Positions 1-64,000 of a DNA stretch of 64,000 nucleotides are shown here, in pieces. This stretch comes from Nocardioides aquaticus (GTDB lineage: Bacteria > Actinomycetota > Actinomycetes > Propionibacteriales > Nocardioidaceae): assembly GCF_018459925.1 (NCBI RefSeq), contig NZ_CP075371.1, positions 620,001-684,000 of the forward strand, in the 5' to 3' direction. The notes below the pieces were generated by a model. The model saw only the letters and a list, made by a program, of their open reading frames with translations. It did no database searches and was not told the origin of the DNA. How positions within the stretch are numbered: the first letter of the stretch is position 1; every line of letters begins with the position of its first letter. The position numbers and the translations under genes are program-made.

Positions 1-1469
1 GGGAACAGGATGGTCTCGCGGATCCCGACGCCGGTGAACAGCATGATCAGCCGGTCGATGCCGAGGCCCAGGCCGCCCATCGGCGGGGCGCCGTACTCCA
101 GCGCCCGCAGGAAGTCCTCGTCGAGCTGCATCGCGTCGGGGTCGCCCCCGGCGGCCAGCTCGGACTGCCGGGTCAGCACCTCGCGCTGCACGACCGGGTC
201 GACGAGCTCGCTGAAGGCGGTGCCGCGCTCGACGCCGGCGATGATCAGGTCCCAGGCCTCGATCAGGCCGGGCTCGCTGCGGTGCGGGCGGGCCAGCGGC
301 TGGGCCGAGGGCGGGTAGTCGCACAGGAACGTCGGCTGCAGCAGCGTCGGCTCGACGAGCTCCGAGAGCAGCTCGAGGACGACCTTCTCGGCGCCCCAGG
401 CCGGGTCCAGCTCGACGTCGTGGGCCTCGGCGAGCTCGCGCAGGCGCTCCACCGGCGTGAGCGGGGTGACCTCCTCGCCGACCGCGGTCGAGACGCCCTC
501 GTAGACCGGCAGCCAGCGCCACTCGCCGTCGAGGTCGACCACGCCGGCGGGGGTCTCGACCTGACGGGAGCCCACCGCGTCGGCCGCGGCGAGGAACATG
601 GTGCGCATCAGGTCGGCCATCGTGTGCTGGTCGCCGTAGGCCTCGTAGACCTCGAGCATCGTGAACTCGGGGGAGTGGGTCGAGTCCGCGCCCTCGTTGC
701 GGAAGATCCGGCCCATCTCGAAGACCCGGTCGACGCCGCCGACGACGGCCTTCTTCAGGTTCAGCTCCAGGGCGATCCGGAGCGTCATCTCCTGGTCGTA
801 GGCGTTGAAGTGGGTGCGGAACGGGCGGGCCGCGGCGCCGCCGTGGATGCGCTGGAGCACCGGCGTCTCGATCTCGAGGAAGCCGCCGTCCTCCAGGGTG
901 CGACGGACCGCGCGGGTGATCTCGGAGCGGGTACGGACCATGTCGCGCGCCTCCTGGCGCACGATCAGGTCGGCGTACCGCTGGCGGACCCGGGACTCCT
1001 CGGACAGGTCCTTGTGCAGCACCGGCAGCGGCCGCAGCGCCTTCGAGGCCATCTCCCAGCGGGTCGCCATCACCGACAGCTCGCCGCGGCGCGAGGAGAT
1101 CACGCGGCCCTCGACCAGCACGTGGTCGCCGAGGTCGACGGTGCGCTTCCAGTCCTCCAGCTGCTCCTCACCGACCTCGGCCAGGCTGAGCATCACCTGG
1201 AGCCGGGTGCCGATGCCCTCCTGGAGCGTGGCGAAGCACAGCTTGCCGGTGTTGCGGACGAACATGACGCGGCCGGCGACGCCGACGACGTCCTGGGTCT
1301 CCTCGCCCTGCTCGAGGTGCTCCCAGGTGCTGCGCACCTGCGCGAGCGTGTGGGTGCGCGCGACGGTGACCGGGTAGGCCTCGCGGCCCTCGTCGAGCAG
1401 CCGCTGGCGCTTCTCGCGCCGGACCGCCACCTGTGCGGGCCAGTCGTCGGTCTGCTCGTCGTGATCCAT
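1..1469 (-). CDS. lysS: Lysyl-tRNA synthetase, class II (C-terminus cut by window edge)
   Basis: Charges tRNA-Lys with lysine in the cytoplasm. Read on the minus strand from ATG at 1469, the protein opens MDHDEQTDDWPAQ and has an OB-fold tRNA anticodon-binding domain (about residues 55-170, including DVVGVAGRVMFVRNTGKL). The class II catalytic core follows, with motif 2 (FEMGRIFRNEGADSTHSPEF) and motif 3 near the end (GGLGLGIDRLIMLFTG). It reads RETILFP at position 1, so only the last few residues are missing. The family is usually about 500 residues; 489 are visible. The next gene on the same strand (lipid kinase) lies 57 bp upstream. Identification is from the conserved motifs and is secure. 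Confidence 0.95.
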   Translation of the reverse strand, partial: MDHDEQTDDWPAQVAVRREKRQRLLDEGREAYPVTVARTHTLAQVRSTWEHLEQGEETQDVVGVAGRVMFVRNTGKLCFATLQEGIGTRLQVMLSLAEVGEEQLEDWKRTVDLGDHVLVEGRVISSRRGELSVMATRWEMASKALRPLPVLHKDLSEESRVRQRYADLIVRQEARDMVRTRSEITRAVRRTLEDGGFLEIETPVLQRIHGGAAARPFRTHFNAYDQEMTLRIALELNLKKAVVGGVDRVFEMGRIFRNEGADSTHSPEFTMLEVYEAYGDQHTMADLMRTMFLAAADAVGSRQVETPAGVVDLDGEWRWLPVYEGVSTAVGEEVTPLTPVERLRELAEAHDVELDPAWGAEKVVLELLSELVEPTLLQPTFLCDYPPSAQPLARPHRSEPGLIEAWDLIIAGVERGTAFSELVDPVVQREVLTRQSELAAGGDPDAMQLDEDFLRALEYGAPPMGGLGLGIDRLIMLFTGVGIRETILF

Positions 1470-1526
1470 GGCGCAGAGGCTACCGAGACCTCCGGGCCCG
1501 CCCGGACGGCACCGTCGGCACGACGA

Positions 1527-2441
1527 TCAGGGCAGGACCATCTCGTACGCCGCCGGCTCGATGCGCCAGGTGCGTCGGCGCTCCGGGCCGCTGATCTCCC
1601 CGTCGGCGCTGACCCAGAACTCCTCGCCCACGACGCTGACGGTCCGGGCGCGGAGGTAGTCGACGTCGCTGCGCTCGTGGTGCGTGCCGAGGAGGAGGCG
1701 GGTGGCGTACCCGAAGCGCGCCAGCGGTCCGGCCGCGCGCGAGATCATCACGTCCAGCCGACCGTCCTCGGGGTCGGCCTCCGGGATCAGCTCGGTGCCG
1801 CCGCCCACGGAGCGGCCGTTGCCCACCGCGACCATCAGCACCGGGCGGTCGAAGTCGTTGACGACCTCGCCGTCGACCTCGACGCGCAGCCGGACGACCG
1901 GGGGGTCGATGGCGGTGATCGCGGCGCCGATCGGGTAGCCGAGCTTGCCGAGGTTGGCCTTCTTGTAACCGACCTTGCCCAGCCGGTGCTTCCAGCGCAC
2001 GGAGCGGCGGCTGGCCGCGGCCCCGGCGCCGACGTGGGCGTTGTTGACCACGATGGTGCCGACCTCGTCGACGATCAGGTCCATCGGGCGCGGGGTGCCC
2101 TCCAGGACGACCTCGGCGGCGTCCTCGACGTCGAGGGGGACGCCGTTGGTCCGGGCGAAGTCGTTGCCGGTGCCGAGCGGGAGCAGCGCGACCTGGTTCT
2201 GGCCGAGCTCGTGGCGCTTGTGCAGCGCCGAGAGCACCGCGTGCAGGCTGCCGTCACCGCCCGCCACGACGATCCGGCGGGTGCCGGCACGGTGCAGCAC
2301 CCCGTCGAGCTCGCCGGGGTTCGCGGTGCGGGCCACCTCGACCGACGCCCGGCCCCGCATCACCTCGAGGGCCAGGCCGAGCCGTTCCTCGTCGGAGGTG
2401 CCGGCGTCGGCGTTGGCGATGACCAGGAGGGGGTCTGACAT
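1527..2441 (-). CDS. Diacylglycerol kinase-family lipid kinase
   Basis: Predicted to phosphorylate diacylglycerol or a related lipid with ATP at the inner membrane face. The 304-residue protein has the family hallmarks: GGDGSLHAVL near residue 62 (nucleotide-binding GGDG), LPLGTGNDFAR near residue 86, and DGRLDVMI in the C-terminal beta domain (about residue 230). There is no signal peptide or membrane segment. ATG at 2441 was chosen because MSDPLLVIANADAG matches the usual N-terminal beta strand plus N-A/P-x-A-G loop. It is divergent from purA. A second, clearly distinct paralogue lies at 36790-37713. The substrate cannot be told from sequence. Confidence 0.88.
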   Translation of the reverse strand: MSDPLLVIANADAGTSDEERLGLALEVMRGRASVEVARTANPGELDGVLHRAGTRRIVVAGGDGSLHAVLSALHKRHELGQNQVALLPLGTGNDFARTNGVPLDVEDAAEVVLEGTPRPMDLIVDEVGTIVVNNAHVGAGAAASRRSVRWKHRLGKVGYKKANLGKLGYPIGAAITAIDPPVVRLRVEVDGEVVNDFDRPVLMVAVGNGRSVGGGTELIPEADPEDGRLDVMISRAAGPLARFGYATRLLLGTHHERSDVDYLRARTVSVVGEEFWVSADGEISGPERRRTWRIEPAAYEMVLP

Positions 2442-2503
2442 GTCTTCATCATGCCGGGCGGGTGGGTCCCGCGGATCGGGTGGGCGGGCCGGGACCTTGG
2501 TAG

Positions 2504-3892
<1,389 letters not shown>

Positions 3893-3954
3893 CCGAGATG
3901 ACGCTCGCGGACAGCCGAGATGACGCTCGCGGACAGCCGAGATGACGGTCGCGG
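3893..3954 (+). repeat. Dispersed 22-bp-period element, copy 1 (three units)
   Basis: Units at 3893-3910, 3915-3932 and 3937-3954. The first two are the exact consensus CCGAGATGACGCTCGCGG; the third differs by one base (GGTCGCGG at the end). Spacers are ACAG and ACAG. It fills the whole gap between the stop of purA and the stop of the convergent MerR gene. Confidence 0.95.
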
Positions 3955-3957
3955 CGC

Positions 3958-4638
3958 TCAGGCGTCCGGCGGGCCGTACCGGACCAGGCTGTGGTGCGCC
4001 TCGCCGAGCCGGCGGAGCACCTCCAGCAGCCGGCCGTAGACGACCTGTCCCACCACCAGCTGCGTGAGCAGGTCGGTCGGGTCGCCGTCGCCGAGCGCCG
4101 CGACGTCGTGGCGGGCGACGAGGTCGGCGGCCACGACGTACGGGCGCAGGTCGGTCGACGCGACCGGCAGCCCGAGCCGCTCCCAGGCCAGCACGGTCTC
4201 GAGCACGGAGCGCACCGCGGCCCACTCGGGTGCGGCGCGCAGCTGGTCGTCCCACCCGACCTCGTCGGCCAGCTCGCCGGCGAGCGCGTCGGCCCGCTCG
4301 GCCAGGGGGCCGGGCGCGGGGACCGGGCCGGCGAGAGCGCTCGACCCGGCGGCCAGGACGCCGAGGCTCCGGTGCGGACGGTCGGCGCCGTGGTCCTCGA
4401 GCGCGGCGACCAGGTCGCGCAGGCGCCCGACCGGCACGTCGCCGACCTCGCGCAGCAGGCGCAGCAGCCGGAGCCGGGCGAGGTGCGTCTCGTCGTAGTC
4501 GGCGCGGGTGGTGCTGCGCAGGCGCCCCTCGGGCAGGAGCCCCTCGCGCAGGTAGTACTTGACCGTGCCGACGGGGACCTCGGCGGCCCGGGCCAGCTCG
4601 CCGAGGGTCAGGGGGGCGGTCGCGGGCGTTGACACCAT
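3958..4638 (-). CDS. MerR-family transcriptional regulator
   Basis: A 226-residue DNA-binding regulator. The N-terminal winged helix-turn-helix is of MerR type (TLGELARAAEVPVGTVKYYLREGLLP, residues about 10-35, then LARLRLLRLLREVGDVPVGRL). The rest is an alpha-helical sensor domain without obvious metal-binding cysteines, so metal sensing is unlikely. It is divergently transcribed from the DUF4188 gene that starts 60 bp away, the arrangement expected if it regulates that gene and itself. The ligand is unknown. Its stop abuts repeat copy 1. Confidence 0.88.
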   Translation of the reverse strand: MVSTPATAPLTLGELARAAEVPVGTVKYYLREGLLPEGRLRSTTRADYDETHLARLRLLRLLREVGDVPVGRLRDLVAALEDHGADRPHRSLGVLAAGSSALAGPVPAPGPLAERADALAGELADEVGWDDQLRAAPEWAAVRSVLETVLAWERLGLPVASTDLRPYVVAADLVARHDVAALGDGDPTDLLTQLVVGQVVYGRLLEVLRRLGEAHHSLVRYGPPDA

Positions 4639-4697
4639 GCCTGGATAGTGCCAGTCTCCAATCAGGAACCAGCACTTCCCAATGGGACGAGGATGCG
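4639..4697. promoter_or_regulatory. Divergent promoter region between MerR regulator and DUF4188 gene
   Basis: A 59-bp divergent gap that is more AT-rich than its surroundings. It contains separated arms AGTGC (4645-4649) and GCACT about 20 bp apart, a geometry plausible for a MerR operator placed in a promoter spacer. No convincing -35/-10 pair was seen, so the operator role is inference from position. Confidence 0.35.
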
Positions 4698-5276
4698 ATG
4701 TCGACGACGAGCACGAGCACCACGACCGGCCCCCCGGCGTACCGCGGGGCGGCGGACGCGGCGCCCGCGGGCGTCCTCGGTGGTGCCCTGTCGGCCGACC
4801 TCGGCGAGGACGAGGTCGTCCTGTTCCTGATCGGGATGCGCGTCAACCGGCTCCGGAGGGTGCGCAGCTGGAGCTACGTGGCCCGGCAGATGCCGGCGAT
4901 GCTGCGTGAGCTCGCCGCGCTGCCGGACAGCCCGCTGCTGGCCTTCCGCACCTGGTGGTCTGGTCGCGACGTGATGGTAACGCAGGTCTGGCGCTCGGCC
5001 GAGGAGCTGGGTCGGTTCGCGCGCGACCAGGACCACCCCCACGCGACGGCGTGGCGTGAGTTCAACCGGCGGATCGCGGCGTCCGCCGACGTCGGGATCT
5101 GGCACGAGACGTACGTCGTGCGCGCCGACCAGGTCGAGTCGCTCTACGGCAACATGCCGCCGGTCGGGCTCGGGGCCGCCCACGGGCTCGTGCCGGCCGG
5201 CACGCGGCGGGCGACGGCGGCCGTACGACGGGTGCACGGCGCGGCCGGCGACCACGCGCTGGGCCAGCTGGACTGA
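4698..5276 (+). CDS. DUF4188 (monooxygenase-like) family protein
   Basis: A 192-residue protein of the DUF4188 family, related to the dimeric alpha-beta barrel fold of antibiotic-biosynthesis monooxygenases. Diagnostic stretches are VVLFLIGMRVNRLRRVRSW (about residue 40), LAFRTWWSGRDVMVTQVWRS and HETYVVRADQVESLYGNMP. ATG 4698 was chosen over an upstream in-frame ATG at 4629, which would overlap the divergent regulator's start; GGACGAGG precedes it. Family members are mostly of unknown function. The gene is likely controlled by the adjacent MerR regulator. Confidence 0.8.
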   Translation: MSTTSTSTTTGPPAYRGAADAAPAGVLGGALSADLGEDEVVLFLIGMRVNRLRRVRSWSYVARQMPAMLRELAALPDSPLLAFRTWWSGRDVMVTQVWRSAEELGRFARDQDHPHATAWREFNRRIAASADVGIWHETYVVRADQVESLYGNMPPVGLGAAHGLVPAGTRRATAAVRRVHGAAGDHALGQLD

Positions 5277-5296
5277 CACCGACCGGCCGCGGGGCG

Positions 5297-5358
5297 CCGG
5301 AATCGTCATCTCGGGGCGCCGCGAGCGTCATCTCGGCTGTCCGGAAGCGTCACCTCGG
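5297..5358 (-). repeat. Dispersed 22-bp-period element, copy 2 (three units)
   Basis: In reverse orientation: units at 5297-5314 (diverged), 5319-5336 (exact consensus) and 5341-5358 (two differences). Spacers on the plus strand are GGCG and CTGT. It lies between two co-directional genes, 37 bp before the purD start. Confidence 0.92.
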
Positions 5359-5395
5359 CGGGGCGGGCGGCGAGGCGGCACTAGGGTCGTGGCCC

Positions 5396-6751
5396 GTGAG
5401 CGAGCACCGTACGGACCCCGCCGCCCCCGCCCCCTCGGCCCCGCCCGCGTCCGACGCCCGCGACGGGCTGCTGACCGTGCTGGTCGTCGGCACCGGCGGG
5501 CGCGAGCACGCGCTGGCCCGGGCCCTGGCCCGCGACCCCGGCGTGCGCGCCGTCCACGCCGCCCCGGGCAACCCGGGCATGCGCGCGGTGGCCGAGCTGC
5601 ACGACGTGGACCCGATGGACGGGGCGGCCGTGGCCGACCTCGCCGTGGCCCTCGGCGCGGGGCTCGTGGTGGTCGGTCCCGAGGCGCCGCTGGTCGCCGG
5701 GGTCGGCGACGTGGTCCGCGAGCGGGGCGTGCCGGTCTTCGGGCCGACCCGCGAGGCCGCCCGGCTGGAGGGCTCCAAGGCCTTCGCCAAGGACGTGATG
5801 GCCGCCGCGGGCGTGCCCACCGCGGCCGCCCGGGTCTGCACCACGCCCGCGGAGGCGGCCGCGGCGCTGGACGAGCTCGGCGCGCCGTACGTCGTCAAGG
5901 ACGACGGCCTCGCCGCAGGCAAGGGCGTCGTGGTGACCACCGACCGCGAGGAGGCGCTGGCGCACGCCGCGGCCTGCGAGCAGGTGGTGGTCGAGGAGTT
6001 CCTGGACGGCCCGGAGGTCTCGCTCTTCGCGATCACCGACGGCGTCACGATCCACCCGCTCCAGCCCGCGCAGGACTTCAAGCGGATCGGCGACGGCGAC
6101 GTCGGCCCGAACACCGGCGGCATGGGCGCCTACACGCCGCTGCCGTGGGCTCCGCCCGGCCTGGTCGACCAGGTGCTGCGCGAGGTGCTGCGTCCCACCG
6201 TGGAGGAGATGGCCCGGCGGGGGACGCCGTTCTCGGGCCTGCTGTACGCCGGCCTCGCGATGACCTCGCGGGGGGTGCGCGTGGTCGAGTTCAACGCCCG
6301 GTTCGGCGACCCCGAGACCCAGCCGCTGATGGCGCTGCTCGAGTCCCCGCTCTCCCCGCTGCTGCTCGGCGCCGCGACCAGGACCCTGGCCGACGTGCCG
6401 GCACCGTCGTGGCACCCCGGCTCCGCCGTCGCCGTCGTGCTGGCCAGCGCCGGGTACCCCGCCACCTCCTCCTCGGGCGACGTGATCCGTGGCCTCGACG
6501 ACGCCGAGGCCGCCGACGGGGTGCACGTCGTCCACGCCGGGACGGCCGAGGCGGGCGACGACGTCGTCACCGCCGGCGGGCGGGTGCTGGCGGTCGTCGG
6601 CACCGGCGCCGACCTGTCCGCGGCCCGCGCCACGGCGTACGACGGGGTCGCCCGGGTCTCCTTCCCCGGCGCCCAGCACCGCACCGACATCGCCCTGGTC
6701 GCCGCCCGGGACGAGGCGCAGGACCGGGCCCGGGAGAGGATGGACCCGTGA
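5396..6751 (+). CDS. purD: Phosphoribosylamine-glycine ligase (GAR synthetase)
   Basis: Joins phosphoribosylamine and glycine with ATP, step 2 of de novo purine synthesis. The 451-residue protein has an N-terminal extension of about 25 Ala/Pro-rich residues, then VLVVGTGGREHAL (family N-terminal motif), VVGPEAPLVAG, GSKAFAKDVM, the ATP-grasp region VVKDDGLAAGKGVVV, and GPNTGGMGAYTP followed by EFNARFGDPETQ. The GTG at 5396 is the best-placed start; an internal start nearer VLVVGTG cannot be excluded. Its TGA overlaps the GTG of purB (GTGA), so the two are translationally coupled. Confidence 0.95.
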   Translation: MSEHRTDPAAPAPSAPPASDARDGLLTVLVVGTGGREHALARALARDPGVRAVHAAPGNPGMRAVAELHDVDPMDGAAVADLAVALGAGLVVVGPEAPLVAGVGDVVRERGVPVFGPTREAARLEGSKAFAKDVMAAAGVPTAAARVCTTPAEAAAALDELGAPYVVKDDGLAAGKGVVVTTDREEALAHAAACEQVVVEEFLDGPEVSLFAITDGVTIHPLQPAQDFKRIGDGDVGPNTGGMGAYTPLPWAPPGLVDQVLREVLRPTVEEMARRGTPFSGLLYAGLAMTSRGVRVVEFNARFGDPETQPLMALLESPLSPLLLGAATRTLADVPAPSWHPGSAVAVVLASAGYPATSSSGDVIRGLDDAEAADGVHVVHAGTAEAGDDVVTAGGRVLAVVGTGADLSAARATAYDGVARVSFPGAQHRTDIALVAARDEAQDRARERMDP

Positions 6752-8166
6752 GCGTCCCCAACGTCCTGGCCACCCGCTACGCGAGCGCCGACCTCGCCCG
6801 GATCTGGTCGCCCGAGCACAAGATCGTGCTCGAGCGACAGCTGTGGATCGCGGTGCTCCGCGCCCAGCGCGACCTCGGCGTCGAGGTGCCCGACGGCGTC
6901 GTCGAGGCGTACGAGGCAGTCGTCGACCAGGTCGACCTCGCCTCGATCGCGGCACGCGAGCGGGTCACCCGCCACGACGTGAAGGCCCGGATCGAGGAGT
7001 TCTGCGCGCTGGCCGGGCACGAGCACGTCCACAAGGGGATGACCTCGCGCGACCTCACCGAGAACGTCGAGCAGCTCCAGGTGCGCCAGTCCCTGGCCCT
7101 GCTGCGGGACCGCGCGGTGGCCACGCTGGCGCGGCTCGCGCGGCTGGCCTCCGAGCACGAGCTGACCGTGATGGCCGGCCGCTCGCACAACGTCGCCGCG
7201 CAGGCCACCACGCTCGGCAAGCGGTTCGCGACCGTGGCCGACGAGCTGCTGGTCTCCCTCGAGCGCGTCGAGGAGCTGCTCGCGCGCTACCCGCTGCGGG
7301 GGATCAAGGGCCCGATGGGCACCTCGCAGGACATGCTCGACCTGCTCGACGGCGACGAGGCCCGCCTCGCCGAGCTCGAGGAGCGGGTCGCGACCCACCT
7401 CGGCTTCGCGCGCGTGCTGACCTCGGTCGGCCAGGTCTACCCGCGCTCGCTCGACTTCGACGTGCTGTCCGCGCTCGTGCAGCTGACCGCCGCACCCTCC
7501 AACCTGGCCACCACGATCCGACTCATGGCCGGCCACGAGCTGGTCACCGAGGGCTTCGTCGAGGGCCAGGTCGGCTCCTCGGCGATGCCGCACAAGATGA
7601 ACACCCGCTCCTGCGAGCGGGTCAACGGCCTGGCCGTGGTCACCCGCGGCTACCTCTCGATGGTCTCCGAGCTGGCCGGCGACCAGTGGAACGAGGGCGA
7701 CGTCTCCTGCTCGGTCGTGCGCCGGGTCGCCCTGCCCGACGCGTTCTTCGCCGTCGACGGGCTGTTCGAGACCTTCCTGACCGTGCTGGAGGAGTTCGGC
7801 GCGTTCCCAGCCGTGGTGGCCCGCGAGCTGGACCGCTACCTGCCGTTCCTGGCCACCACCAAGGTGCTGATGAGCGCGGTCCGCAACGGCGTGGGCCGCG
7901 AGAGCGCGCACGAGGCGATCAAGGAGGCCGCCGTCGGCACGGCGCTCGACATGCGCGCCGGGCAGGCCGAGAACGACGTGCTCGTGCGCCTGGCCGCCGA
8001 CGAGCGGCTGGGCCTGACCGAGGCGCAGCTCGCCGCGCTGGTGGCCGAGCCGATCACGTTCACCGGCGCCGCCGTGGCCCAGGTCCAGGCCGTCGTACGC
8101 CGGGTCGCGGCCGTGGTGGAGCAGCACCCCGCCGCCGCCGCGTACGCCCCCGGCGCGATCCTCTGA
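6748..8166 (+). CDS. purB: Adenylosuccinate lyase
   Basis: Cleaves SAICAR to AICAR and adenylosuccinate to AMP, releasing fumarate. It is a 472-residue member of the fumarase/aspartase superfamily. Visible signatures are the TSRDLTENVEQLQVRQS substrate segment, the catalytic-His region AGRSHNVAAQATT, KGPMGTSQDM, and the mobile signature loop GSSAMPHKMNTRSCERV (about residues 285-300). The GTG start at 6748 overlaps the purD stop by 4 bp, which fixes the start and indicates a purDB operon. Confidence 0.96.
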   Translation: MSVPNVLATRYASADLARIWSPEHKIVLERQLWIAVLRAQRDLGVEVPDGVVEAYEAVVDQVDLASIAARERVTRHDVKARIEEFCALAGHEHVHKGMTSRDLTENVEQLQVRQSLALLRDRAVATLARLARLASEHELTVMAGRSHNVAAQATTLGKRFATVADELLVSLERVEELLARYPLRGIKGPMGTSQDMLDLLDGDEARLAELEERVATHLGFARVLTSVGQVYPRSLDFDVLSALVQLTAAPSNLATTIRLMAGHELVTEGFVEGQVGSSAMPHKMNTRSCERVNGLAVVTRGYLSMVSELAGDQWNEGDVSCSVVRRVALPDAFFAVDGLFETFLTVLEEFGAFPAVVARELDRYLPFLATTKVLMSAVRNGVGRESAHEAIKEAAVGTALDMRAGQAENDVLVRLAADERLGLTEAQLAALVAEPITFTGAAVAQVQAVVRRVAAVVEQHPAAAAYAPGAIL

Positions 8167-8170
8167 CGTC

Positions 8171-8584
8171 GTGGGCGACCGGGGCGGGCGGTCGCTGCTG
8201 AGGCTGCCGCGCCTGCCGCGGCTCTCGGTCGCGGCGGCCGTGGTGCTCGGGCTGCTCGGCGGGTTCCTGGTCGCCGCGGTCACGCAGGAGGTCGGCGGGA
8301 CGGTGACCCCCGACGTGGTCGACGAGGTGTGCAGCGCCCCCGCGGACGGGGGACGCTGGTGCGTGCAGCGCCGCCAGCGCGCCGACGGCCTGGTCGTCGG
8401 CGCGGTCGACGAGCTCTGGGTGGTGCGCCGCCAGGGCGGGGAGGACGCCGACCGGGTCACCGTGGTGGCGTGGCCGTACCCGGGCGAGGCCTTCGACGCC
8501 CGGTTCGTCGAGGACACGATCGTCGTCCGCGGCCCCGAGGGGGCGCAGGCGGTCTACCCGCCGGCGTTCTACGCCCTGGACTGA
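8171..8584 (+). CDS. Small single-pass membrane protein, function unknown
   Basis: I do not recognise a family. The 137-residue product has a basic N-terminus (about residues 1-19) and one hydrophobic helix (about 19-38, VAAAVVLGLLGGFLVAAV). A soluble, probably extracytoplasmic domain of mixed charge follows, with two cysteines (CSAPADGGRWC) that could form a disulphide. It starts with GTG only 4 bp after the purB stop, so it is probably co-transcribed with purDB. The short C-terminus ends YPPAFYALD and overlaps the 3' end of the convergent MFS gene by 16 bp. Confidence 0.6.
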   Translation: MGDRGGRSLLRLPRLPRLSVAAAVVLGLLGGFLVAAVTQEVGGTVTPDVVDEVCSAPADGGRWCVQRRQRADGLVVGAVDELWVVRRQGGEDADRVTVVAWPYPGEAFDARFVEDTIVVRGPEGAQAVYPPAFYALD

Positions 8585-10038
8585 GCCGGCGCGCTCCCGG
8601 CGTCCGACGCCGGGGCGGTCCCGCCCGGGTGGCGTACGGCGCGCACGGCCATCGCCAGGGCCAGCCCGAGCAGCACCGCGCCCACGGCCAGGGAGACCCG
8701 GAACGCGGTGTCCGGGTCGTACCGGGCGGCGGTGAGCTGGTAGGCCGTCACCAGCAGCGCGGCCCCGATCGAGGCGCCGATGCGCTGCCCGGTCTGCAGG
8801 GCGCCGCCGGCCGCGCCGCCCATCCGGGGCGGCACCTCGGCCAGGGTCAGGGTGATGTTGGGCGAGACGACCGCGCCGCCGCCGAGCCCGGCCAGCAGCA
8901 GGGTCGGGGTCAGCCAGAGCCAGAGCGGCTCGCGGCCCGGGGCCAGCACCAGCGTCAGCACGACGCCGACGATGGTCGTCACGAGCGCGGCGACCGTCAG
9001 CCCCCGTCCGACCCTGGTCACGAAACGGCCGGCGACCGGGGAGCTGATCGCCGAGCCCGCCGCGAACGGCACGAGCAGCAGCCCGGTCTCGAGCGGGGAG
9101 TAGTCGAGCCCGTCCTGCAGCCACACCGAGAGCACGAGCAGCAGCCCGGTGAAGCCGGTGAAGTACAACGCGCCGACGGCCAGGCCGTTGAGGTAGCCGG
9201 GCAGGGTGCGGAGCAGCGCGAGGTCGAGCAGCGGCGGGTGGCCACGGCGGGCCGTACGGCGCTCCCAGACCGCGAAGGCCCAGCCGAACAGCGGCACCCC
9301 GGCGAGCAGGACCAGCGGCAGCCGCGCGCCGCTCTCGAGGCGGACGACCGGGTAGAGCAGGCAGATCACCGTGAGGCCGAGCAGGACCGCGCCGGGCACG
9401 TCGATGCGCGGGTCGCCCTCGTCCTCGCCACGGACCCGGCGGGGGACCATCCGCGCCACCGCGAGCAGGGCGACCGCGCCGATCGGCACGTTGACCAGGA
9501 ACAGCCACCGCCAGCCGTCGTCCTCGCCGGCGACAGCGATGATCAGCCCGCCGATCACCGGGCCGGCCGCCGAGGCGACGGAGACGGTGAACCCGAAGAG
9601 GCCGAACGCCTTCCCGCGCTCGTCACCGGTGAACAGCTGCTGGATCAGCCCGGAGTTCTGGGGGGTCAGCAGCCCGGCGGTGGCGCCCTGGAGCAGCCGG
9701 GCCGCGATCACCAGCTCGACGTTCGGCGCGAGGCCGACCATCGCGCTCGAGAGCACGAACCCGGTCAGCCCGACCAGCATCATCCGGCGGCGCCCGTACG
9801 CGTCCCCGAGCCGCCCGCCGGCGACCAGCGTCAGACCGAACGTGAGCGCGTACCCCGAGACGACCCACTGGATCGTGCCGGGCGAGGTGTCCAGCCCGGC
9901 CTGCATCGAGGGGATCGCGACGTTCACGATCGAGACGTCGAGCAGCGACATGAACCCGACCACCAGCGAGACGGCCAGGATGCGCCAGCGCCGCGGGTCC
10001 GGGGCGGCGACCTCACTCACCGGGACACTGTGGGGCAC
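8569..10038 (-). CDS. MFS drug-efflux transporter, EmrB/QacA (DHA2) type
   Basis: Predicted proton-coupled exporter of 489 residues with about 14 membrane helices. DHA2 hallmarks are DVSIVNVAIPSM in TM1, GGRLGDAYGRRRMM in the TM2-3 loop (motif A), LLQGATAGLLTPQNSGLI (motif C-like) and the LETGLLLVPF region. GTG at 10038 was preferred because it follows a strong GGGGGGAG Shine-Dalgarno sequence and starts just before TM1; longer in-frame extensions run into the divergent acylphosphatase. Its substrate is unknown. It overlaps the 3' end of the preceding plus-strand gene by 16 bp. Confidence 0.9.
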   Translation of the reverse strand: MPHSVPVSEVAAPDPRRWRILAVSLVVGFMSLLDVSIVNVAIPSMQAGLDTSPGTIQWVVSGYALTFGLTLVAGGRLGDAYGRRRMMLVGLTGFVLSSAMVGLAPNVELVIAARLLQGATAGLLTPQNSGLIQQLFTGDERGKAFGLFGFTVSVASAAGPVIGGLIIAVAGEDDGWRWLFLVNVPIGAVALLAVARMVPRRVRGEDEGDPRIDVPGAVLLGLTVICLLYPVVRLESGARLPLVLLAGVPLFGWAFAVWERRTARRGHPPLLDLALLRTLPGYLNGLAVGALYFTGFTGLLLVLSVWLQDGLDYSPLETGLLLVPFAAGSAISSPVAGRFVTRVGRGLTVAALVTTIVGVVLTLVLAPGREPLWLWLTPTLLLAGLGGGAVVSPNITLTLAEVPPRMGGAAGGALQTGQRIGASIGAALLVTAYQLTAARYDPDTAFRVSLAVGAVLLGLALAMAVRAVRHPGGTAPASDAGSAPAQSRA

Positions 10039-10095
10039 GGGGCTCCCCCCGAAAGGGCGGGTCGCCCGGGTACCGGACGCGACATGCTGGCCGGC

Positions 10096-10410
10096 ATGAG
10101 CGGTCCGAGCACCGGCCCGGCCGACCGCACCACCGACCGCACCACCGCCGTACGTCTCGTCGTCCGGGGCGACGTCCAGGGCGTCGGCTACCGCGCCGCG
10201 GCCGGCTCCCGGGCGCAGGATCTCGGGCTGGTCGGCTGGGTGCGCAACGAGGCCGACGGCACCGTCGCGCTGCACGTCGAGGGTCCGCCCGACGCGGTCG
10301 AGGAGATGGTGGCCTGGACCCGCGAGGGGCCGTCGTCTGCCGTGGTCGAGGGCGTGGACGAGCGGGAGGCCGAGCCGCACGGGCCGTCGGCCTTCGACGT
10401 CCGCGCCTGA
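10096..10410 (+). CDS. acyP: Acylphosphatase
   Basis: Hydrolyses acyl-phosphates such as acetyl-phosphate or 1,3-bisphosphoglycerate. The 104-residue protein contains the signature VRGDVQGVGYRAAAGSRA (phosphate-binding loop and catalytic Arg) and GWVRNEADGTVALHVEG, with the catalytic Asn in WVRN. The N-terminus (about 18 residues, Thr/Asp-rich) is longer than usual. ATG at 10096 is favoured; ATG at 10084 is also in frame. It is divergent from the MFS gene. Confidence 0.92.
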   Translation: MSGPSTGPADRTTDRTTAVRLVVRGDVQGVGYRAAAGSRAQDLGLVGWVRNEADGTVALHVEGPPDAVEEMVAWTREGPSSAVVEGVDEREAEPHGPSAFDVRA

Positions 10411-10413
10411 CCG

Positions 10414-10453
10414 CCGAGATGACGCTTGCGGACCGCCGAGGTGACGCTTGCGG
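10414..10453 (+). repeat. Dispersed 22-bp-period element, copy 3 (two units)
   Basis: Units at 10414-10431 and 10436-10453 (CCGAGATGACGCTTGCGG and CCGAGGTGACGCTTGCGG), spacer ACCG. It starts 3 bp after the acylphosphatase stop and ends exactly at the stop codon of the convergent gene. Confidence 0.93.
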
Positions 10454-11029
10454 TCACCGCCGCCAGGGCGCCGGTTCGCCGGCCAGCCACCAGCCCAGGG
10501 CCCGCGTCATCCACGGCAGCGCGACGTAGGTCATCACCGGCGTCATCACCAGGGTGGTCCCCAGGACGCGCCACCCGACGGCGAGCTCCGGTGCGACCAC
10601 GCCGAGCAGCAGCGTCACCACCAGGCTGAGCGGGAAGAAGACCAGCCAGATCATGGTCGCCTGCTTCCACCGCGGGGGAGCGGGGGCGGGCGGGCGGAGG
10701 TCCTCGACGTCGTGGGCCGAGGGCTCGTCGAACCAGCCCTCGATGCCGGTACGTCGCTCCAGGCGGGACTCCCCGACCAGGCCCTGCGCGGCGCCGAGCC
10801 ACCACTGACGCTGGCTGGAGTGCTCCCAGCCGCGCAGCGACTCGTCGTCGGCGAAGCGGTAGAGCATGTGCCACTCGTCGGAGTCGGCACCCGTACGCAC
10901 CCAGCCGGTCCCCAGGAAGCCGGGGAACCGGACGGCCAGGGCGCCGCCGGCCCGGATCCAGGCCAGCATCTGGTCGGCGTGGGCCGGGTCGACGTGGCGG
11001 GTGATGGAGACGGTCACCGGGGAGGACAT
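10454..11029 (-). CDS. Antibiotic-biosynthesis-monooxygenase-like domain protein with two membrane helices
   Basis: A 191-residue protein. The N-terminal half is an ABM-type alpha/beta fold (VTVSITRHVDPAHADQMLAWIRAGGALAVRFPGFLG, then DEWHMLYRFADDESLRGWEHSSQR). The C-terminal third has two hydrophobic helices (about 128-150, MIWLVFFPLSLVVTLLLGVV, and 158-178). This fused architecture matches a conserved membrane-anchored ABM group whose role is unknown. ATG 11029 follows the natural domain boundary; the longer ORF upstream runs through repeat copy 4. Its stop is joined directly to repeat copy 3. Confidence 0.78.
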   Translation of the reverse strand: MSSPVTVSITRHVDPAHADQMLAWIRAGGALAVRFPGFLGTGWVRTGADSDEWHMLYRFADDESLRGWEHSSQRQWWLGAAQGLVGESRLERRTGIEGWFDEPSAHDVEDLRPPAPAPPRWKQATMIWLVFFPLSLVVTLLLGVVAPELAVGWRVLGTTLVMTPVMTYVALPWMTRALGWWLAGEPAPWRR

Positions 11030-11117
11030 GGCTCCATGGTCCCGCCCGGATGCCGGGGGCGCTGCCGCGGGCCGTCGTACGGGGGCCGCGGTGTGACGAC
11101 CGCCCGGATCACGGTGT

Positions 11118-11179
11118 CCGGACGTGTCACCTCGAGGCGCCGCGAGCGTCACCTCGGCTGTCCGCGAGCGTCATCTCGG
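11118..11179 (-). repeat. Dispersed 22-bp-period element, copy 4 (three units)
   Basis: In reverse orientation: units at 11118-11135 (diverged), 11140-11157 (one difference) and 11162-11179 (exact). Spacers on the plus strand are GGCG and CTGT. It lies between two minus-strand genes, 3 bp from the stop codon of the HIT-like gene. Confidence 0.94.
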
Positions 11180-11182
11180 CGG

Positions 11183-11809
11183 TCAGGCGCGGGCGGTGCC
11201 GCCCCAGTTGGCCAGGCGCTTCGCGACGTGGGCCAGGTCGGCGCGCCAGACGTCCTCGGGTCCGGGCGGGAGCACGTCGTTCCACTCCGAGGCCGGCGAG
11301 CCCAGGACGTGGGTCAGCCGGGCGGTGCGCGCGAAGAACCAGGTGTGCAGGTGGGAGCCGCCGTCACCCCACCGGTTCACGTGGACGCGGCCGATCTCGG
11401 GCAGGTGCTCGACGATGCGGACCAGCCGGTTGGTGATCCGGCCGAGCTCCGAGGCGAGGTCGTCGTCGAGGCCGCCGAGGTCCTGGTGCTCGCGCGAGTG
11501 CAGCACCAGCACCAGCGGCAGGCCGGACGGGGCGCCGAGGTGGGTCAGCACCCAGTGCTCGTCCTCCCAGACCACCGTCTCCGGGTCGAACCCGGCGCAG
11601 GCCCCGCAGGGCTTGTCGGGGGACTCGCCCCACCGCGCCGGCTCGTCGCTAGGCGGGGGGAGGACCCGGGGCACGATCGCCCCGTCGACGGCCTCCCACG
11701 GGAAGATGTCCCACGAGGAGGAGTCCGACATCGGCAGGCGGCCGTCCGCGCCGACGGCGGCGACGACGCGGGCGTGGACCTCTTCGGCTGACTCCGGCAT
11801 GGCCCACAC
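11183..11809 (-). CDS. HIT-like (histidine triad) nucleotide-binding protein
   Basis: A 208-residue protein related to the HIT superfamily of nucleotide hydrolases/transferases. The C-terminal half contains GLPLVLVLHSREHQDLGGLDDDLASELGRI and the triad-like segment WGDGGSHLHTWFFAR (about residues 153-167), where SHLHTWF replaces the canonical HxHxHxx. A CGAC pair (about residue 68) and tryptophans lie between the short N-terminal helix and the HIT core. The exact substrate is not predictable. ATG 11809 was used; ATG 11800 (MPESAEEV) is an equally plausible start. Confidence 0.75.
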   Translation of the reverse strand: MWAMPESAEEVHARVVAAVGADGRLPMSDSSSWDIFPWEAVDGAIVPRVLPPPSDEPARWGESPDKPCGACAGFDPETVVWEDEHWVLTHLGAPSGLPLVLVLHSREHQDLGGLDDDLASELGRITNRLVRIVEHLPEIGRVHVNRWGDGGSHLHTWFFARTARLTHVLGSPASEWNDVLPPGPEDVWRADLAHVAKRLANWGGTARA

Positions 11810-11827
11810 TCTGGCACCGTGCCCGTG

Positions 11828-12163
11828 TCAGCGCCCGCGGACCCCCCGGTCCCCGGGTGGCACGTGCCGGGCCAGCTCGACCAGCCGCTCCGCGACGTCG
11901 CGGCGCGCCTCGGCGGCGGCCACGGAGCGGTCGCGCCCGTCGAGCACCGCCGCCCAGGTCGTCAGCCCGTCGTCCACCCGGGCCTGCAGCTCGCGTACGC
12001 CGGGCCCGAGGTCGCCGCGACGCGCCGCCGCACCACGGGCCGCGACGCGGGTGGCCGCCTCCGCCCGCCAGCGGTCGTGCTCGGCCCGCAACGACGCGGA
12101 CACCGCCCCCAGACGCCGCAGGGCGTCATCCGTCCCGGCACCGGCCTCAGGCGGCGCGGACAC
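11828..12163 (-). CDS. Small alpha-helical protein of an ESX-target gene trio
   Basis: No family recognised. The 111-residue product is almost entirely Ala/Arg/Glu-rich helix (LGAVSASLRAEHDRWRAEAA) with no membrane segment or signal peptide. The GTG start at 12163 overlaps the preceding gene by 17 bp, making it the last member of a three-gene unit whose other products look like WXG100/ESX-type secretion targets. The size and helical makeup fit a WXG100-like partner, but no W-x-G turn is present. Function is inferred only from context. Confidence 0.6.
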   Translation of the reverse strand: MSAPPEAGAGTDDALRRLGAVSASLRAEHDRWRAEAATRVAARGAAARRGDLGPGVRELQARVDDGLTTWAAVLDGRDRSVAAAEARRDVAERLVELARHVPPGDRGVRGR

Positions 12164-12932
12164 CGAGGAACCCCGCCTCGGCGACCTCGGCCATGTCCTG
12201 CCCGGCCTCGGCGTGCGCCCCGGTCTCGACCGCCGCGGCGAGCGCCGTCAGCGCGTCCAGCAGCGCCTCGACCCGGCGCAGCACCGCGACCGCCAGCTCG
12301 ACCGCGCGCACCAGGTCGGTGATCGCGTCCCGTCCCTGGTCGATCAGCCGGACCATCCGGATCACCATCCGGGGCGAGGTCGCCGCCGCCTTGGTCCACC
12401 CCAACGGCCCCGCGGCGGCGTCCAGCAGCAGCTCCTGGACCAGCCCGTCGAGGAACTGCAGCGCCGCGCAGACGACCTCGGCGGTGGCCTTCGACACCGA
12501 CACGACGTGGCCGAGCTGCTCGGCCACCAGGGTGGCGGCCTCGCGCTGCTCGTCGTGCGCGACCGCCAGCCTCCCGGCCAACCGGGCCGCCGCGTCGGCC
12601 GACAGGCCCTCCCAGACCCCGGGCACCTGCTCGGCCAGCGCCCGGTAGTTCTCGCCGACCGCGCCGGTCGCCGTGGCGAGCTCGGCCCACCCGGCCCGCA
12701 TCGACGACACCGCGTCCATGTCACCGGCCAGCGGCTCGAGCAGCTCGGTCAGCAGGTCGCGGCCGGTGAGCCGACGCACCACCTCGAGCACCCCGCCGAT
12801 CAGGAGCCCGCAGTCGTCCCGCAGCCCGTCGACGAACGCACCCTCCGTGCCCGGCGGCCGTGCCCCGCCGCGCACCACCGCCCCCGCGTCGCGGACCTCG
12901 TGCACCCCGGCAGCACCGTTCACCGCCACCAC
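12147..12932 (-). CDS. WXG100/ESX-like helical protein, putative type VII secretion target
   Basis: A 261-residue, mostly helical protein. It contains a W-x-G turn (GVWEGLSADAAARLAGRL, about residues 105-122) of the kind seen in WXG100 proteins, between two long helices. After this comes a second hydrophobic helical region (VSVSKATAEVVCAALQFLDGLVQELLLDAAAGPLGW). No Sec signal. It overlaps the upstream gene by 13 bp and the downstream gene by 17 bp. ESX core components (EccC, EccB, MycP) are not in this window. Secretion by an ESX system is inference from fold and operon structure. Confidence 0.65.
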   Translation of the reverse strand: MVAVNGAAGVHEVRDAGAVVRGGARPPGTEGAFVDGLRDDCGLLIGGVLEVVRRLTGRDLLTELLEPLAGDMDAVSSMRAGWAELATATGAVGENYRALAEQVPGVWEGLSADAAARLAGRLAVAHDEQREAATLVAEQLGHVVSVSKATAEVVCAALQFLDGLVQELLLDAAAGPLGWTKAAATSPRMVIRMVRLIDQGRDAITDLVRAVELAVAVLRRVEALLDALTALAAAVETGAHAEAGQDMAEVAEAGFLGVRAA

Positions 12933-13588
12933 CCCCGGGCGCCGTGGGCCACCTGGCCGGCCGACGGGGTCGCGCCCGCCGCGACCACGAAGTCCTGCTG
13001 CGCGCTGAGGTCGCCCAGCGCGTCGGCGGTGACCCGCACCGAGTCACCGAGCGCCCCTGCCTTCTCGCGCACGTCGTCCAGCGCCTGGTCGGCGTCGCGC
13101 ACGGCGCCGAGCAGGTCGCCGAGGCCCGCCCGCCCGTCCGGGCCGGCGCGTCCCGGCCCCGTGGCCCCGTCCGCACCCCCGCCCGTGCCCCCGTCCGCGC
13201 CCCCCGGCAGCCGCAGCGCCAGCGGCTCCCGCGCCGGCGTCGGCGCACCGCCCCCGACCGGGGGCCCGCCGGGTGGGAGGTCGTACCGGCCCTCGGGACG
13301 GGTCCGGTCCAGCCGGCGCGCGACGTCGTCGTCGGTGGCCAGCACCTCGGCCCGCAGCCGGGCCATGCCGCGGCCCATCACCCCGGCCGCCCGGCCGGCC
13401 CCGGCGAGACCGCGGCGACCCGCCGCCACCGCGCCCGCGTGCGACCCCGCGAAGAGCACCAGGACGCCCGAGAACGCCTCGGGGCGGTCCAGGACCCCGT
13501 CGAGGTAGCGGCTCATGTCCTCGACGTGGGCCTGCTGGCGCACGCACAGGGCGCCGGCGGCGGCCAGGGCCTCGGGGTCGATCTCCAC
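12920..13588 (-). CDS. Putative type VII (ESX) secretion-associated protein
   Basis: A 222-residue protein starting at GTG 13588 ([12 protein letters not shown]), preceded by GAGGAG. The longer reading to 13651 was rejected because it lacks a ribosome binding site. The N-terminal 100 residues are helical with a central [16 protein letters not shown] stretch, like EspA/WXG-type targets. A Gly/Pro-rich linker (about 115-160, including [18 protein letters not shown]) and a C-terminal helix ([22 protein letters not shown]) follow. It is the first gene of a three-gene overlapping unit and faces purC. Secretion is inferred. Confidence 0.62.
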
Positions 13589-13721
13589 AGCCTGCTCCTC
13601 GGGGTGTGTCGGGATGTCAGGAAGAGGGATACCCGCTCGCGGCCCGGCCAAACCCGGCCGGCGCAGGATGTGGAGAACGGGGTGTGGAGGGGGCCGGGGG
13701 CCGCGGCGCTACCCTCGCCCC

Positions 13722-14594
13722 ATGCCGCCCGCGACCCCGACGCTCGCCGGGGCGACCCACCTGCACTCCGGGAAGGTGCGCGACCTCTACGCGCTACCGT
13801 CCGGCGACCTGCTGATGGTGGCCAGCGACCGGCTCTCCGCCTACGACTTCGTCCTCGACACCACCATCCCCGACAAAGGCGAGGTGCTGACCCGGATGTC
13901 GCTGTGGTGGTTCGACCAGCTCGCCGACCTCGTGCCCCACCACGTGCTGTCGACCGACGTGCCCGAGGAGGTCCGCGGCCGCGCCGTCGTCTGCCGACGC
14001 CTCGAGATGTTCCCCGTCGAGTGCGTCGCCCGGGGCTACCTGACGGGCTCCGGCCTGCTCGACTACCGCGCGAGCGGCGAGGTCTGCGGGATCACCCTGC
14101 CGCCCGGCCTCGAGGACGGCTCCCGGCTGGACGCCCCGCTGTTCACCCCGGCCAGCAAGGCCGCCCTGGGCGACCACGACGAGAACGTCTCGTACGCCGC
14201 CGTCGAGGCCGAGGTGGGGCCCGACCGGGCTGCGGAGCTGCGTGGGCTGACCCTCGCCGTCTACGCCCGCGCCGAGGGGCTGGCCCGCGAGCGGGGGATC
14301 ATCCTGGCCGACACCAAGCTCGAGTTCGGCGCCACGCCCGAGGGCACCGTGGTGCTCGCCGACGAGGTGCTGACCCCCGACTCGTCGCGGTTCTGGCCGG
14401 CCGAGGACTGGGCCCCGGGGCGCGCGCAGGCCTCCTTCGACAAGGACGTCGTCCGCCGCTGGCTGACCTCGCCCGACTCCGGCTGGGACCGCACGTCCGG
14501 CGAGCCCCCGCCGCCGCTGCCGCCCGAGGTCGTCGAGCGCACCCGTGACCGGTACGTCGAGGCGTACGAGCGCCTCACCGGCGAGAAGTTCTGA
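13722..14594 (+). CDS. purC: Phosphoribosylaminoimidazole-succinocarboxamide synthase (SAICAR synthetase)
   Basis: Condenses CAIR with aspartate using ATP, step 8 of purine synthesis. The 290-residue sequence shows HSGKVRDLY at the N-terminus (ATP loop), [11 protein letters not shown] (about 45), VRRL-type [40 protein letters not shown] and [11 protein letters not shown] (about 195), all family hallmarks. ATG at 13722 fits the conserved N-terminus; a longer ORF upstream overlaps the divergent ESX-like gene. The SRPBCC gene follows 10 bp downstream. Confidence 0.96.
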
Positions 14595-14604
14595 GGAGCA
14601 GGCG

Positions 14605-15015
14605 ATGGTGACGGTGTTCCTGCCGGTCAGCCCCGAGGTGGCCTTCGACTACCTCGTCGACCCGGTCAACCGCCCGGCGTGGCAGGCCAGCCTGAAGGCC
14701 GTCGAGGACGTCGACGGCGAGGTCGGCCTCGGGCAGAGCTGGACCGACGTCACCGTCCCCGGGGTGCGCCCGCGGATGCGCACCACGGCGTACGAGCGGC
14801 CCTCCCGCTGGGCCGAGACCGGCACCTGGCGCGGGGTCAGTGCCGAGCTGACCCTGCGGTTCACGGCGTGCGGCGCGGGCTGCAGCGTCGAGGTCGGCAC
14901 CCGGTTCACCGCGCGGGGCGCCTACAAGGCGGTGCTGCCGTTCCTGCCGCTCGCGGCGCCGCTGGCCGCGCGTACCGACCTCAAGGCGGCGGCCCGGGAG
15001 CTCGGCCGCCGCTGA
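14605..15015 (+). CDS. SRPBCC-fold (START/Bet v1-like) protein
   Basis: A 136-residue polyketide-cyclase/START-like protein. The N-terminus is typical for the fold (MVTVFLPVSPEVAFDYLVDPVNRPAWQ), followed by alternating beta strands (WTDVTVPGVRPRMRTTAYERP, ELTLRFTACGAGCSVEVGTRF) and a final amphipathic helix. Such proteins bind hydrophobic ligands in a cavity; the ligand is unknown. ATG 14605 has GAGGAG upstream and sits 10 bp after the purC stop, so it is probably co-transcribed with purC. Confidence 0.78.
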   Translation: MVTVFLPVSPEVAFDYLVDPVNRPAWQASLKAVEDVDGEVGLGQSWTDVTVPGVRPRMRTTAYERPSRWAETGTWRGVSAELTLRFTACGAGCSVEVGTRFTARGAYKAVLPFLPLAAPLAARTDLKAAARELGRR

Positions 15016-15039
15016 GTCCCCGCGGGTCAGGCGCGCCGG

Positions 15040-15543
15040 TCAGGCGAAGGGGTCCGGCCGACCACCGGGCAGCTGCGCCAGCAGCTCGCGCGCCTGCTGG
15101 GCGTGCTTGTGCTCGACGAGCACCTCGTAGCGCGTGGCCACGATCTGGGCGACCGAGGTGAAGTCCCGCCGGCCCCGGGTGAAGGCGTAGCCGACGAGCG
15201 CCCAGACCAGGCCGAACAGCGCGCCGAACAGGACGGTCGAGAAGAACGTGGCCAGGCCCTCCGAGGAGAAGATGCTGAAGATCAGGCCGACGAAGGCGCC
15301 GAGCCACAGCCCGGACACGGCGCCCGCGAGGGCGACCTTGCCGGTGGTGAGCCGGCCGGTGATCCGCTCGACCCGCTTCAGGTCGGTGCCCACGATCATG
15401 CACGCCTCCACCGGGAAGTGCTGGTCGGAGAGGTGGTCGACGGCCTTCTGGGCCGCGGTGTAGTCGTCGTAGACGGCGAGGGACTGCGGGAACTGGAGGG
15501 TCAGCGGGCTCTGCGTCCCGCCGGTGCCGGAGGTCATGCTCAT
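15040..15543 (-). CDS. General stress protein (YflT/GsmA-like) with membrane-spanning glycine-rich middle
   Basis: A 167-residue protein of the heat-induced stress protein YflT-like group in actinobacteria. The N-terminal domain is PQSLAVYDDYTAAQKAVDHLSDQHFPVEACMIVGTDLKRVERITGRLTTGKVALAGAVSG. Two hydrophobic helices follow (about 90-110 and 113-132, with IFSSEGLATFF between), and then a soluble tail VAQIVATRYEVLVEHKHAQQARELL. The start was taken at ATG 15543 (MSMTSG); ATG 15561 is also in frame. Molecular function is not established for the family. Confidence 0.78.
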   Translation of the reverse strand: MSMTSGTGGTQSPLTLQFPQSLAVYDDYTAAQKAVDHLSDQHFPVEACMIVGTDLKRVERITGRLTTGKVALAGAVSGLWLGAFVGLIFSIFSSEGLATFFSTVLFGALFGLVWALVGYAFTRGRRDFTSVAQIVATRYEVLVEHKHAQQARELLAQLPGGRPDPFA

Positions 15544-15686
15544 GGCCCCATCCTCGCGCACCGACCTGTGAACCGCCTGAGGCGTACGGCCCTGGCCCGG
15601 CCCCCGTGCGGCACCCGGCCCCGCGCGCGGCGCGCCGCGGCTTCACTACGATGGGCCGACAGCCCCCGCCACCGGATGGAGCAGCC

Positions 15687-15977
15687 GTGCCCCGTGTCGT
15701 CGTCGACGTCATGCCCAAGCCCGAGATCCTCGACCCCCAGGGCAAGGCGGTGCTCGGCGCCCTGCCGCGTCTGGGCTTCTCCGGGGTCACCGACGTCCGT
15801 CAGGGCAAGCGCTTCGAGCTCGAGGTCGCCGGAGAGGTGACCGACGCCGTGCTCGAGGACGTCCGCCGGATGGCCGAGACGCTGTTGTCGAACCCGGTCA
15901 TCGAGTCGTTCACCGTCCACGTCGACGACGCGGTCGAGGACCAGCCCGCCGTGACCGGGACGGCGGCCGGCTCGTGA
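15687..15977 (+). CDS. purS: Phosphoribosylformylglycinamidine synthase, PurS subunit
   Basis: Small subunit of the three-component FGAM synthase (PurS-PurQ-PurL), thought to mediate contact between the glutaminase and synthetase subunits. From GTG 15687 it reads [41 protein letters not shown] and so on, giving 96 residues with a short Thr/Ala-rich tail beyond the usual 80-85. The motifs P-x-x-LDPQGKA and [11 protein letters not shown] are typical. Its TGA overlaps the GTG of purQ. Confidence 0.93.
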
Positions 15978-16642
15978 AGGTCGGCGTCGTCACCTTCCCC
16001 GGCTCGCTCGACGACGTCGACGCCCGGCGCGCGGTCGGTCTCGGCGGTCATGAGGCCGTCGCGCTGTGGCACGGCGACCACGACCTGCGCGGCGTCGACG
16101 CCGTGGTGCTGCCCGGCGGGTTCTCCTACGGCGACTACCTGCGCTGCGGGGCCATCTCGCGCTTCGCGCCGGTGATGACCGAGGTCGTCGAGGCCGCCGG
16201 CCGCGGGATGCCCGTGCTCGGGATCTGCAACGGCTTCCAGGTGCTGTGCGAGTCCCACCTGCTGCCCGGTGCGCTGATCCGCAACGACCACCAGCGCTTC
16301 GTGTGCCGTGACCAGCGCCTGCGTGTCGAGAACACGCGGACGCCGTGGACGGGGGCCTACGCCGAGGGCGCCGAGATCACCGTGGTGCTGAAGAACGGCG
16401 AGGGCGGCTTCGTGGCCGACGACGCGACGCTGGACCGCCTCGAGGGCCAGGGCCAGGTCGTGGCCCGCTACCTCGAGGTCAACCCGAACGGCTCGATGCG
16501 CGACATCGCCGGCGTCGCGAACGAGCGCGGCAACGTGGTCGGGCTGATGCCGCACCCCGAGCACTCCGTCGAGGCGCTGACCGGCTCCGGCACCGACGGT
16601 CTCGGCTTCTTCACCTCGCTGGTCGAGTCCGTCTGGGCCTGA
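15974..16642 (+). CDS. purQ: Phosphoribosylformylglycinamidine synthase, glutaminase subunit PurQ
   Basis: Class I glutamine amidotransferase supplying ammonia to PurL. The 222-residue protein shows the oxyanion strand [15 protein letters not shown], the nucleophile elbow [13 protein letters not shown] (catalytic Cys about residue 84), and the His-Glu pair [11 protein letters not shown] near the C-terminus. The GTG start overlaps the purS stop (GTGA), so purSQ are coupled. A terminator-like hairpin overlaps its stop codon. Confidence 0.96.
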
Positions 16643-16656
16643 GACCCGGCCCAGAC
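16631..16656 (+). terminator. Hairpin overlapping purQ stop; start of a GACCCGGCCCA tandem repeat
   Basis: GTCTGGGCC (16631-16639) is exactly complementary to GGCCCAGAC (16648-16656), with the TGA stop in the 8-nt loop. The right arm recurs at 16659-16667 and related GC-rich units continue to about 16700, toward the convergent gene. There is no U-tract, so termination is a prediction. Confidence 0.5.
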
Positions 16657-16709
16657 CCGGCCCAGACCCGGCCTGAGACCGGGCCCAGGACCGGGCCCAG
16701 GCCCCGACC

Positions 16710-18074
16710 TCAGGCCCGGCCGCGCAGCAGCGCCGCCCAGTCGTCCCTGGTGACGATCCCCGTGGCGGGCAGGTCGACCCGGCCCTGCCAGGCGCGCAGC
16801 GCGGCGGCGGTCGCGGGGTTCATCACCCCGCGCGGGCGGAGCCGGGTGCCGGGCGAGGCGGCGTTCAGCGCGCGCTGGACCCGGCGAACCTGGGACCCTG
16901 CCGAGCCGACCTTGAGCACCGGCTTGCGCCCGGCGGAGAGCAGCGACATCCACACCGTGCGGCCGGCCTCGTCGCCCGCGGAGATCCCGCGACGCTCGCG
17001 CCAGCTCGCCACGGCCGCGGCGGTGCGCTGGTCGTAGACGCCGTTGAGAGCACCGTCGTGGAGGCCCTTCTCCTGCAGCAGGCACTGCAGCGCCGTGGTG
17101 TGCGCCGCCGGTGCCGTGTAGCCGGCGGCGGGCCGACGCAGCAGCGGGTAGGCGCGGAAGTCCACGCGGACGCCGCCGCACCGCTCCTCGGCGGGCGCCA
17201 CAGACCCCTTGCCGAGGTCGAGGAAGTTGCTGTCGATGTTGATCGTCACGCCGCCGTGCGTCTCGTTGTGGCCGCCGCGGTACTGCTTGACGCGCCCGCC
17301 CGGCCGCCACCCGTCGTCGCGGAGGTAGCTGGTGGAGGTGTTCGCGACGCCGTCCCAGCGGGCGATCCAGACCTGGTCGGGCAGCGCGAAGGCCTTCGGC
17401 CGGTTGACGCGGGCGTCGTCCAGGGCCTTGATGCCGGACGCGGCCGAGGAGTAGACGCCGGAGACCCAGCCGAGCTCGTGCAGGCGGGTCGTCCACGCGG
17501 AGAGGAAGGACAGGGCCGACTCGCGGCAGGCGGTGTTGGTGACGTCGAAGGCCTCGAGGTCGTACCAGAGGGTGCTGCCGGGGGTCAGTCCGAGGGCGCG
17601 GGCGGCTGCGACGGCGCGACCGGCCTCCGTACGCCCCATCTCGCGGGCCCTCGGGTAGCGGCCGGACGAGCCGGCGGCGGGGTCGATGGTCGGGTCGTTG
17701 CCGTAGCGCGGGAAGGACGGCTGGCAGGACGCCTGGGGGCCGAGGGTGATCGGCAGCAGCCGCCAGCCCTTGCGCAGCTGGGTGCGCACCCACGACGGCG
17801 TCAGGTTCGGCTGGTCGCGGCAGCCGCGGGAGGCGCCGGAGATGTAGATGCCCACCGACAGGAACGGCGAGGTCTCGAGCCAGCGGTCCATCGCCGCCTG
17901 CGTGGGGGCCACGCACTGGTCGAAGCCGTACCCGGTGAGGTCGCCCGGCGTGACCGGGTTCGGCTTCGGTGCGGCCTGGGCGGCGGGGACCGCCGAGGCG
18001 ACCAGGGACAGCGACAGCAGGAGGGCGGCGAGCGGGGCCAGCAGCCGGGCGAGCGGAGGTGCGAGGGAGGGCAT
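16710..18074 (-). CDS. Secreted DUF1906 glycoside-hydrolase-like protein with peptidoglycan-binding repeats
   Basis: A 454-residue exported protein. Residues 1-34 form a Sec signal peptide ([24 protein letters not shown]). The DUF1906 (Rv2525c-like, GH25-related TIM-barrel) domain follows: [56 protein letters not shown]. The C-terminal third has two peptidoglycan-binding-like repeats ([37 protein letters not shown] and [10 protein letters not shown] and so on). It probably acts at the cell wall. Five or more cysteines suggest disulphides. It converges on purQ and is divergent from purL. Confidence 0.88.
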
Positions 18075-18117
18075 GACGGGGGTCCCTTCCGGGGGACAAG
18101 GAGCCGGGGCGGGAGCA

Positions 18118-18147
18118 CTCTAAGCACAGGAGTCACACCCGTCACAA
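18118..18147 (-). promoter_or_regulatory. Candidate sigma-70-type promoter of the DUF1906 gene
   Basis: On the minus strand, TTGTGA (18147-18142) and TTAGAG (18123-18118) are separated by 18 bp, about 43 bp upstream of the ATG at 18074. Direct repeats of TGTGAC (at and just after the -35) could also bind a regulator. Seen by inspection only. Confidence 0.38.
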
Positions 18148-18245
18148 CGATCCGGTCGAATTACAGATGCGTAGTTTCCGCAGGTCAGAGCGGTGCGCGC
18201 GCCCTCCGGTCGGGCGCGACCGCGATCCTCGATAGGTTGGCGCCC

Positions 18246-20525
18246 GTGCTCGACACCGTCTCCGCCGCCGCCCAGGACCCCGACCGCGAGCAGCCGTTCG
18301 CCGAGCTCGGGCTCGCCCCCGACGAGTACGCCCGGATCCGCGAGATCCTCGGCCGCCGCCCCACCGGCAGCGAGCTGGCGATGTACTCGGTGATGTGGAG
18401 CGAGCACTGCTCCTACAAGTCCTCCAAGGTGCACCTCAAGCAGTTCTCCGAGATCCCCCAGGAGACGCCGGCCGGGCCGATGCTGGCCGGGATCGGCGAG
18501 AACGCCGGCGTGCTCGACATCGGGCAGGGGTACGCCGTCACGTTCAAGGTCGAGTCGCACAACCACCCGTCGTACGTCGAGCCGTACCAGGGCGCCGCGA
18601 CCGGCGTCGGCGGCATCGTCCGCGACATCCTGGCGATGGGCGCCCGCCCGGTCGCGGTGATGGACCCGCTGCGCTTCGGCCCGCTCGACGCCGAGGACAC
18701 CCGGCGGGTGCTGCCCGGGATCGTGGCCGGCGTCGGCGGCTACGGCAACTGCCTCGGCCTGCCCAACATCGGCGGGGAGGCCGTCTTCGACGCCTCCTAC
18801 CTCGGCAACCCGCTGGTCAACGCGCTGTGCGTCGGGGTTCTGCGCCACGAGGACCTCCACCTCGCGCAGGCCTCCGGCGAGGGCAACCAGGTGATCCTCT
18901 ACGGCGCGCGCACCGGCGGCGACGGCATCGGCGGCGCCTCGATCCTGGCCTCGGTGACCTTCGACGAGGACGGGCCCGCGAAGCGCCCCAGCGTGCAGGT
19001 CGGCGACCCGTTCATGGAGAAGCTGCTCATCGAGTGCACCCTCGAGCTCTTCGCCGCCGGCGTCGTGGCCGGGATCCAGGACTTCGGCGCGGCCGGCATC
19101 TCGTGCGCCACCTCCGAGCTGGCCGCGGCCGGCGACGGCGGCATGCACGTCGAGCTCGACAAGGTGCTGCTGCGCGACTCCTCGCTCTCGCCCGAGGAGA
19201 TCCTGATGAGCGAGAGCCAGGAGCGGATGATGGCGGTGGTCCACCCCGACCACGTCGCCACCTTCCTCGAGATCTGCGCGCGCTGGGACGTCGAGGCCAC
19301 CGTGGTCGGCGAGGTCACCGGCGACGAGCGGCTGCGCATCGACTGGCAGGGCGAGACCGTCGTCGACGTCGACCCCCGCACCGTCGCCCACGACGGCCCG
19401 GTCTACGAGCGGCCGCTGGCCCGCCCGGACTGGCAGGACGCGCTGCAGGCCGACCGCGCCGAGCTGCTGCCCCGCCCGGGCACCCCGGCCGAGCTGCGCG
19501 CGACCCTGCTGCGCCTGGTCGGCTCGCCGAACCTCTGCGACAAGTCCTGGATCACCGACCAGTACGACCGCTACGTCCGCGGCGACACCGTGCTCGCCCA
19601 GCCCTCCGACGGCGGCGTCCTGCGCATCGACGCCGAGTCCGGGCTCGGGGTCGCGCTGGCCACCGACGGCAACGGCCGCTTCGCGAAGCTGGACCCGTAC
19701 GCCGGCGCGCAGCTGGCCCTGGCCGAGGCGCACCGCAACGTCGCCACGGTCGGCGGCCGTCCGCTCGCGGTCAGCGACTGCCTGAACTTCGGCTCGCCCG
19801 AGGACCCGGCCGTGATGTGGCAGTTCGCCGAGGCCTGCCGGGGCCTGAAGGACGCCTGCCTGGCGCTCGGGACCCCCGTCACCGGCGGCAACGTCAGCCT
19901 CTACAACCAGACCGCCGAGACGGCCATCCTGCCCACGCCCGTCGTGGCCGTGCTGGGCGTGCTCGAGGACGTCGCCCGGCGTACGGCCTCGCACTTCGCC
20001 GGCGACGGCGAGACCGTCCTGCTCCTGGGCGACACCCGCGAGGAGCTCTCCGGCTCCGAGTGGGCCCACGTCGTGCACGACCACCTCGGGGGACTGCCGC
20101 CGCTGGTCGACCTGGGCGCCGAGCAGGCGCTGGCCGCGCTGCTGGTCGAGGCGTCGGCGGGCACGCTGCTGACCAGCGCGCACGACCTCTCCGACGGCGG
20201 CCTGGCCCAGACCCTGGTCGAGGCCTCGATCGGCGGACGCGGCGCCCGGGTCGGCTGCACCGTGGACGTCGGCGACGTGGCCGGGGGCGACCCCTTCGTC
20301 GCGCTCTTCTCGGAGTCTGCGGCCCGGTGCGTGGTCACGATCCCCGACTCCGGTGTCGAGGCGCTGGTCGCCCTGGCCGACCACCACGGCGTCCCGCTGA
20401 CCCGGCTCGGCACCACCGGGGGCGACGCGCTCGTGGTCCGGGCCGGCGGCGAGCCCGTCCTGGAGGTGCCGCTCGCGGAGCTGCACGTCACGTGGAGCGC
20501 GACACTGCCGGCCGTCCTGGGCTGA
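18246..20525 (+). CDS. purL: Phosphoribosylformylglycinamidine synthase, PurL subunit
   Basis: Synthetase subunit of FGAM synthase; uses ATP and ammonia delivered by PurQ. From GTG 18246 the protein has 759 residues, the length of the small (Bacillus-type) PurL, consistent with separate PurS and PurQ. Conserved segments are [94 protein letters not shown] and [14 protein letters not shown]. The start was chosen because the family N-terminus ([14 protein letters not shown]) follows within 20 residues. It ends at a strong hairpin. Confidence 0.96.
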
Positions 20526-20538
20526 GGGTCGGTCAGCT

Positions 20539-20599
20539 GGCCCGGGACGTCATCCAGAAGCGTGGCGACGTCCCCACCGTTCGTATGACGTCCCGGGCC
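20539..20599. terminator. 15-bp perfect inverted repeat between purL and convergent gene
   Basis: GGCCCGGGACGTCAT (20539-20553) and ATGACGTCCCGGGCC (20585-20599) are perfectly complementary around a 31-nt loop that itself contains a GTGG/CCAC pair. It lies in the convergent gap 14 bp after the purL stop, so it fits a bidirectional terminator. There is no U-run, as is common in high-GC actinobacteria. Confidence 0.7.
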
Positions 20600-20615
20600 T
20601 AGGCGGGACCGGGAC

Positions 20616-21464
20616 TCAGGCGAAGACACCGCCGGGGAACGCCCCGGCGGCGACGGCCTGCTTGGCGAACGGGCGGGCCAGCTCGCGCAGCCGGGTGGCC
20701 TTCTCCTCGCCCAGCGCCGCCCAGGGGGCGAGGCCGAGGCGGTCGGTCTCGGCCTCGACCTGCGTACGCAGCGCCGTGCCGTCGTCGGTCAGGTCGCCGC
20801 CGGGCGTCATCAGCCCCCGGTCGGTCAGCGCGTCGACGCTGGCCTGCCACTCCTCGGCCGACCAGCCGCGGGTGGCCTGGGCGGCCGCCACGGTGAAGCC
20901 CTTGCCGGTGGCGGTGTGGCTGACCAGGGCCTCGCGGCCGCTGAGCCCGGCGTGCAGGAGCGCGGCCACGTGGCCGTCGCCGCGGTGCTCGCGCACAAGG
21001 GTCAGCGCGTGGAACAGCACGAGGTGCGGCTCCTCGGGCCAGGCCATGTCGGCGTGCGCGGCGTGCAGGGCGCGCCCCTCGGGCGTGCAGCCCTCGGCGA
21101 GCTCCCGGGCGATCCCGGCGGCCTCGAGCATCTCGGCGGAGCCGAGGACGTCGTCGCCGAGCAGGTGCCGGTAGGCGGCGTCGACGCCGCGGTAGCGGGC
21201 CTCGTGGACGTCCTCGGGCGAGGCGATCTCCCAGGCCGAGGGGATGAAGTGGCCGACCAGCGAGGGGTTGAAGACGTAGAAGGTCGCGGTGACAGGGCCG
21301 CCCCCGACGCGGCCCATCGGGGCGGCGCGGCCGGCGAAGTAGCACATCCGGCCCTTGCGGAGCCCGAGGTCGACCAGGGAGGACTCGACCTCCGCGGAGA
21401 AGTAGCAGAGGGCGTGCAGGGTCTCGAGGGAGCGGGCGGTGCGTCCGGCGTCGTGGGCGTCCAT
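20616..21464 (-). CDS. SCO6745-family protein
   Basis: A 282-residue protein that resembles the actinobacterial SCO6745 family: ETLHALCYFSAEVESSL at the N-terminus, CYFAGRAAPMGRVGGGPVTATFYVFNPSLVGHFIPSAWEIASPE, then LLHAGLSGREALVSHTATGKGF and WSAEEWQASVDALTDRGL (winged-helix-like). Function is not known to me; helix content and the C-terminal region resemble a MarR-like helical fold. The start at ATG 21464 skips a longer reading that would cross the divergent promoter region and its palindrome. Confidence 0.72.
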   Translation of the reverse strand: MDAHDAGRTARSLETLHALCYFSAEVESSLVDLGLRKGRMCYFAGRAAPMGRVGGGPVTATFYVFNPSLVGHFIPSAWEIASPEDVHEARYRGVDAAYRHLLGDDVLGSAEMLEAAGIARELAEGCTPEGRALHAAHADMAWPEEPHLVLFHALTLVREHRGDGHVAALLHAGLSGREALVSHTATGKGFTVAAAQATRGWSAEEWQASVDALTDRGLMTPGGDLTDDGTALRTQVEAETDRLGLAPWAALGEEKATRLRELARPFAKQAVAAGAFPGGVFA

Positions 21465-21534
21465 GGGCACATGTGTACACGCAGCGACCGCTGCCGTCCC
21501 ACGCCCGCCTCCCCGGTGCGGACCACTCGGTTCA

Positions 21535-21548
21535 TTGCCGATCGGCAA
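21535..21548. promoter_or_regulatory. 14-bp perfect palindrome, candidate operator
   Basis: TTGCCGATCGGCAA lies in the 125-bp divergent gap between the SCO6745-family gene (start 21464) and the methyltransferase gene (start 21590). A further TTTGCCGG follows at 21554-21561, and the palindrome GTGTACAC lies at 21473-21480 next to the minus-strand start. No regulator gene is adjacent. Confidence 0.45.
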
Positions 21549-21589
21549 CAGAGTTTGCCGGGGGCGCCGGCGCAGGGCAGGCTCGCAGG

Positions 21590-22255
21590 ATGAGCGACGC
21601 GCAGCCCACCGACCCGCCGGACGACGCCGAGATGCGGCGGCTCTTCTTCGAGAGCCCCGCCTGGGACGAGCGGTACGCCGCCACCGACCGGATCTGGAGC
21701 GGGCGGGTCAACCCGGTGCTGGCCACCGAGGCCGCGTCGCTCACGCCGGGCCGTGCGCTCGACGTGGGGAGCGGGGAGGGCGGCGACGCGATCTGGCTCG
21801 CGACGCAGGGCTGGGAGGTCGTCGGGCTCGAGTTCAGCCGGGTCGCCCGCGAGCGCGCCGCCCAGCACGCCACCGACGCCGGGGTGGCCGACCGGACGAC
21901 CTGGCGCGACGCCGACGTGCGCACCTGGGAGCCCGGCGAGGAGCGCTGGGACCTGGTCACCTCGCACTTCTTCCACCAGCCCGACCAGCGCCTGCCTGAC
22001 GTCGCACGACGCCTCGCCGGCGCGGTCGCCCCGGGCGGCACGCTGCTCGTCGTCGGGCACCACCCCGCCGACCTGGGCACCGGCGCGCGGCACGGCGACC
22101 CGACGTGGCTCTTCACCGCCGAGGAGCTCGTGCCCGCCCTGGACCAGGACGCCTTCGAGCTCGAGGCCGTGGAGGCCCGCACGCGCACCGGCGCGCACCC
22201 CGACGGCGGCACGGCCGACTTCACCGACGCCGTCCTGCGGGCCCGCCGCCGCTGA
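21590..22255 (+). CDS. SAM-dependent class I methyltransferase
   Basis: A 221-residue soluble enzyme. The SAM-binding core is visible: motif I ALDVGSGEGGDAIWLA (about 56-71), acidic loop VVGLEFS, motif II region TWRDADVRTW and WDLVTSHFFHQP, then GGTLLVVGHHPADLG. The N-terminal FFESPAWDERYAATDRIWSGRVN resembles the tellurite-resistance/thiopurine-type subgroup (TehB/TPMT-like), but substrate is not predictable. ATG 21590 follows GCAGG at a fair distance. It is divergent from the SCO6745-family gene. Confidence 0.82.
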   Translation: MSDAQPTDPPDDAEMRRLFFESPAWDERYAATDRIWSGRVNPVLATEAASLTPGRALDVGSGEGGDAIWLATQGWEVVGLEFSRVARERAAQHATDAGVADRTTWRDADVRTWEPGEERWDLVTSHFFHQPDQRLPDVARRLAGAVAPGGTLLVVGHHPADLGTGARHGDPTWLFTAEELVPALDQDAFELEAVEARTRTGAHPDGGTADFTDAVLRARRR

Positions 22256-22354
22256 CGCCCCGCCGGCGCGCCGGTGACTCCCGGTCGTCGGCGCGGTCGG
22301 AGAGGATGAGGCGCCCGCCACCCGGAGCGGGCGCCCACGACCGGGAGGACCCCC

Positions 22355-22930
22355 ATGGGACGCATCGTCGCCTGCTTCTTCACCACCGTCGACGGGGTTG
22401 TGGAGTCGCCCCACGAGTGGCACTTCCCCTACTTCGACGAGGCCATGGGGCGCGCGGTCGAGCAGGTCACCAACGAGGCCTCGGCCTACCTGATGGGCCG
22501 CACGCTCTACGACCAGTGGTCGCAGTACTGGCCGGGCAACACCACCGACGACTTCGGCGACTTCATCAACCCGATCGCCAAGTACGTCGTCTCGTCGACG
22601 CTCACGCAGGCCGACTGGGAGAACACGACGGTGATCCCGGGCGACGACGCCGCGCGCCGGGTCGCCGAGCTGAAGGCGACGACGACCGGCACGATCGCCA
22701 TGTCGGGCTGCGCGACCACCGTGCGCTGGTTGCTCGCCGAGGGCCTCCTGGACGAGCTGGTGCTGCTGGTCGACCCGATCGCCGTCGGCACGGGCGCGCG
22801 GCTCTTCGAGGACGGCGACCGCACCCCGTTGACCCTGCTCTCGAGCGAGGCGTTCGACACCGGCGTGCTGCACCTGCGCTACGCACCGGCGCCGCGGGTC
22901 GCCGAGCCGGCCGCGGGCCCGGCATCATGA
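22355..22930 (+). CDS. Dihydrofolate reductase-family (RibD C-terminal) protein
   Basis: A 191-residue protein of the RibD C-terminal/DHFR-like superfamily, NAD(P)H-dependent reductases of varied or unknown substrate. Motifs: MGRIVACFFTTVDGVVESPHEW at the N-terminus, AYLMGRTLYDQW (about 48), KYVVSSTL, and MSGCATTVRWLLAEGLLDELVLLVDPIAVGTGARLF in the C-terminal half, all family-typical. It is not the housekeeping folA. ATG 22355 is preceded by GGGAGGACCCCC. The arfB gene starts 4 bp after its stop. Confidence 0.85.
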   Translation: MGRIVACFFTTVDGVVESPHEWHFPYFDEAMGRAVEQVTNEASAYLMGRTLYDQWSQYWPGNTTDDFGDFINPIAKYVVSSTLTQADWENTTVIPGDDAARRVAELKATTTGTIAMSGCATTVRWLLAEGLLDELVLLVDPIAVGTGARLFEDGDRTPLTLLSSEAFDTGVLHLRYAPAPRVAEPAAGPAS

Positions 22931-22934
22931 GGGG

Positions 22935-23363
22935 ATGCCCGACGACCTCGCGGTGACCAGGTCGCTGGTCATCCCCGCCGCGGAGCTGCGCGAGCGCTTC
23001 TCGCGCAGCTCCGGGCCGGGCGGTCAGGGCGTCAACACCGCCGACAGCCGGGTCGAGCTGAGCTGGGACGTCGCGGGCTCGGCCGTGCTGACCCCCACCC
23101 AGCGCTCCCGCCTGCTGGAGCACCTCGCGCCCCGGCTGGTCGACGGGACGCTCACCCTCGCGGCCAGCGAGCACCGCACCCAGCTGGCCAACCGGCGCGC
23201 CGCCCGCGAGCGCCTCACGGCCCTGGTGCGCGACGCCGCCGCGCCGCCCCCGCCGCCACGTCGGGCGACGCGACCCACCCGCGGCTCCCAGCGCCGCCGG
23301 CTCGACACCAAGAAGCAGCGCGGCGAGGTCAAGCGGGGCCGTCGCGGCGGCGGGTGGGACTGA
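22935..23363 (+). CDS. arfB: Alternative ribosome-rescue factor ArfB-like peptidyl-tRNA hydrolase
   Basis: Releases nascent chains from ribosomes stalled without a stop codon. The 142-residue protein carries the catalytic GGQ motif (SSGPGGQGVNTADSRVEL, GGQ at residues 29-31). The C-terminal tail is highly basic and ends in a run of Arg/Lys (RRRLDTKKQRGEVKRGRRGG) that in ArfB enters the empty mRNA channel. Length fits ArfB rather than the about 350-residue RF1/RF2. The upstream gene ends 4 bp before its start. Confidence 0.92.
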   Translation: MPDDLAVTRSLVIPAAELRERFSRSSGPGGQGVNTADSRVELSWDVAGSAVLTPTQRSRLLEHLAPRLVDGTLTLAASEHRTQLANRRAARERLTALVRDAAAPPPPPRRATRPTRGSQRRRLDTKKQRGEVKRGRRGGGWD

Positions 23364-23392
23364 CGGTCGTCCGCGCCTGGTTCACTCCCCGG

Positions 23393-24253
23393 GTGAGCCC
23401 GATGCGTCGCCGTACGCTCCTGCGCGGTCTGGGCCTGCTGGCCGGCGCGGGCGCGGTCGGCGGCCTGAGCAGCTGTGGAGACGACCCCGTGCCCCCACCC
23501 CCGCCCACCAGCCCCGACGGCCTCCCGCAGGGCCGGCTGACCTACGGCGACGACCCCAGCCAGTACGCCGAGCTGTCCCGCCCGGCCGGTGAGCCGCGCG
23601 GCGTGGTCGTGGTGCTCCACGGCGGGTTCTGGCGCGCGGAGTACGGCCTCGACCTCGGCCGGCCGCTGGCCGCGGACCTGACCGGGCGGGGCTGGGTGAC
23701 CCTCAACGTCGAGTACCGCCGGGTCGGCGACGGCGGGGGAGTGCCCGAGACGCTGGACGACGTCGCCGCCGCGATCGACCTGCTCGCCCGGACCGACCTC
23801 GGCCTCGACCTGACGACCGTGGTGACCCTGGGCCACTCCGCCGGCGGCCACCTCGCCGCCTGGGCGGCCTCCCGCGGACGCGACGAGCGCTGGGCCGGCG
23901 GGGTGGACGTGACCGCGGTGGTCAGCCAGGCCGGCGTGCTCGACCTGCGCGCCGCCGCCGAGGAGGGGGTGGGCGGCAGTGCGGTCGAGGACCTGCTGGG
24001 CCACCCGTACGGCCCCGACGACGCGATCGTCGACCCGGCCCGCCAGGTCCCGCTGGACGTGCCGGTCTGGTGCGTGCACGGCACCTCCGACCCGATCGTG
24101 CCCCCGTCGCAGTCGGTCGGCTACGTCGAGGCGGCGACCGCCGCGGGCGCGGAGGCCACGCTGGTCGAGGTCGACGGCGACCACTTCACCGTCATCGACG
24201 TCTCCTCGACGGCGTGGGCGCGCACGGTCGAGGTGCTCGACTCCCTCGGCTGA
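23393..24253 (+). CDS. Exported alpha/beta-hydrolase lipoprotein, kynurenine-formamidase-like
   Basis: A 286-residue alpha/beta hydrolase. From GTG 23393 the N-terminus reads VSPMRRRTLLRGLGLLAG, a Tat-like RR motif plus hydrophobic stretch, ending in a lipobox (GLSSC, Cys about residue 30). The catalytic domain shows the oxyanion motif VVLHGGFWRAEYG, the nucleophile elbow TLGHSAGGHLAAW, the acid in VHGTSDPIVP and the His in EVDGDHFTVID. The HGGxW signature is shared with kynurenine formamidases/esterases. No tryptophan-pathway genes are nearby, so the substrate is left open. ATG 23402 is an alternative start. Confidence 0.82.
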   Translation: MSPMRRRTLLRGLGLLAGAGAVGGLSSCGDDPVPPPPPTSPDGLPQGRLTYGDDPSQYAELSRPAGEPRGVVVVLHGGFWRAEYGLDLGRPLAADLTGRGWVTLNVEYRRVGDGGGVPETLDDVAAAIDLLARTDLGLDLTTVVTLGHSAGGHLAAWAASRGRDERWAGGVDVTAVVSQAGVLDLRAAAEEGVGGSAVEDLLGHPYGPDDAIVDPARQVPLDVPVWCVHGTSDPIVPPSQSVGYVEAATAAGAEATLVEVDGDHFTVIDVSSTAWARTVEVLDSLG

Positions 24254-24271
24254 GCGCGTCGCGGCGGTCGC

Positions 24272-25129
24272 CTACCAAGACCCCGTCGTGCGCCGCCGCG
24301 ACTCCGGGCCCGGCCCGGGCTGGCAGTGCGGGCACCACCACGTACGCCGGTTGCCGGGGTCGTTCTCGAGCTCGGCCACCATCTGCACCTGGGTGCCGCA
24401 GCGCAGGCACGGCCGCCGCTGGCGACCGGAGACCCAGTGCGTCTCGCCGCGGGTGCCGAGGCCGGTGGTGACCTGGTAGGCGCCCTCGACGGTCGCGGAG
24501 CGCCGCAGCGCGAGCGCGGCCCGGTCGACCAGGCGGACGAGGTCGACGCCGCCCACCGGCGTCCACGGGCTGACCCCGGTCAGGTAGGCCAGCTCGTTGG
24601 CCCACAGGTTGCCCAGCCCGGCCATCCGGGTCTGGTCGAGCAGCGCGGTGACCAGCGGGCGGTCCGGGTCGGCGGCGAGGCGTCGTACGGCGGCCGCGGC
24701 GTCCCAGTCCGGCCGCAGCGGGTCCGGCCCGAGGTGGCCCACGAGGCGGTCCTCGTCGCGGGTGCGGACGAGGTCCAGCTGGTGCAGCCGCCGCCCCCAC
24801 CCGGTGCCTCCGGTGGTCTCCAGGACCACGCGGACCTCGTTCATCAGCCGGGTCGGCAACCGCTTGCCCGGCCCGGTCACCGACCACTCGCCGTCCATCA
24901 GCAGGTGGGAGTGCAGCGTCACGGGCTCGGGGTCGACGCCGTCCGGCGGACCGGCGTCGAAGCGGGTCAGCAGGTGCTTGCCGTACGTCGCGTGCTCGAC
25001 CAGGGTGCGCCCGGTCAGGTCGCGGGTGGCCAGCCGCGGCACGCGCAGGTCGGTCCGCACGACGCGCTGCCCGCGCAGCCGGCGGTCGAGCCGCCGCGCG
25101 AGCTTGTAGACGCTGTCGCCCTCCGGCAC
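24272..25129 (-). CDS. Fpg/Nei-family DNA glycosylase (endonuclease VIII-like)
   Basis: Base-excision repair glycosylase/AP lyase for oxidised bases. From GTG 25129 the mature protein begins with catalytic Pro2-Glu3 (MPEGDSVYKLARRL), which fixes the start. It has GKHLLTRF (catalytic Lys region), the H2TH domain (ALLDQTRMAGLGNLWANELAYLTGVSP, about 170-196) and a C-terminal zinc finger CLRC...CPHC (about 250-272). EGDS rather than ELPE places it with Nei/Nei2 rather than Fpg. The C-terminal tail is basic. It is convergent with the lipoprotein hydrolase gene. Confidence 0.92.
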   Translation of the reverse strand: MPEGDSVYKLARRLDRRLRGQRVVRTDLRVPRLATRDLTGRTLVEHATYGKHLLTRFDAGPPDGVDPEPVTLHSHLLMDGEWSVTGPGKRLPTRLMNEVRVVLETTGGTGWGRRLHQLDLVRTRDEDRLVGHLGPDPLRPDWDAAAAVRRLAADPDRPLVTALLDQTRMAGLGNLWANELAYLTGVSPWTPVGGVDLVRLVDRAALALRRSATVEGAYQVTTGLGTRGETHWVSGRQRRPCLRCGTQVQMVAELENDPGNRRTWWCPHCQPGPGPESRRRTTGSW

Positions 25130-25180
25130 CCCGCCAGTCAACCAGCGCGCCGGCGGGGCCCGTCCCACCCGCCCGGGCCG

Positions 25181-25242
25181 CCGGAACCGTCACCTCGAGG
25201 CGCCGCGAGCGTCATCTCGGCTGTCCGCGAGCGTCATCTCGG
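25181..25242 (-). repeat. Dispersed 22-bp-period element, copy 5 (three units)
   Basis: In reverse orientation: units at 25181-25198 (diverged), 25203-25220 (exact) and 25225-25242 (exact). Spacers on the plus strand are GGCG and CTGT. It lies between divergent gene starts, one of only two copies in such a position. Confidence 0.95.
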
Positions 25243-25261
25243 CGGAGGGCAGACTGGGGGA

Positions 25262-25621
25262 GTGCCCGCCCGTCTGCGCCTCCTCGACCCGACCACCGTC
25301 GCCGCCGCGCTGGCCCGGCTGCACGCCGGCGAGGAGGAGAAGGGCGACCGGCGGCTGCTGGTCAAGCACTACCTCGCGGTGCTCGAGGACCGGGTGCCGG
25401 GACGCTCCGTCGAGGTACGGGTCCCGCCGTACGCCGCGGTCCAGGCCGTCCCGGGCGTGCGGCACACCCGGGGCACCCCGCCGGCCGTGGTGGAGACCGA
25501 CGGCGGCACCTGGATCGACCTGGCCAGCGGCGCGACCACCTGGGCGGAGGCCGAGGCGGCCGGGCTGATCCGCGCCTCGGGCCAGCGCGCCGACCTCGCG
25601 CCGTACCTGCCCCTCACCTGA
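25262..25621 (+). CDS. Sterol-carrier-family protein (bacterial SCP-like)
   Basis: A 119-residue protein matching the actinobacterial sterol carrier family found near purine genes. Diagnostic segments are VPGRSVEVRVPPYAAVQAVPGVRHTRGTPPAVVETDGGTWIDLASG and LIRASGQRADLAPYLPL at the C-terminus. It would bind a hydrophobic ligand; physiological role unknown. GTG 25262 was chosen because upstream readings pass through repeat copy 5. An M20 dipeptidase gene follows 27 bp downstream. Confidence 0.82.
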   Translation: MPARLRLLDPTTVAAALARLHAGEEEKGDRRLLVKHYLAVLEDRVPGRSVEVRVPPYAAVQAVPGVRHTRGTPPAVVETDGGTWIDLASGATTWAEAEAAGLIRASGQRADLAPYLPLT

Positions 25622-25648
25622 GCCGCCGCGCTGGCTAGCGTGGGCGTC

Positions 25649-27037
25649 ATGAGCACCGACAGCCCCGCCGACGACCAGACCAGCGACCTCCGAGCCCGCG
25701 TCCAGGACCTGCTGCCCGGGCTGCGCGCCGACCTCGAGGACCTGGTCCGGATCGAGTCGGTCAGCGCCGACCCCGCCCGCGCCGGGGAGGTGCGCCGCAG
25801 CGCCGAGGCCGTCGCGACGCTGCTGCGGGCCGAGGACTTCGACCGGGTCGACGTGGTCTCCGTGGACGACGGCGCCCCCGCGGTGATCGCGCACAAGGCC
25901 GGGCCGGCCGGCGCACCGACGGTGCTGCTCTACGCCCACCACGACGTCCAGCCCGAGAACGACCACGCCGACTGGGACAGCCCGCCGTTCGAGCCGACCG
26001 AGCGGGACTCGCCGACGGGTCGCCGCCTCTTCGCCCGCGGCGCGGCCGACGACAAGGCCGGGATCGTGGCCCACCTCGGCGCCGCCCGCGTCTTCGGCGC
26101 GGAGCTGCCGGTCAACCTCACGGTCTTCGTCGAGGGCGAGGAGGAGGTCGGCTCCGAGACGTTGCCGGCGCTGCTGGCCGAGCACCGCGAGCGGCTGGCC
26201 GCCGACGTGATCGTGATCGCGGACTCGGGCAACTGGGACGTCGGCGTCCCCGCCCTGACCACCAGCCTGCGCGGGCTGGTCCGGATGGACGTCACCGTGC
26301 GCACCCTCACCCACGCCGTGCACTCCGGCATGTGGGGCGGGCTGGTGCCGGACGCGCTGATGGCGCTGACCCGGCTGCTGGCGAGCCTGCACGACGACGA
26401 GGGCAACGTGGCGGTGGCCGGGCTGCATGCCGGCCCCGCCGCCGACGTCGACTACCCCGAGGAGCGGCTGCGGGCGGAGTCCGGCGCCACCGCCGACGTG
26501 CACTGGATCGGCTCCGGCAGCGCCGTCGAGCGGCTCTGGACCAAGCCGTCGCTGTCGATCACCGGCCTGGACGCCCCGAAGGTCGAGGGCGCCAGCAACA
26601 CCCTCGTCCCGGCTGCGCGGGCCCGGATCAGCATGCGGATCGCGCCCGGCGACACCACCGCGTCGGCCGTGACGGCGCTGCGTTCCCACCTCGAGCAGCA
26701 CGTGCCGTGGGGCGCCACGCTCGACGCGGTGGTCACCGACACCGGGGAGGCCACGCAGATCGACGCGAGCGGACCGGCGTACGACGCCGCGCGCGAGGCG
26801 TTCGCGGAGGCCTGGGACGGCACCCGTCCGGTGGACATGGGCGTGGGCGGGTCGATCCCGTTCATCGCGGAGTTCCTCGAGACCTTCCCCCAGGCCAGCG
26901 TCCTGGTGACCGGGGTCGAGGACCCCGACACCCGCGCCCACGGCGCCAACGAGGGCCTGCACCTGGCCGAGTTCGAGCGGGTGGTTCTGGCCGAGGCGCT
27001 GCTCCTGGCGCGTCTGGGGCGAGGCGCCGGCGGCTGA
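25649..27037 (+). CDS. M20-family dipeptidase (metallopeptidase)
   Basis: A 462-residue cytoplasmic zinc dipeptidase. M20 metal ligands are visible in LLYAHHDVQP (His-x-Asp, about 91-98), GAADDKAGIVAHLGA (bridging Asp), FVEGEEEVGSETLP (catalytic Glu pair), VIADSGNWDVG, and the C-terminal His in DPDTRAHGANEGLHL. The dimerisation domain lies between about residues 205 and 330. ATG 25649 is favoured over 25640. Co-directional and close behind the sterol-carrier gene. Confidence 0.9.
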   Translation: MSTDSPADDQTSDLRARVQDLLPGLRADLEDLVRIESVSADPARAGEVRRSAEAVATLLRAEDFDRVDVVSVDDGAPAVIAHKAGPAGAPTVLLYAHHDVQPENDHADWDSPPFEPTERDSPTGRRLFARGAADDKAGIVAHLGAARVFGAELPVNLTVFVEGEEEVGSETLPALLAEHRERLAADVIVIADSGNWDVGVPALTTSLRGLVRMDVTVRTLTHAVHSGMWGGLVPDALMALTRLLASLHDDEGNVAVAGLHAGPAADVDYPEERLRAESGATADVHWIGSGSAVERLWTKPSLSITGLDAPKVEGASNTLVPAARARISMRIAPGDTTASAVTALRSHLEQHVPWGATLDAVVTDTGEATQIDASGPAYDAAREAFAEAWDGTRPVDMGVGGSIPFIAEFLETFPQASVLVTGVEDPDTRAHGANEGLHLAEFERVVLAEALLLARLGRGAGG

Positions 27038-27116
27038 TCTCACGGGGTGAGACGCTTTACAGATCGCGTGACCTTGTAACGGTCGTCACGTTAACTCCGG
27101 TTAACCGATCGGGAGG
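27038..27116 (+). promoter_or_regulatory. AT-richer leader of the molybdenum hydroxylase operon with nested palindromes
   Basis: A TCTCAC-GGG-GTGAGA hairpin (27038-27052) sits just after the dipeptidase stop. Then come TAACG-N7-CGTTA (27077-27093) and the palindromes GTTAAC (27090-27095) and GGTTAACC (27099-27106), immediately before a GGGAGG ribosome site (27111-27116). The sites look like operators, but no regulator gene is adjacent. Confidence 0.4.
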
Positions 27117-27122
27117 TCCCCC

Positions 27123-29513
27123 ATGACCAGCACCACCGTCCAGCCCGCGGAGCACCCGGACGAGAGCGGACGCGGCCTCGGCCGCCGCCGCTTCCTCGGC
27201 TACGTGCTCGGCGGATCCACCCTCGTCACCGCCGCCGACCTGTCCCTCGGCCGTGCCGCGCACGCCGCCGGGATCAAGTCCGCGCCCCAGGTCTCGGAGA
27301 TCTACGACCTGGAGGACCTGCAGACCGACGCAGCGCTCCCCACGGCGCAGCTGATCCAGATCGAGATCAACCGGGACGGCACCGCGTCCTTCGCCATCCC
27401 GCGGATGGAGGTCGGCCAGGGCATCGTCACCTCGACCGCGATGATCATCGCCGAGGAGCTCGACCTGCCCGTCGAGAAGGTCCGGGTCACCCTGGCCCCG
27501 GCGCGTCCGGAGCTGCTGCTCAACCAGCTCACCGGCGGGTCGAACACCACGTTCTCCACCTACACCCCGATCCGCGTCGCCGCGGCGCTCGCGCGCGGGG
27601 CCCTCATCGAGGCGGCGCTGCCGCTGCTCGAGGCCAACGCCGACCGGATCCAGGTGATCGCCGGCACGATCACCAACATCGACACCGGCGAGTCGATCGG
27701 CTTCGGCGACCTGAGCGAGGCCGCGGCCTGGCCGGTCGACCGGATCTCCGAGGTCGTGCTGAAGGAGGAGTCCGACTTCACCGTCATCGGGACCCCCCGC
27801 AACCGAACCGACGCGCGGGCGGCGGTGACCGGGGCCAAGGAGTTCTCCATGGACCTCGACATCCCCGGCGCCCTGCCCACGATGGTGTGCCGGCCCCCCA
27901 CGCTGAACGGCACCCCGGAGCGCCTGCTGAACCGGCGCGAGGTGATGAGGATGGACGGCGTCACGCACGTCGCCAAGACCTCCCGCGGCATCGCGGTGCG
28001 CGCCCGCACGTTCGGTCAGTGCATCGACGCCATCCGGGCCATGAAGGTCTCCTGGAACGCCGGGTCGGTCGAGGGCGAGTCCGACGAGACCATCCTCGCC
28101 GAGCTGCGCGGGGCCGAGCTGCCGTTCACCCCGCTCACGCAGATCCCGGACCTCCCGCTGGGCAACCGGACGCTCGAGATCGACTGCGAGTTCATGTTCC
28201 GCTCCAGCGCGGCCCTCGAGCCGTACGCCGCCATCGCCAGCGTCACGGAGGACTCCGCCGAGATCTGGGGCGGGCTCAAGGTCCCGATCCTGGCCCAGCA
28301 GGACATCGCCCAGATGCTCGGGATGTCCCAGGAGCAGGTGACGGTCAACGTCATCACCGGCGGCGGCTCCTTCGGCCACAAGCTCTTCAGCGACCACGCG
28401 ATCGAGGCCGCCGAGTGCTCGCGCGCCTTCGGCAACGTCCCGGTCCGCCTGATGTGGCACCGCGCAGACGAGCCGCGCCAGGGCCGGCTGCACCCGATGG
28501 TCACCTCGCGGGTCCGCGCCGCCACCGGCGGCGGGCTCCTGGGCGGGGGCCGCAAGGTCTACGGCTACGAGCAGCGCAACACCAGCGTGGTCACCGACTT
28601 CAGCCACGGCCTCGGCGAGATGATCACCTCGATCTCCGCCGACGACCTCCCGCTGAACCTCGGCGAGCTGACCTACTCGCAGTCGATCTTCCTGCTCACC
28701 CAGGAGCTCGGCTACGACTTCGGCGCGGTCACCCAGCTGCTGAACGAAGTCGACGACCGGTTCAACACCGGCAGCATGCGCAACATCTACTCCCCGGACA
28801 CCCGCGTGGCCGCCGAGATGATGGTCGACGCGCTCGCCAAGGACGCCCGGATGGACCCGATGGAGTACCGCCTCGAGTTCCTGCGCAACGAGAACACCAA
28901 GCGGGCGCTGCGCAAGGTCTGCAAGGAGGGCAACTGGGGTCGCACGATGCCGCCCGGCACCGCCCAGGGCATCGCCATCCACCGGGAGTACAAGGGCACC
29001 ACGGCGTGCCTGGTGGAGATCGACTGCCGTCCCGCCACCGTCAACCGCAAGATCCGCGAGGCCGTGACCGGCCCGCGGGTGACCAAGGGCGTGTTCGCCG
29101 TCGACGCCGGGCTCGTGATCAACCCGCGCGGGCTCGAGGCGCAGATGATGGGCGGGTTCGCGGACGGACTCGCGCTGACCCTGACCAGCAGCGTCCACCT
29201 CAAGGCCGGCCACTTCCTCGAGGCCAGCTGGGACAACTACTTCTACACGCGCCAGTGGAACATCGCGCCGGAGTTCGAGGTGCACGTGCTCGAGTCCGAC
29301 CGGCCGGGACCCGGCGGCGCCGGCGAGGCCGGCGTGGCCGCGACCGCGGCGGCGACGGCGAACGCCTACGTCCGGGCGATGAGGATCGACCCGACCAAGC
29401 AGACCATGCGCTTCCCGGTCAACCACGACACGTCCCTGTCCGCCTTCACGCCCAAGTCGTTCGTGCCCCCGGTCCCGGTGTCGCCGACCAACGGCCTCAA
29501 GCTGACCCGCTGA
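27123..29513 (+). CDS. Tat-exported molybdenum hydroxylase large subunit (isoquinoline 1-oxidoreductase beta-like)
   Basis: A 796-residue molybdopterin-binding subunit of the xanthine dehydrogenase family, closest in layout to IorB. The N-terminus has a Tat signal (GRRRFLGYVLGGSTLVTAADL, RR near residue 21), so the complex is exported folded. Conserved parts are VGQGIVTSTAMIIAEEL, QLTGGSNTTFSTY, TGGGSFGHKLFSDH, IYSPDTRVAAEMMVDALAKD, and the active-site loop GGAGEAGVAATAAATANAYVRA containing the catalytic Glu near the C-terminus. The partner [2Fe-2S] gene follows; there is no FAD subunit. The substrate is probably an N-heterocycle or aldehyde, but this is inference. Confidence 0.87.
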   Translation: MTSTTVQPAEHPDESGRGLGRRRFLGYVLGGSTLVTAADLSLGRAAHAAGIKSAPQVSEIYDLEDLQTDAALPTAQLIQIEINRDGTASFAIPRMEVGQGIVTSTAMIIAEELDLPVEKVRVTLAPARPELLLNQLTGGSNTTFSTYTPIRVAAALARGALIEAALPLLEANADRIQVIAGTITNIDTGESIGFGDLSEAAAWPVDRISEVVLKEESDFTVIGTPRNRTDARAAVTGAKEFSMDLDIPGALPTMVCRPPTLNGTPERLLNRREVMRMDGVTHVAKTSRGIAVRARTFGQCIDAIRAMKVSWNAGSVEGESDETILAELRGAELPFTPLTQIPDLPLGNRTLEIDCEFMFRSSAALEPYAAIASVTEDSAEIWGGLKVPILAQQDIAQMLGMSQEQVTVNVITGGGSFGHKLFSDHAIEAAECSRAFGNVPVRLMWHRADEPRQGRLHPMVTSRVRAATGGGLLGGGRKVYGYEQRNTSVVTDFSHGLGEMITSISADDLPLNLGELTYSQSIFLLTQELGYDFGAVTQLLNEVDDRFNTGSMRNIYSPDTRVAAEMMVDALAKDARMDPMEYRLEFLRNENTKRALRKVCKEGNWGRTMPPGTAQGIAIHREYKGTTACLVEIDCRPATVNRKIREAVTGPRVTKGVFAVDAGLVINPRGLEAQMMGGFADGLALTLTSSVHLKAGHFLEASWDNYFYTRQWNIAPEFEVHVLESDRPGPGGAGEAGVAATAAATANAYVRAMRIDPTKQTMRFPVNHDTSLSAFTPKSFVPPVPVSPTNGLKLTR

Positions 29514-29541
29514 TCGCGCGAGAGAGACAAGGAACGAGACC

Positions 29542-30033
29542 ATGCCCAAGCAGACCTTCATCCTCAACGGCAAGAGCGTCACCGTGAACGTGGCGGACGA
29601 CGTCCGCGTCCTCTGGGTGCTGCGCGACATCCTCAAGGTGACCGGCCCGAAGTACGGGTGCGGCATCAACGTGTGCAAGGCGTGCACCTCGCACGTGAAC
29701 GGCAAGGCCTTCAACCCGTGCTCGGTCAAGGTCGGTGACCTGAAGCGGACCGACGAGATCACCACCATCGAGGGCCTGGCCACCCTCGACGGCCGCAAGG
29801 ACCTGCACCCGATGCAGCAGGCCTGGATCGACCGGGACGTCGCCCAGTGCGGCTACTGCCAGCCCGGCCAGATCATGGAGGCCGTCGCGCTGGCGCGCCG
29901 GGTCAGGCGGGAGCGGCGCTCGATCACCGAGGCCGACCTCGACGCGATCCGCAACGTGTGCCGCTGCGGCACCTACACCCGCATCCGCGAGGCCGTGGTG
30001 CAGGGTGCGCGGGCGATGGGCCCGAACGACTGA
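29542..30033 (+). CDS. [2Fe-2S] subunit of molybdenum hydroxylase (isoquinoline 1-oxidoreductase alpha-like)
   Basis: A 163-residue iron-sulphur subunit that passes electrons from the molybdenum centre. Two clusters are visible: the plant-type ferredoxin cluster C-x4-C-x2-C (YGCGINVCKACTSHVNGK, then NPC) and the helical cluster CGYCQPGQIM with NVCRCGTYTRI. No signal peptide, as expected if it hitch-hikes with the Tat-tagged large subunit. It begins 28 bp after the large subunit. The usual GxCGxC is here NVCKAC, a small deviation. Confidence 0.9.
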   Translation: MPKQTFILNGKSVTVNVADDVRVLWVLRDILKVTGPKYGCGINVCKACTSHVNGKAFNPCSVKVGDLKRTDEITTIEGLATLDGRKDLHPMQQAWIDRDVAQCGYCQPGQIMEAVALARRVRRERRSITEADLDAIRNVCRCGTYTRIREAVVQGARAMGPND

Positions 30034-30093
30034 GGCTCGCTGTCTGAGGCCCGCCGTCCCAGGCCGGCCGTCGCAGGCCGACCCCGGCCCGGC

Positions 30094-32054
30094 TCAGGTC
30101 CCGCTGCCCGCCAGCGGTGCCCGGGCCGGGCCGTCGTCGTCCCGGTCGTCCCGGTCGTCGTCCTGCCCGTCCTCGGGCAGGTCGAGGTGCGCCCCGCGGA
30201 CCTGGGCGACGAGGTCGGCCTCGAAGGCGGCCTCGGCGGCGGCCCGCTCGAACTCCTCCACGCTGGGCAGGACCACCCGGAACGTGCTCCCGACCCCGAT
30301 CTCGGAGGTCACGGTGACCCGGCCGCGGTGCCGCTTGACGATCCGTCCGACGATCGCCAGGCCCAGCCCCGTGCCGCCCTGGCGGCGTACGGCGGGGTCG
30401 GCGGAGCGGAAGAACTCCCCGAACACCGCGCGCTGGTCCGCGGGCGAGATGCCCAGGCCCTGGTCGGTGCAGGTCAGGGCCACCTCGCGGGCGTCCTGGG
30501 TCAGCACGAGGCGCACCACGGTGCCCTCGCCCGAGTACTTCAGCGCGTTGCCGACGAGGTTCGAGACCACCGTGTCCAGGTCGCCGGTGAGCCCCCGGAC
30601 CAGCACCGGGGAGTCCGGCAGCTCCACCTCGACGCGCTGACGGCGACGCCGGGCCGGCAGGTCGTGCAGCTCGCGCACGTCGCGCACCACCTCGCGCAGG
30701 TCGATCACCGCCGGCGCGAAGACCCGGCCGGGGTCGCCGACCTTCGAGAAGGTGAGCAGGTCCTCGATGATCCGTTCGAGCCGGCTGGTCCCACGCTCCA
30801 TCGCCGCCAGCGAGCGGTCGGTGCCGTCGGGCATCGCGTCGCGCATCGAGCGCAGGATCTCCAGGTGGCCCGCGACCGCGCTGAGCGGGTTGCGCAGCTC
30901 GTGCGACACCGTGGCGATCAGGCCGCTCTTGTAGGCGTCGAGCTCGCGCAGCTCGGTGAGCAGCTCCCGCTCGCGCCGGTGCGCGCGGGCGTTGAGGATC
31001 GCGTGGCCCAGGTCGTGGCCGACGTCGAGCGCGGTCGAGCGCTCCACGTCGCTCCAGGTCGGGTCGCCGGGGCTGCGGGTCAGGGCCAGGCTGCCCAGGC
31101 AGGTGCGGCCGACCCCGATCGGCACGAACAGCAGGGAGCCGATCTGCTGCTGGCCCAGGTACTCCTGCAGCGTCAGGGCCTCGGTGTCGCCGAGCCAGTC
31201 CCCCGGGGGTGGCAGCGGTCGACCACGGAGACCTGCTGCGCCGACCAGGCCGTCCGGGCGGCGCGCTCGGCGATGTCGACGACCGGCTGCGGGATCGACG
31301 TCTCCTCCCCGTCGGCGCGGTAGACGGTGCCGACCCGGGCGACGCCCTGCTCGCCGAGGAGCTGGATGAACAGGCCGCGCGCCCGGAAGCCCTCCATCAC
31401 CGCGGTGTGGCTGCGGGCCAGGATCGACGGGATCGTCTGGCGGCCCGCGCTGCGGCGCACGACGTCGCGGGCGGTGCGCGCCATCCGGGCCTGGGCGGAG
31501 AGGCGCTCGCGCTCGCGGGCGGCGACCAGGGAGCGGGCGGCCGTGGCGCAGCGCCGGTCGAGCTCGGCCAGGCGGTGCGCGTCGGGCCGCCGGCCGTCGA
31601 GGGGCAGGTCGAGCTGGACCACCCCGACCACCGCGCCGTCGTCGTCGTGGGCGAGCACGGCCAGCCAGTCGTGCGGGTGCCAGCTCCCCTCGTCGTCGGC
31701 GGGCTCCTCGTGGCTGGTCCACCAGACCCGGGAGAGGTCCTCGTCCGGCTCCAGCCGCCGCACCAGCGCGGCCGCCCCGACCCGGGTGCCGCCGGTCATC
31801 AGCTGCTCGAGGACCGCGAGGGGGAGCCGGGTGCCGAGCAGCTGGGCCCGGGCGGTCTCGTCGCCGGCGATCGCGACGGTCTCGCAGACCGCGGTGTCGT
31901 CCACCACCCCGATCGAGACCACCTGGAAGCCGGTGGCGTCGCGCAGCGCCTCGGCCAGCAGGAGCAGGGAGTCGCGGGTGGCCTCGTCGGACCAGGTCGA
32001 CCGACCCGGCCTGGCGTAGCCGCCGACGTGGAGCTGGGGGGCCGTGCGGGTCAT
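30094..32054 (-). pseudogene. Sensor histidine kinase with GAF domains, split by an apparent 1-nt deletion
   Basis: Read from ATG 32054, the first frame encodes about 285 residues with GAF-like sensor regions (TWSDEATRDSLLLLAEALRDATGFQVVSIGVVDD, GLFIQLLGEQGVARVGTVYR) and reaches SVVDRCHPRGTGSA, then a stop. The rest is in another frame from about 31200: GDWLGDTEALTLQEYLGQQQIGSLLFVPIGVGRTCLGSLAL, HisKA with SHELRNPLSAVAGHLE, N box NLVGNALKYSGEG, and G boxes DQGLGIS and GGTGLGLAI. Adding one base in the C5G5 run at 31200-31209 joins them as CHPPGDWLGD. The span is 1961 nt, one short of a multiple of three. The C-terminal tail is Asp/Arg-rich. Sequencing error, recent mutation or phase variation are all possible. 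No response regulator is adjacent. Confidence 0.8.
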
Positions 32055-32231
32055 GGGGGAGGCCTCGGGGCAGGGAGGGGAGGGGGAGGGTCGACAGGGG
32101 CGTGGACGGCCGGGGGCACCCCTGATGACCAGCCCCATCGTACGGCCGCGCCCGGCGGGGCGCAGTCGGTCGGGGGATCGGGCCGAGCGGGCTGACGAGC
32201 GTCTCGCGCCCCGGTCTCCTAGACTCGGGTC

Positions 32232-33779
32232 GTGCCCTACCTCAGCGGTCCCGGCCAGCGGCCAGGCGACGGCCGGCTCACCACCGACCTCGACCCCCAG
32301 GACCGGGGGCCCCAGGACGCCTGCGGGGTCTTCGGGGTCTGGGCCCCGGGCGAGGACGTCGCCAAGCTGACCTACTTCGGGCTGTACGCGTTGCAGCACC
32401 GGGGCCAGGAGTCGGCCGGCATCGCGGTCAGCAACGGCCGCCAGATCCTGGTCTACAAGGACATGGGCCTGGTCTCGCAGGCCTTCGACGAGGCCACCCT
32501 GGACTCGCTGCAGGGCCACCTCGCGATCGGCCACTGCCGCTACTCGACCACCGGTGCGAGCACCTGGGAGAACGCCCAGCCCACGTTCCAGCCCACCGAG
32601 GCCGGGTCGATCGCGCTCGGCCACAACGGCAACCTGATCAACACCCACGAGCTCCAGGCGCTGGTCGCGGCCCTTCCGGGCACCGCCGGCGAGCTGGAGA
32701 TCAACATCCGCCGCCAGGAGGGGATCACCAACGACACCGGCCTGGTCACCTCGCTGCTGGCCCACCACCCCGACACCACGCTCGAGCAGCGTGCCCTGGA
32801 GGTGCTGCCGCTGCTGCGCGGCGCCTTCTCGATGGTCTGGATGGACGAGGACGCGCTGTACGCCGCCCGCGACCCGCAGGGCATCCGCCCGCTGGTGCTC
32901 GGCCGCACCGACCGCGGCTGGGTCGTGGCCAGCGAGGACTCCGCCCTGGCCACCGTGGGCGCCAGCCGGATCCGCGAGGTCGAGCCCGGCGAGATGCTGG
33001 TCATCGACTCCGAGGGCCTCCGGTCGCACCGCTTCGCCGAGCCCGAGCCCAAGGGCTGCGTCTTCGAGTACGTCTACCTCGCGCGCCCCGACGCCCGGAT
33101 CGCCGGTCGCAGCGTGCACGAGGCGCGGGTCGAGATGGGTCGCCGGCTGGCCCGTGAGTTCCCCGTCGAGGCCGACCTGGTGATGCCGGTGCCCGAGTCG
33201 GGCACCCCGGCGGCCTCCGGCTACGCCGAGGAGAGCGGGATCCCGTTCGGCCAGGGGTTCGTCAAGAACGCCTACGTCGGGCGGACCTTCATCCAGCCCA
33301 GCCAGACCCTGCGACAGCTGGGGATCCGGTTGAAGCTCAACGCGCTCGAGCACATGATCCGCGGCAAGCGGATCGTGGTGGTCGACGACTCGATCGTGCG
33401 CGGCAACACCCAGCGTGCCCAGGTGCGGATGCTGCGTGAGGCCGGGGCCCTGGAGGTGCACGTGCGGATCTCGAGCCCACCGGTGCGGTGGCCCTGCTTC
33501 TACGGCATCGACTTCGCGACCCGCGCCGAGCTGATCGCCAACGGGCTGTCCCCGGCGGAGATCGCCGCGAGCGTGGGCGCCGACTCGCTGGGCTACATCT
33601 CGCTCGACGCGATGGTCGAGTCCACCGGGCAGGCCTCCGAGAGCCTGTGCAAGGCCTGCTTCACCGGCGAGTACCCCGTGGAGCTGCCCGACGAGGCGCT
33701 GCTGGGCAAGCACCTGCTGGAGACCTCGCTCACCGCGCCGACCCACGGCAAGGCCCTGCCGGTCCTGAACAACCCCTGA
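32232..33779 (+). CDS. purF: Amidophosphoribosyltransferase
   Basis: Commits PRPP to purine synthesis by replacing pyrophosphate with ammonia from glutamine. The 515-residue protein carries a short propeptide, with the predicted catalytic N-terminal cysteine at residue 31 (DACGVFGVWAPGED). Glutaminase residues follow in YALQHRGQESAGI, GHCRYSTTGAS and LGHNGNLIN. The PRT domain has the PRPP loop RIVVVDDSIVRGNTQRAQV (about 376-394), and C-terminal Cys residues CFYGID and CKACFTGEYP fit the Fe-S-cluster type. GTG start at 32232. purM follows 28 bp later. Confidence 0.97.
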   Translation: MPYLSGPGQRPGDGRLTTDLDPQDRGPQDACGVFGVWAPGEDVAKLTYFGLYALQHRGQESAGIAVSNGRQILVYKDMGLVSQAFDEATLDSLQGHLAIGHCRYSTTGASTWENAQPTFQPTEAGSIALGHNGNLINTHELQALVAALPGTAGELEINIRRQEGITNDTGLVTSLLAHHPDTTLEQRALEVLPLLRGAFSMVWMDEDALYAARDPQGIRPLVLGRTDRGWVVASEDSALATVGASRIREVEPGEMLVIDSEGLRSHRFAEPEPKGCVFEYVYLARPDARIAGRSVHEARVEMGRRLAREFPVEADLVMPVPESGTPAASGYAEESGIPFGQGFVKNAYVGRTFIQPSQTLRQLGIRLKLNALEHMIRGKRIVVVDDSIVRGNTQRAQVRMLREAGALEVHVRISSPPVRWPCFYGIDFATRAELIANGLSPAEIAASVGADSLGYISLDAMVESTGQASESLCKACFTGEYPVELPDEALLGKHLLETSLTAPTHGKALPVLNNP

Positions 33780-33807
33780 CCTCGCCCCCGAGCCCGGAGC
33801 CCGCCTG

Positions 33808-34941
33808 ATGAGCCAGACCCACCCGACCGCGCCCGGTGTCCCCTCCGGCTCCTCGGCCGGCGCCGACACGGGCACCTCCGCCTACGCCGCCGCCGGGGTG
33901 AGCATCGAGGCAGCCGACGCGGCCGTCGACCTGATGCGCGCCTCCGTCGAGCGCGCGCGCCGGCCCGAGCTGATCGGCGGGATCGGCGGGTTCGCCGGGC
34001 TCTTCGACGCCTCGGCCCTGACCCGGTTCGAGCGCCCGGTGCTGGCCACCTCGACCGACGGCGTCGGCACCAAGGTGGCGATCGCCCAGGCGATGGACGT
34101 CCACGACACGATCGGCTTCGACCTGGTCGGCATGGTCGTCGACGACCTGGTCGTGTGCGGCGCCGAGCCGCTGTTCATGACCGACTACATCGCCACCGGG
34201 CGGGTCGTCCCGGAGCGGATCGCCGCCATCGTCAAGGGCATCGCCGACGCCTGCGTCGAGGCCGGCTGTGCGCTGGCCGGGGGCGAGACCGCCGAGCACC
34301 CCGGGCTGCTGGCCCCCGACGAGTACGACGTCGCCGGCGCGGCGACCGGGGTCGTCGAGGGCGACCGGCTCCTCGGCCCGGCCCGCGTACGCCCCGGGGA
34401 CGCCGTCGTGGCGATGGCGTCCAGCGGGCTGCACTCCAACGGCTACTCCCTGGTGCGGCACGTGCTGCTCGGCGAGCAGGGCCTCGGCTGGTCCCTGGAC
34501 CGGCACGTGCCCGAGCTCGGCCGCACCCTGGGCGAGGAGCTGCTGGAGCCCACGAAGGTCTACGCGAAGGCGTGCCTGGCCGCCGCGGCGACCAACGCCG
34601 TGCACGCGATGGCCCACGTCACCGGCGGCGGCCTCGCGGCCAACCTGGCCCGCTCGCTGCCCGAGGAGCTCACCGCCACCCTGGAGCGCGGCACCTGGAC
34701 CCCCGGGCCGGTCTTCGACCTGGTCCGCACGGCCGGCGGCGTCGGCGTCGAGGACCTGGAGGCCACGCTGAACTGCGGGGTCGGGATGGTGGCCGTGGTG
34801 GCCCCCGAGGGCGTCGACGCGGTGCTCGGCGTGCTCGCCGAGCAGGGCGTGCGCTCGTGGGTCGCCGGCGAGGTGATGCCGGCCGCGGCGGACGCCGACC
34901 GCGGCGCCGTCCGCCTGGTGGGCCGCCATCCCGGCTGGTGA
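33808..34941 (+). CDS. purM: Phosphoribosylformylglycinamidine cyclo-ligase (AIR synthetase)
   Basis: Closes the imidazole ring of FGAM with ATP. The 377-residue protein has an about 30-residue Ser/Ala-rich N-terminal extension before YAAAGVSIEAADAAVDLM. Conserved motifs follow: GGIGGFAGLFD, VLATSTDGVGTKVAIAQ, DLVGMVVDDLVVCGAEPLFMTDYIATG, CALAGGETAEHPG, HSNGYSLVR and HVTGGGLAANLARSLP. ATG 33808; co-directional with purF, forming the purFM pair. Confidence 0.96.
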   Translation: MSQTHPTAPGVPSGSSAGADTGTSAYAAAGVSIEAADAAVDLMRASVERARRPELIGGIGGFAGLFDASALTRFERPVLATSTDGVGTKVAIAQAMDVHDTIGFDLVGMVVDDLVVCGAEPLFMTDYIATGRVVPERIAAIVKGIADACVEAGCALAGGETAEHPGLLAPDEYDVAGAATGVVEGDRLLGPARVRPGDAVVAMASSGLHSNGYSLVRHVLLGEQGLGWSLDRHVPELGRTLGEELLEPTKVYAKACLAAAATNAVHAMAHVTGGGLAANLARSLPEELTATLERGTWTPGPVFDLVRTAGGVGVEDLEATLNCGVGMVAVVAPEGVDAVLGVLAEQGVRSWVAGEVMPAAADADRGAVRLVGRHPGW

Positions 34942-35124
34942 GACCCGGGGCCGCACCGGGGGCCGTACGGGCCGCCGGACGGCCGTCGCGCCGCGCCTCG
35001 CCTGCCCGGGCGTGCGGTTCCGACCGGTCATTGGGTAGCGTGTGACTCACGATCACCGATGGAGACAGCCCGGTGCCCCGATCTCAGCGTCGGGCCCGGC
35101 CGAGTGTGCGAGGGGGCTGACCCT

Positions 35125-35298
35125 ATGGGGCGCGGCCGAGCGAAAGCCAAGCAGACGAAGGTCGCCCGCGACCTGAAGTACCAGACCCACGAGACGGACT
35201 TCGGGGCGCTGGCACGCGAGCTGCACGGTGGCGAGGACGACAGCGGCAAGGCCGAGGAGCCCGACGACTGGTCGTCGGACCACCGCAGCCGCGACTGA
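35125..35298 (+). CDS. DUF3073 small protein
   Basis: A 57-residue protein of the actinobacterial DUF3073 family, recognised by MGRGRAKAKQTKVARDLKYQT and DFGALARELHGG. It is basic at the N-terminus and acidic at the C-terminus (EEPDDWSSDHRSRD). Such genes commonly sit after purF-purM and before a valine dehydrogenase gene, as here. Function is unknown. ATG 35125 was chosen from the conserved N-terminus. A strong terminator hairpin follows. Confidence 0.88.
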   Translation: MGRGRAKAKQTKVARDLKYQTHETDFGALARELHGGEDDSGKAEEPDDWSSDHRSRD

Positions 35299-35316
35299 CA
35301 CCTCCCCGCGGTGGGG

Positions 35317-35348
35317 ACCCGGGCCGACCCGTGTGGGTCGGCCCGGGT
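35317..35348 (+). terminator. Intrinsic terminator after DUF3073 gene
   Basis: Perfect 14-bp stem ACCCGGGCCGACCC (35317-35330) and GGGTCGGCCCGGGT (35335-35348) with a GTGT tetraloop, 18 bp after the stop codon and followed by TCTCGTG. Confidence 0.85.
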
Positions 35349-35410
35349 TCTCGTGCGCGCCGACCGCTGCGTCGGGCGGTCCGATCGCAGTGGAAGCGGG
35401 CGCGAGCGCA

Positions 35411-35484
35411 GCTGTCACGCTGTGTTACGTCGACTCGTGCGGCGCCGTGACGGCCCGCCAGGTGAGGTAACACAGCGTGACAGC
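35411..35484. repeat. 18-bp perfect inverted repeat (74-bp element)
   Basis: GCTGTCACGCTGTGTTAC (35411-35428) and its exact reverse complement (35467-35484) enclose 38 bp. It lies between the DUF3073 terminator and repeat copy 6 and is not needed to terminate either gene. It could be a miniature inverted-repeat element or a second bidirectional terminator. Only one copy was seen in the window. Confidence 0.75.
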
Positions 35485-35497
35485 ACCGGCCGGCGCG

Positions 35498-35537
35498 CCG
35501 GGAGCGTCATCTCGGCGCGCCGCGAGCGTCACCTCGG
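35498..35537 (-). repeat. Dispersed 22-bp-period element, copy 6 (two units)
   Basis: In reverse orientation: units at 35498-35515 and 35520-35537, each differing by one base from consensus, plus-strand spacer CGCG. It ends 3 bp from the stop codon of the dehydrogenase gene. Confidence 0.92.
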
Positions 35538-35540
35538 CGG

Positions 35541-36653
35541 TCAGGGGGTCCAGATGCCGCGCAGGCGGCCGACCTCGTGGATGCGTCGCTCGGCGACCCG
35601 GTCGGCGGCGACCGCGGGCGGGACGCCGTCGGAGGCGGCGCGCGCGAGCACCGACCGCGTGGTCTCGAAGATCCGCGAGGCGCGGTGGTGGGCGCGGTCG
35701 AAGGAGAAGCCCTCGAGCTCGTCGGCGACCTGGACCAGTCCACCGGCGTTGACGCAATAGTCGGGCGCGTAGAGGATGCCGCGGTCCTCCAGCACCTTGC
35801 CGACGCCGGGGTGGGCGAGCTGGTTGTTGGCCGCCCCGCACACGATCCGCGCCGACAGCACCGCCGCGACCTCGTCGGTCAGCGCGTCGCCCAGGGCGCA
35901 GGGGGCGTAGACGTCGAGCCGGGAGGCCACCATCTCCTCGGTGGAGCCGACCACGGTGACCGCGGGGTGCTCCTCGCGGACCCGTTCCACCGTCGGCGCG
36001 TGCACGTCGGTCACCACCACCGAGGCGCCGTCCTCGAGCAGGTGGCGCACGAGGTGGCGCCCGACCTTGCCGACGCCGGCGACCCCGACCGTACGGCCGG
36101 CCAGCGTGGGCTCGCCCCAGACGGCCTCCGCCGCGGCGCGCATGCCCTGGAAGACGCCGAGGGCGGTGAGCACCGAGCTGTCGCCGGCGCCGCCGTGGGC
36201 GGTGGTGCGGCCGGTGACGAAGTCGCACTCGCGCGCGACGAGGTCCATGTCCTCGGAGAACGTGCCGACGTCGCAGGCGGTGCGGTAGCGGCCGCCGAGG
36301 GTCTGCACGAAGCGGCCGTAGGCCCGCAGCAGCGGCTCGGTCTTCTCCGTCCGGGGGTCACCGATGATGACGGCCTTGCCGCCACCGAGGTCGAGCCCGG
36401 CCAGCGCGGCCTTGTAGGTCATCCCGCGGGACAGGGCGAGCACGTCGCGCAGGGCGTCGGCGGTCGAGGCGTACGGGTGGAAGCGCGTGCCGCCGAGGCC
36501 GGGGCCGAGCGCCGTCGAGTGGATCGCCACGATCGCCCGCAGGCCGCTGGCGGGGTCCTGGCAGAAGACGACCTGCTCGTGGTCGTGCCCGTCGCCGAAG
36601 GGGTCGGGCAGGGAGCGGTCGGGCGCGGAGGGGGAGACGTCGGCTGCAGGCAC
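35541..36653 (-). CDS. Glu/Leu/Phe/Val dehydrogenase (valine/leucine dehydrogenase)
   Basis: Oxidative deamination of branched-chain amino acids with NAD+. The 370-residue protein has the substrate-binding glycine stretch ([16 protein letters not shown]), the catalytic lysine region [23 protein letters not shown] (about 85-107), [16 protein letters not shown], and the Rossmann dinucleotide loop [17 protein letters not shown] (about 190-206). [30 protein letters not shown] is also family-typical. The context (purFM-DUF3073 upstream) matches the valine dehydrogenase locus of streptomycetes. The usual bldC neighbour is not in the expected place. Confidence 0.9.
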
Positions 36654-36789
36654 GGGTGGTCCTTCGGGTGGTCGGGGCGCGCCCGGGGGTGGTGGGCGCC
36701 GGTCGGTCGGCCCGCGGGGTGGTGCGGGTCACCTCATCCTGGCAGACCGTCCGCCCCGTGACGGGTGTGCCGGGCGGGTCCCTCCGGAC

Positions 36790-37713
36790 TCAGCGGAGCC
36801 TGCGCCCCACGGGCCGGTCGAGGCGGGCGGCGGTGCCCCCGCGGGGCACCACGACGTGCACCGCGTCGCGGTCCACGCCGAAGGTCAGCGGGGTGGTCGC
36901 GACCACCTCGCCGTCGAGGTTCACCGGCATCGGGGGGTCGGTGACCAGGCGTACGGCGGTGGTGGTCAGGTGGCGGACCCGCTCGTGCTCGACGAAGGTG
37001 CCGTCCTTGAGCAGCCGGGCGATGGACACGTGGTCGCGGGCCCGGCCGCGCTGGATCGCGTAGACGTCGAGGCGCTGGTCGTCGATCGACGCGGTGGGAG
37101 ACACGGTGGTGCCGCCGCCGTGGTGCCGGCCGTTGCCCACCCCGACCTGCAGCAGGTCGTCCAGCTCGAGGGTGGGGTGGTCGCCGTCGGGGAACTCCAG
37201 CCGGGCGGCGAACGGCACGTGGGTGCGGTAGGCGCCCAGGGTCGCCACGGGGTACGCCAGCGGGCCGAGGCGCTTCTTCAGGCCCGGGCGCAGCCGCTCG
37301 GTGACGCCCACCGACAACCCGACCGAGGCCACGTTGAGGAAGGCGCGCCCGTCGGCGCGGCCGAGGTCGATGTCGACGACCTCGCCGGAGATCAGGGTGT
37401 CCACCGCGCCCGCCAGGTCGCGGGGGACGCCGAGGGTGCGGGCGGCGTCGTTGGCGGTGCCGAGCGGCAGCACCCCGAGCACGACGCCGGTGCCGGCGAC
37501 CTTGTCGGCGGCCAGCGCGAGCGTGCCGTCGCCGCCCCCGACCACGAGCAGGTCCGGGGCGCCGGCCAGCGCCTCGTCGAGGGCCGCGGCCAGGCCCTGC
37601 CCGGTGCCGGCCGGGTGCAGCGACAGCCGGCCCCAGCGGCCCTGCGCGGCACGGATCAGGGTCTCGGCGTGGGCCGACCGGGCGGCGCCGGTGCGCGAGG
37701 CCTCGTTGACCAC
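36790..37713 (-). CDS. Second diacylglycerol kinase-family lipid kinase
   Basis: A 307-residue DAG-kinase catalytic-domain protein: VVGGGDGTLALAADKVAG (GGDG motif, about 58), GVLPLGTANDAARTLGVP (about 80), and DDQRLDVYAI in the C-terminal domain. GTANDAAR differs from the GTGNDFAR of the paralogue at 1527-2441. The GTG at 37713 begins MVNEASRTG, but the family's first beta strand is normally a few residues longer (LLSRTALVVNEASRTG is open upstream), so a non-canonical start such as CTG 37734 is possible. It may be co-transcribed with the kinase-like gene upstream. Confidence 0.82.
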   Translation of the reverse strand: MVNEASRTGAARSAHAETLIRAAQGRWGRLSLHPAGTGQGLAAALDEALAGAPDLLVVGGGDGTLALAADKVAGTGVVLGVLPLGTANDAARTLGVPRDLAGAVDTLISGEVVDIDLGRADGRAFLNVASVGLSVGVTERLRPGLKKRLGPLAYPVATLGAYRTHVPFAARLEFPDGDHPTLELDDLLQVGVGNGRHHGGGTTVSPTASIDDQRLDVYAIQRGRARDHVSIARLLKDGTFVEHERVRHLTTTAVRLVTDPPMPVNLDGEVVATTPLTFGVDRDAVHVVVPRGGTAARLDRPVGRRLR

Positions 37714-37777
37714 GAGGGCGGTGCGGGAGAGCAGGGGGAACGCATGGTCGTGACCTTAGGAGGGTCCGATGAGGCGT

Positions 37778-38692
37778 TCATGAGGGGAGGCTGGGAGGGG
37801 CATGAGAACCGGCCTGGGGCCCGGTCTGGGGCCCGGTCCGGGGCCCGGTCCGGGGCCCGGGCGGTCGGCCCGTCAGGGGCTCGAGGACCGCGCGGACGTC
37901 GGCCAACCGCGGCCGGGCGGCCGGGTCGTGGTCGACGCACGACAGCAGCAGCGCCGCCAGCGGTGAGGGCAGGTGCGCGGGCGGGGTGGGGGGACCGGGC
38001 GGACGCCGGTGCAGCAGCGGCCAGCGGCGGCGGGTGTCCCAGGTCGCCTCCTGGCCGAAGGGCTGCTCCCCGGTGAGGCACTCCAGCAGCACCACCCCGA
38101 GCGCCCAGACGTCGGTCGCGCTCGTCAGGGTGCCGCCGTGGGCCTGCTCGGGGGCGAGGTAGCCGGGGGTGCCGGCGCCCGGGCGTCCCTCGCCGGGTCG
38201 GCCGGCGAGGTTGAGGTCGATCAGCACCGCCCGGCCGTGGTCGACCACGACGTTGCCGGGCTTGACGTCGAGGTGCAGCCAGTCGTGGTGGTGCAGGAAC
38301 CCGAGCACCGCGGTGAGCTGCAGGCCGAGCTCGGCGACGTCCGGCACGCCCAGCGCCCCGTCCTCGACGACGCGGCCCAGGGTCTGCCCGCGCAGCGTCT
38401 CGAGCACGACGGCGACGGGGTCGTCGAGCACCTCGTAGCCCCGCACGAGGTGCGGGTGGGCCAGGGTCGTGGCGATCACGCCCTCGCGGCGCAGCGCCTC
38501 GACCACCCGGTCCTGGGCCCGGCGGTCGGGGCGGACGAGCTTGATGACGCAGCGGGTGCCCCGCAGCTCGTCCCAGGCGTCCCAGGTGTCGAGCCGCTTG
38601 CCGTGCGCCATCCGCTCCAGCAGCCGGTAGCCGGGCACGGTCGGGGCGGGCACGACCGGGGGGACGACCGGCGCGGTCGGGCGGGCCCTCAC
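37778..38692 (-). CDS. Atypical Ser/Thr protein kinase-like protein
   Basis: A 304-residue protein with a eukaryotic-type kinase fold and altered motifs. The VAIK lysine is kept in RCVIKLVRPDR (about 48). The HRD loop is HLDVKPGNVVV (about 139-149), and DFG is replaced by DLN in AVLIDLNLAG. APE is present (GYLAPEQA), as is DVWALGVVLLECLTG. The N-terminal glycine loop is weak (RMAHGKRLDTW). The tail is a Thr-Gly-Pro repeat from tandem GC-rich 12-mers. There is no membrane helix. Its GTG start overlaps the ABC exporter stop by 4 bp, implying a joint role. Kinase activity is plausible but unproven. Confidence 0.78.
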   Translation of the reverse strand: MRARPTAPVVPPVVPAPTVPGYRLLERMAHGKRLDTWDAWDELRGTRCVIKLVRPDRRAQDRVVEALRREGVIATTLAHPHLVRGYEVLDDPVAVVLETLRGQTLGRVVEDGALGVPDVAELGLQLTAVLGFLHHHDWLHLDVKPGNVVVDHGRAVLIDLNLAGRPGEGRPGAGTPGYLAPEQAHGGTLTSATDVWALGVVLLECLTGEQPFGQEATWDTRRRWPLLHRRPPGPPTPPAHLPSPLAALLLSCVDHDPAARPRLADVRAVLEPLTGRPPGPRTGPRTGPQTGPQAGSHAPPSLPS

Positions 38693-40575
38693 GCCGGCAC
38701 CGGAGCCGCGGGCGGGGACACCGGCGGGGGCACCGGCGGGGGCACCGGCGGGGTGGCGGGGTCGGCGGCGAGGTCGATCACCCGGTCGACGTACTCGAGC
38801 GCGACCGCGTCGTGGGTGAGCAGCAGCACGGCGTGGTCGCCGGGACCGCGCAGCACGGCCTCGAGCAGGCGTCGGCTGGTGGCCTCGTCGAGGCCGGTGG
38901 TGGGCTCGTCCAGCACCAGCAGGCGGCTCTCACGCAGCAGCGCCCGGGCCAGGGCGAGGCGCTGGCGCTGACCTCCGGAGAGGCTGCGTCCGCGCTGGCC
39001 GACCCGGGAGTCGTAGCCCTGCGGCATCCGGGCCACGAAGTCGTGCGCGTCGGCGGCGCGCGCGGCCGCCTCGACCTCGGCGCGGGTGGCGTCGGGACGC
39101 GAGAAGGCGATGTTGTCGTGGACGCTGGCGTCGAGCATCAGCTGCTCCTGGTGGACGACGGTGACCGCGGCGCGGACCGACGTCGCGGTGCGTTCGGCCA
39201 GGTCGTGGCCGTCGAGGAGCACCCGGCCGGCCTCGGGGTCGAGGGCCCGGGTCAGCAGCCGCGCGACCGTCGACTTGCCGGTGCCGCTGGGCCCGACCAG
39301 AGCCACCCGCTCGCCGGGGCGCACGACGAGGTCGAGGCCGTCCAGGACGGGGGACGCGGCGTCCGGGTAGGTGTAGGAGACCGAGCGCAGCTCGACGCCG
39401 CCGCGGGGGGTGCCGGTCACCGGGGCGGGCAGCGGGGTGGCGCCGGGACGGTCGCCGGCGGCCGGCTCGTCGAGGAGCTCCACGATGCGCTCGACGCCGG
39501 CGGTGGCCGAGAACAGCGCCGGGACGAGCTGGCTGAGCTCGCGGACCGGCTTGTAGCAGGTGATCAGCAGCGTGAGGAAGGCCAGCAGCCCGCCGAGGGT
39601 CAGCCGGTCCGTGGCCAGGGCCCAGACGCCGAGCCCGATCACCAGCAGCATCCCGGCCAGCTCGGCCAGGTCCACCAGCGGCAGGAACACCGCCCGGACC
39701 CGGCTGCCGGCCAGCTCGGCGGAGGCGATCGCCTCGTTCTGGCGCTGGTACGACGCCACGGCGTCGGCCTCCCGGCCGTACCCCTGCACCAGGGAGGCGT
39801 TGGCCAGGCTCTCCTCGGTGACGCTGCTCAGCGACCCGCCGCGGCGGCGGCGCTCGCGGGAGACGTCCTTGGTGAGCCGGGCGAAGCGGGTCGAGACCCA
39901 CCAGAAGACGGGCACCACGACCAGCGAGGCCAGGGCCAGCTGCCACTGGAGGTAGAACAGCGCGCCGAGGGAGAACACCAGCTGCAGCACCGCGCCGATG
40001 CCGACGGTGAGCTGGCCGACCATGAAGCTCTCCACGGCGGAGACGTCCGAGGTGAGCCGGGTCAGCACGTCGCCCATCCGGCGGCGGTCGTGGGTCAGCG
40101 ACGGCTGCGAGAGCACGTGGGCGAAGGAGTCGCGGCGCAGGCCGACCAGGAACTTCTGGGAGATCCAGGTGCCGAGGTAGTCGTCGGCGCCCGAGACCAC
40201 GCCGGAGAGCAGGTTGAGGCCCAGGAACACCAGGGCCAGCCAGAGCAGCGGGCCGGGATCGGCCGGCACGAGCACCTGGTCCACGAGCTGCTGGAAGAGC
40301 AGCGTCTCGGCGACGGTGATCGCCGGGGCGGCCGCGAGCAGGACCAGCCCGAGGACCAGCCACCCGCGCAGCGGACGCAGCCGCGGCCAGAACCGGCGTA
40401 CGACGTCGGCGATCGTCATCCCGCGGGCCTGGGCCACCATCGGGTCGTCGTCGGCGCCGGGGCGCAGCGACGCCGCGGCGCGCGCCAGCAGGCCGGCCCG
40501 CGGCGTGGCAGGATCCGGGAGCGGCCGGGCGGGTGGCTCCTGAGGTGAGCCACCCGTCCGGTCGTCTGTCGTCAC
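38689..40575 (-). CDS. ABC exporter, fused permease and ATPase
   Basis: A 628-residue half-transporter. A proline-rich N-terminus (about 1-45) is followed by an exporter-type membrane domain with about six helices ([17 protein letters not shown] and so on) and the nucleotide-binding domain. The latter has Walker [16 protein letters not shown] (about 440), signature [17 protein letters not shown], Walker [15 protein letters not shown] and the H-loop [10 protein letters not shown]. The C-terminus is a Pro-rich tail encoded by tandem repeats ([14 protein letters not shown]). GTG start 40575. It overlaps the kinase-like gene by 4 bp and lies 83 bp after the beta-propeller gene. Substrate unknown. 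Confidence 0.9.
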
Positions 40576-40658
40576 ACCGAGGATCCTGGCGCCCGGCGGT
40601 GAGCCGCCGGTGAGAGCCGGATGAGGGTCCTCTCATCCGGGCGGGGCCGGCGCACGGG

Positions 40659-42083
40659 TCAGCCCTCGGCGGGGCGCTGGAGGACGAGGTCGCCGTGGGT
40701 GCCGTAGCCCAGCAGCGGGCCACCGGCCGGGGTGGAGTCGAAGCCGATCATCAGCGGGCCCGCCGCGGTGCGGGCGAGCGTGGGCCAGGGCAGGTTGGTC
40801 GGGTACGCCGCGTCCAGCCGGCCCACCTCGCGCAGGTCCAGGTCGAGCACCGGGTAGGTCGCCGCGGCGCCCTCGGCGTCCTTCCTGCCGTCGCGCCCGT
40901 GGCTGGCCAGCACCCGCCAGCCGTCGGTGGTGCGCAGCAGGGACGGGCCCTCGCAGGCCGTCCGCGCGGTGGCGGCGGCGCGCAGCGTCCAGCCGGCCGG
41001 GTCGGTGGGGTCGGGGCCGGCGGCCAGGGCGGGGTGGAAGACGAAGAACAGGGTCGCCTGGACGAAGGCGAGCAGCCAGGTGCCGTCGTCGTCGCGGACC
41101 AGGTGCGGGTCCCAGGTGCCGACCGGGGCGGGCCCGTCGGTGCCGTCGGTGTCGTCGGTGTCGTCGGTGCCGTCGGGGCCGGGGCCGGTCGGGGCGGGCA
41201 GCGGGACCGTGTCGAGCACGTGGCTGCCGTGCAGCAGGTCCGTGCCGGCGGGCACGACCGCGAGCGTCATCGAGACGTGCGGGTTGCGGTCGACGTCGAA
41301 GTCGCCCCAGGTGCTGGTGGCCACCAGCCAGCGGTCCCCGTCGCGGACGACGTGGGTGGCGTGGTCGCCGAGGACCCCGGCCCGGTCGGTGCGGTGGAAG
41401 AACAGGTCGCCGCGGTGGGCCAGGGCCAGGGTGGTCGGGTCGAGCGACCACAGCGAGGTGTGGCCCGTGCCGAAGCCGCCCGGCCCGGCCGAGGTCGCGC
41501 TGAGCAGCAGCAGGCCGTCACCGCCGTCGTAGGCGGTGCCGTCGGCGTGGGTGACCAGGTGCGGGTCTCGGAGGCCGAGCTGGCCGAAGGTGCCGGCCCG
41601 GTCGGCGCCCGGCTCGGCCCGCAGGCCGGCGAGCCAGTCCGCGTCGAACGGGTCGGGCGTGGTCGCGGGCTCGCGGCTGCGCAGCTCGGCGAGGTCCAGC
41701 ACGGCCCGGGCGCGCCAGGTGCCGGCCTCCCGGGTCCAGGCGGTCGCCAGGGAGCCGGTCAGCGTCACCGCGAGCGCCTCGGCCCGGGGCGAGCGGGCGT
41801 GGCGCCGGCTCTCGTGGCGCGAGGTGGTCCCGTCGTGCTCGAGCTCGAGCCAGGTCCGACCGGCGGCGCGTCGCGCGCGCAGGGCGGTGGGGGCGCCCCC
41901 GGCCGGACCGGCCGCGAGCCCGACCACCGCGTCCGCGTCGGGGGAGGCGAGGTCGAGCTCGGCGGCGGCGTACGGGGCGGCGACGACGGCGGTGCCCGGC
42001 TGGGCCAGGGCGACCGGGCGTCGTCGGGCGACCGGGGTCAGCGGCGGGAGCGCACCGAGGTCCCAGGCGTCGGGGTGGGTCAC
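40659..42083 (-). CDS. Predicted beta-propeller protein, GH43-like fold, function unknown
   Basis: A 474-residue soluble protein with no signal peptide. Repeating strands and motifs of a five-bladed propeller are visible: LRDPHLVTHADG (about 172), WDPHLVRDDDGTWLLAFVQ (about 318), CEGPSLLRTTDGWRVLASHGRD and NLPWPTLARTAAGPLMIGFDSTP. These resemble GH43/GH32-type blades. I cannot identify a catalytic triad with confidence. A Thr-Asp-Asp repeat (about 302-313) comes from a 9-bp tandem repeat. The GTG start overlaps the TerC stop by 4 bp. Confidence 0.65.
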   Translation of the reverse strand: MTHPDAWDLGALPPLTPVARRRPVALAQPGTAVVAAPYAAAELDLASPDADAVVGLAAGPAGGAPTALRARRAAGRTWLELEHDGTTSRHESRRHARSPRAEALAVTLTGSLATAWTREAGTWRARAVLDLAELRSREPATTPDPFDADWLAGLRAEPGADRAGTFGQLGLRDPHLVTHADGTAYDGGDGLLLLSATSAGPGGFGTGHTSLWSLDPTTLALAHRGDLFFHRTDRAGVLGDHATHVVRDGDRWLVATSTWGDFDVDRNPHVSMTLAVVPAGTDLLHGSHVLDTVPLPAPTGPGPDGTDDTDDTDGTDGPAPVGTWDPHLVRDDDGTWLLAFVQATLFFVFHPALAAGPDPTDPAGWTLRAAATARTACEGPSLLRTTDGWRVLASHGRDGRKDAEGAAATYPVLDLDLREVGRLDAAYPTNLPWPTLARTAAGPLMIGFDSTPAGGPLLGYGTHGDLVLQRPAEG

Positions 42084-43294
42084 GGTGCCGGGTTGTCCAC
42101 CTTCGCGCCGGTGGCCTCCTCGTGCTGCTGGCGCGCCTTCTCGATCTTCTCCATCAGCTCGGTCTCGTCACGCATCATCCGCTTGGACTCGGGGCCGAGC
42201 GACCTGACCTGCTCGGCCTCCTCGACCAGCTTGCAGTAGACGCGCTCGCGCTCGCCCTCGTCGGCGGTGTAGTCGAGGTCGAGGTAGGCGTTGACGTGAC
42301 GGCGGGCGTTGCCGATCGCGACCTTGGCGCGGCCCTTCTTGCTGACCAGGGACGCGACGACGGTGATCGTGAGCAGCCCGAGGATGACGCCCAGCGAGAC
42401 GGCGGTGCTGATCTCGGTGACCTCGATCGGCTCGCCGCCGTTGATGAACGGCAGGTTGTTCTCGTGCAGCGCGTGCAGGATCAGCTTCACGCCGATGAAG
42501 GCGAGGATCGCGGCGAGGCCGTACGACAGGTAGATCAGGCGCTCCAGCAGGCCCTCGATCAGGAAGAACAGCTGGCGCAGGCCGAGCAGCGAGAACGCGG
42601 TGGCGGTGAACACGATGAAGGTGTTCTGGGTGAGCCCGAAGATCGCCGGGATCGAGTCCAGCGCGAACAGGATGTCGGTACCGCCGATGGCCACCATCAC
42701 CAGCAGCATCGGGGTCAGGACCCGCTTGCCGTCGATCTCGGTGAACAGCTTGTCGCCGTCGTACTCCGGCGAGGTGTGCACGAGCTTGCGCGCCACCTTG
42801 ACCATGAAGTTCTCGTTGTCGTGCGGGTCGTCGTCGCTGACCTCACCCTTGAGCATGTTGCCGGCGGTGAGGATCAGGATCAGGCCGAAGAGGTAGAAGA
42901 CCCAGGCGAACTGGTTGATCAGCGCGGCGCCCAGGAAGATGAACCCGGTCCGCGCGATCAGCGCGAAGACGATGCCGAACAGCAGCACCTTCTGCTGGTC
43001 CTCGCGGGGCACCTTGAAGCTGGTCATGATGATCAGGAAGACGAAGAGGTTGTCGACCGACAGCGCCTTCTCGGTGATGTAGCCGGCGAAGTACTCCCCG
43101 CCCATCGTGCCGCCGCCGAACCACAGCACGACGAGGCCGAAGACGACGGCGATGCCGACGTAGACCGCCGACCAGACCGCGGCCTCCTTCAGCGAGGGCA
43201 CGTGCGCCTTGCGGGTGTGGAACACGAAGTCGTAGACGAGCATCGCGAGGATGAGCGCGATGGTCGCGGCCCAGACCCAGGTAGGCACGGTCAT
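42080..43294 (-). CDS. TerC-family integral membrane protein
   Basis: A 404-residue membrane protein of the TerC/Alx family, linked to tellurite resistance and, for characterised members, manganese export during protein secretion. About eight to nine helices are visible. The family acidic motifs are EKALSVDNLFVFLII (about 75) and GGTDILFALDSIPAIFGLTQNTFIVFTATAFSLLGLRQLFFLIEG (about 205-250). A soluble, charged C-terminal extension (about 330-404) is longer than the minimal family. ATG 43294 with GAGGAG upstream. The stop overlaps the beta-propeller start. A GTGAGA/TCTCAC hairpin (43393-43409) lies in the 5' leader. Confidence 0.93.
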   Translation of the reverse strand: MTVPTWVWAATIALILAMLVYDFVFHTRKAHVPSLKEAAVWSAVYVGIAVVFGLVVLWFGGGTMGGEYFAGYITEKALSVDNLFVFLIIMTSFKVPREDQQKVLLFGIVFALIARTGFIFLGAALINQFAWVFYLFGLILILTAGNMLKGEVSDDDPHDNENFMVKVARKLVHTSPEYDGDKLFTEIDGKRVLTPMLLVMVAIGGTDILFALDSIPAIFGLTQNTFIVFTATAFSLLGLRQLFFLIEGLLERLIYLSYGLAAILAFIGVKLILHALHENNLPFINGGEPIEVTEISTAVSLGVILGLLTITVVASLVSKKGRAKVAIGNARRHVNAYLDLDYTADEGERERVYCKLVEEAEQVRSLGPESKRMMRDETELMEKIEKARQQHEEATGAKVDNPAP

Positions 43295-43431
43295 GGTGGA
43301 ACTCCTCGTCGGTGGCGGGCTCGTCGGCTGCGGGCCCGTCGGGGGCAGGTCGACGCAGGACGCACGCCGTCAGGTCAGGGTAGGGCAGCCGCGTGAGAGG
43401 GCATCTCACCCAGGGCGACGCCGCGGACCCG

Positions 43432-43493
43432 CCGAGATGACGCTCGCGGACAGCCGAGATGACGCTCGCGGCGCGTCCAGGTGACGGTTGCGG
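43432..43493 (+). repeat. Dispersed 22-bp-period element, copy 7 (three units)
   Basis: Units at 43432-43449 (exact), 43454-43471 (exact) and 43476-43493 (diverged), spacers ACAG and CGCG. It ends exactly at the stop codon of the minus-strand SCO7613-type gene. Confidence 0.95.
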
Positions 43494-45994
43494 TCAGCGC
43501 AGGCGCACCAGGTAGCGGGCCGCCCGGCGGGCGTCGGCCGAGCGGTCCTCCCAGGTGACGCCGACGGCGGTGAGCACCGCACCCGCGGCGGCGAGCAGCA
43601 GCCACTGCGGGACGACCGCGGCGTACGGCACCAGCTCGGCGGCGACCAGGACGGCGCCCGCCGCACCCCCGACGACCACGGGGGCGCTCCAGCGCAGCCG
43701 GGCGCCGGCCAGGAGCAGCACCAGGCAGCCGAGCCCGAGGGCGGCGGCGCGGGGCGAGACGGGGTCCTCGGCCAGCACCACCAGCAGCGAGGGCAGCGTG
43801 GCGAGGACCAGCCCGGGCAGCAGCGTCGTACGGGTGGGGGCGTCCGCGTCGCGGCGGAGCCGGACCACGCCGACCGCGACCAGGACGAGCGCCGTCGGGA
43901 GGGTGTACGCCTCCGGGGCGCTGACGCCGAGGTCGGCCAGACGTACCCACGTGGCGGCGGCCAGCAGCAGCCCGCCCGGCCACGCCAGCAGCCGGCGGGA
44001 GGGGTGCATCGCCGCGCTCGCGGCGAGCAGCGCGCCGGCGAGGGTCAGGTGCAGCGCCAGCGACACCGACGCGGACCCGGTGACCGAGGTGGCGGGCGAC
44101 GCCGCGACGGCCGCGAGCGCGGTGAGGGTCGCGGGCAGCGCGGCCGCGGTCGCCCCGAGCTCGACGGCGAGGCGGGGGCGGAGCACCGCCAGGGCACCGA
44201 CGACCAACAGCACGGGGAGCGCCCGGTCGGCGACGGCGAGCCCCGTCACGTCGGCGACCGACCAGGCCAGGCCACCGAGGGCGAGGGGGAGCGCGGCGTC
44301 CGCGGCGGTCCGGGTCCGGGTGCCCGCGTCGCCGTCGAGCGCGACCTGGCCCGCGACGACGGCGACCGGGAGGAGGACGAGCGCGGTCAGGGCGGCGCTG
44401 GGCAGGGCGGCCGCCAGGGAGGTCCCGGCGGCTCCGGCGGCGGCGAGCAAGAGCGGCGTGCGGTGGCGTCCCTCCAGTGCGGCCGGCGCGACCAGGGCGG
44501 CCGTCGCGGCGAGCAGGCCGGGCACGGCGGCGACCGCGACGACCAGGGCGAGCGGCACCGGGACGGCGGCCAGCGCGACGGCCGAGGCGGGGACGGCGAG
44601 GGCGACGGCGGCCAGGAACCCGGTCCGGCGGTGCCGGGCGGGGAGGTGGACCGCGCCGGCGACCGCGACCAGGCAGGTGGTCGGCACCAGCAGGGCCGGT
44701 GCGGCGGCGGTGACGGTCGAACCCAGCACCGCGTCGAGCGGTACGCCGCCGGGGGACCCGACCCGCTCGGCCAGCCGGGCCACGTTGTCGACGGCCGCGG
44801 CGACGAGGTCCAGGGCGACGAGCGCGGCGGGGAGGGCGAGGACGAGCTGGGGCGCCGCGATCGCGGCGGTGCGGTCACGGAGGCCGGTGCGGCCGGCAGC
44901 GGCGACGACGACGGTCCACGCCGCCAGCCCGACGAGGCACCCGACCAGCAACGTCCCGGCGCCCTCGTCGGCCAGCGGGACCACGGCGAGCAGCGTCAGC
45001 AGCAGCGTGGAGACCGCCACGGCGGCCGGCCCGGCGACCCGCGACCGGCGTACGGCGGGGTGGGCCAGCGGCAGCAGGGCGAGCAGCCCGGCCGAGAGGA
45101 GGCCCGCGCCCGCGCCGTCGAGGACCAGGCCGCGCACGGAGGGGGCCGCGGCTGCGTCCGCGAGGCCGACGGTGGTCAGCCCGAGCCACCACGCGGTGGC
45201 GACGACCGCGGCCGCGTCGGCGGCCGTACGCAGGTCGAGCCGGTGGGCGAGCGCGGCGAGGAGCGAGGCGGCGAGGACGGTTGCGGCCGCGGTGCTGGTC
45301 AGGTGACCGGTGGCGACGACGGTGCCGCCGGCGAGGAGGAGCAGCCCGAGCGCGCCGCCGACCTGGGCGGCGACGGGGGCGGCGACGCGCTGCCGCGTCG
45401 CGGCCACCAGGGCGACGGAGGCGAGACCGACCGCCGTGCCGACCACGGCGGTGGTGCCGCCCCCGCCGAGCGGACCCAGCCAGCCCGACGACCGCACGCC
45501 GAGCACGTCGAGCGCGACCAGGCCGAGCGCGACGGTGGTGAGCGCCTCGGCGGCGACGGGCAGCGGTCGGTGCGCCAGGACCACCGCCGCGGTGGCGGCC
45601 CCGCCGGTGAGCAGGAGCAGCACCGCCGTACGCCCCTCGACCCCGAGCCACGACCACGTCACGGCCAGGAACGCGACCGCGGCGACGAGCAGGCAGGCCG
45701 CGCCGAGCCCGAGCAGGACCCGGGGACCGACGAGCCGCGCAGGCCGGACGCCGGTGCGGGGGCGGGCGCGGCCGGCGGCACCGGGACGCCTGCCGCGGGC
45801 ACCGGCACCGCCGCGGGGGCCGGCGCGGAGGCCCGCAGCGCGGCCAGCAGCTCGTCGGCGCGGGTCAGCGTCGCGAGCAGCGTCGCGGCGGTCGGGCCCC
45901 GCAGCGGCAGCGCGCAGGTCGGGCACTGCGCCGGCGCGGCAGGCAGCACGGTGCGGCAGTCGGGGCAGGAGCCGGGGTCGGCGTAGCGGGGCAT
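43494..45994 (-). pseudogene. SCO7613-type zinc-ribbon multi-pass membrane protein, apparent frameshift
   Basis: From ATG 45994 the first frame encodes a zinc ribbon (CPDCRTVLPAAPAQCPTCALPLRGP, four Cys) and a helix-linker rich in Ala/Pro (about residues 50-80). The remainder, about 740 residues with some 20 or more hydrophobic helices (first VGPRVLLGLGAACLLVAAVAFLAVTW), is in the next frame. The total span is 2501 nt, one short of a multiple of three. The switch lies between about 45730 and 45765, near the G5 run in GCGGGGGCGGG. The zinc-ribbon-plus-polytopic layout resembles actinobacterial SCO7613 C-terminal-domain proteins, which have no known function. Sequencing error is a real possibility. 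Confidence 0.72.
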
Positions 45995-46083
45995 GGGTCC
46001 AGTACGCCGCACCGCGCACCCGTGCCCCAGGGTCCTCCTACTCGACCTGCTGAGCAGGACTACTCAGTCCGCCGGGCACCCCG

Positions 46084-46145
46084 CCGAGATGACGCTCCCG
46101 GACAGCCGAGATGACGCTCGCGGCGCCTCGAGATGACGGTCGCGG
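46084..46145 (+). repeat. Dispersed 22-bp-period element, copy 8 (three units)
   Basis: Units at 46084-46101 (one difference), 46106-46123 (exact) and 46128-46145 (two differences), spacers ACAG and CGCC. A further partial similarity (ACACCTCGGCCGCGG) follows before the DUF2071 stop. Confidence 0.93.
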
Positions 46146-46164
46146 ACACCTCGGCCGCGGTTGG

Positions 46165-46914
46165 TCACCGGCGGGGCAGGCCGAAGACGGTGTGCACGCC
46201 CGGGCTGAAGGCGACGTGGTCGGGGGCCCGGTCGAGCAGCTCGCCGAAGCCCACCGAGGCCAGCAGCCCGTCGGCGAGGTCGACCACCTCGGCGTCGTGC
46301 AGCGGCCACTGCTCGTGCGCGTTCGGCACGACCAGGGCCCGGCCGAGCACGGCCGTGTGCAGCCGCCACCGGGCGGAGACGAACTCGTCGAGCGCGTCCG
46401 CGGCCCGCGGTGCCCCGACCCGTACCGAGACCCGGCTGCGCCCCGAGGTCCCCGGCCAGCGGAGCCGCGCGGTGTAGGTGTGCACGTCGCCCTGCGGGCC
46501 CGGGCCGCCGCCCGGCGCCCGGTGGTGACGCATCCGCGCCCAGCGGTACGGCACGTTGAACGCCGCCCGCGCGCCCAGCACCACCAGCAGCCGGTCGGCA
46601 TCGAGGCTGACGAAGACCACGCCCCGCCGGCCTCGTTCGTCGACGGAGTAGAGGCGCACGTTGGTCTCGAGGAACGTCCCGGCCCACGGCACGCTGACGC
46701 GGCCGCCGGGCCCGGCGTCGACCATCCGGAACGGCACGAGACCGACGTACGTCACGCCCTCGTGCACGTCGGGGCGTACGCCCGGCGGCATCAGGTGCGC
46801 CACCCGCTCCGGCGGCACCGCCCAGTGCAGGTACGTCAGGTCGCGCCAGTCCTGGTTCATCAGCGTCGGCCCGGCCAGCGGCGGGGCGAGCGGGTCGACG
46901 GGCTCGGGGCGCAT
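46165..46914 (-). CDS. DUF2071 (YqjF-like) protein
   Basis: A 249-residue protein of the DUF2071/YqjF family. Typical segments are NQDWRDLTYLHWAVPPERVAHLMPPGVRPDVHEGVTYVGLVPFRM at the N-terminus, TFLETNVRLYSVDERGRRGVVFVSLDADRLL in the middle and LLASVGFGELLDRAPDHVAFSPGVHTVFG at the C-terminus. It shares its fold with acetoacetate decarboxylase-like proteins, but catalytic function is not established. ATG 46914 was chosen because longer readings cross repeat copy 9. Confidence 0.85.
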   Translation of the reverse strand: MRPEPVDPLAPPLAGPTLMNQDWRDLTYLHWAVPPERVAHLMPPGVRPDVHEGVTYVGLVPFRMVDAGPGGRVSVPWAGTFLETNVRLYSVDERGRRGVVFVSLDADRLLVVLGARAAFNVPYRWARMRHHRAPGGGPGPQGDVHTYTARLRWPGTSGRSRVSVRVGAPRAADALDEFVSARWRLHTAVLGRALVVPNAHEQWPLHDAEVVDLADGLLASVGFGELLDRAPDHVAFSPGVHTVFGLPRR

Positions 46915-46970
46915 GGTGCGAGTGTGCCCCCGACGCCCGCGCGACCGGCGCGGTGAGCCGCCCCGAGGCG

Positions 46971-47032
46971 CCGAGAGCGTCATCTCGACGCGCCGCGAGC
47001 GTCATCTCGGCTGTCCGCGAGGGTCACCTCGG
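46971..47032 (-). repeat. Dispersed 22-bp-period element, copy 9 (three units)
   Basis: In reverse orientation: units at 46971-46988 (diverged), 46993-47010 (exact) and 47015-47032 (two differences). Plus-strand spacers are CGCG and CTGT. It lies in a 211-bp divergent gap between the DUF2071 and GTPase-like genes. Confidence 0.94.
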
Positions 47033-47125
47033 CGGTGGGGCTACCGTCGCCGTCCGAACCACACGCACCCGAACCACCAGCCCGGACCACCCACCCCCAT
47101 CACCCGCACACCCCGAGGAGCAGCC

Positions 47126-47896
47126 GTGGCCCCGTCCCGCCCCCGCGCCGTCCGCGCGGTCCCCGGCGCCCTGTCCCGGGGGCGCGAGCGCGTCACCGGC
47201 GTCTGGTCGCACCGGTTCCCGACCGTCGCCGTGACCGGGATGACCGGCGTCGGCAAGTCCGAGCTGGTCGACCACCTGGTCGGGCGCCCGCAGCCCGGCG
47301 GCACCCCCGAGGCCGGCTCGGCCGTGCTCGAGAGGCGGGTGCGCCGCGGCGGGCGGCTGAAGGGGTTCCGGTTCCGGGTCGTGCCCGGCGAGAACGCCGC
47401 CACCCGGCTCGGTGCCCTCGACGAGGTCTTCCACGACGACCCGGTCGACGGCGTCCTGCACCTCGTCGCGCACGGCCACGCCACCGGCCGCCGCCCCGCG
47501 GGCACCACCGGCCCGGCCCCGGTCACCCGCGAGCAGCAGCTGGCCGCCGAGCTCGAGGACTGGACCGTCACCGCGCACCGGATCGCCGCGATGTCCGTAC
47601 GCCGGGAGCGCCCCACCTGGCTGGTCGTCGTGGTGACCAAGGCCGACCTCTTCGCCGACGACCTCGACGACGTGGTCCGCTCCTACTCCCCGGGCAGCGG
47701 CACCCCGTTCGGGGACCGCCTCGACGAGCTCCGCGCGCTGGCGGGCGCGGCCAAGCTGTCGATCGACGTGCTGCCGGCCTGCAGCCACCTCGAGGACCAC
47801 GCGAAGGGCGTCGACCCCGCGGTCACCCCGAAGCAGCGCGACGCCTACCTCGAGGCGCTGCGGGCGCGGATGGCCCAGCTCGCCGGCCACGTCTGA
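47126..47896 (+). CDS. P-loop GTPase-like protein
   Basis: A 256-residue soluble protein. After a basic N-terminus (about 30 residues) it has a G1/Walker A loop VAVTGMTGVGKSELVDHLVG (about 35-52) and a candidate G4 motif in LVVVVTKADLFADDLDDVV (TKAD, about 172). G3 (DxxG) is not clear; the region FRFRVVPGENAATRL may stand in its place, as in some dynamin/septin-like or IRG-like proteins. The C-terminus is helical. GTG 47126 follows GAGGAG. No partner is obvious; role unknown. Confidence 0.72.
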   Translation: MAPSRPRAVRAVPGALSRGRERVTGVWSHRFPTVAVTGMTGVGKSELVDHLVGRPQPGGTPEAGSAVLERRVRRGGRLKGFRFRVVPGENAATRLGALDEVFHDDPVDGVLHLVAHGHATGRRPAGTTGPAPVTREQQLAAELEDWTVTAHRIAAMSVRRERPTWLVVVVTKADLFADDLDDVVRSYSPGSGTPFGDRLDELRALAGAAKLSIDVLPACSHLEDHAKGVDPAVTPKQRDAYLEALRARMAQLAGHV

Positions 47897-47943
47897 CGCG
47901 CGTCTGACGCACGTCCGACGCAGCCGGCGGGCCGGACGCCCCC

Positions 47944-49266
47944 TTAGAGGTCGCTCTTGCGGATCAGCGCGTGGATCCCGGTCGTCCGGTTCACCACCTG
48001 CGAGCACTGGAAGTCGGCAGCGGCGGAGAGGTAGGCGTACGCGACCGGGCCGGCGAGGCCCACGTCCTCGGTGAGGAACGCCATCGCCTGACGCACCGCC
48101 GCCTTCATCGCCACGTCCAGGCTGGTCTCGTTGCCGCCGTTCTCGGGGCCGTCGGGGTCGGACAGCCCGATCGGCACCCAGTGCCGCTGCGTCTCGGCGA
48201 ACGGCCCGTCGAAGGCGGGCGAGGGCGCGCCACGGGTGCCCTTCTCGACCACGCTCAACCGGAAGGTCGGTCGCAGGGAGCCCTCCATCGCGGTGAGCGC
48301 GACCTCGCCGTCGCCCTGCGCCATGTGCGGGTCGCCGCTGAAGAACATCGCCCCGGCGACCTGCACGGGCAGGTAGAGCGTCGAGCCGACCTGCAGGTCG
48401 TTGATGTCGATGTTGCCGCCGGCGTCGGTCGGCGGCACCGAGTCGACCAGGGCCGAGGTGTCGCGGGCGACGCCCATCATCCCCATGAACGGCGCCAGCG
48501 GGAACCCGACCGGCACCGGCCCGGGCAGCCGCGCACGCTCCCCGTCGACGCGGGTGAAGACGCTGATGTTGCCGCCCTGGTTGAAGTACGGCTCGGCACC
48601 GGGGTCGCCGACGAACTGCTCGGGGTACTCCCCGGGCAGCGCGCCCTTGCCGTGCCGGTTGGAGATGACGCCGTACGGCACCCGCAGCTGCAGCCGCAGC
48701 ACCTCGATCTTCAGCACGTCACCGGGACGGGCGCCCCGCACCGCGACCGGGCCGGTGACCACGTGCGGCCCGGGGCCGTCGTGCGGCGTCCTGGCGGCGA
48801 CCTCGATCGCGTCGTCGAGCACCTGGCGGCGCGGCACCCCCTGGTCGGCGAAGTACGCCCGCGGGTCCTGGCCCTGGTCCTCCAGCAGACCCTCGTGGCT
48901 GATCGTGTCGAGGGTGACGACCGAGCCGCTGCGGACGCGCGCGATCGGCGTGCTGTCGCGGTTCGGCAGCCGTCCCCACAGCACCTCGTCGGCCTTCGCG
49001 GGGACGTAGCGGCCGGGGGTCCGGCCGGTGCCCGGCTGCAGGATGCCGGCCCTGCCCTTGCCGGGGCCCTTCCCGGGGCCCTTCCCGGGGCCCTTACCGG
49101 GCTTGCCGGGAGCGGCCGAGGCGGCGCCGGCGCCCCCGGCCAGGGCACCGCCGGCGAGCGCGCCGCCGGCGGAGGCGCGCAGCAGGGCGCGGCGCCCGAG
49201 CAGGGAGCCGAGGGAGCGGGCGAGCTCGTCGTGGTCGGCGGCGTGGAGGTGGTGGACGGACGGCAC
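47944..49266 (-). CDS. Exported acetamidase/formamidase-family protein
   Basis: A 440-residue member of the FmdA/AmdA family, which hydrolyses short amides to ammonia and carboxylate. The N-terminus contains a Tat-like signal (GRRALLRASAGGALAGGALAGG, RR about 25), unusual because characterised family members are cytoplasmic. A Gly-Lys-Pro repeat linker (about 55-70) follows. The catalytic domain shows SVVTLDTISHEG, GARPGDVLKIEVL, GGNIDINDLQVGSTLYLPVQVAGAMFFSGDPHMAQGDGEV and the C-terminal NRTTGIHALIRKSDL. GTG 49266 follows CAGGAG. It is divergent from the pepC-like gene. Confidence 0.85.
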   Translation of the reverse strand: MPSVHHLHAADHDELARSLGSLLGRRALLRASAGGALAGGALAGGAGAASAAPGKPGKGPGKGPGKGPGKGRAGILQPGTGRTPGRYVPAKADEVLWGRLPNRDSTPIARVRSGSVVTLDTISHEGLLEDQGQDPRAYFADQGVPRRQVLDDAIEVAARTPHDGPGPHVVTGPVAVRGARPGDVLKIEVLRLQLRVPYGVISNRHGKGALPGEYPEQFVGDPGAEPYFNQGGNISVFTRVDGERARLPGPVPVGFPLAPFMGMMGVARDTSALVDSVPPTDAGGNIDINDLQVGSTLYLPVQVAGAMFFSGDPHMAQGDGEVALTAMEGSLRPTFRLSVVEKGTRGAPSPAFDGPFAETQRHWVPIGLSDPDGPENGGNETSLDVAMKAAVRQAMAFLTEDVGLAGPVAYAYLSAAADFQCSQVVNRTTGIHALIRKSDL

Positions 49267-49420
49267 GGGGTCTCCTGGGGGTCGGTACGAGCGTGGTGGG
49301 TCGTGCGGTGGTCCAGACCACCAGCGTCGTGTTGCCGACGTGTTCCGTCCCCGCGTCGGCGCGGTTGCCGCTCGACGGGGCCCCTCCGACGACGGTGCCG
49401 CGCGGCGTACTGTGCGACGC

Positions 49421-50806
49421 ATGGAGCGTGAGATCACCCCGGACCTGGTGGAGCGGCTGACCATGGAGCTCGACGCCGACCCGCGGCACCGGCTGCTGCA
49501 GAACGCCGTCACCCGCAACCAGGTCGACCAGGTCGCCCTGGACCACCAGCTGGCCCGGTCGATCGACCGGACGATGAGCCACCAGCTCGACGACTGGGCG
49601 GCGACCAACCAGAAGCAGACGGGCCGCTGCTGGATGTTCGCCGGGCTCAACCTGCTGCGCGTCGGTGCGGCCCGGCGGCTGGGGGTGAAGGAGCTCGAGC
49701 TCAGCCAGAGCTACCCGCTGTTCTGGGACAAGCTGGAGAAGGCCAACCACTGGCTGGAGTCGGTGCTGGCCACCGCCGACCGCGACGTCGACGACCGCAC
49801 CGTGGCGCACCTGCTGTCGGCGCCGACCGAGGACGGCGGGCAGTGGAACATGTTCCTGGCGCTGGTCGCCAAGCACGGCCTCGTGCCGCAGTCGGCCATG
49901 CCGGAGACCGTCTCGTCGTCCTCCACCCGCCAGCTCAACCGCGACCTCGCCACCGTCCTGCGCCAGGCCGCCCGCGACCTGCGCGGCGCCGCCGCGGACG
50001 GGGCCGACGCCGCCGCCCTGGCCCAGGCCAAGGCCGACGTGCTCGAGGTCGTCCACCGGATGCTGTGCCTGCACCTCGGCACGCCGCCCACCAGCTTCAC
50101 CTGGCAGTGGCGCGACAGCGACAAGACCTTCCACCGCGACGGCGAGCTGACCCCGCAGGAGTTCGCCCGGCGCTACGTCACCGTGCCGCTGGAGGAGTAC
50201 GTCTGCCTCGTCCACGACCCGCGCGCGAGCAGCCCGTACGGCCGCACCTTCACCGTCGAGCACCTCGGCAACGTCGTCGGCGCCCCGCCGGTGGTCTACC
50301 TCAACGTCGAGATGGACGTGCTGAAGCGGCTGGCGATGGAGGCGATCGTCGGACGTGACGGCGGTGAGGGGGACCAGGCCGAGCCGGGCGAGCCGGTGTG
50401 GTTCGGCTGCGACGTCGAGCCGATGCGCGAGGCGGAGAACGGCTACTGGGACGCCGCGCTCTTCGACTACGACGCGCTCTACGGGTCCACCACGACGATG
50501 ACCAAGGCCGACCGGCTGCACCACCACGCCACCGCGATGACGCACGCGATGCTGCTGACCGGGGTGGACGTGGTCGACGGACCCGACGGGCCCACGGCCC
50601 GCCGGTGGCGGGTGGAGAACTCGTGGGGCACCGACAAGGCCGACAAGGGCTTCTGGACCATGAACGACTCGTGGTTCGGCGAGTACGTCTTCGAGATCGC
50701 GGTCCGCCGCGACGCGCTGCCGGCCGACCTGCGCGCGGCCCTCGACCAGGAGCCGCTGGTGCTCCCGGCGTGGGACCCGATGGGGGCCCTCGCCCGCCAG
50801 GGGTAA
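49421..50806 (+). CDS. Aminopeptidase C / bleomycin-hydrolase-type C1 cysteine peptidase
   Basis: A 461-residue cytoplasmic papain-like aminopeptidase. The catalytic Cys lies in NQKQTGRCWMFAGLNLLR (Cys70), the His in HHHATAMTHAMLLTGVDVV and the Asn in WRVENSWGTDKADKGFW. The oxyanion Gln is in NQKQTG. A C-terminal tail inserts into the active site in this family; here the protein ends LPAWDPMGALARQG. ATG 49421 fits the conserved start. The following SDR gene begins 47 bp after the stop. Confidence 0.93.
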   Translation: MEREITPDLVERLTMELDADPRHRLLQNAVTRNQVDQVALDHQLARSIDRTMSHQLDDWAATNQKQTGRCWMFAGLNLLRVGAARRLGVKELELSQSYPLFWDKLEKANHWLESVLATADRDVDDRTVAHLLSAPTEDGGQWNMFLALVAKHGLVPQSAMPETVSSSSTRQLNRDLATVLRQAARDLRGAAADGADAAALAQAKADVLEVVHRMLCLHLGTPPTSFTWQWRDSDKTFHRDGELTPQEFARRYVTVPLEEYVCLVHDPRASSPYGRTFTVEHLGNVVGAPPVVYLNVEMDVLKRLAMEAIVGRDGGEGDQAEPGEPVWFGCDVEPMREAENGYWDAALFDYDALYGSTTTMTKADRLHHHATAMTHAMLLTGVDVVDGPDGPTARRWRVENSWGTDKADKGFWTMNDSWFGEYVFEIAVRRDALPADLRAALDQEPLVLPAWDPMGALARQG

Positions 50807-50853
50807 CGGTGGACATCTGTGCACCGACGGGTCGGGTCTGGTAGGACCTCCCC

Positions 50854-51660
50854 ATGAGCCAACCCACCGTCCTGGTCACCGGGGCCGCCGCCGGCATCGG
50901 CCGCGCCGTCGCCCTCACCTTCGCCCGGCAGGGCTGGACGGTCGGGGCGTACGACGTCGACGAGGCCGGACTGGCCACGCTGGCGACCGAGGTCGAGGGG
51001 CTGGGCGGCACCGTGCGTACGGGCCGGCTCGACGTCACCGACGCGGCCGCCTTCGCCGGGGCCGTCGACTCCCTCGTCGGGGCCACCGGGCGCCTCGACG
51101 TGCTGGTGAACAACGCCGGGGTGCTGGTCGGCGGCTGGTTCGCCGACCAGGACGTCGAGCGGCACCGCCGCGAGGTCGACATCAACGTCGGCGGCGTGCT
51201 GAACGGCTGTCACGCCGGCTTCGAGCACCTGCGGACGACCGCGGCCGCCCACGGCCGGGCGACCGTGGTCAACATGGCCTCGGCCTCCGCGATCTACGGC
51301 CAGCCCGAGCTCGCCAACTACAGCGCCACCAAGTTCTACGTCCGCGGGCTGACCGAGGCCCTCGACCTGGAGTGGGGTCGGCACGGGGTGCGCGTCGTGG
51401 CGATGTGGCCGCTGTTCGTGCAGACCGCGATGACCACGACGCTGAAGACCGGGACGACCTCGTCGCTGGGGATCCGGCTCGGCCCCCAGGAGGTCGCCGA
51501 CGCCGTGTGGGCCGCGGTCCACCCCAGCCGCCCGCGCGCGGCCATCCACCAGGTGCACTTCCCGGTCGGGCTGCAGACCCGGGCACTCTCCCTCGGCTCG
51601 CGGTTCTCGCCGGGCTGGTTGACCCGGGTGGTCAACCAGCGTCTCGGCGGCGGTCACTGA
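50854..51660 (+). CDS. Short-chain dehydrogenase/reductase
   Basis: A 268-residue classical SDR. It has the NAD(P) loop VLVTGAAAGIGRAVALTF (about 6-23), DVDEAG after the second strand (an acidic residue suggesting NAD preference), VLVNNAGVL, the catalytic Ser in VVNMASASAIYG and the Y-x-x-x-K pair ANYSATKFYVRGLTEAL (about 153). The C-terminus includes WAAVHPSRPRAAIHQVHFPVGLQ. The substrate is not predictable. Co-directional with the peptidase genes on both sides. Confidence 0.88.
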   Translation: MSQPTVLVTGAAAGIGRAVALTFARQGWTVGAYDVDEAGLATLATEVEGLGGTVRTGRLDVTDAAAFAGAVDSLVGATGRLDVLVNNAGVLVGGWFADQDVERHRREVDINVGGVLNGCHAGFEHLRTTAAAHGRATVVNMASASAIYGQPELANYSATKFYVRGLTEALDLEWGRHGVRVVAMWPLFVQTAMTTTLKTGTTSSLGIRLGPQEVADAVWAAVHPSRPRAAIHQVHFPVGLQTRALSLGSRFSPGWLTRVVNQRLGGGH

Positions 51661-51757
51661 CCCGCCGGCGACCATTGCCACGGTCGGCGGCGCGCCCTAC
51701 TCTGCGGCAACCGCCCCGCCGATCGGCTCGGGGCCAGAACACCTCGGGAGCACCATC

Positions 51758-53338
51758 GTGTCCTCACGTCCCACCACCCGTCGCCGGCTCGGCGCCGGCG
51801 GCCTGGCCCTCGGCCTGGTCCTCGGCGCCACCGCAGCCGGGGCCACCGGCCTGTCAGCGGCCACCGCCGCGGAGAAGAAGCCGGGCGCGTCCGCGGACCG
51901 CAAGGCAGGTCCGACCGTCGACCGGCTCTCGCGGCAGCTGCAGCGCGCGACCACGCCGCAGGGCGTGCGCGAGCACATGCTGCGCCTGCAGGCCATCTCC
52001 GACGCCAACGGCGGCAACCGCTCCACCGGCACCCCCGGCTACCAGGCCAGCAAGGACTACGTCGTCAGCCAGCTGCGCAACGCCGGCTACCGGCCGCAGG
52101 TGCAGCCGTTCTTCGTCGACGTGTTCCGCGAGAACGCCCCGACCGAGCTCGAGCAGGTCTCGCCGGACCCGACCACCTACGTGGCCGACGAGGACTTCAC
52201 GGTGATGGACTACTCCGGCTCTGGCGAGGTCTCGGCCGAGGTCGTCGTCGTCGACACCGACCTCAGCCCGAGCGCGACCTCGACCAGCGGCTGCGAGGTC
52301 GACGACTTCGCGACCTTCCCCGACGGCGCGATCGCGCTGATGCAGCGCGGCACCTGTGCGTTCGCCGTCAAGGTGGCCAACGCCACCGAGGCCGGCGCCG
52401 CCGGCGCGATCGTATTCAACCGCGGCACCGAGGGCGAGGACGGCGTCGTCGCCGGGACCCTGGGCGGACCGGGCGACTACGTCCCGGCCGTCGGCGCGAG
52501 CTACGCCACCGGGCTCGACCTGGCCGACGCCGGCACCGTCGCGCGGATCGCGGTCGACGCCACCTCCGAGAACGCCCGCACCTGGAACGTCGTGGCCGAG
52601 ACGCGGTCCGGCAACGGCGGCAACGTCGTGATGGCCGGCGCCCACCTGGACAGCGTCGCCGAGGGGGCCGGCATCAACGACAACGGCTCCGGCTCCGCCG
52701 GCCTGCTGGAGCTGGCCGAGGCCGCCGCCGAGCGCGGCTCCTTCCGCAACACCGTCCGCTTCGCCTGGTGGGGTGCCGAGGAGCAGGGCCTGTTCGGCTC
52801 GGACCACTACGTCAGCGACCTGAAGGCCGACAACCCGGGCGCGCTGGCCGACATCCGGATGTACCTGAACTTCGACATGATCGGCTCGCCGAACTTCGTC
52901 CGGTTCGTCTACGACGGTGACGGCTCCGCCGGCGGCCCGGTGGGCCCGGCCGGCTCCGCGGCCATCGAGAAGTCCTTCCGCACGCACTTCCGCGGCAAGG
53001 GCCTGACCTCCGCCCCGACCGAGTTCAACGGTCGCAGCGACTACGGCCCGTTCATCGCCGAGGGCATCCCCGCCGGTGGCCTGTTCAGCGGCGCCGAGGG
53101 CGTCAAGACCGACGAGGAGGCCGCGCTGTTCGGCGGCACCGCCGGCGAGGCGTACGACGCCTGCTACCACCAGGCCTGCGACGACATCAACAACATCAGC
53201 ATGCGCGCGGTGAACCAGTTCACCAACGCCATGGCCGACGTCACGGCCCGGTACGGGGCGAGCACCAGGGCGCTGAACGCGGACTACGAGCGCACCTCGC
53301 GGGCGTTCACGCCGCGCAGCGACGCCGCCCGCCGCTGA
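51758..53338 (+). CDS. Secreted M28-family zinc aminopeptidase with PA domain
   Basis: A 526-residue extracellular metallopeptidase. A signal peptide with Tat-like RRR occupies residues 1-38 (TTRRRLGAGGLALGLVLGATAAGATGLSAATAAE). A PA insert (about 155-265, GCEVDDFATFPDGAIALMQRGTCAFAVKVANATEAGAAGAIVFN) is followed by the M28 core. The zinc ligands are seen in AGAHLDSVAEGAGINDNGSG (His, Asp), WWGAEEQGLFGSDHYV (Glu pair), NFDMIGSPN (Asp) and CYHQACDDINNI (His). GTG 51758. A strong hairpin terminator follows 39 bp after the stop. Confidence 0.92.
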   Translation: MSSRPTTRRRLGAGGLALGLVLGATAAGATGLSAATAAEKKPGASADRKAGPTVDRLSRQLQRATTPQGVREHMLRLQAISDANGGNRSTGTPGYQASKDYVVSQLRNAGYRPQVQPFFVDVFRENAPTELEQVSPDPTTYVADEDFTVMDYSGSGEVSAEVVVVDTDLSPSATSTSGCEVDDFATFPDGAIALMQRGTCAFAVKVANATEAGAAGAIVFNRGTEGEDGVVAGTLGGPGDYVPAVGASYATGLDLADAGTVARIAVDATSENARTWNVVAETRSGNGGNVVMAGAHLDSVAEGAGINDNGSGSAGLLELAEAAAERGSFRNTVRFAWWGAEEQGLFGSDHYVSDLKADNPGALADIRMYLNFDMIGSPNFVRFVYDGDGSAGGPVGPAGSAAIEKSFRTHFRGKGLTSAPTEFNGRSDYGPFIAEGIPAGGLFSGAEGVKTDEEAALFGGTAGEAYDACYHQACDDINNISMRAVNQFTNAMADVTARYGASTRALNADYERTSRAFTPRSDAARR

Positions 53339-53377
53339 CCCGGCCGGGCACCACAGCACGACAGCACGCACGACAGG

Positions 53378-53407
53378 ACGGCCCCGGGACCACGGTCCCG
53401 GGGCCGT
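53378..53407 (+). terminator. Intrinsic terminator after M28 peptidase gene
   Basis: A 13-bp perfect stem ACGGCCCCGGGAC (53378-53390) and GTCCCGGGGCCGT (53395-53407) with a CACG loop, followed by TCCCCTTCC. Confidence 0.82.
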
Positions 53408-53438
53408 TCCCCTTCCTGCGGCGCCGACGTCGGAGGGT

Positions 53439-53556
53439 GCGGAGCAGGTCGCGCATCCGGGCGACCTCGGCGGACTGGCCGGACGACACGTCGAGGGCCA
53501 GCTCGGAGACCTGGAGGGCGCCGCCGACGACCGCGACGTCGTCGGCCATCGTCACC
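53439..53556 (-). pseudogene. Possible DUF305-like gene remnant
   Basis: On the minus strand, MADDVAVVGGALQVSELALDVSSGQSAEVARMRDLLRTL can be read. The SGQSAEVARMRDLL part resembles the conserved C-terminal helix of DUF305 proteins (Q-x-x-E-I/V-x-x-M-x-x-L). The conserved His residues and first half of DUF305 are missing, so if real it is a fragment. The likeness is short and tentative. Confidence 0.3.
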
Positions 53557-53750
53557 GCACCCAGGGCGGCATCTCGGCGTGGAACCTCACCAACGCCGCC
53601 AAGCCCCGTGAGATCGGCTGGTTCGCCCGTGGTCCGATCTCGGACGAGCGCCTCGTGCTCGGCGGCTCCTGGTCGGCCTACTGGTGCCGCGGCCACATCG
53701 ACAGCAACGACATCCAGCAGGGCCTGGACGTGCTGAAGATCGAGTTTCCG
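53541..53750 (+). pseudogene. 3' fragment of an LVIVD-repeat/secreted beta-propeller-type gene
   Basis: The plus strand reads HRTQGGISAWNLTNAAKPREIGWFARGPISDERLVLGGSWSAYWCRGHIDSNDIQQGLDVLKIE without an upstream start. This resembles the C-terminal end of actinobacterial LVIVD-type secreted proteins (GG-W-S-x-Y-W-x-x-G-x-I-x-S-x-D-I-x-x-GLDVL). The N-terminal portion is absent: immediately upstream lies unrelated minus-strand-coding sequence. A remnant left after deletion or insertion is the simplest reading. Identity is from memory of the family pattern. Confidence 0.5.
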
Positions 53751-53853
53751 CGCCTGGCCCGCTCGCCCGCCAGCCCCGCGGTGCGTCCCGGGAGGGCGCT
53801 CGTGAACCTCGACGACAGGTCGACGCGGGGTGAGCGCTCGTGCGGGCGGACTC

Positions 53854-53921
53854 GGTGGTCGAGGAGCGAGCGCCAGTGTCACCGGTGGTCGAGGAGCGAG
53901 CGCAGCGAGCGTCTCGAGACC
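53854..53921 (+). repeat. Left nested inverted-repeat end of the DUF222-HNH unit
   Basis: A partial copy (53854-53872, GGTGGTCGAGGAGCGAGCG) and a full copy (53884-53921) of a 38-bp motif that starts GGTGGTCGAGGAGCGAGC and ends GCGTCTCGAGACC. The mirror-image arrangement occurs at 55684-55749 on the other side of the endonuclease gene. Confidence 0.85.
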
Positions 53922-53943
53922 AGGGCCGGTGGTCGGTCGACGT

Positions 53944-54044
53944 GTGATCTGCATGCATCTGGTGTGTGCAGATCACCCATCGACGGGGGTGAGGGGGCCT
54001 GGGCGTGCCGGTACCGCCGGTGGGCGTGGCCGGTCCGGCGGTAC
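53944..54044 (-). terminator. Two hairpins downstream of the DUF222-HNH gene
   Basis: GTGATCTGCA (53944-53953) pairs with TGCAGATCAC (53967-53976), and GTACCGCCGG (54011-54020) pairs with CCGGCGGTAC (54035-54044). Both stems are perfect 10-mers, lying within 125 bp after the minus-strand stop, and are likely terminators of the endonuclease gene. Confidence 0.6.
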
Positions 54045-54064
54045 GGGTGCTGCTGAGTGGTGGG

Positions 54065-55624
54065 TCAGAAGGGTGGGGTGTCGTTTCGGGGTGGAGGCTC
54101 GGCGGCGCCGTCGGGATCGTCCGGTACCGGGGGCGGTGCCTGGTACGGGGTGGTGTCGGGTTGCTCGGGCAGTGGGTCGGGTGGTGGCCCTGGTGGGAGC
54201 TCGTCGAGGGGGTGGGTCCCGGCGTGGGATCTGAGGTACCGCTGGCCGGCGGGACTCCGCCAGAGGTAGAGCCCGGGTCCGAGGACGTCGTAGTTCCATC
54301 CCATGTGGGTCTTGGCGCGGTGGTGCTGGCGGCAGGCGGGGGCGACGTTGCCTGTCTCGGTGGGGCCGTCGGGGTGGGGGATGACGTGGTCCATGTCGGC
54401 GAAGACGGCCGGGTTGGTGCACCAGGGGAACACGCACGTCAGATCGCGCAGGGCGGTCTGTTCCTTGAGGCGGTCGGAGCACTCGTAGGAGTCGCAATGG
54501 ATCGTCTCGGCGAGGTCGATGACGGGCCGGATGGTGATGCTGGCGGCGGTGTGGGCCCACTGGCGGACCTGGGCGGTGGTGATCGGGCCCTTCGCTGGGT
54601 GGCGGTGGTCCAGGCGGGAGAGCTGGGACGCGCTGGTGGGGCTGGTGGTGCAGAACAGCGGGTTGAAGACGGCGCCGGGGATGTGGGCGTACAGCACCAG
54701 GTGCTTGCCGGTCGCCGGTGACGCCTTCCCGGTGCTGGTCGCGGTGTCGGTGTTGTTGTCGGGGAGGGTCTGTTCGCCGAGGGCGAGGGAGCCGAGGGCC
54801 TGGGAGCGGCGGACGTCCAACGAGTCGGTGGATCCGTCGGCGGCGAGGGTCTTCGCCCGGTCGCTGACGGCTGCTTCGAGGGCGATCGCGTCGGCGAGGT
54901 CGAGGCCGGCGTCGAGCTGCACCGTGCCATCGACGTGCTCGCTCAGGCCGATGCGGCAGTACCTGCCGTCAGCGGCGGCTTTCCGCTTCTCTTCGGCCGC
55001 CTCAGGGTCCCAGCGTAGGAGTGCTTCGTCGGTGATCCGGGTCAGCTGGGCGTAGGAGAGGGCGTGCGCGAAGGGGGCGACGAGGCGGTCGACCTCGGCG
55101 GCGCCGTCCTCGCACAGGCTCATGGTCTTCTCTGCGACCTGGCGGGCCCGCCACACCGGACACGCGCCGGAGGTGACGCGTTCCCACAACCGGGGTAGCC
55201 GGTAGCGCAGCTCGAGCGTGATCGCGACCTGGTTCGCACCGGACCGGGTCGAGACACCCAGCACGGCGGACAGCTCGATGACCGCGGACTCGCGGACCAG
55301 GGGGCAGCCGGTCCCGCCGAGGGTCAGGCCGTGGTCGCCGTACCCGGCGATCCACATCGCTTCGTCGTCGGTGAGGGCCTCGTTGGCCACGCACCAGTCC
55401 ACGATTGATTGGAGGACCGCGACGTCGGCTGCGGCTTGCACGGCCTTGGCGTTCTTGACCACCGCGAGTGCCTCGACGCGGGTGGTCTCGCGTGTGGTGT
55501 CGAGTGCGTGGACCCATTCCCAGAACGAGGGGTCGGGTGACATCACCGCCTCCACCTCCACCTGCACGTCAACGTCGAGCGTCGGGTCGGGCCCGGTGCT
55601 GTCGTCGTCGGCGGTGGTGGTCAT
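54065..55624 (-). CDS. DUF222/HNH endonuclease (13E12 repeat family)
   Basis: A 519-residue protein. The N-terminal DUF222 region (about 30-330) includes SFWEWVHALDTTRETTRVEALAVVKNAKAVQAAADVAVLQS and LDAGLDLADAIALEAAVSDRAKTLA. The HNH nuclease module near the C-terminus reads LRDLTCVFPWCTNPAVFADMDHVIPHPDGPTETGNVAPACRQHHRAKTHMGW, with Cys pair, DH and HH as expected for a zinc-supported HNH. A Pro-rich tail ends the protein. Such genes are multicopy in actinobacteria, and several mycobacterial members are DNA-damage induced. Here the start at ATG 55624 sits about 7 nt after a TATACT -10 box and a perfect SOS box, suggesting a leaderless LexA-controlled transcript. Nested inverted repeats flank the gene. 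Confidence 0.92.
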   Translation of the reverse strand: MTTTADDDSTGPDPTLDVDVQVEVEAVMSPDPSFWEWVHALDTTRETTRVEALAVVKNAKAVQAAADVAVLQSIVDWCVANEALTDDEAMWIAGYGDHGLTLGGTGCPLVRESAVIELSAVLGVSTRSGANQVAITLELRYRLPRLWERVTSGACPVWRARQVAEKTMSLCEDGAAEVDRLVAPFAHALSYAQLTRITDEALLRWDPEAAEEKRKAAADGRYCRIGLSEHVDGTVQLDAGLDLADAIALEAAVSDRAKTLAADGSTDSLDVRRSQALGSLALGEQTLPDNNTDTATSTGKASPATGKHLVLYAHIPGAVFNPLFCTTSPTSASQLSRLDHRHPAKGPITTAQVRQWAHTAASITIRPVIDLAETIHCDSYECSDRLKEQTALRDLTCVFPWCTNPAVFADMDHVIPHPDGPTETGNVAPACRQHHRAKTHMGWNYDVLGPGLYLWRSPAGQRYLRSHAGTHPLDELPPGPPPDPLPEQPDTTPYQAPPPVPDDPDGAAEPPPRNDTPPF

Positions 55625-55630
55625 GCATCC

Positions 55631-55653
55631 AGTATACTCGAACACGCGTTCGA
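55631..55653 (-). promoter_or_regulatory. LexA/SOS box and -10 element of the DUF222-HNH gene
   Basis: TCGAACACGCGTTCGA (55638-55653) is a perfect 16-bp palindrome fitting the Gram-positive/actinobacterial SOS box (TCGAAC-N4-GTTCGA). Directly downstream on the minus strand is TATACT (55636-55631, overlapping by the palindromic AGTATACT), placing +1 at about the ATG. LexA bound here would block RNA polymerase. Confidence 0.85.
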
Positions 55654-55683
55654 ACGCTAGCTGGATCTGGGGGTTGTGGAGGG

Positions 55684-55749
55684 GGTCTCGAGACGCTCGC
55701 TGTCGCTCCCTCCTCGACCACCGGGGCCGACGCTCGCTCCTCGACCACC
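55684..55749 (-). repeat. Right nested inverted-repeat end of the DUF222-HNH unit
   Basis: A full copy in inverted orientation (55684-55722, beginning GGTCTCGAGACGCTCGCTG and ending CCTCGACCACC) and then a partial copy (55731-55749, CGCTCGCTCCTCGACCACC). A weaker third trace lies at about 55752-55770. The order full-then-partial mirrors the left end. Confidence 0.83.
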
Positions 55750-55785
55750 GGTGGGGTGCTCCCTCCTCGGCGGGCGGCGGCGACC

Positions 55786-56337
55786 TCAGGCGCGGGCGGC
55801 CATCAGGTCGAGCAGGGTGGCGGGGTCCCCGACGCGGAGGAGGTGGTCGAGGCGGTCGCGGCCGACGAAGCCCTCGTCCACGGTGTGCTCGACCAGAGCC
55901 AGCAGCGGGGACCAGTACGCCCCGGTGTCCAGCAAGCCGACCGGCTTGCGCTCCAGCCCGTGCAGGCCGAGCTGGGCCCAGGTGAGGGACTCGAAGAGCT
56001 CGTCGAGGGTGCCCAGCCCGCCGGGGAGCGCGACGACACCGTCGGACAGCTCGGTCATCAGCGCCTTGCGCTCGTGCATGCTGCCGACGACGCGCAGGTC
56101 GGTGAGGCCGTCGTGGGCGACCTCGCGGTCGGCCAGACCCTGGGGGATGACGCCGACCACCTCGCCGCCCCCGGCCAGCGCGCCGTCGGCGACGGCGCCC
56201 ATCAGCCCGACGCGGGCCCCGCCGTACACCAGGCGCAGCCCGCGGGCGGCGAGCTCGCCGCCGAGGGCGGTCGCCGCGGCGGCGTACTCCGGTCGTCATC
56301 CCGACGCGGACCCCGAGAACACGCAGACGCTCCTCAC
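55786..56337 (-). pseudogene. LOG-family (TIGR00730) gene interrupted by in-frame TGA
   Basis: LOG proteins are cytokinin riboside 5'-monophosphate phosphoribohydrolases or related nucleotide-processing enzymes. From GTG 56337 the frame reads VRSVCVFSGSASG, then TGA (56296-56298), then continues in the same frame RPEYAAAATALGGELAARGLRLVYGGARVGLMG. The signature PGGLGTLDELFESLTWAQLG is intact (residues about 104-123 of the full frame). Without the stop it would be a normal 183-residue LOG. The GTG start overlaps the upstream gene's stop by 4 bp (GTGA), which supports this start. Restart at GTG 56229 would lack the first Rossmann strand. Either a nonsense mutation or a base-call error. Confidence 0.82.
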
Positions 56338-56772
56338 GCGGCCACCGTACGACGCGCCGGGCGCCGCCCGACCGCCACCAGCGCGTACCCGCAGCCGACC
56401 AGGACCGCTCCCAGCACCAGGACCTGTCCGGTCATCAGCAGCGGCCGGGCCGGGTCGAGGGCGTCGTAGACGGCGAGGTCGGCGGAGACGTACCAGGCGA
56501 GGTAGACCAGCGGCGCGAACGTCCAGGTCAGCGGGTGCCACCACGGCGCGACCGTGCGCCGGCGACCGACCAGGACGTAGTCGAGGACGACCAGGACGGG
56601 CGTGACGACGTGCTCGAGCAGCGACCACGCGCTGAGCAGGTTGCCGTTCTGCATCGGCAGGTAGGCCAGCGCCACCAGGCGCCAGCACCACGCCGAGCAG
56701 GCCGCTGAGGGCGACCGTCGACCGCCACGCGACGAGGGGGAGGACGGAGGACGGAGGCACCCGCCGGATCAT
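56334..56772 (-). pseudogene. Pr6Pr-type integral membrane protein gene with frameshift
   Basis: The 439-nt span is one base over a multiple of three. From ATG 56772 the first frame gives [29 protein letters not shown]. The rest is in another frame: [41 protein letters not shown], then FAPLVYLAWYVSADLAVYDALDP and two more helices. YLPMQNGNLL corresponds to the YFTxQSNLL hallmark of the Pr6Pr (FAR-17a/AIG1-like) group, with S replaced by G. The switch lies near 56690-56700. It is translationally coupled to the broken LOG gene, so two adjacent genes are damaged. Confidence 0.68.
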
Positions 56773-56944
56773 GCCCCGTTCAGGTCCCGTCCACCATCCG
56801 TTCGCCCGGGCACCCGCGCCCACCCGTGCGGAGGGTCCCCGCCCCGGGGGGTCCTGGCAAGGTCGTCATGGCGCCACGGCACGTCGGCCCCGTTCGCGGG
56901 CCGCTCCGGCGGCGCCCCCACTTCCACGCGACGACAGGACACCC

Positions 56945-57613
56945 ATGACCGCCCTCCTCCTCGGCTCCATCAGCACGCTCGCCGACACCTCCGAGATCCA
57001 GCGCGACGCCTTCAACCGGGCCTTCGCCCAGCACGGCCTCGACTGGGAGTGGGGCCAGGAGGAGTACCGCGGCCTGCTCCAGGGCAACGGCGGCAAGGAC
57101 CGCGTCGCCGACTACGCCCGCGAGCGCGGGCAGGACGTCGACGCCGCCGCCGTCCACGCCACGAAGTCCGAGCTCTACCAGGCCGCGCTGGCCGAGGCCG
57201 ACATCGCGCCGCGCGACGGCGTGGTGGAGACGATCCGCCAGGCGCAGGAGGCCGGCACCAAGGTCGCCCTGGTCACCACCACCTCGCGCGACAACATCGA
57301 CGCCCTGGGCCGCGCGCTGGCCGCGCACCTCGACCTGTCCGGCCTGGACCTCGTCGTCGACGCCTCCCAGGTCGACGCCTCCAAGCCCGACCCGGCCGCC
57401 TACCGCTACGCGCTGCAGCAGCTCGGCGAGGAGCCGGGCGCGTGCGTCGCGGTCGAGGACAACGTCGGCGGCGTCCAGGCCGCCAACGCCGCCGGGGTCG
57501 CCTCGGTGGCGTTCCCCAACGAGAACACCGCCGGCCACGACTTCTCCGCGGCGTCGGGCCGGCTCGAGCAGCTGACCCTGGTGGACCTGCAGGAGTACCT
57601 CGCCGCGTCCTGA
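56945..57613 (+). CDS. HAD-fold protein lacking the motif-I aspartates
   Basis: A 222-residue member of the HAD superfamily, similar overall to CbbY/phosphoglycolate-phosphatase-like enzymes. Cap-domain and later motifs are normal: motif [13 protein letters not shown], motif III Lys in [14 protein letters not shown], motif IV acid pair [18 protein letters not shown]. Motif I, normally F-D-x-D-G-T-L, reads [22 protein letters not shown], so both aspartates, including the nucleophile, are absent. The rest of the gene is intact, and I recall GSI(G/S)TL variants in other bacteria, so this looks like a conserved pseudo-phosphatase rather than decay. It lies 152 bp upstream of mysA in the same orientation, with a hairpin between. 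Confidence 0.82.
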
Positions 57614-57619
57614 GCCCGT

Positions 57620-57663
57620 CCCACCGCCCCTCGCCCCGTCCGCTCCGGCGGAGGGGTGGTGGG
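57620..57663 (+). terminator. Hairpin between HAD-like gene and mysA
   Basis: CCCACCGCCCCTC (57620-57632) pairs with GAGGGGTGGTGGG (57651-57663) over 13 positions with one G-U wobble, loop 18 nt, 7 bp after the HAD-like stop. It probably separates that gene from the mys operon. A TACGAT at 57670-57675 could be a -10 box for mysA, but no -35 is evident. Confidence 0.55.
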
Positions 57664-57765
57664 GCCCTCGTACGATCCGACAGCACGACCCTGATGTACC
57701 CCTGCCGCCCCACCGCACTGCTCCACCGCACCCAGTCCGGCCCGTGTGGGCCACAGGAGATCATC

Positions 57766-59019
57766 ATGAGCGACCCCCAGGCCCGGCTCGAGGCCACCGA
57801 GAACGCCTTCCACGTCGAGGCCTACGAGAAGATCGACTACTCGCTGCTCCTCACGCCCCACGTCTTCGACCCGGCGCGCCCCGAGCTCGCCGACACCTTC
57901 CGCCCCTTCGGGCGCTGCCTGATGGTGATCGACGAGCAGGTCCAGGCCCTGCACGGCGAGCGCGCGCAGGCGTACTTCGACCACCACGGCATCGACCTCA
58001 CCGTCGTGGAGGTCCGGATCGCCGAGACCGCCAAGTCGCTGCGCACGCTCGAGGACATCGTCGACTCCTTCAGCGACTTCGGCCTGCTGCGCAAGGAGCA
58101 GGTCCTGGTCGTCGGCGGCGGCCTCACCACCGACGTGGCCGGCTTCGCGTGCGCCTCCTACAAGCGCACCACCGACTACGTGCGCATCCCGACCACCCTG
58201 ATCGGGCTGATCGACGCCAGCGTCTCGATCAAGGTCGGCGCCAACCACGGCAAGTTCAAGAACCGCCTCGGCGCCTACCACGCCTCGAAGAAGGTCTTCC
58301 TCGACTTCTCGCTGCTCCAGACGCTGCCGACCGACCAGGTCCGCAACGGCATCGCCGAGATCATCAAGATCGCGACCGTCTCCCACGCCGGCATCTTCGA
58401 GTCGCTGGAGAAGTACGGCGACGAGCTGCTGCACAGCGCCTTCGGGTACGCCGAGGGCGCCGAGCACCTGCGCGAGGTGTCGGACTCGATCACCTACGAC
58501 GCGATCCGCACCATGCTCGAGCTCGAGGTCCCGAACCTGCACGAGCTGGACCTGGACCGGGTGATCGCCTACGGCCACACCTGGAGCCCCACGCTCGAGC
58601 TCACGCCCGAGCCGCCCCTCTTCCACGGCCACGCGATCGCCGTCGACATGGCGTTCTCGGCCACCATCGCCGAGCAGCGCGGCTACATCACCACCGCCGA
58701 CCGCGACCGCGTGCTGGCGCTCTTCAGCCAGCTCGGCCTAGCGATCGACAGCCCGTACTTCACCGCCGAGCTCGTCGAGCGGGCCACGGCGTCGATCCTG
58801 CAGACCCGCGACGGCAAGCTGCGCGCGGCCGTGCCGCGCCCGATCGGCACCTGCCACTTCGTCAACGACCTCACGACCGAGGAGCTCGCCACGATCCTGG
58901 CCGAGCACAAGCGCGTCGCCGCGGGCTACCCGCGCGGCGGTGAGGGCGTCGACCAGTACACCTCGAGCGAGAAGGTCGGCCCGCAGGTCCCCGAGCTGCC
59001 CGAGGCCGCCAGTGCCTGA
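57766..59019 (+). CDS. mysA: Desmethyl-4-deoxygadusol synthase (sugar phosphate cyclase) of mycosporine-like amino acid biosynthesis
   Basis: Cyclises sedoheptulose 7-phosphate to desmethyl-4-deoxygadusol, the first step to mycosporines. The 417-residue enzyme belongs to the dehydroquinate-synthase-like cyclases. NAD+ and metal site segments are [67 protein letters not shown], and the zinc ligands Glu in [11 protein letters not shown], His in [11 protein letters not shown] and His in [48 protein letters not shown] and [11 protein letters not shown] are shared with cyanobacterial MysA rather than with 2-epi-5-epi-valiolone synthases. ATG 57766 follows AGGAGA. It is the first gene of a tight five-gene operon. 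Confidence 0.93.
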
Positions 59020-59833
59020 CCCGCGTCCGGTCACGCCGCTGGGCATCGCCGCCGACCTGCTGGAGCAGGTGGAGAAGCGCCTGGCCGGGGTGGACGGCGT
59101 CGGCGACGACGTCCGGGCCGACCTGGCCCGGGCCACGTCGCTGGTCGCCGGCCTCGACCCGTACGTCGCGGCGGTCACCAGCCCGGCCTCGCCGGCGCTC
59201 GAGGCGCTCGAGACGCGGACCCGCCAGGCCGACTGGGGCACCCGCACCGAGCAGGCCGGCCTGGTGCTGGAGCAGGAGATGCTCTCGGGGCACGTCGAGG
59301 GCCGCTTCCTGGCCTTCCTGGTGCACGCCACCCGGGCCCGTCGGGTGCTCGAGGTCGGCATGTTCACCGGCTACTCCGCGCTGACCATGGCCGAGGCGGT
59401 CGGTGCCGGCGGCAGCGTCGTGGCCTGCGAGCTCGACCCGGCCACCGCGGCCTTCGCCCAGGACTGCTTCGCCTCCTCCGAGGCCGGCGAGCGGATCACC
59501 GTCGAGGTCGGCCCCGCCGCCGACACCCTCGTCCGGCTCGCCGACGACGGCGCGCTCTTCGACCTGGTCTTCGTCGACGCCGACAAGCCCGGGTACGCCG
59601 GCTACCTCGACGCCGTGCTCGGCACCGGTCCGGACGACCCGGGGCTGCTCGCCGACGGCGGCGTGGTCTGCGTCGACAACACCCTGCTGCAGGGCGAGCC
59701 CTGGGCGGCGACGGCCGGGTCGGCCAACGGCCGGGCGGTGGCGGCGTTCAACGAGCGGGTGGCCGCCGACCCGCGGGTCGAGCAGGTGCTGGTGCCGCTG
59801 CGCGACGGCGTCACCCTGCTGCGACGGGTCTGA
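59012..59833 (+). CDS. mysB: O-methyltransferase forming 4-deoxygadusol
   Basis: SAM-dependent methylation of the mysA product to 4-deoxygadusol. The 273-residue protein is a caffeoyl-CoA-OMT-like enzyme with a MysB-type N-terminal extension ([30 protein letters not shown]). The catalytic domain has [25 protein letters not shown] motif [29 protein letters not shown], and the metal/SAM aspartates in [16 protein letters not shown] and [10 protein letters not shown]. It ends [22 protein letters not shown], the typical MysB C-terminus. GTG 59012 overlaps mysA by 8 bp, so the two are coupled. mysC begins 2 bp after its stop. Confidence 0.92.
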
Positions 59834-59835
59834 GG

Positions 59836-61179
59836 GTGCGGGTGACGACGGCGGCACGCACACGGGGCCGGACCGTGGGCCGGACGCTGGGGGCGCTCGC
59901 GCTGCTGCAGGCGACGCTCCCGGTCGACTCCGTCGTGACCGCCGCGGCCCTGCTGCGCCGGCGACGCGCCGAGCCCGCGCCGGCGGCGCAGCGCCGCACG
60001 GTCCTGGTCAGCGGCGGGAAAATGTCGAAGTCGCTGGTCCTGGCCCGGGCCTTCCACGCCGCCGGCCACCGCGTGGTGCTGGTGGAGTCCGGCCGCTACC
60101 GGCTGACCGCGCACCGGTTCTCCCGCGCCGTGGACGCCTTCCGGGTCGTGCCCCACGAGACGGACCCGGCGTACGCCGCGGCGCTCGTCGAGGTCGCCCG
60201 CAGCGAGGGCGCCGACGTCTACGTCCCGGTGTGCAGCCCGGCCTCCAGCATCGCCGACGCCGACGTGCGCGCGGACCTGGAGGCGGTCGGCTGCGAGGTC
60301 GTCCACCTCGGCCCCGCCGACCTGCGGATGGTCGACGACAAGGCGTCCTTCGCCGAGGCCGCGGTGGCCGCCGGCCTGGCCGTGCCGGACTCGTACCGGA
60401 TCACCGACCCCCAGCAGGTGCTGGACCTCGACCTCGCCGGCCGGCCGCGGCCCTACATCCTCAAGTCCATCCCGTACGACCCCGTGCGCCGCCTCGACCT
60501 GACCCTGCTGCCGCGCCCCACCCGCGCCGAGACCGAGGCGTTCGTCCGCTCGCTGCCGATCTCGCCCGAGCAGCCGTGGATCCTCCAGGAGTTCGTCGAG
60601 GGCACGGAGTACTGCACCCACGGCACCGTCCGCGACGGCCGGCTCCAAATGCACGTCTGCTGCCGGTCCTCGGCCTGGCAGCTGACCTACGACCACGTCG
60701 ACCACCCCGGCATCCGGGCGTGGGTCGAGACCTTCGTGGCCGCGCAGGGCGAGGGCTTCACCGGGCAGGTCTCGCTGGACTTCATCGAGGACGCCGACGG
60801 CGTCGTGCGGGCGATCGAGTGCAACCCCCGCACGCACTCCGCGATCACGCTGCTGGACGGCCACCCGGGGCTCGCCGCGGCGTACCTCGAGGACGCCCCG
60901 GCCGGGGCGCCCGCCCTGGAGCCGGTCGGCGCGCGCCCGACGTACTGGACCTACCACGAGCTCTACCTCGGGCTGCGGCACCCGCGGTCGCTGCCGGGCC
61001 GGCTGCGCACCCTGCGCGGCGGGCGGGACGCCGTCTTCGACGCCGCCGACCCGGTGCCGTTCTGGTGGCTGCACCACGTGCACGTGCCGGCGCTGCTGCT
61101 CGGCAACCTGGTCCGGCTGCGGCCGTGGCTGAAGATCGACCTCAACATCGGCAAGCTCGTCGAGCCGGCGGGGGACTGA
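59836..61179 (+). CDS. mysC: ATP-grasp ligase, mycosporine-glycine synthase
   Basis: Attaches glycine to 4-deoxygadusol to give mycosporine-glycine. The 447-residue protein begins with a basic, partly hydrophobic N-terminus (RTVGRTLGALALLQATLPVDSVVTAA), then TVLVSGGKMSKSLVLARAFHAAGHRVVLVESGRYRLTAHRFSRAVD. The ATP-grasp core includes VYVPVCSPASS, RPYILKSIPYDPVRRLDLTLLPRPT, VRSLPISPEQPWILQEFVEGTEYCTHGTVRDGRL and AIECNPRTHSAITLLDGHPG. The C-terminal region (PTYWTYHELYL, DPVPFWWLHHVHVPALLLGNLVRLRPWLKIDLNIGKLVE) is specific to MysC. GTG 59836, 2 bp after mysB. Confidence 0.93.
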   Translation: MRVTTAARTRGRTVGRTLGALALLQATLPVDSVVTAAALLRRRRAEPAPAAQRRTVLVSGGKMSKSLVLARAFHAAGHRVVLVESGRYRLTAHRFSRAVDAFRVVPHETDPAYAAALVEVARSEGADVYVPVCSPASSIADADVRADLEAVGCEVVHLGPADLRMVDDKASFAEAAVAAGLAVPDSYRITDPQQVLDLDLAGRPRPYILKSIPYDPVRRLDLTLLPRPTRAETEAFVRSLPISPEQPWILQEFVEGTEYCTHGTVRDGRLQMHVCCRSSAWQLTYDHVDHPGIRAWVETFVAAQGEGFTGQVSLDFIEDADGVVRAIECNPRTHSAITLLDGHPGLAAAYLEDAPAGAPALEPVGARPTYWTYHELYLGLRHPRSLPGRLRTLRGGRDAVFDAADPVPFWWLHHVHVPALLLGNLVRLRPWLKIDLNIGKLVEPAGD

Positions 61180-61180
61180 G

Positions 61181-62260
61181 ATGACCGAGCCGACCGCCGT
61201 CACCGTGCTGCACCTCGCGGGCTCGTCGACCAGCGACTTCTACGCCGACGTCTCCCGGCTCTACGCCGCCGACTGCCTCGAGGCCACCGCGGGGGAGCGG
61301 TACGAGTTCCACGTCGCCTACGTGACCCCCGACGGCCGGTGGCGCTTCCCGGCCGACCTGTCCGCAGCCGCGATCGACGCCGCGGAGCCGACCGACCTGC
61401 CCGGTGCCGTCGCCCGCATCGCCGCGCTCGCGCCCGACGTGATGGTGCCGCAGATGTTCTGCGTGGCCGGGATGACCCACTACCGGGCGCTGTTCGACCT
61501 GCTCGGCGTGCCCTACCTCGGCAACACCCCCGACGTGATGGCGGTGGGCGCCGACAAGGCCCGCGCCTCGGCGGTCGTCGGCGCGCGTGGCGTCCGGGTG
61601 CCGGCCTCGCAGGTCGTCCGGCCCGGCGACGCGGTCACCCTCGACCTGCCGGTCGTGGTGAAGCCGGTCGACGCCGACAACTCCCTGGGCGTGACGCTGG
61701 TCCGCGACGCCGCCGACCTGCCCGCGGCCGTCGAGGCCGCCTGCGCGCACGCCGTCGGCGCGCGGCGGGCGCTGGTCGAGACCTACGTCGAGCTCGGCCG
61801 CGAGGTCCGCTGCGGCGTCGTCGACGTCGACGGGGAGCTGGTGGCGCTGCCGCTGGAGGAGTACGCCGTCGACGCCACCACCAAGCCGATCCGCGACGAG
61901 GCCGACAAGCTGCGTCGCGCCGAGGACGGAGAGCTCGGCCTGGTCGCCAAGGACGCCGAGCACGCCTGGATCGTGGCCGACGACGACCCCGTCGTCGCGC
62001 GCGTGCAGGAGGCCGCGCTGCGCTGCTACGACGCGTTGGGCTGCCGGCACTACGGGCTCTTCGACTTCCGGGTCGACCCCGACGGCGAGCCGTACTTCCT
62101 CGAGGCCGGCCTCTACTGCTCCTACGCCCGCACCAGCGTCGTGGCCGTGATGGCCGGCGCCGCCGGGATCGACCTCGACCGGCTGTTCGCCCTCGCCGTC
62201 GACGACGCCCTCACCAGCCCCCCAGCCAGCCCTGCCGCCCGTCCCCGACCCCAGGAGTGA
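61181..62260 (+). CDS. mysD: D-Ala-D-Ala ligase-like enzyme, forms disubstituted mycosporine-like amino acids
   Basis: Adds a second amino acid (commonly serine, threonine or another) to mycosporine-glycine, giving imino-mycosporines such as shinorine or porphyra-334. The 359-residue ATP-grasp protein has VLHLAGSSTSDFYADVSRLYAADCLEAT, YVTPDGRWRFPADLS, VMVPQMFCVAGMTHYRALFDLLGVPYLGNTPDVMAVGADKARA, VVVKPVDADNSLGVTLV, GREVRCGVVDVDGELVALPLEEY and CRHYGLFDFRVDPDGEPYFLEAGLYCSYA. These match MysD and not peptidoglycan Ddl. ATG 61181 directly follows mysC (1 bp). The amino acid added cannot be read from sequence. Confidence 0.92.
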   Translation: MTEPTAVTVLHLAGSSTSDFYADVSRLYAADCLEATAGERYEFHVAYVTPDGRWRFPADLSAAAIDAAEPTDLPGAVARIAALAPDVMVPQMFCVAGMTHYRALFDLLGVPYLGNTPDVMAVGADKARASAVVGARGVRVPASQVVRPGDAVTLDLPVVVKPVDADNSLGVTLVRDAADLPAAVEAACAHAVGARRALVETYVELGREVRCGVVDVDGELVALPLEEYAVDATTKPIRDEADKLRRAEDGELGLVAKDAEHAWIVADDDPVVARVQEAALRCYDALGCRHYGLFDFRVDPDGEPYFLEAGLYCSYARTSVVAVMAGAAGIDLDRLFALAVDDALTSPPASPAARPRPQE

Positions 62261-62262
62261 CC

Positions 62263-63039
62263 ATGCAGACCGAGATCCTCGAGCCCGTCGGCGTCCGCGT
62301 CACCGACGTCGACCTGACCCACCCCGACGCCGACCTGTGGCCGGTGCTGCGCGCGCTGCTCGCCGAGCACGGTGTGGCGGTGCTGCCCGGCCAGGAGATC
62401 GACGACGACGCGTTCCTCGCCTTCCTGCAGGGCTTCGGCGAGCTCGCCTTCACCGCGGGCGAGACGCCCCTGGAGGGCTACCCCGACCTGAACCTGATCA
62501 GCAACGTCGGGCGCGAGACGCCGCCGGTGAGCAACTTCCACGTCGACACCTCCTACGTCGCGCAGCCCCCGGCGTACACCGCGCTGCGCGCGGTGAGCAT
62601 CCCCGCGGCCGGCGGCGCGACGCAGTTCACCAACCAGTACCGCGCCTACGAGACGCTGCCGGCCGACCTGTGCGAGACGCTCGAGGGCCGCACGATCACC
62701 CACGTGGTGACCGGCGTCGACCTCGGCCCCGACGACGAGGCCGCCGCCGACCACCCGGTCTTCCGCCCGCACCCGGTCACCGGCCGCCCGGCGCTGTACC
62801 TGACCAGCCCGAAGCGCTGCTCGGCGATCAGCGGGATGAGCCCGGCGGAGACCGAGGAGACGGTCGCGACGCTGCTGGCCCACTCCACCCGCCCCGAGAA
62901 CGTCCTCGACCACGCCTGGGCGCCCGGCGACGTCGTGATCTGGGACAACGCCGCCGTCCTCCACCGTGCCGACCACGCCGGCGTCGTGGGCGACCGGGTC
63001 ATGCACCGCGGGATGGTCGGGGCGTACGCCGCGGGCTGA
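62263..63039 (+). CDS. TauD/TfdA-type Fe(II)/2-oxoglutarate dioxygenase in the mys operon
   Basis: A 258-residue non-heme iron oxygenase. The 2-His-1-carboxylate triad is visible as His93-x-Asp95 (NFHVDTSYVAQPPAY) and His234 (WDNAAVLHRADHAG), with Arg245 or Arg249 (GDRVMHRGMV) to bind 2-oxoglutarate. SIPAAGGATQFTNQYRAYETLP and HPVFRPHPVTGRPALYL are TauD/TfdA-like. The ribosome site CAGGAG overlaps the mysD stop, and the start is 2 bp later, so it is the fifth gene of the operon. In cyanobacteria an oxygenase named MysH, which I recall as phytanoyl-CoA-dioxygenase type, turns disubstituted mycosporines into palythines. This unrelated-looking oxygenase could do that or another tailoring step. 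Function is inference. Confidence 0.85.
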   Translation: MQTEILEPVGVRVTDVDLTHPDADLWPVLRALLAEHGVAVLPGQEIDDDAFLAFLQGFGELAFTAGETPLEGYPDLNLISNVGRETPPVSNFHVDTSYVAQPPAYTALRAVSIPAAGGATQFTNQYRAYETLPADLCETLEGRTITHVVTGVDLGPDDEAAADHPVFRPHPVTGRPALYLTSPKRCSAISGMSPAETEETVATLLAHSTRPENVLDHAWAPGDVVIWDNAAVLHRADHAGVVGDRVMHRGMVGAYAAG

Positions 63040-63042
63040 CCC

Positions 63043-63261
63043 TCAGCAGCACCGACCCTGGGTCGCGCCCTCCCGCACGTGGTCGCGGTGGCGCTCGAAC
63101 GCGCGGCGGGTCATCGGCTCGGTGCCGTCGCGGTCGCAGCGGGCCAGGTACTCGTCCCACTTCGCCTCGCCGCTGAGCTCCCGGGCGTACCAGCGCACGC
63201 CGGCCAGCGCCCGGCGTACGGGCCCCGGGCCCGGCACGGCCCGCGCCGTCGGGGCGCTCAC
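63043..63261 (-). CDS. YbdD/YjiX-family small protein (DUF466)
   Basis: A 72-residue protein: ALAGVRWYARELSGEAKWDEYLARCDRDGTEPMTRRAFERHRDHV and a terminal GRCC, all typical for the small partner that accompanies CstA-type pyruvate/peptide transporters. The GTG start overlaps the cstA stop by 4 bp (GTGA). Its stop lies 3 bp from the convergent dioxygenase stop. It may be needed for transporter assembly or activity; the mechanism is unknown. Confidence 0.88.
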   Translation of the reverse strand: MSAPTARAVPGPGPVRRALAGVRWYARELSGEAKWDEYLARCDRDGTEPMTRRAFERHRDHVREGATQGRCC

Positions 63262-64000
63262 CGTCGGGCCCCCACGTCCTCGTGCTGCCGCTCCTCCCAG
63301 GCGCGCACGGCCTCCTTCTCCTCCGCCGTGGCGACGAAGTCGGCCGGGGCGACCAGCTGCGAGGGCTGGGCCGGGACCTCGGTGGTCGGCAGCGACCCGC
63401 GGCTGATCGCGCGCACCCACACCAGCACGGCGTTCGCGAGGATCACCAGCACGAGCACTGCGAAGCTGGCCTGCAGGATCCCGTTGAGGGTCGAGTTGAA
63501 GACGACGGTGTCCATCTGGCTCGCGTCCGTCGCCGGGGCGAGCACCTCGCCGGCGTCGCGGGCGGCGCGGTAGCGGTCGGCCTGGGCGAAGTACCCGATC
63601 AGCGGGTTGTCGGAGAAGACCTTCTGGTAGCTCGCGGTCATCGTCACCACGAGGTCCCACACCAGCGGGATGCCCGGCACCCAGACCCACCTCAGCCAGC
63701 CGTGCTTGAGGAACAGCGTCACGCAGAGCGTCAGCGCGATCGCGGCCAGGAGCTGGTTGGCGATGCCGAACAGCGGGAAGAGCTGGTTGATGCCGCCCAG
63801 CGGGTCGGTCACCCCGACGTAGAGCATGTAGCCCCAGCAGGCGACCACGACCGCCGAGGCCGACCACGACGCGGGCTTCCAGGAGGTGTCGCCGAAGCGC
63901 TTCCAGACGTTGCCGACGGTGTCTTGGAGCATGAAGCGGCCCACGCGGGTGCCGGCGTCGACGGCGGTCAGGATGAACAGCGCCTCGAACATGATCGCGA
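63258..64000 (-). CDS. cstA: CstA-family transporter (C-terminal part; N-terminus beyond window)
   Basis: Carbon-starvation protein A family, uptake of pyruvate or peptides at the cytoplasmic membrane. Only the C-terminal 247 or so codons are present. Membrane segments are visible in MFEALFILTAVDAGTRVGRFMLQD, SASAVVVACWGYMLYVG, GINQLFPLFGIANQLLAAIALTLCVTLFL and ASFAVLVLVILANAVLVWVRA. The DAGTRVGRFM and GGINQLFPLFGIANQLLA segments are family signatures. A cytoplasmic charged tail ends the protein. It is coupled to ybdD. The 5' end lies beyond position 64000. Confidence 0.92.
   Translation of the reverse strand, partial: AIMFEALFILTAVDAGTRVGRFMLQDTVGNVWKRFGDTSWKPASWSASAVVVACWGYMLYVGVTDPLGGINQLFPLFGIANQLLAAIALTLCVTLFLKHGWLRWVWVPGIPLVWDLVVTMTASYQKVFSDNPLIGYFAQADRYRAARDAGEVLAPATDASQMDTVVFNSTLNGILQASFAVLVLVILANAVLVWVRAISRGSLPTTEVPAQPSQLVAPADFVATAEEKEAVRAWEERQHEDVGARR

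What the first reader, a model, noticed from the sequence alone, without database searches (positions are those of the whole stretch)
57766..63039. Actinobacterial mycosporine (UV-sunscreen) operon with an unusual fifth gene
Five genes are packed end to end: overlap 8 bp, then gaps of 2, 1 and 2 bp. They encode clear mysA, mysB, mysC and mysD products followed by a TauD/TfdA-type dioxygenase. The palythine-forming oxygenase known from cyanobacteria (MysH) is, as I recall, of the phytanoyl-CoA-dioxygenase type. A TauD-type enzyme tied to mysD would therefore be a separate invention, giving palythine-like or hydroxylated/dealkylated mycosporines. The tight coupling argues that it acts on the mysD product.
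Basis: partly seen in the sequence, partly recalled or inferred. Interest (0 to 1): 0.88.

Follow-up and report, generated by a model that had tools for sequence, protein, structure and literature searches.

The report
Bacterial sunscreen operon with inactivated phosphatase
A Nocardioides-like bacterium carries a compact set of genes for a natural UV sunscreen that includes an iron enzyme likely to trim the finished molecule and a phosphatase-like protein that has lost its catalytic residues yet is kept in related actinobacterial gene sets.

Summary
In detail: mysA-mysB-mysC-mysD-TauD at 57766-63039, spaced -8/+2/+1/+2 bp. The cluster type is in print: GATOR-GC (PMC11888242) reported HAD and TauD/TfdA as conserved in actinobacterial MAA clusters and cited unpublished work in which a Rhodococcus operon gave shinorine, palythine and palythine-serine. 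Another TauD-type MAA enzyme, MysI, is named in Nostoc (PMC10510106). TauD keeps its Fe/2-oxoglutarate residues in 56 of 56 rows and has lost most taurine-binding ones; it is neither MysH's family nor near MysI candidates. Best reading: it dealkylates MysD products to palythines. What I did not find in print is that the HAD, a relative of the phosphatase CbbY, has lost both catalytic aspartates (DxDGT to GSIST) in 55 of 55 mys loci while keeping most of the cleft. It lies directly before mysA in 50 of 50 actinobacterial loci where that stretch is present, and pairs with TauD in some cyanobacteria, once apart from mysABCD. It should not be a classical HAD phosphatase; its role is open. mysABC without HAD makes mycosporine-glycine in Streptomyces (PMC11284840), so it likely acts later.

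The parts
56945..57613 (+).
   Evidence: Pfam HAD matches begin after motif I; 120 of 120 listed homologues have the GS motif and none DxDGT; closest solved relative CbbY 4uat/4uar
57766..59019 (+). mysA, demethyl-4-deoxygadusol synthase type (name of the reaction recalled)
   Evidence: PF01761 3.8e-30; 5tpr 4.7e-167
59012..59833 (+). mysB, O-methyltransferase
   Evidence: PF01596 4.6e-42
59836..61179 (+). mysC, ATP-grasp-like ligase that adds the first amino acid (role recalled)
   Evidence: NCBIfam PRK06849 365 bits, below its cut-off of 406; conserved in mys loci
61181..62260 (+). mysD, D-Ala-D-Ala-ligase-like ligase that adds the second amino acid (role recalled)
   Evidence: PF07478 3.9e-18
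62263..63039 (+). TauD/TfdA-family Fe(II)/2-oxoglutarate oxygenase, 258 aa; likely palythine-forming
   Evidence: PF02668 5.2e-55; Fe and 2OG residues H93, D95, H234, R245 in 56 of 56 mys-type rows; model pLDDT 95.2 with TauD-fold matches

Best explanation
This is a six-gene mycosporine-like amino acid (MAA) cluster, HAD-mysA-mysB-mysC-mysD-TauD. MysA-D make a disubstituted MAA of the shinorine type from sedoheptulose 7-phosphate (established pathway, recalled). The TauD-type oxygenase then hydroxylates the alpha carbon of a glycine nitrogen substituent of the MysD product; the hydroxylated arm breaks off as glyoxylate and leaves a palythine-type MAA. The HAD is a re-purposed CbbY: it keeps the fold and most of the substrate cleft but lacks the Asp nucleophile and the Asp acid/base, so it should not work as a classical HAD phosphatase. 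It most likely serves the late part of the pathway as a ligand-binding or non-phosphatase catalytic partner. Shown: gene order, families, residue conservation, linkage. Inferred: the reaction, the substrate, and every statement about the role of the HAD.
For: TauD match in 52 of 53 actinobacterial loci and in 20 of 23 mysC-bearing genomes of the window's family (the 20 include G422, where it is split). Fe/2OG residues in 56 of 56 rows; of five taurine residues (roles recalled) H70, Y73, F159 and F206 are replaced (F206 position is Arg in 56 of 56) and R270 is kept. TauD distances track mysD most closely (partial r 0.53, 44 loci; crude). Second-hand: an R. fascians D188 operon with HAD and TauD gave shinorine, palythine and palythine-serine in S. 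coelicolor (PMC11888242). HAD: motif I lost in 55 of 55 loci and in 27 of 27 HADs fetched with mysA in the same stretch, against 12 of 13 HADs without mys genes in their stretch that keep DxDGT. Cleft residues R20, W34, W36, Y41, G49, G50, R53, H71, K74, K147 and E171 kept in 57 of 57 rows and D172 in 56 of 57 (that they line the cleft rests on recalled CbbY and HAD knowledge). dN/dS 0.16 for HAD and 0.17 for mysC between the window and L011. HAD directly upstream of mysA on the same strand in all 51 non-cyanobacterial loci that hold both (50 actinobacterial plus L036), median gap 32 bp, 7 with a 4 bp overlap. HAD and TauD together in 4 of 25 cyanobacterial loci, neither in 21, and as a pair 9 bp apart in genome G701, with no mysA-D match in the 20 kb around it. 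mysABC alone makes about 150 mg/L mycosporine-glycine (PMC11284840).
Against: The product of this cluster was not measured. The palythine result is a conference abstract known only through a citing paper. HAD distances do not single out TauD (partial r 0.26 with TauD, 0.36 with mysB, 0.27 with mysA). The mys-TauD group is not strongly supported (72/92). In the window HAD and mysA are 152 bp apart, more than in any of the 51 measured loci (maximum 142), so one transcript is not shown here. One search reports one TGA inside the HAD match of G589, and one TGA inside the TauD matches of G437 and of one of two in G400; in L018, which has G437's contig length, the TauD ORF is 257 aa, but the other two were not examined.
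Confidence: 0.62

Rival explanations
1. The HAD acts at the start of the pathway: a catalytically dead CbbY that binds sedoheptulose 7-phosphate or a related sugar phosphate and channels it to MysA or regulates its supply.
For: CbbY acts on xylulose 1,5-bisphosphate (PMC10212915, passages); much of the cleft and the motif III Lys are kept; HAD lies directly before mysA, sometimes overlapping it; HAD is kept where TauD is lost.
Against: R. fascians mysABC without HAD gives about 150 mg/L mycosporine-glycine in Streptomyces (PMC11284840), unless the host supplies a substitute; 21 of 25 cyanobacterial mys loci show no HAD (8 of the 25 are shorter than 17 kb); the CbbY residues E17 and H20 are Ser and Gln in 57 of 57.
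Confidence: 0.22
2. The TauD enzyme acts on MAAs but not to form palythine: it hydroxylates the ring or a side chain, or acts on the C3 amino acid as proposed for MysI.
For: No enzyme assay for this clade appears in what I saw; PMC10510106 proposes a different position for MysI.
Against: The cited R. fascians operon result gave palythine and palythine-serine (PMC11888242).
Confidence: 0.2
3. The HAD is a decaying relic carried along by operon structure.
For: Both catalytic Asp are gone.
Against: The replacement is itself fixed in the rows examined, actinobacterial and cyanobacterial (G7 and S8 in 57 of 57); dN/dS 0.16; found as a pair with TauD away from mys genes.
Confidence: 0.05
4. The fifth gene is an ordinary taurine or sulfonate dioxygenase placed there by chance.
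For: It belongs to the TauD family.
Against: 52 of 53 linkage; most taurine residues replaced; only 1 of 21 family genomes with a close TauD lacks mysC, and that one (G664) holds a 120-residue piece.
Confidence: 0.02

Closest known systems
Actinobacterial MAA clusters with HAD and TauD/TfdA (GATOR-GC, PMC11888242; passages seen)
   Same: Same gene content: MAA core genes plus HAD and TauD/TfdA in Actinomycetota
   Different: The main text has 0 occurrences of active site, catalytic residue or motif, so the lost HAD catalytic site is not discussed there in those words; it states that HAD and TauD were not present in Cyanobacteriota, whereas I find both in 4 of 25 cyanobacterial mys loci plus one separate pair
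MysI of Nostoc sp. UHCC 0926 (PMC10510106; passages seen)
   Same: TauD/TfdA-family dioxygenase in an MAA pathway, proposed to form a palythine
   Different: MysI sits with mysF and the NRPS mysE; five candidates found here by that context are 383-388 aa and far from the window TauD (258 aa) in the tree
MysH, palythine-forming oxygenase (described in passages of PMC10510106; the primary paper is not held)
   Same: Oxygenase with the same proposed outcome
   Different: MysH is of phytanoyl-CoA dioxygenase type; the window protein matches PF02668 only
CbbY, xylulose-1,5-bisphosphate phosphatase (4uat, 4uar)
   Same: Best sequence and fold match of the HAD: profile E 1.8e-55, TM (query) 0.85-0.87
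   Different: Catalytic Asp8 and Asp10 (CbbY numbering) are Gly and Ile/Leu; Glu17 and His20 are Ser and Gln
PHM/PAL peptide amidation (recalled, no call)
   Same: Hydroxylation of a glycine alpha carbon followed by a separate lyase step is the analogy for a TauD-HAD pair
   Different: Unrelated protein families; the lyase role of the HAD is speculation

Membership tests
HAD-mysABCD-TauD actinobacterial MAA cluster | MAA core genes with HAD and TauD/TfdA side by side | tested here: met
TauD/TfdA family (PF02668) | Family match above cut-off | tested here: met
   187.6 bits against a cut-off of 27
TauD/TfdA family (PF02668) | HxD...H iron site and 2OG-binding Arg | tested here: met
   H93, D95, H234, R245 in 56 of 56 rows
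Taurine dioxygenase (TauD proper) | Taurine-binding residues H70, Y73, F159, F206, R270 (roles recalled) | tested here: not met
   Only R270 is kept; F206 position is Arg in 56 of 56
MysH | Phytanoyl-CoA dioxygenase family | tested here: not met
   PF02668 is the only Pfam family listed at E 0.001
MysI | Context with mysF and NRPS mysE, and clade membership | tested here: not met
   mysD and no mysE next to the window gene; five context-identified MysI candidates fall far away, on a long branch whose place is unsure.
Palythine-forming oxygenase (function) | Converts shinorine-type MAA to palythine | not testable with these tools
   Needs an enzyme assay or LC-MS
CbbY XuBP phosphatase | CbbY fold and sequence | tested here: met
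CbbY XuBP phosphatase | DxD motif I nucleophile and acid/base | tested here: not met
   G7 in 57 of 57, I9 in 55 and L9 in 2 of 57; Asp at both in 7 of 7 canonical rows

The most novel reading that the evidence does not exclude
The HAD is a new kind of HAD-fold enzyme that works without the Asp nucleophile: it completes or channels the breakdown of the TauD product (a hydroxyglycyl-MAA) to palythine and glyoxylate, making HAD and TauD a portable two-enzyme N-dealkylation module shared by actinobacteria and some cyanobacteria.
Probability: 0.18. Interest if true: 0.82.

Novelty: new variant of a known kind. Interest (0 to 1): 0.52.

Why it matters
MAAs are commercial sunscreen candidates, and how actinobacteria turn shinorine into palythine is unproven in what I could read. 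The TauD gene gives a direct test and would add a third enzyme type (beside MysH and the proposed MysI) for one outcome. The HAD matters more widely: a HAD-fold protein without its nucleophile, conserved in two phyla and tied to one pathway, is a clear case for asking what this fold does when phosphoryl transfer is removed. A bare HAD annotation would lead people to assay a phosphatase, which the sequence argues against.

Tried and rejected
Rejected: a chance-neighbour sulfur-scavenging TauD. Rejected: HAD as an ordinary phosphatase. Not counted as cyanobacterial: L036, labelled Melainabacteria, GC 0.72 against 0.46-0.50 for the four cyanobacterial loci with the pair and 0.45 for L147; I treat it as a mis-binned actinobacterial contig. 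MysI candidates were found instead through the NRPS MysE. No MysH sequence was obtained: of six genes near cyanobacterial mys genes tried as candidates, none was PhyH and one was a TauD. A search for a nucleophile-less HAD pseudoenzyme with four terms found 0 papers. Distance correlations were inconclusive for HAD.

Rows dropped before counts: from the TauD trees, L078 (312 aa), L085 (145, contig end) and L053 (160); from the second tree also L074, L127, L120 and five MysI candidates; from the distance test L018, L036, L053, L078, L085, the four cyanobacterial loci, and L066 and L072, which lack mysB or TauD; from the canonical comparison L113-L116. Alignments A2 and A3 used 62 and 55 chosen sequences, not all hits. 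One search kept 80 of 388 relatives, the best scoring, so the linkage counts lean towards close relatives; homologue lists show the best 120 of 1566 (HAD) and of 2356 (TauD). Some genomes recur between the locus sets (for example G578 and L011), so counts are not independent.
Full report
Observation. A further gene on the same strand precedes them: a 222-residue HAD-type protein at 56945-57613, 152 bp before mysA. In the window's genome the next TauD relative is one 321-residue ORF, with two partial matches of 35 and 40% identity.

Prior knowledge. Papers were seen as passages only. GATOR-GC (PMC11888242) found HAD and TauD/TfdA conserved in MAA clusters, present in Actinomycetota, Pseudomonadota and Bacillota but not Cyanobacteriota, and cites a 2018 conference abstract in which an R. 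fascians D188 operon with both genes gave shinorine, palythine and palythine-serine in S. coelicolor. PMC10510106 names MysI, a TauD/TfdA dioxygenase distinct from MysH, in Nostoc. The primary papers on MysH and on the first actinobacterial clusters are not held.

Linkage. A scan anchored on mysC, blind to TauD and HAD, kept the best 80 of 388 relatives as named loci. By record title 53 are actinobacterial, 25 cyanobacterial and 2 uncertain. Of the 53, 52 hold a TauD match (L053 with an internal deletion, L085 cut by the contig end); 50 hold HAD, and in the other three the contig starts 188 bp before mysA, inside mysB, or just before mysC. Order varies: with HAD and all four mys genes present, TauD is last in 30 loci, between mysB and mysC in 15, and before HAD in 2; single loci show other orders. 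In 294 genomes of the window's family, HAD (E up to 1e-40) occurs in 22, mysC (1e-60) in 23 and TauD (1e-30) in 21. All 22 HAD genomes carry mysC on the same contig within about 5 kb. The one mysC genome without HAD (G518) has mysC 661 bp from a contig start. Three of the 23 lack TauD (G214, G518, G536). Five further mysC genomes drawn at phylum level all have HAD. At phylum level with a looser threshold, 16 of 198 genomes match HAD: three strongly (below 1e-59), all with mysC, and 13 weakly (1e-22 to 1e-32).

TauD. Iron and 2OG residues are present in 56 of 56 rows; the residues I recall as taurine-binding are replaced except R270, with an invariant Arg at the F206 position. The AlphaFold2 model (pLDDT 95.2) matches herbicide-cleaving dioxygenases, PlaO1 and TauD. 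In the tree, 51 rows (50 loci, including L036, plus the window) group together (91/72) and five cyanobacterial ones form a second group (96/97). With long-branched rows left out, the 56 form one side of a branch against 11 other TauDs at 72/92, which is suggestive only. MysI candidates, recognised by mysF and mysE neighbours in Nostocaceae, lie on a very long branch.

HAD. The closest solved proteins are CbbY phosphatases; the model has pLDDT 95.7. Motif I, DxDGT in CbbY, reads GSIST or a close variant in 120 of the 120 listed homologues (1566 were found) and in 55 of 55 HADs in the mys loci. In a direct test, 27 of 27 HADs with mysA in the same fetched stretch have lost the motif, while 12 of 13 HAD relatives without mys genes in their stretch keep DxDGT and the thirteenth reads DLDAL. 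Seven cyanobacterial CbbY relatives keep DxDGT. The 57 lost-motif proteins form one side of a branch (95/91) against 11 others. Against the seven, the fixed changes include the catalytic and neighbouring positions (D to G, D to I/L, E to S, H to Q), while much of the cleft is unchanged. Purifying selection is like that on mysC (dN/dS 0.16 and 0.17 between the window and L011; TauD 0.26).

HAD and TauD as a pair. Four of 25 cyanobacterial mys loci carry both and 21 show neither (some of these loci are short). Three have the pair pointing away from mysA and one has HAD-TauD before mysA. Genome G701 has HAD and TauD 9 bp apart, with no mysA-D match in the surrounding 20 kb; its mysABCD lies elsewhere (L067). 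In 292 genomes drawn across that phylum the only strong HAD match was this one, so the pair is rare there. GC content of the genes is near that of their contigs, so I take them as resident; several of these genomes are metagenome bins. Against a strict partnership, HAD survives without TauD in G214 and G536 and beside broken TauD in L053 and G422.

Function. R. fascians mysABC without HAD made about 150 mg/L mycosporine-glycine in S. albidoflavus (PMC11284840), so the HAD is not needed for the first three steps in that host. Together with the pairing, this points to the later steps. I favour TauD as the palythine-forming oxygenase acting on the MysD product (about 0.7) and HAD as a non-phosphatase partner of the late pathway (about 0.5), the rest going to an entry-step sugar-phosphate role or something unforeseen. 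None of this is shown by experiment here.

Novelty. The TauD part is a new member of a reported cluster type. I found no report of the lost HAD catalytic site: one search gave two papers, of which one is GATOR-GC; none of the 12 listed of 46 papers contains the word mycosporine; one search gave none; and GATOR-GC does not use the words active site, catalytic residue or motif. Subscription papers are mostly not held, so this is not proof of absence.

Noticed in passing
L074:9058-9825: Symplocastrum torsivum mys cluster holds a different TauD-family gene (255 aa, PF02668 1.1e-26) between mysB and mysC, far in sequence from the actinobacterial type; its place in the tree is unsure.
   Followed up: partly
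G400 contigs C12 and C35: One genome of the window's family carries two mysC genes and two TauD genes on separate contigs, so possibly two MAA clusters.
   Followed up: no
L053:12315-12671 and L201:6410-7140: TauD genes with an internal deletion or split in two pieces while HAD and mysA-D still match beside them: apparent natural losses of the late step.
   Followed up: partly
L066:9892-10001: Mycobacterium sp. MAG cluster with mysA and mysC but no mysB match.
   Followed up: no
L203 (G664:C67) 6477-6833: A 120-residue TauD piece, 70% identical, in a genome without a mysC or HAD match: a possible remnant of a lost cluster.
   Followed up: no
L148:9455-10276, L149:9362-10183, L150:9208-10023: Cyanobacterial TauD-family genes that directly follow a gene family resembling isocyanide synthases (resemblance recalled, not tested).
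   Followed up: no
window 63258-63992 (-): The operon is followed by a convergent carbon-starvation protein CstA gene (PF02554).
   Followed up: no
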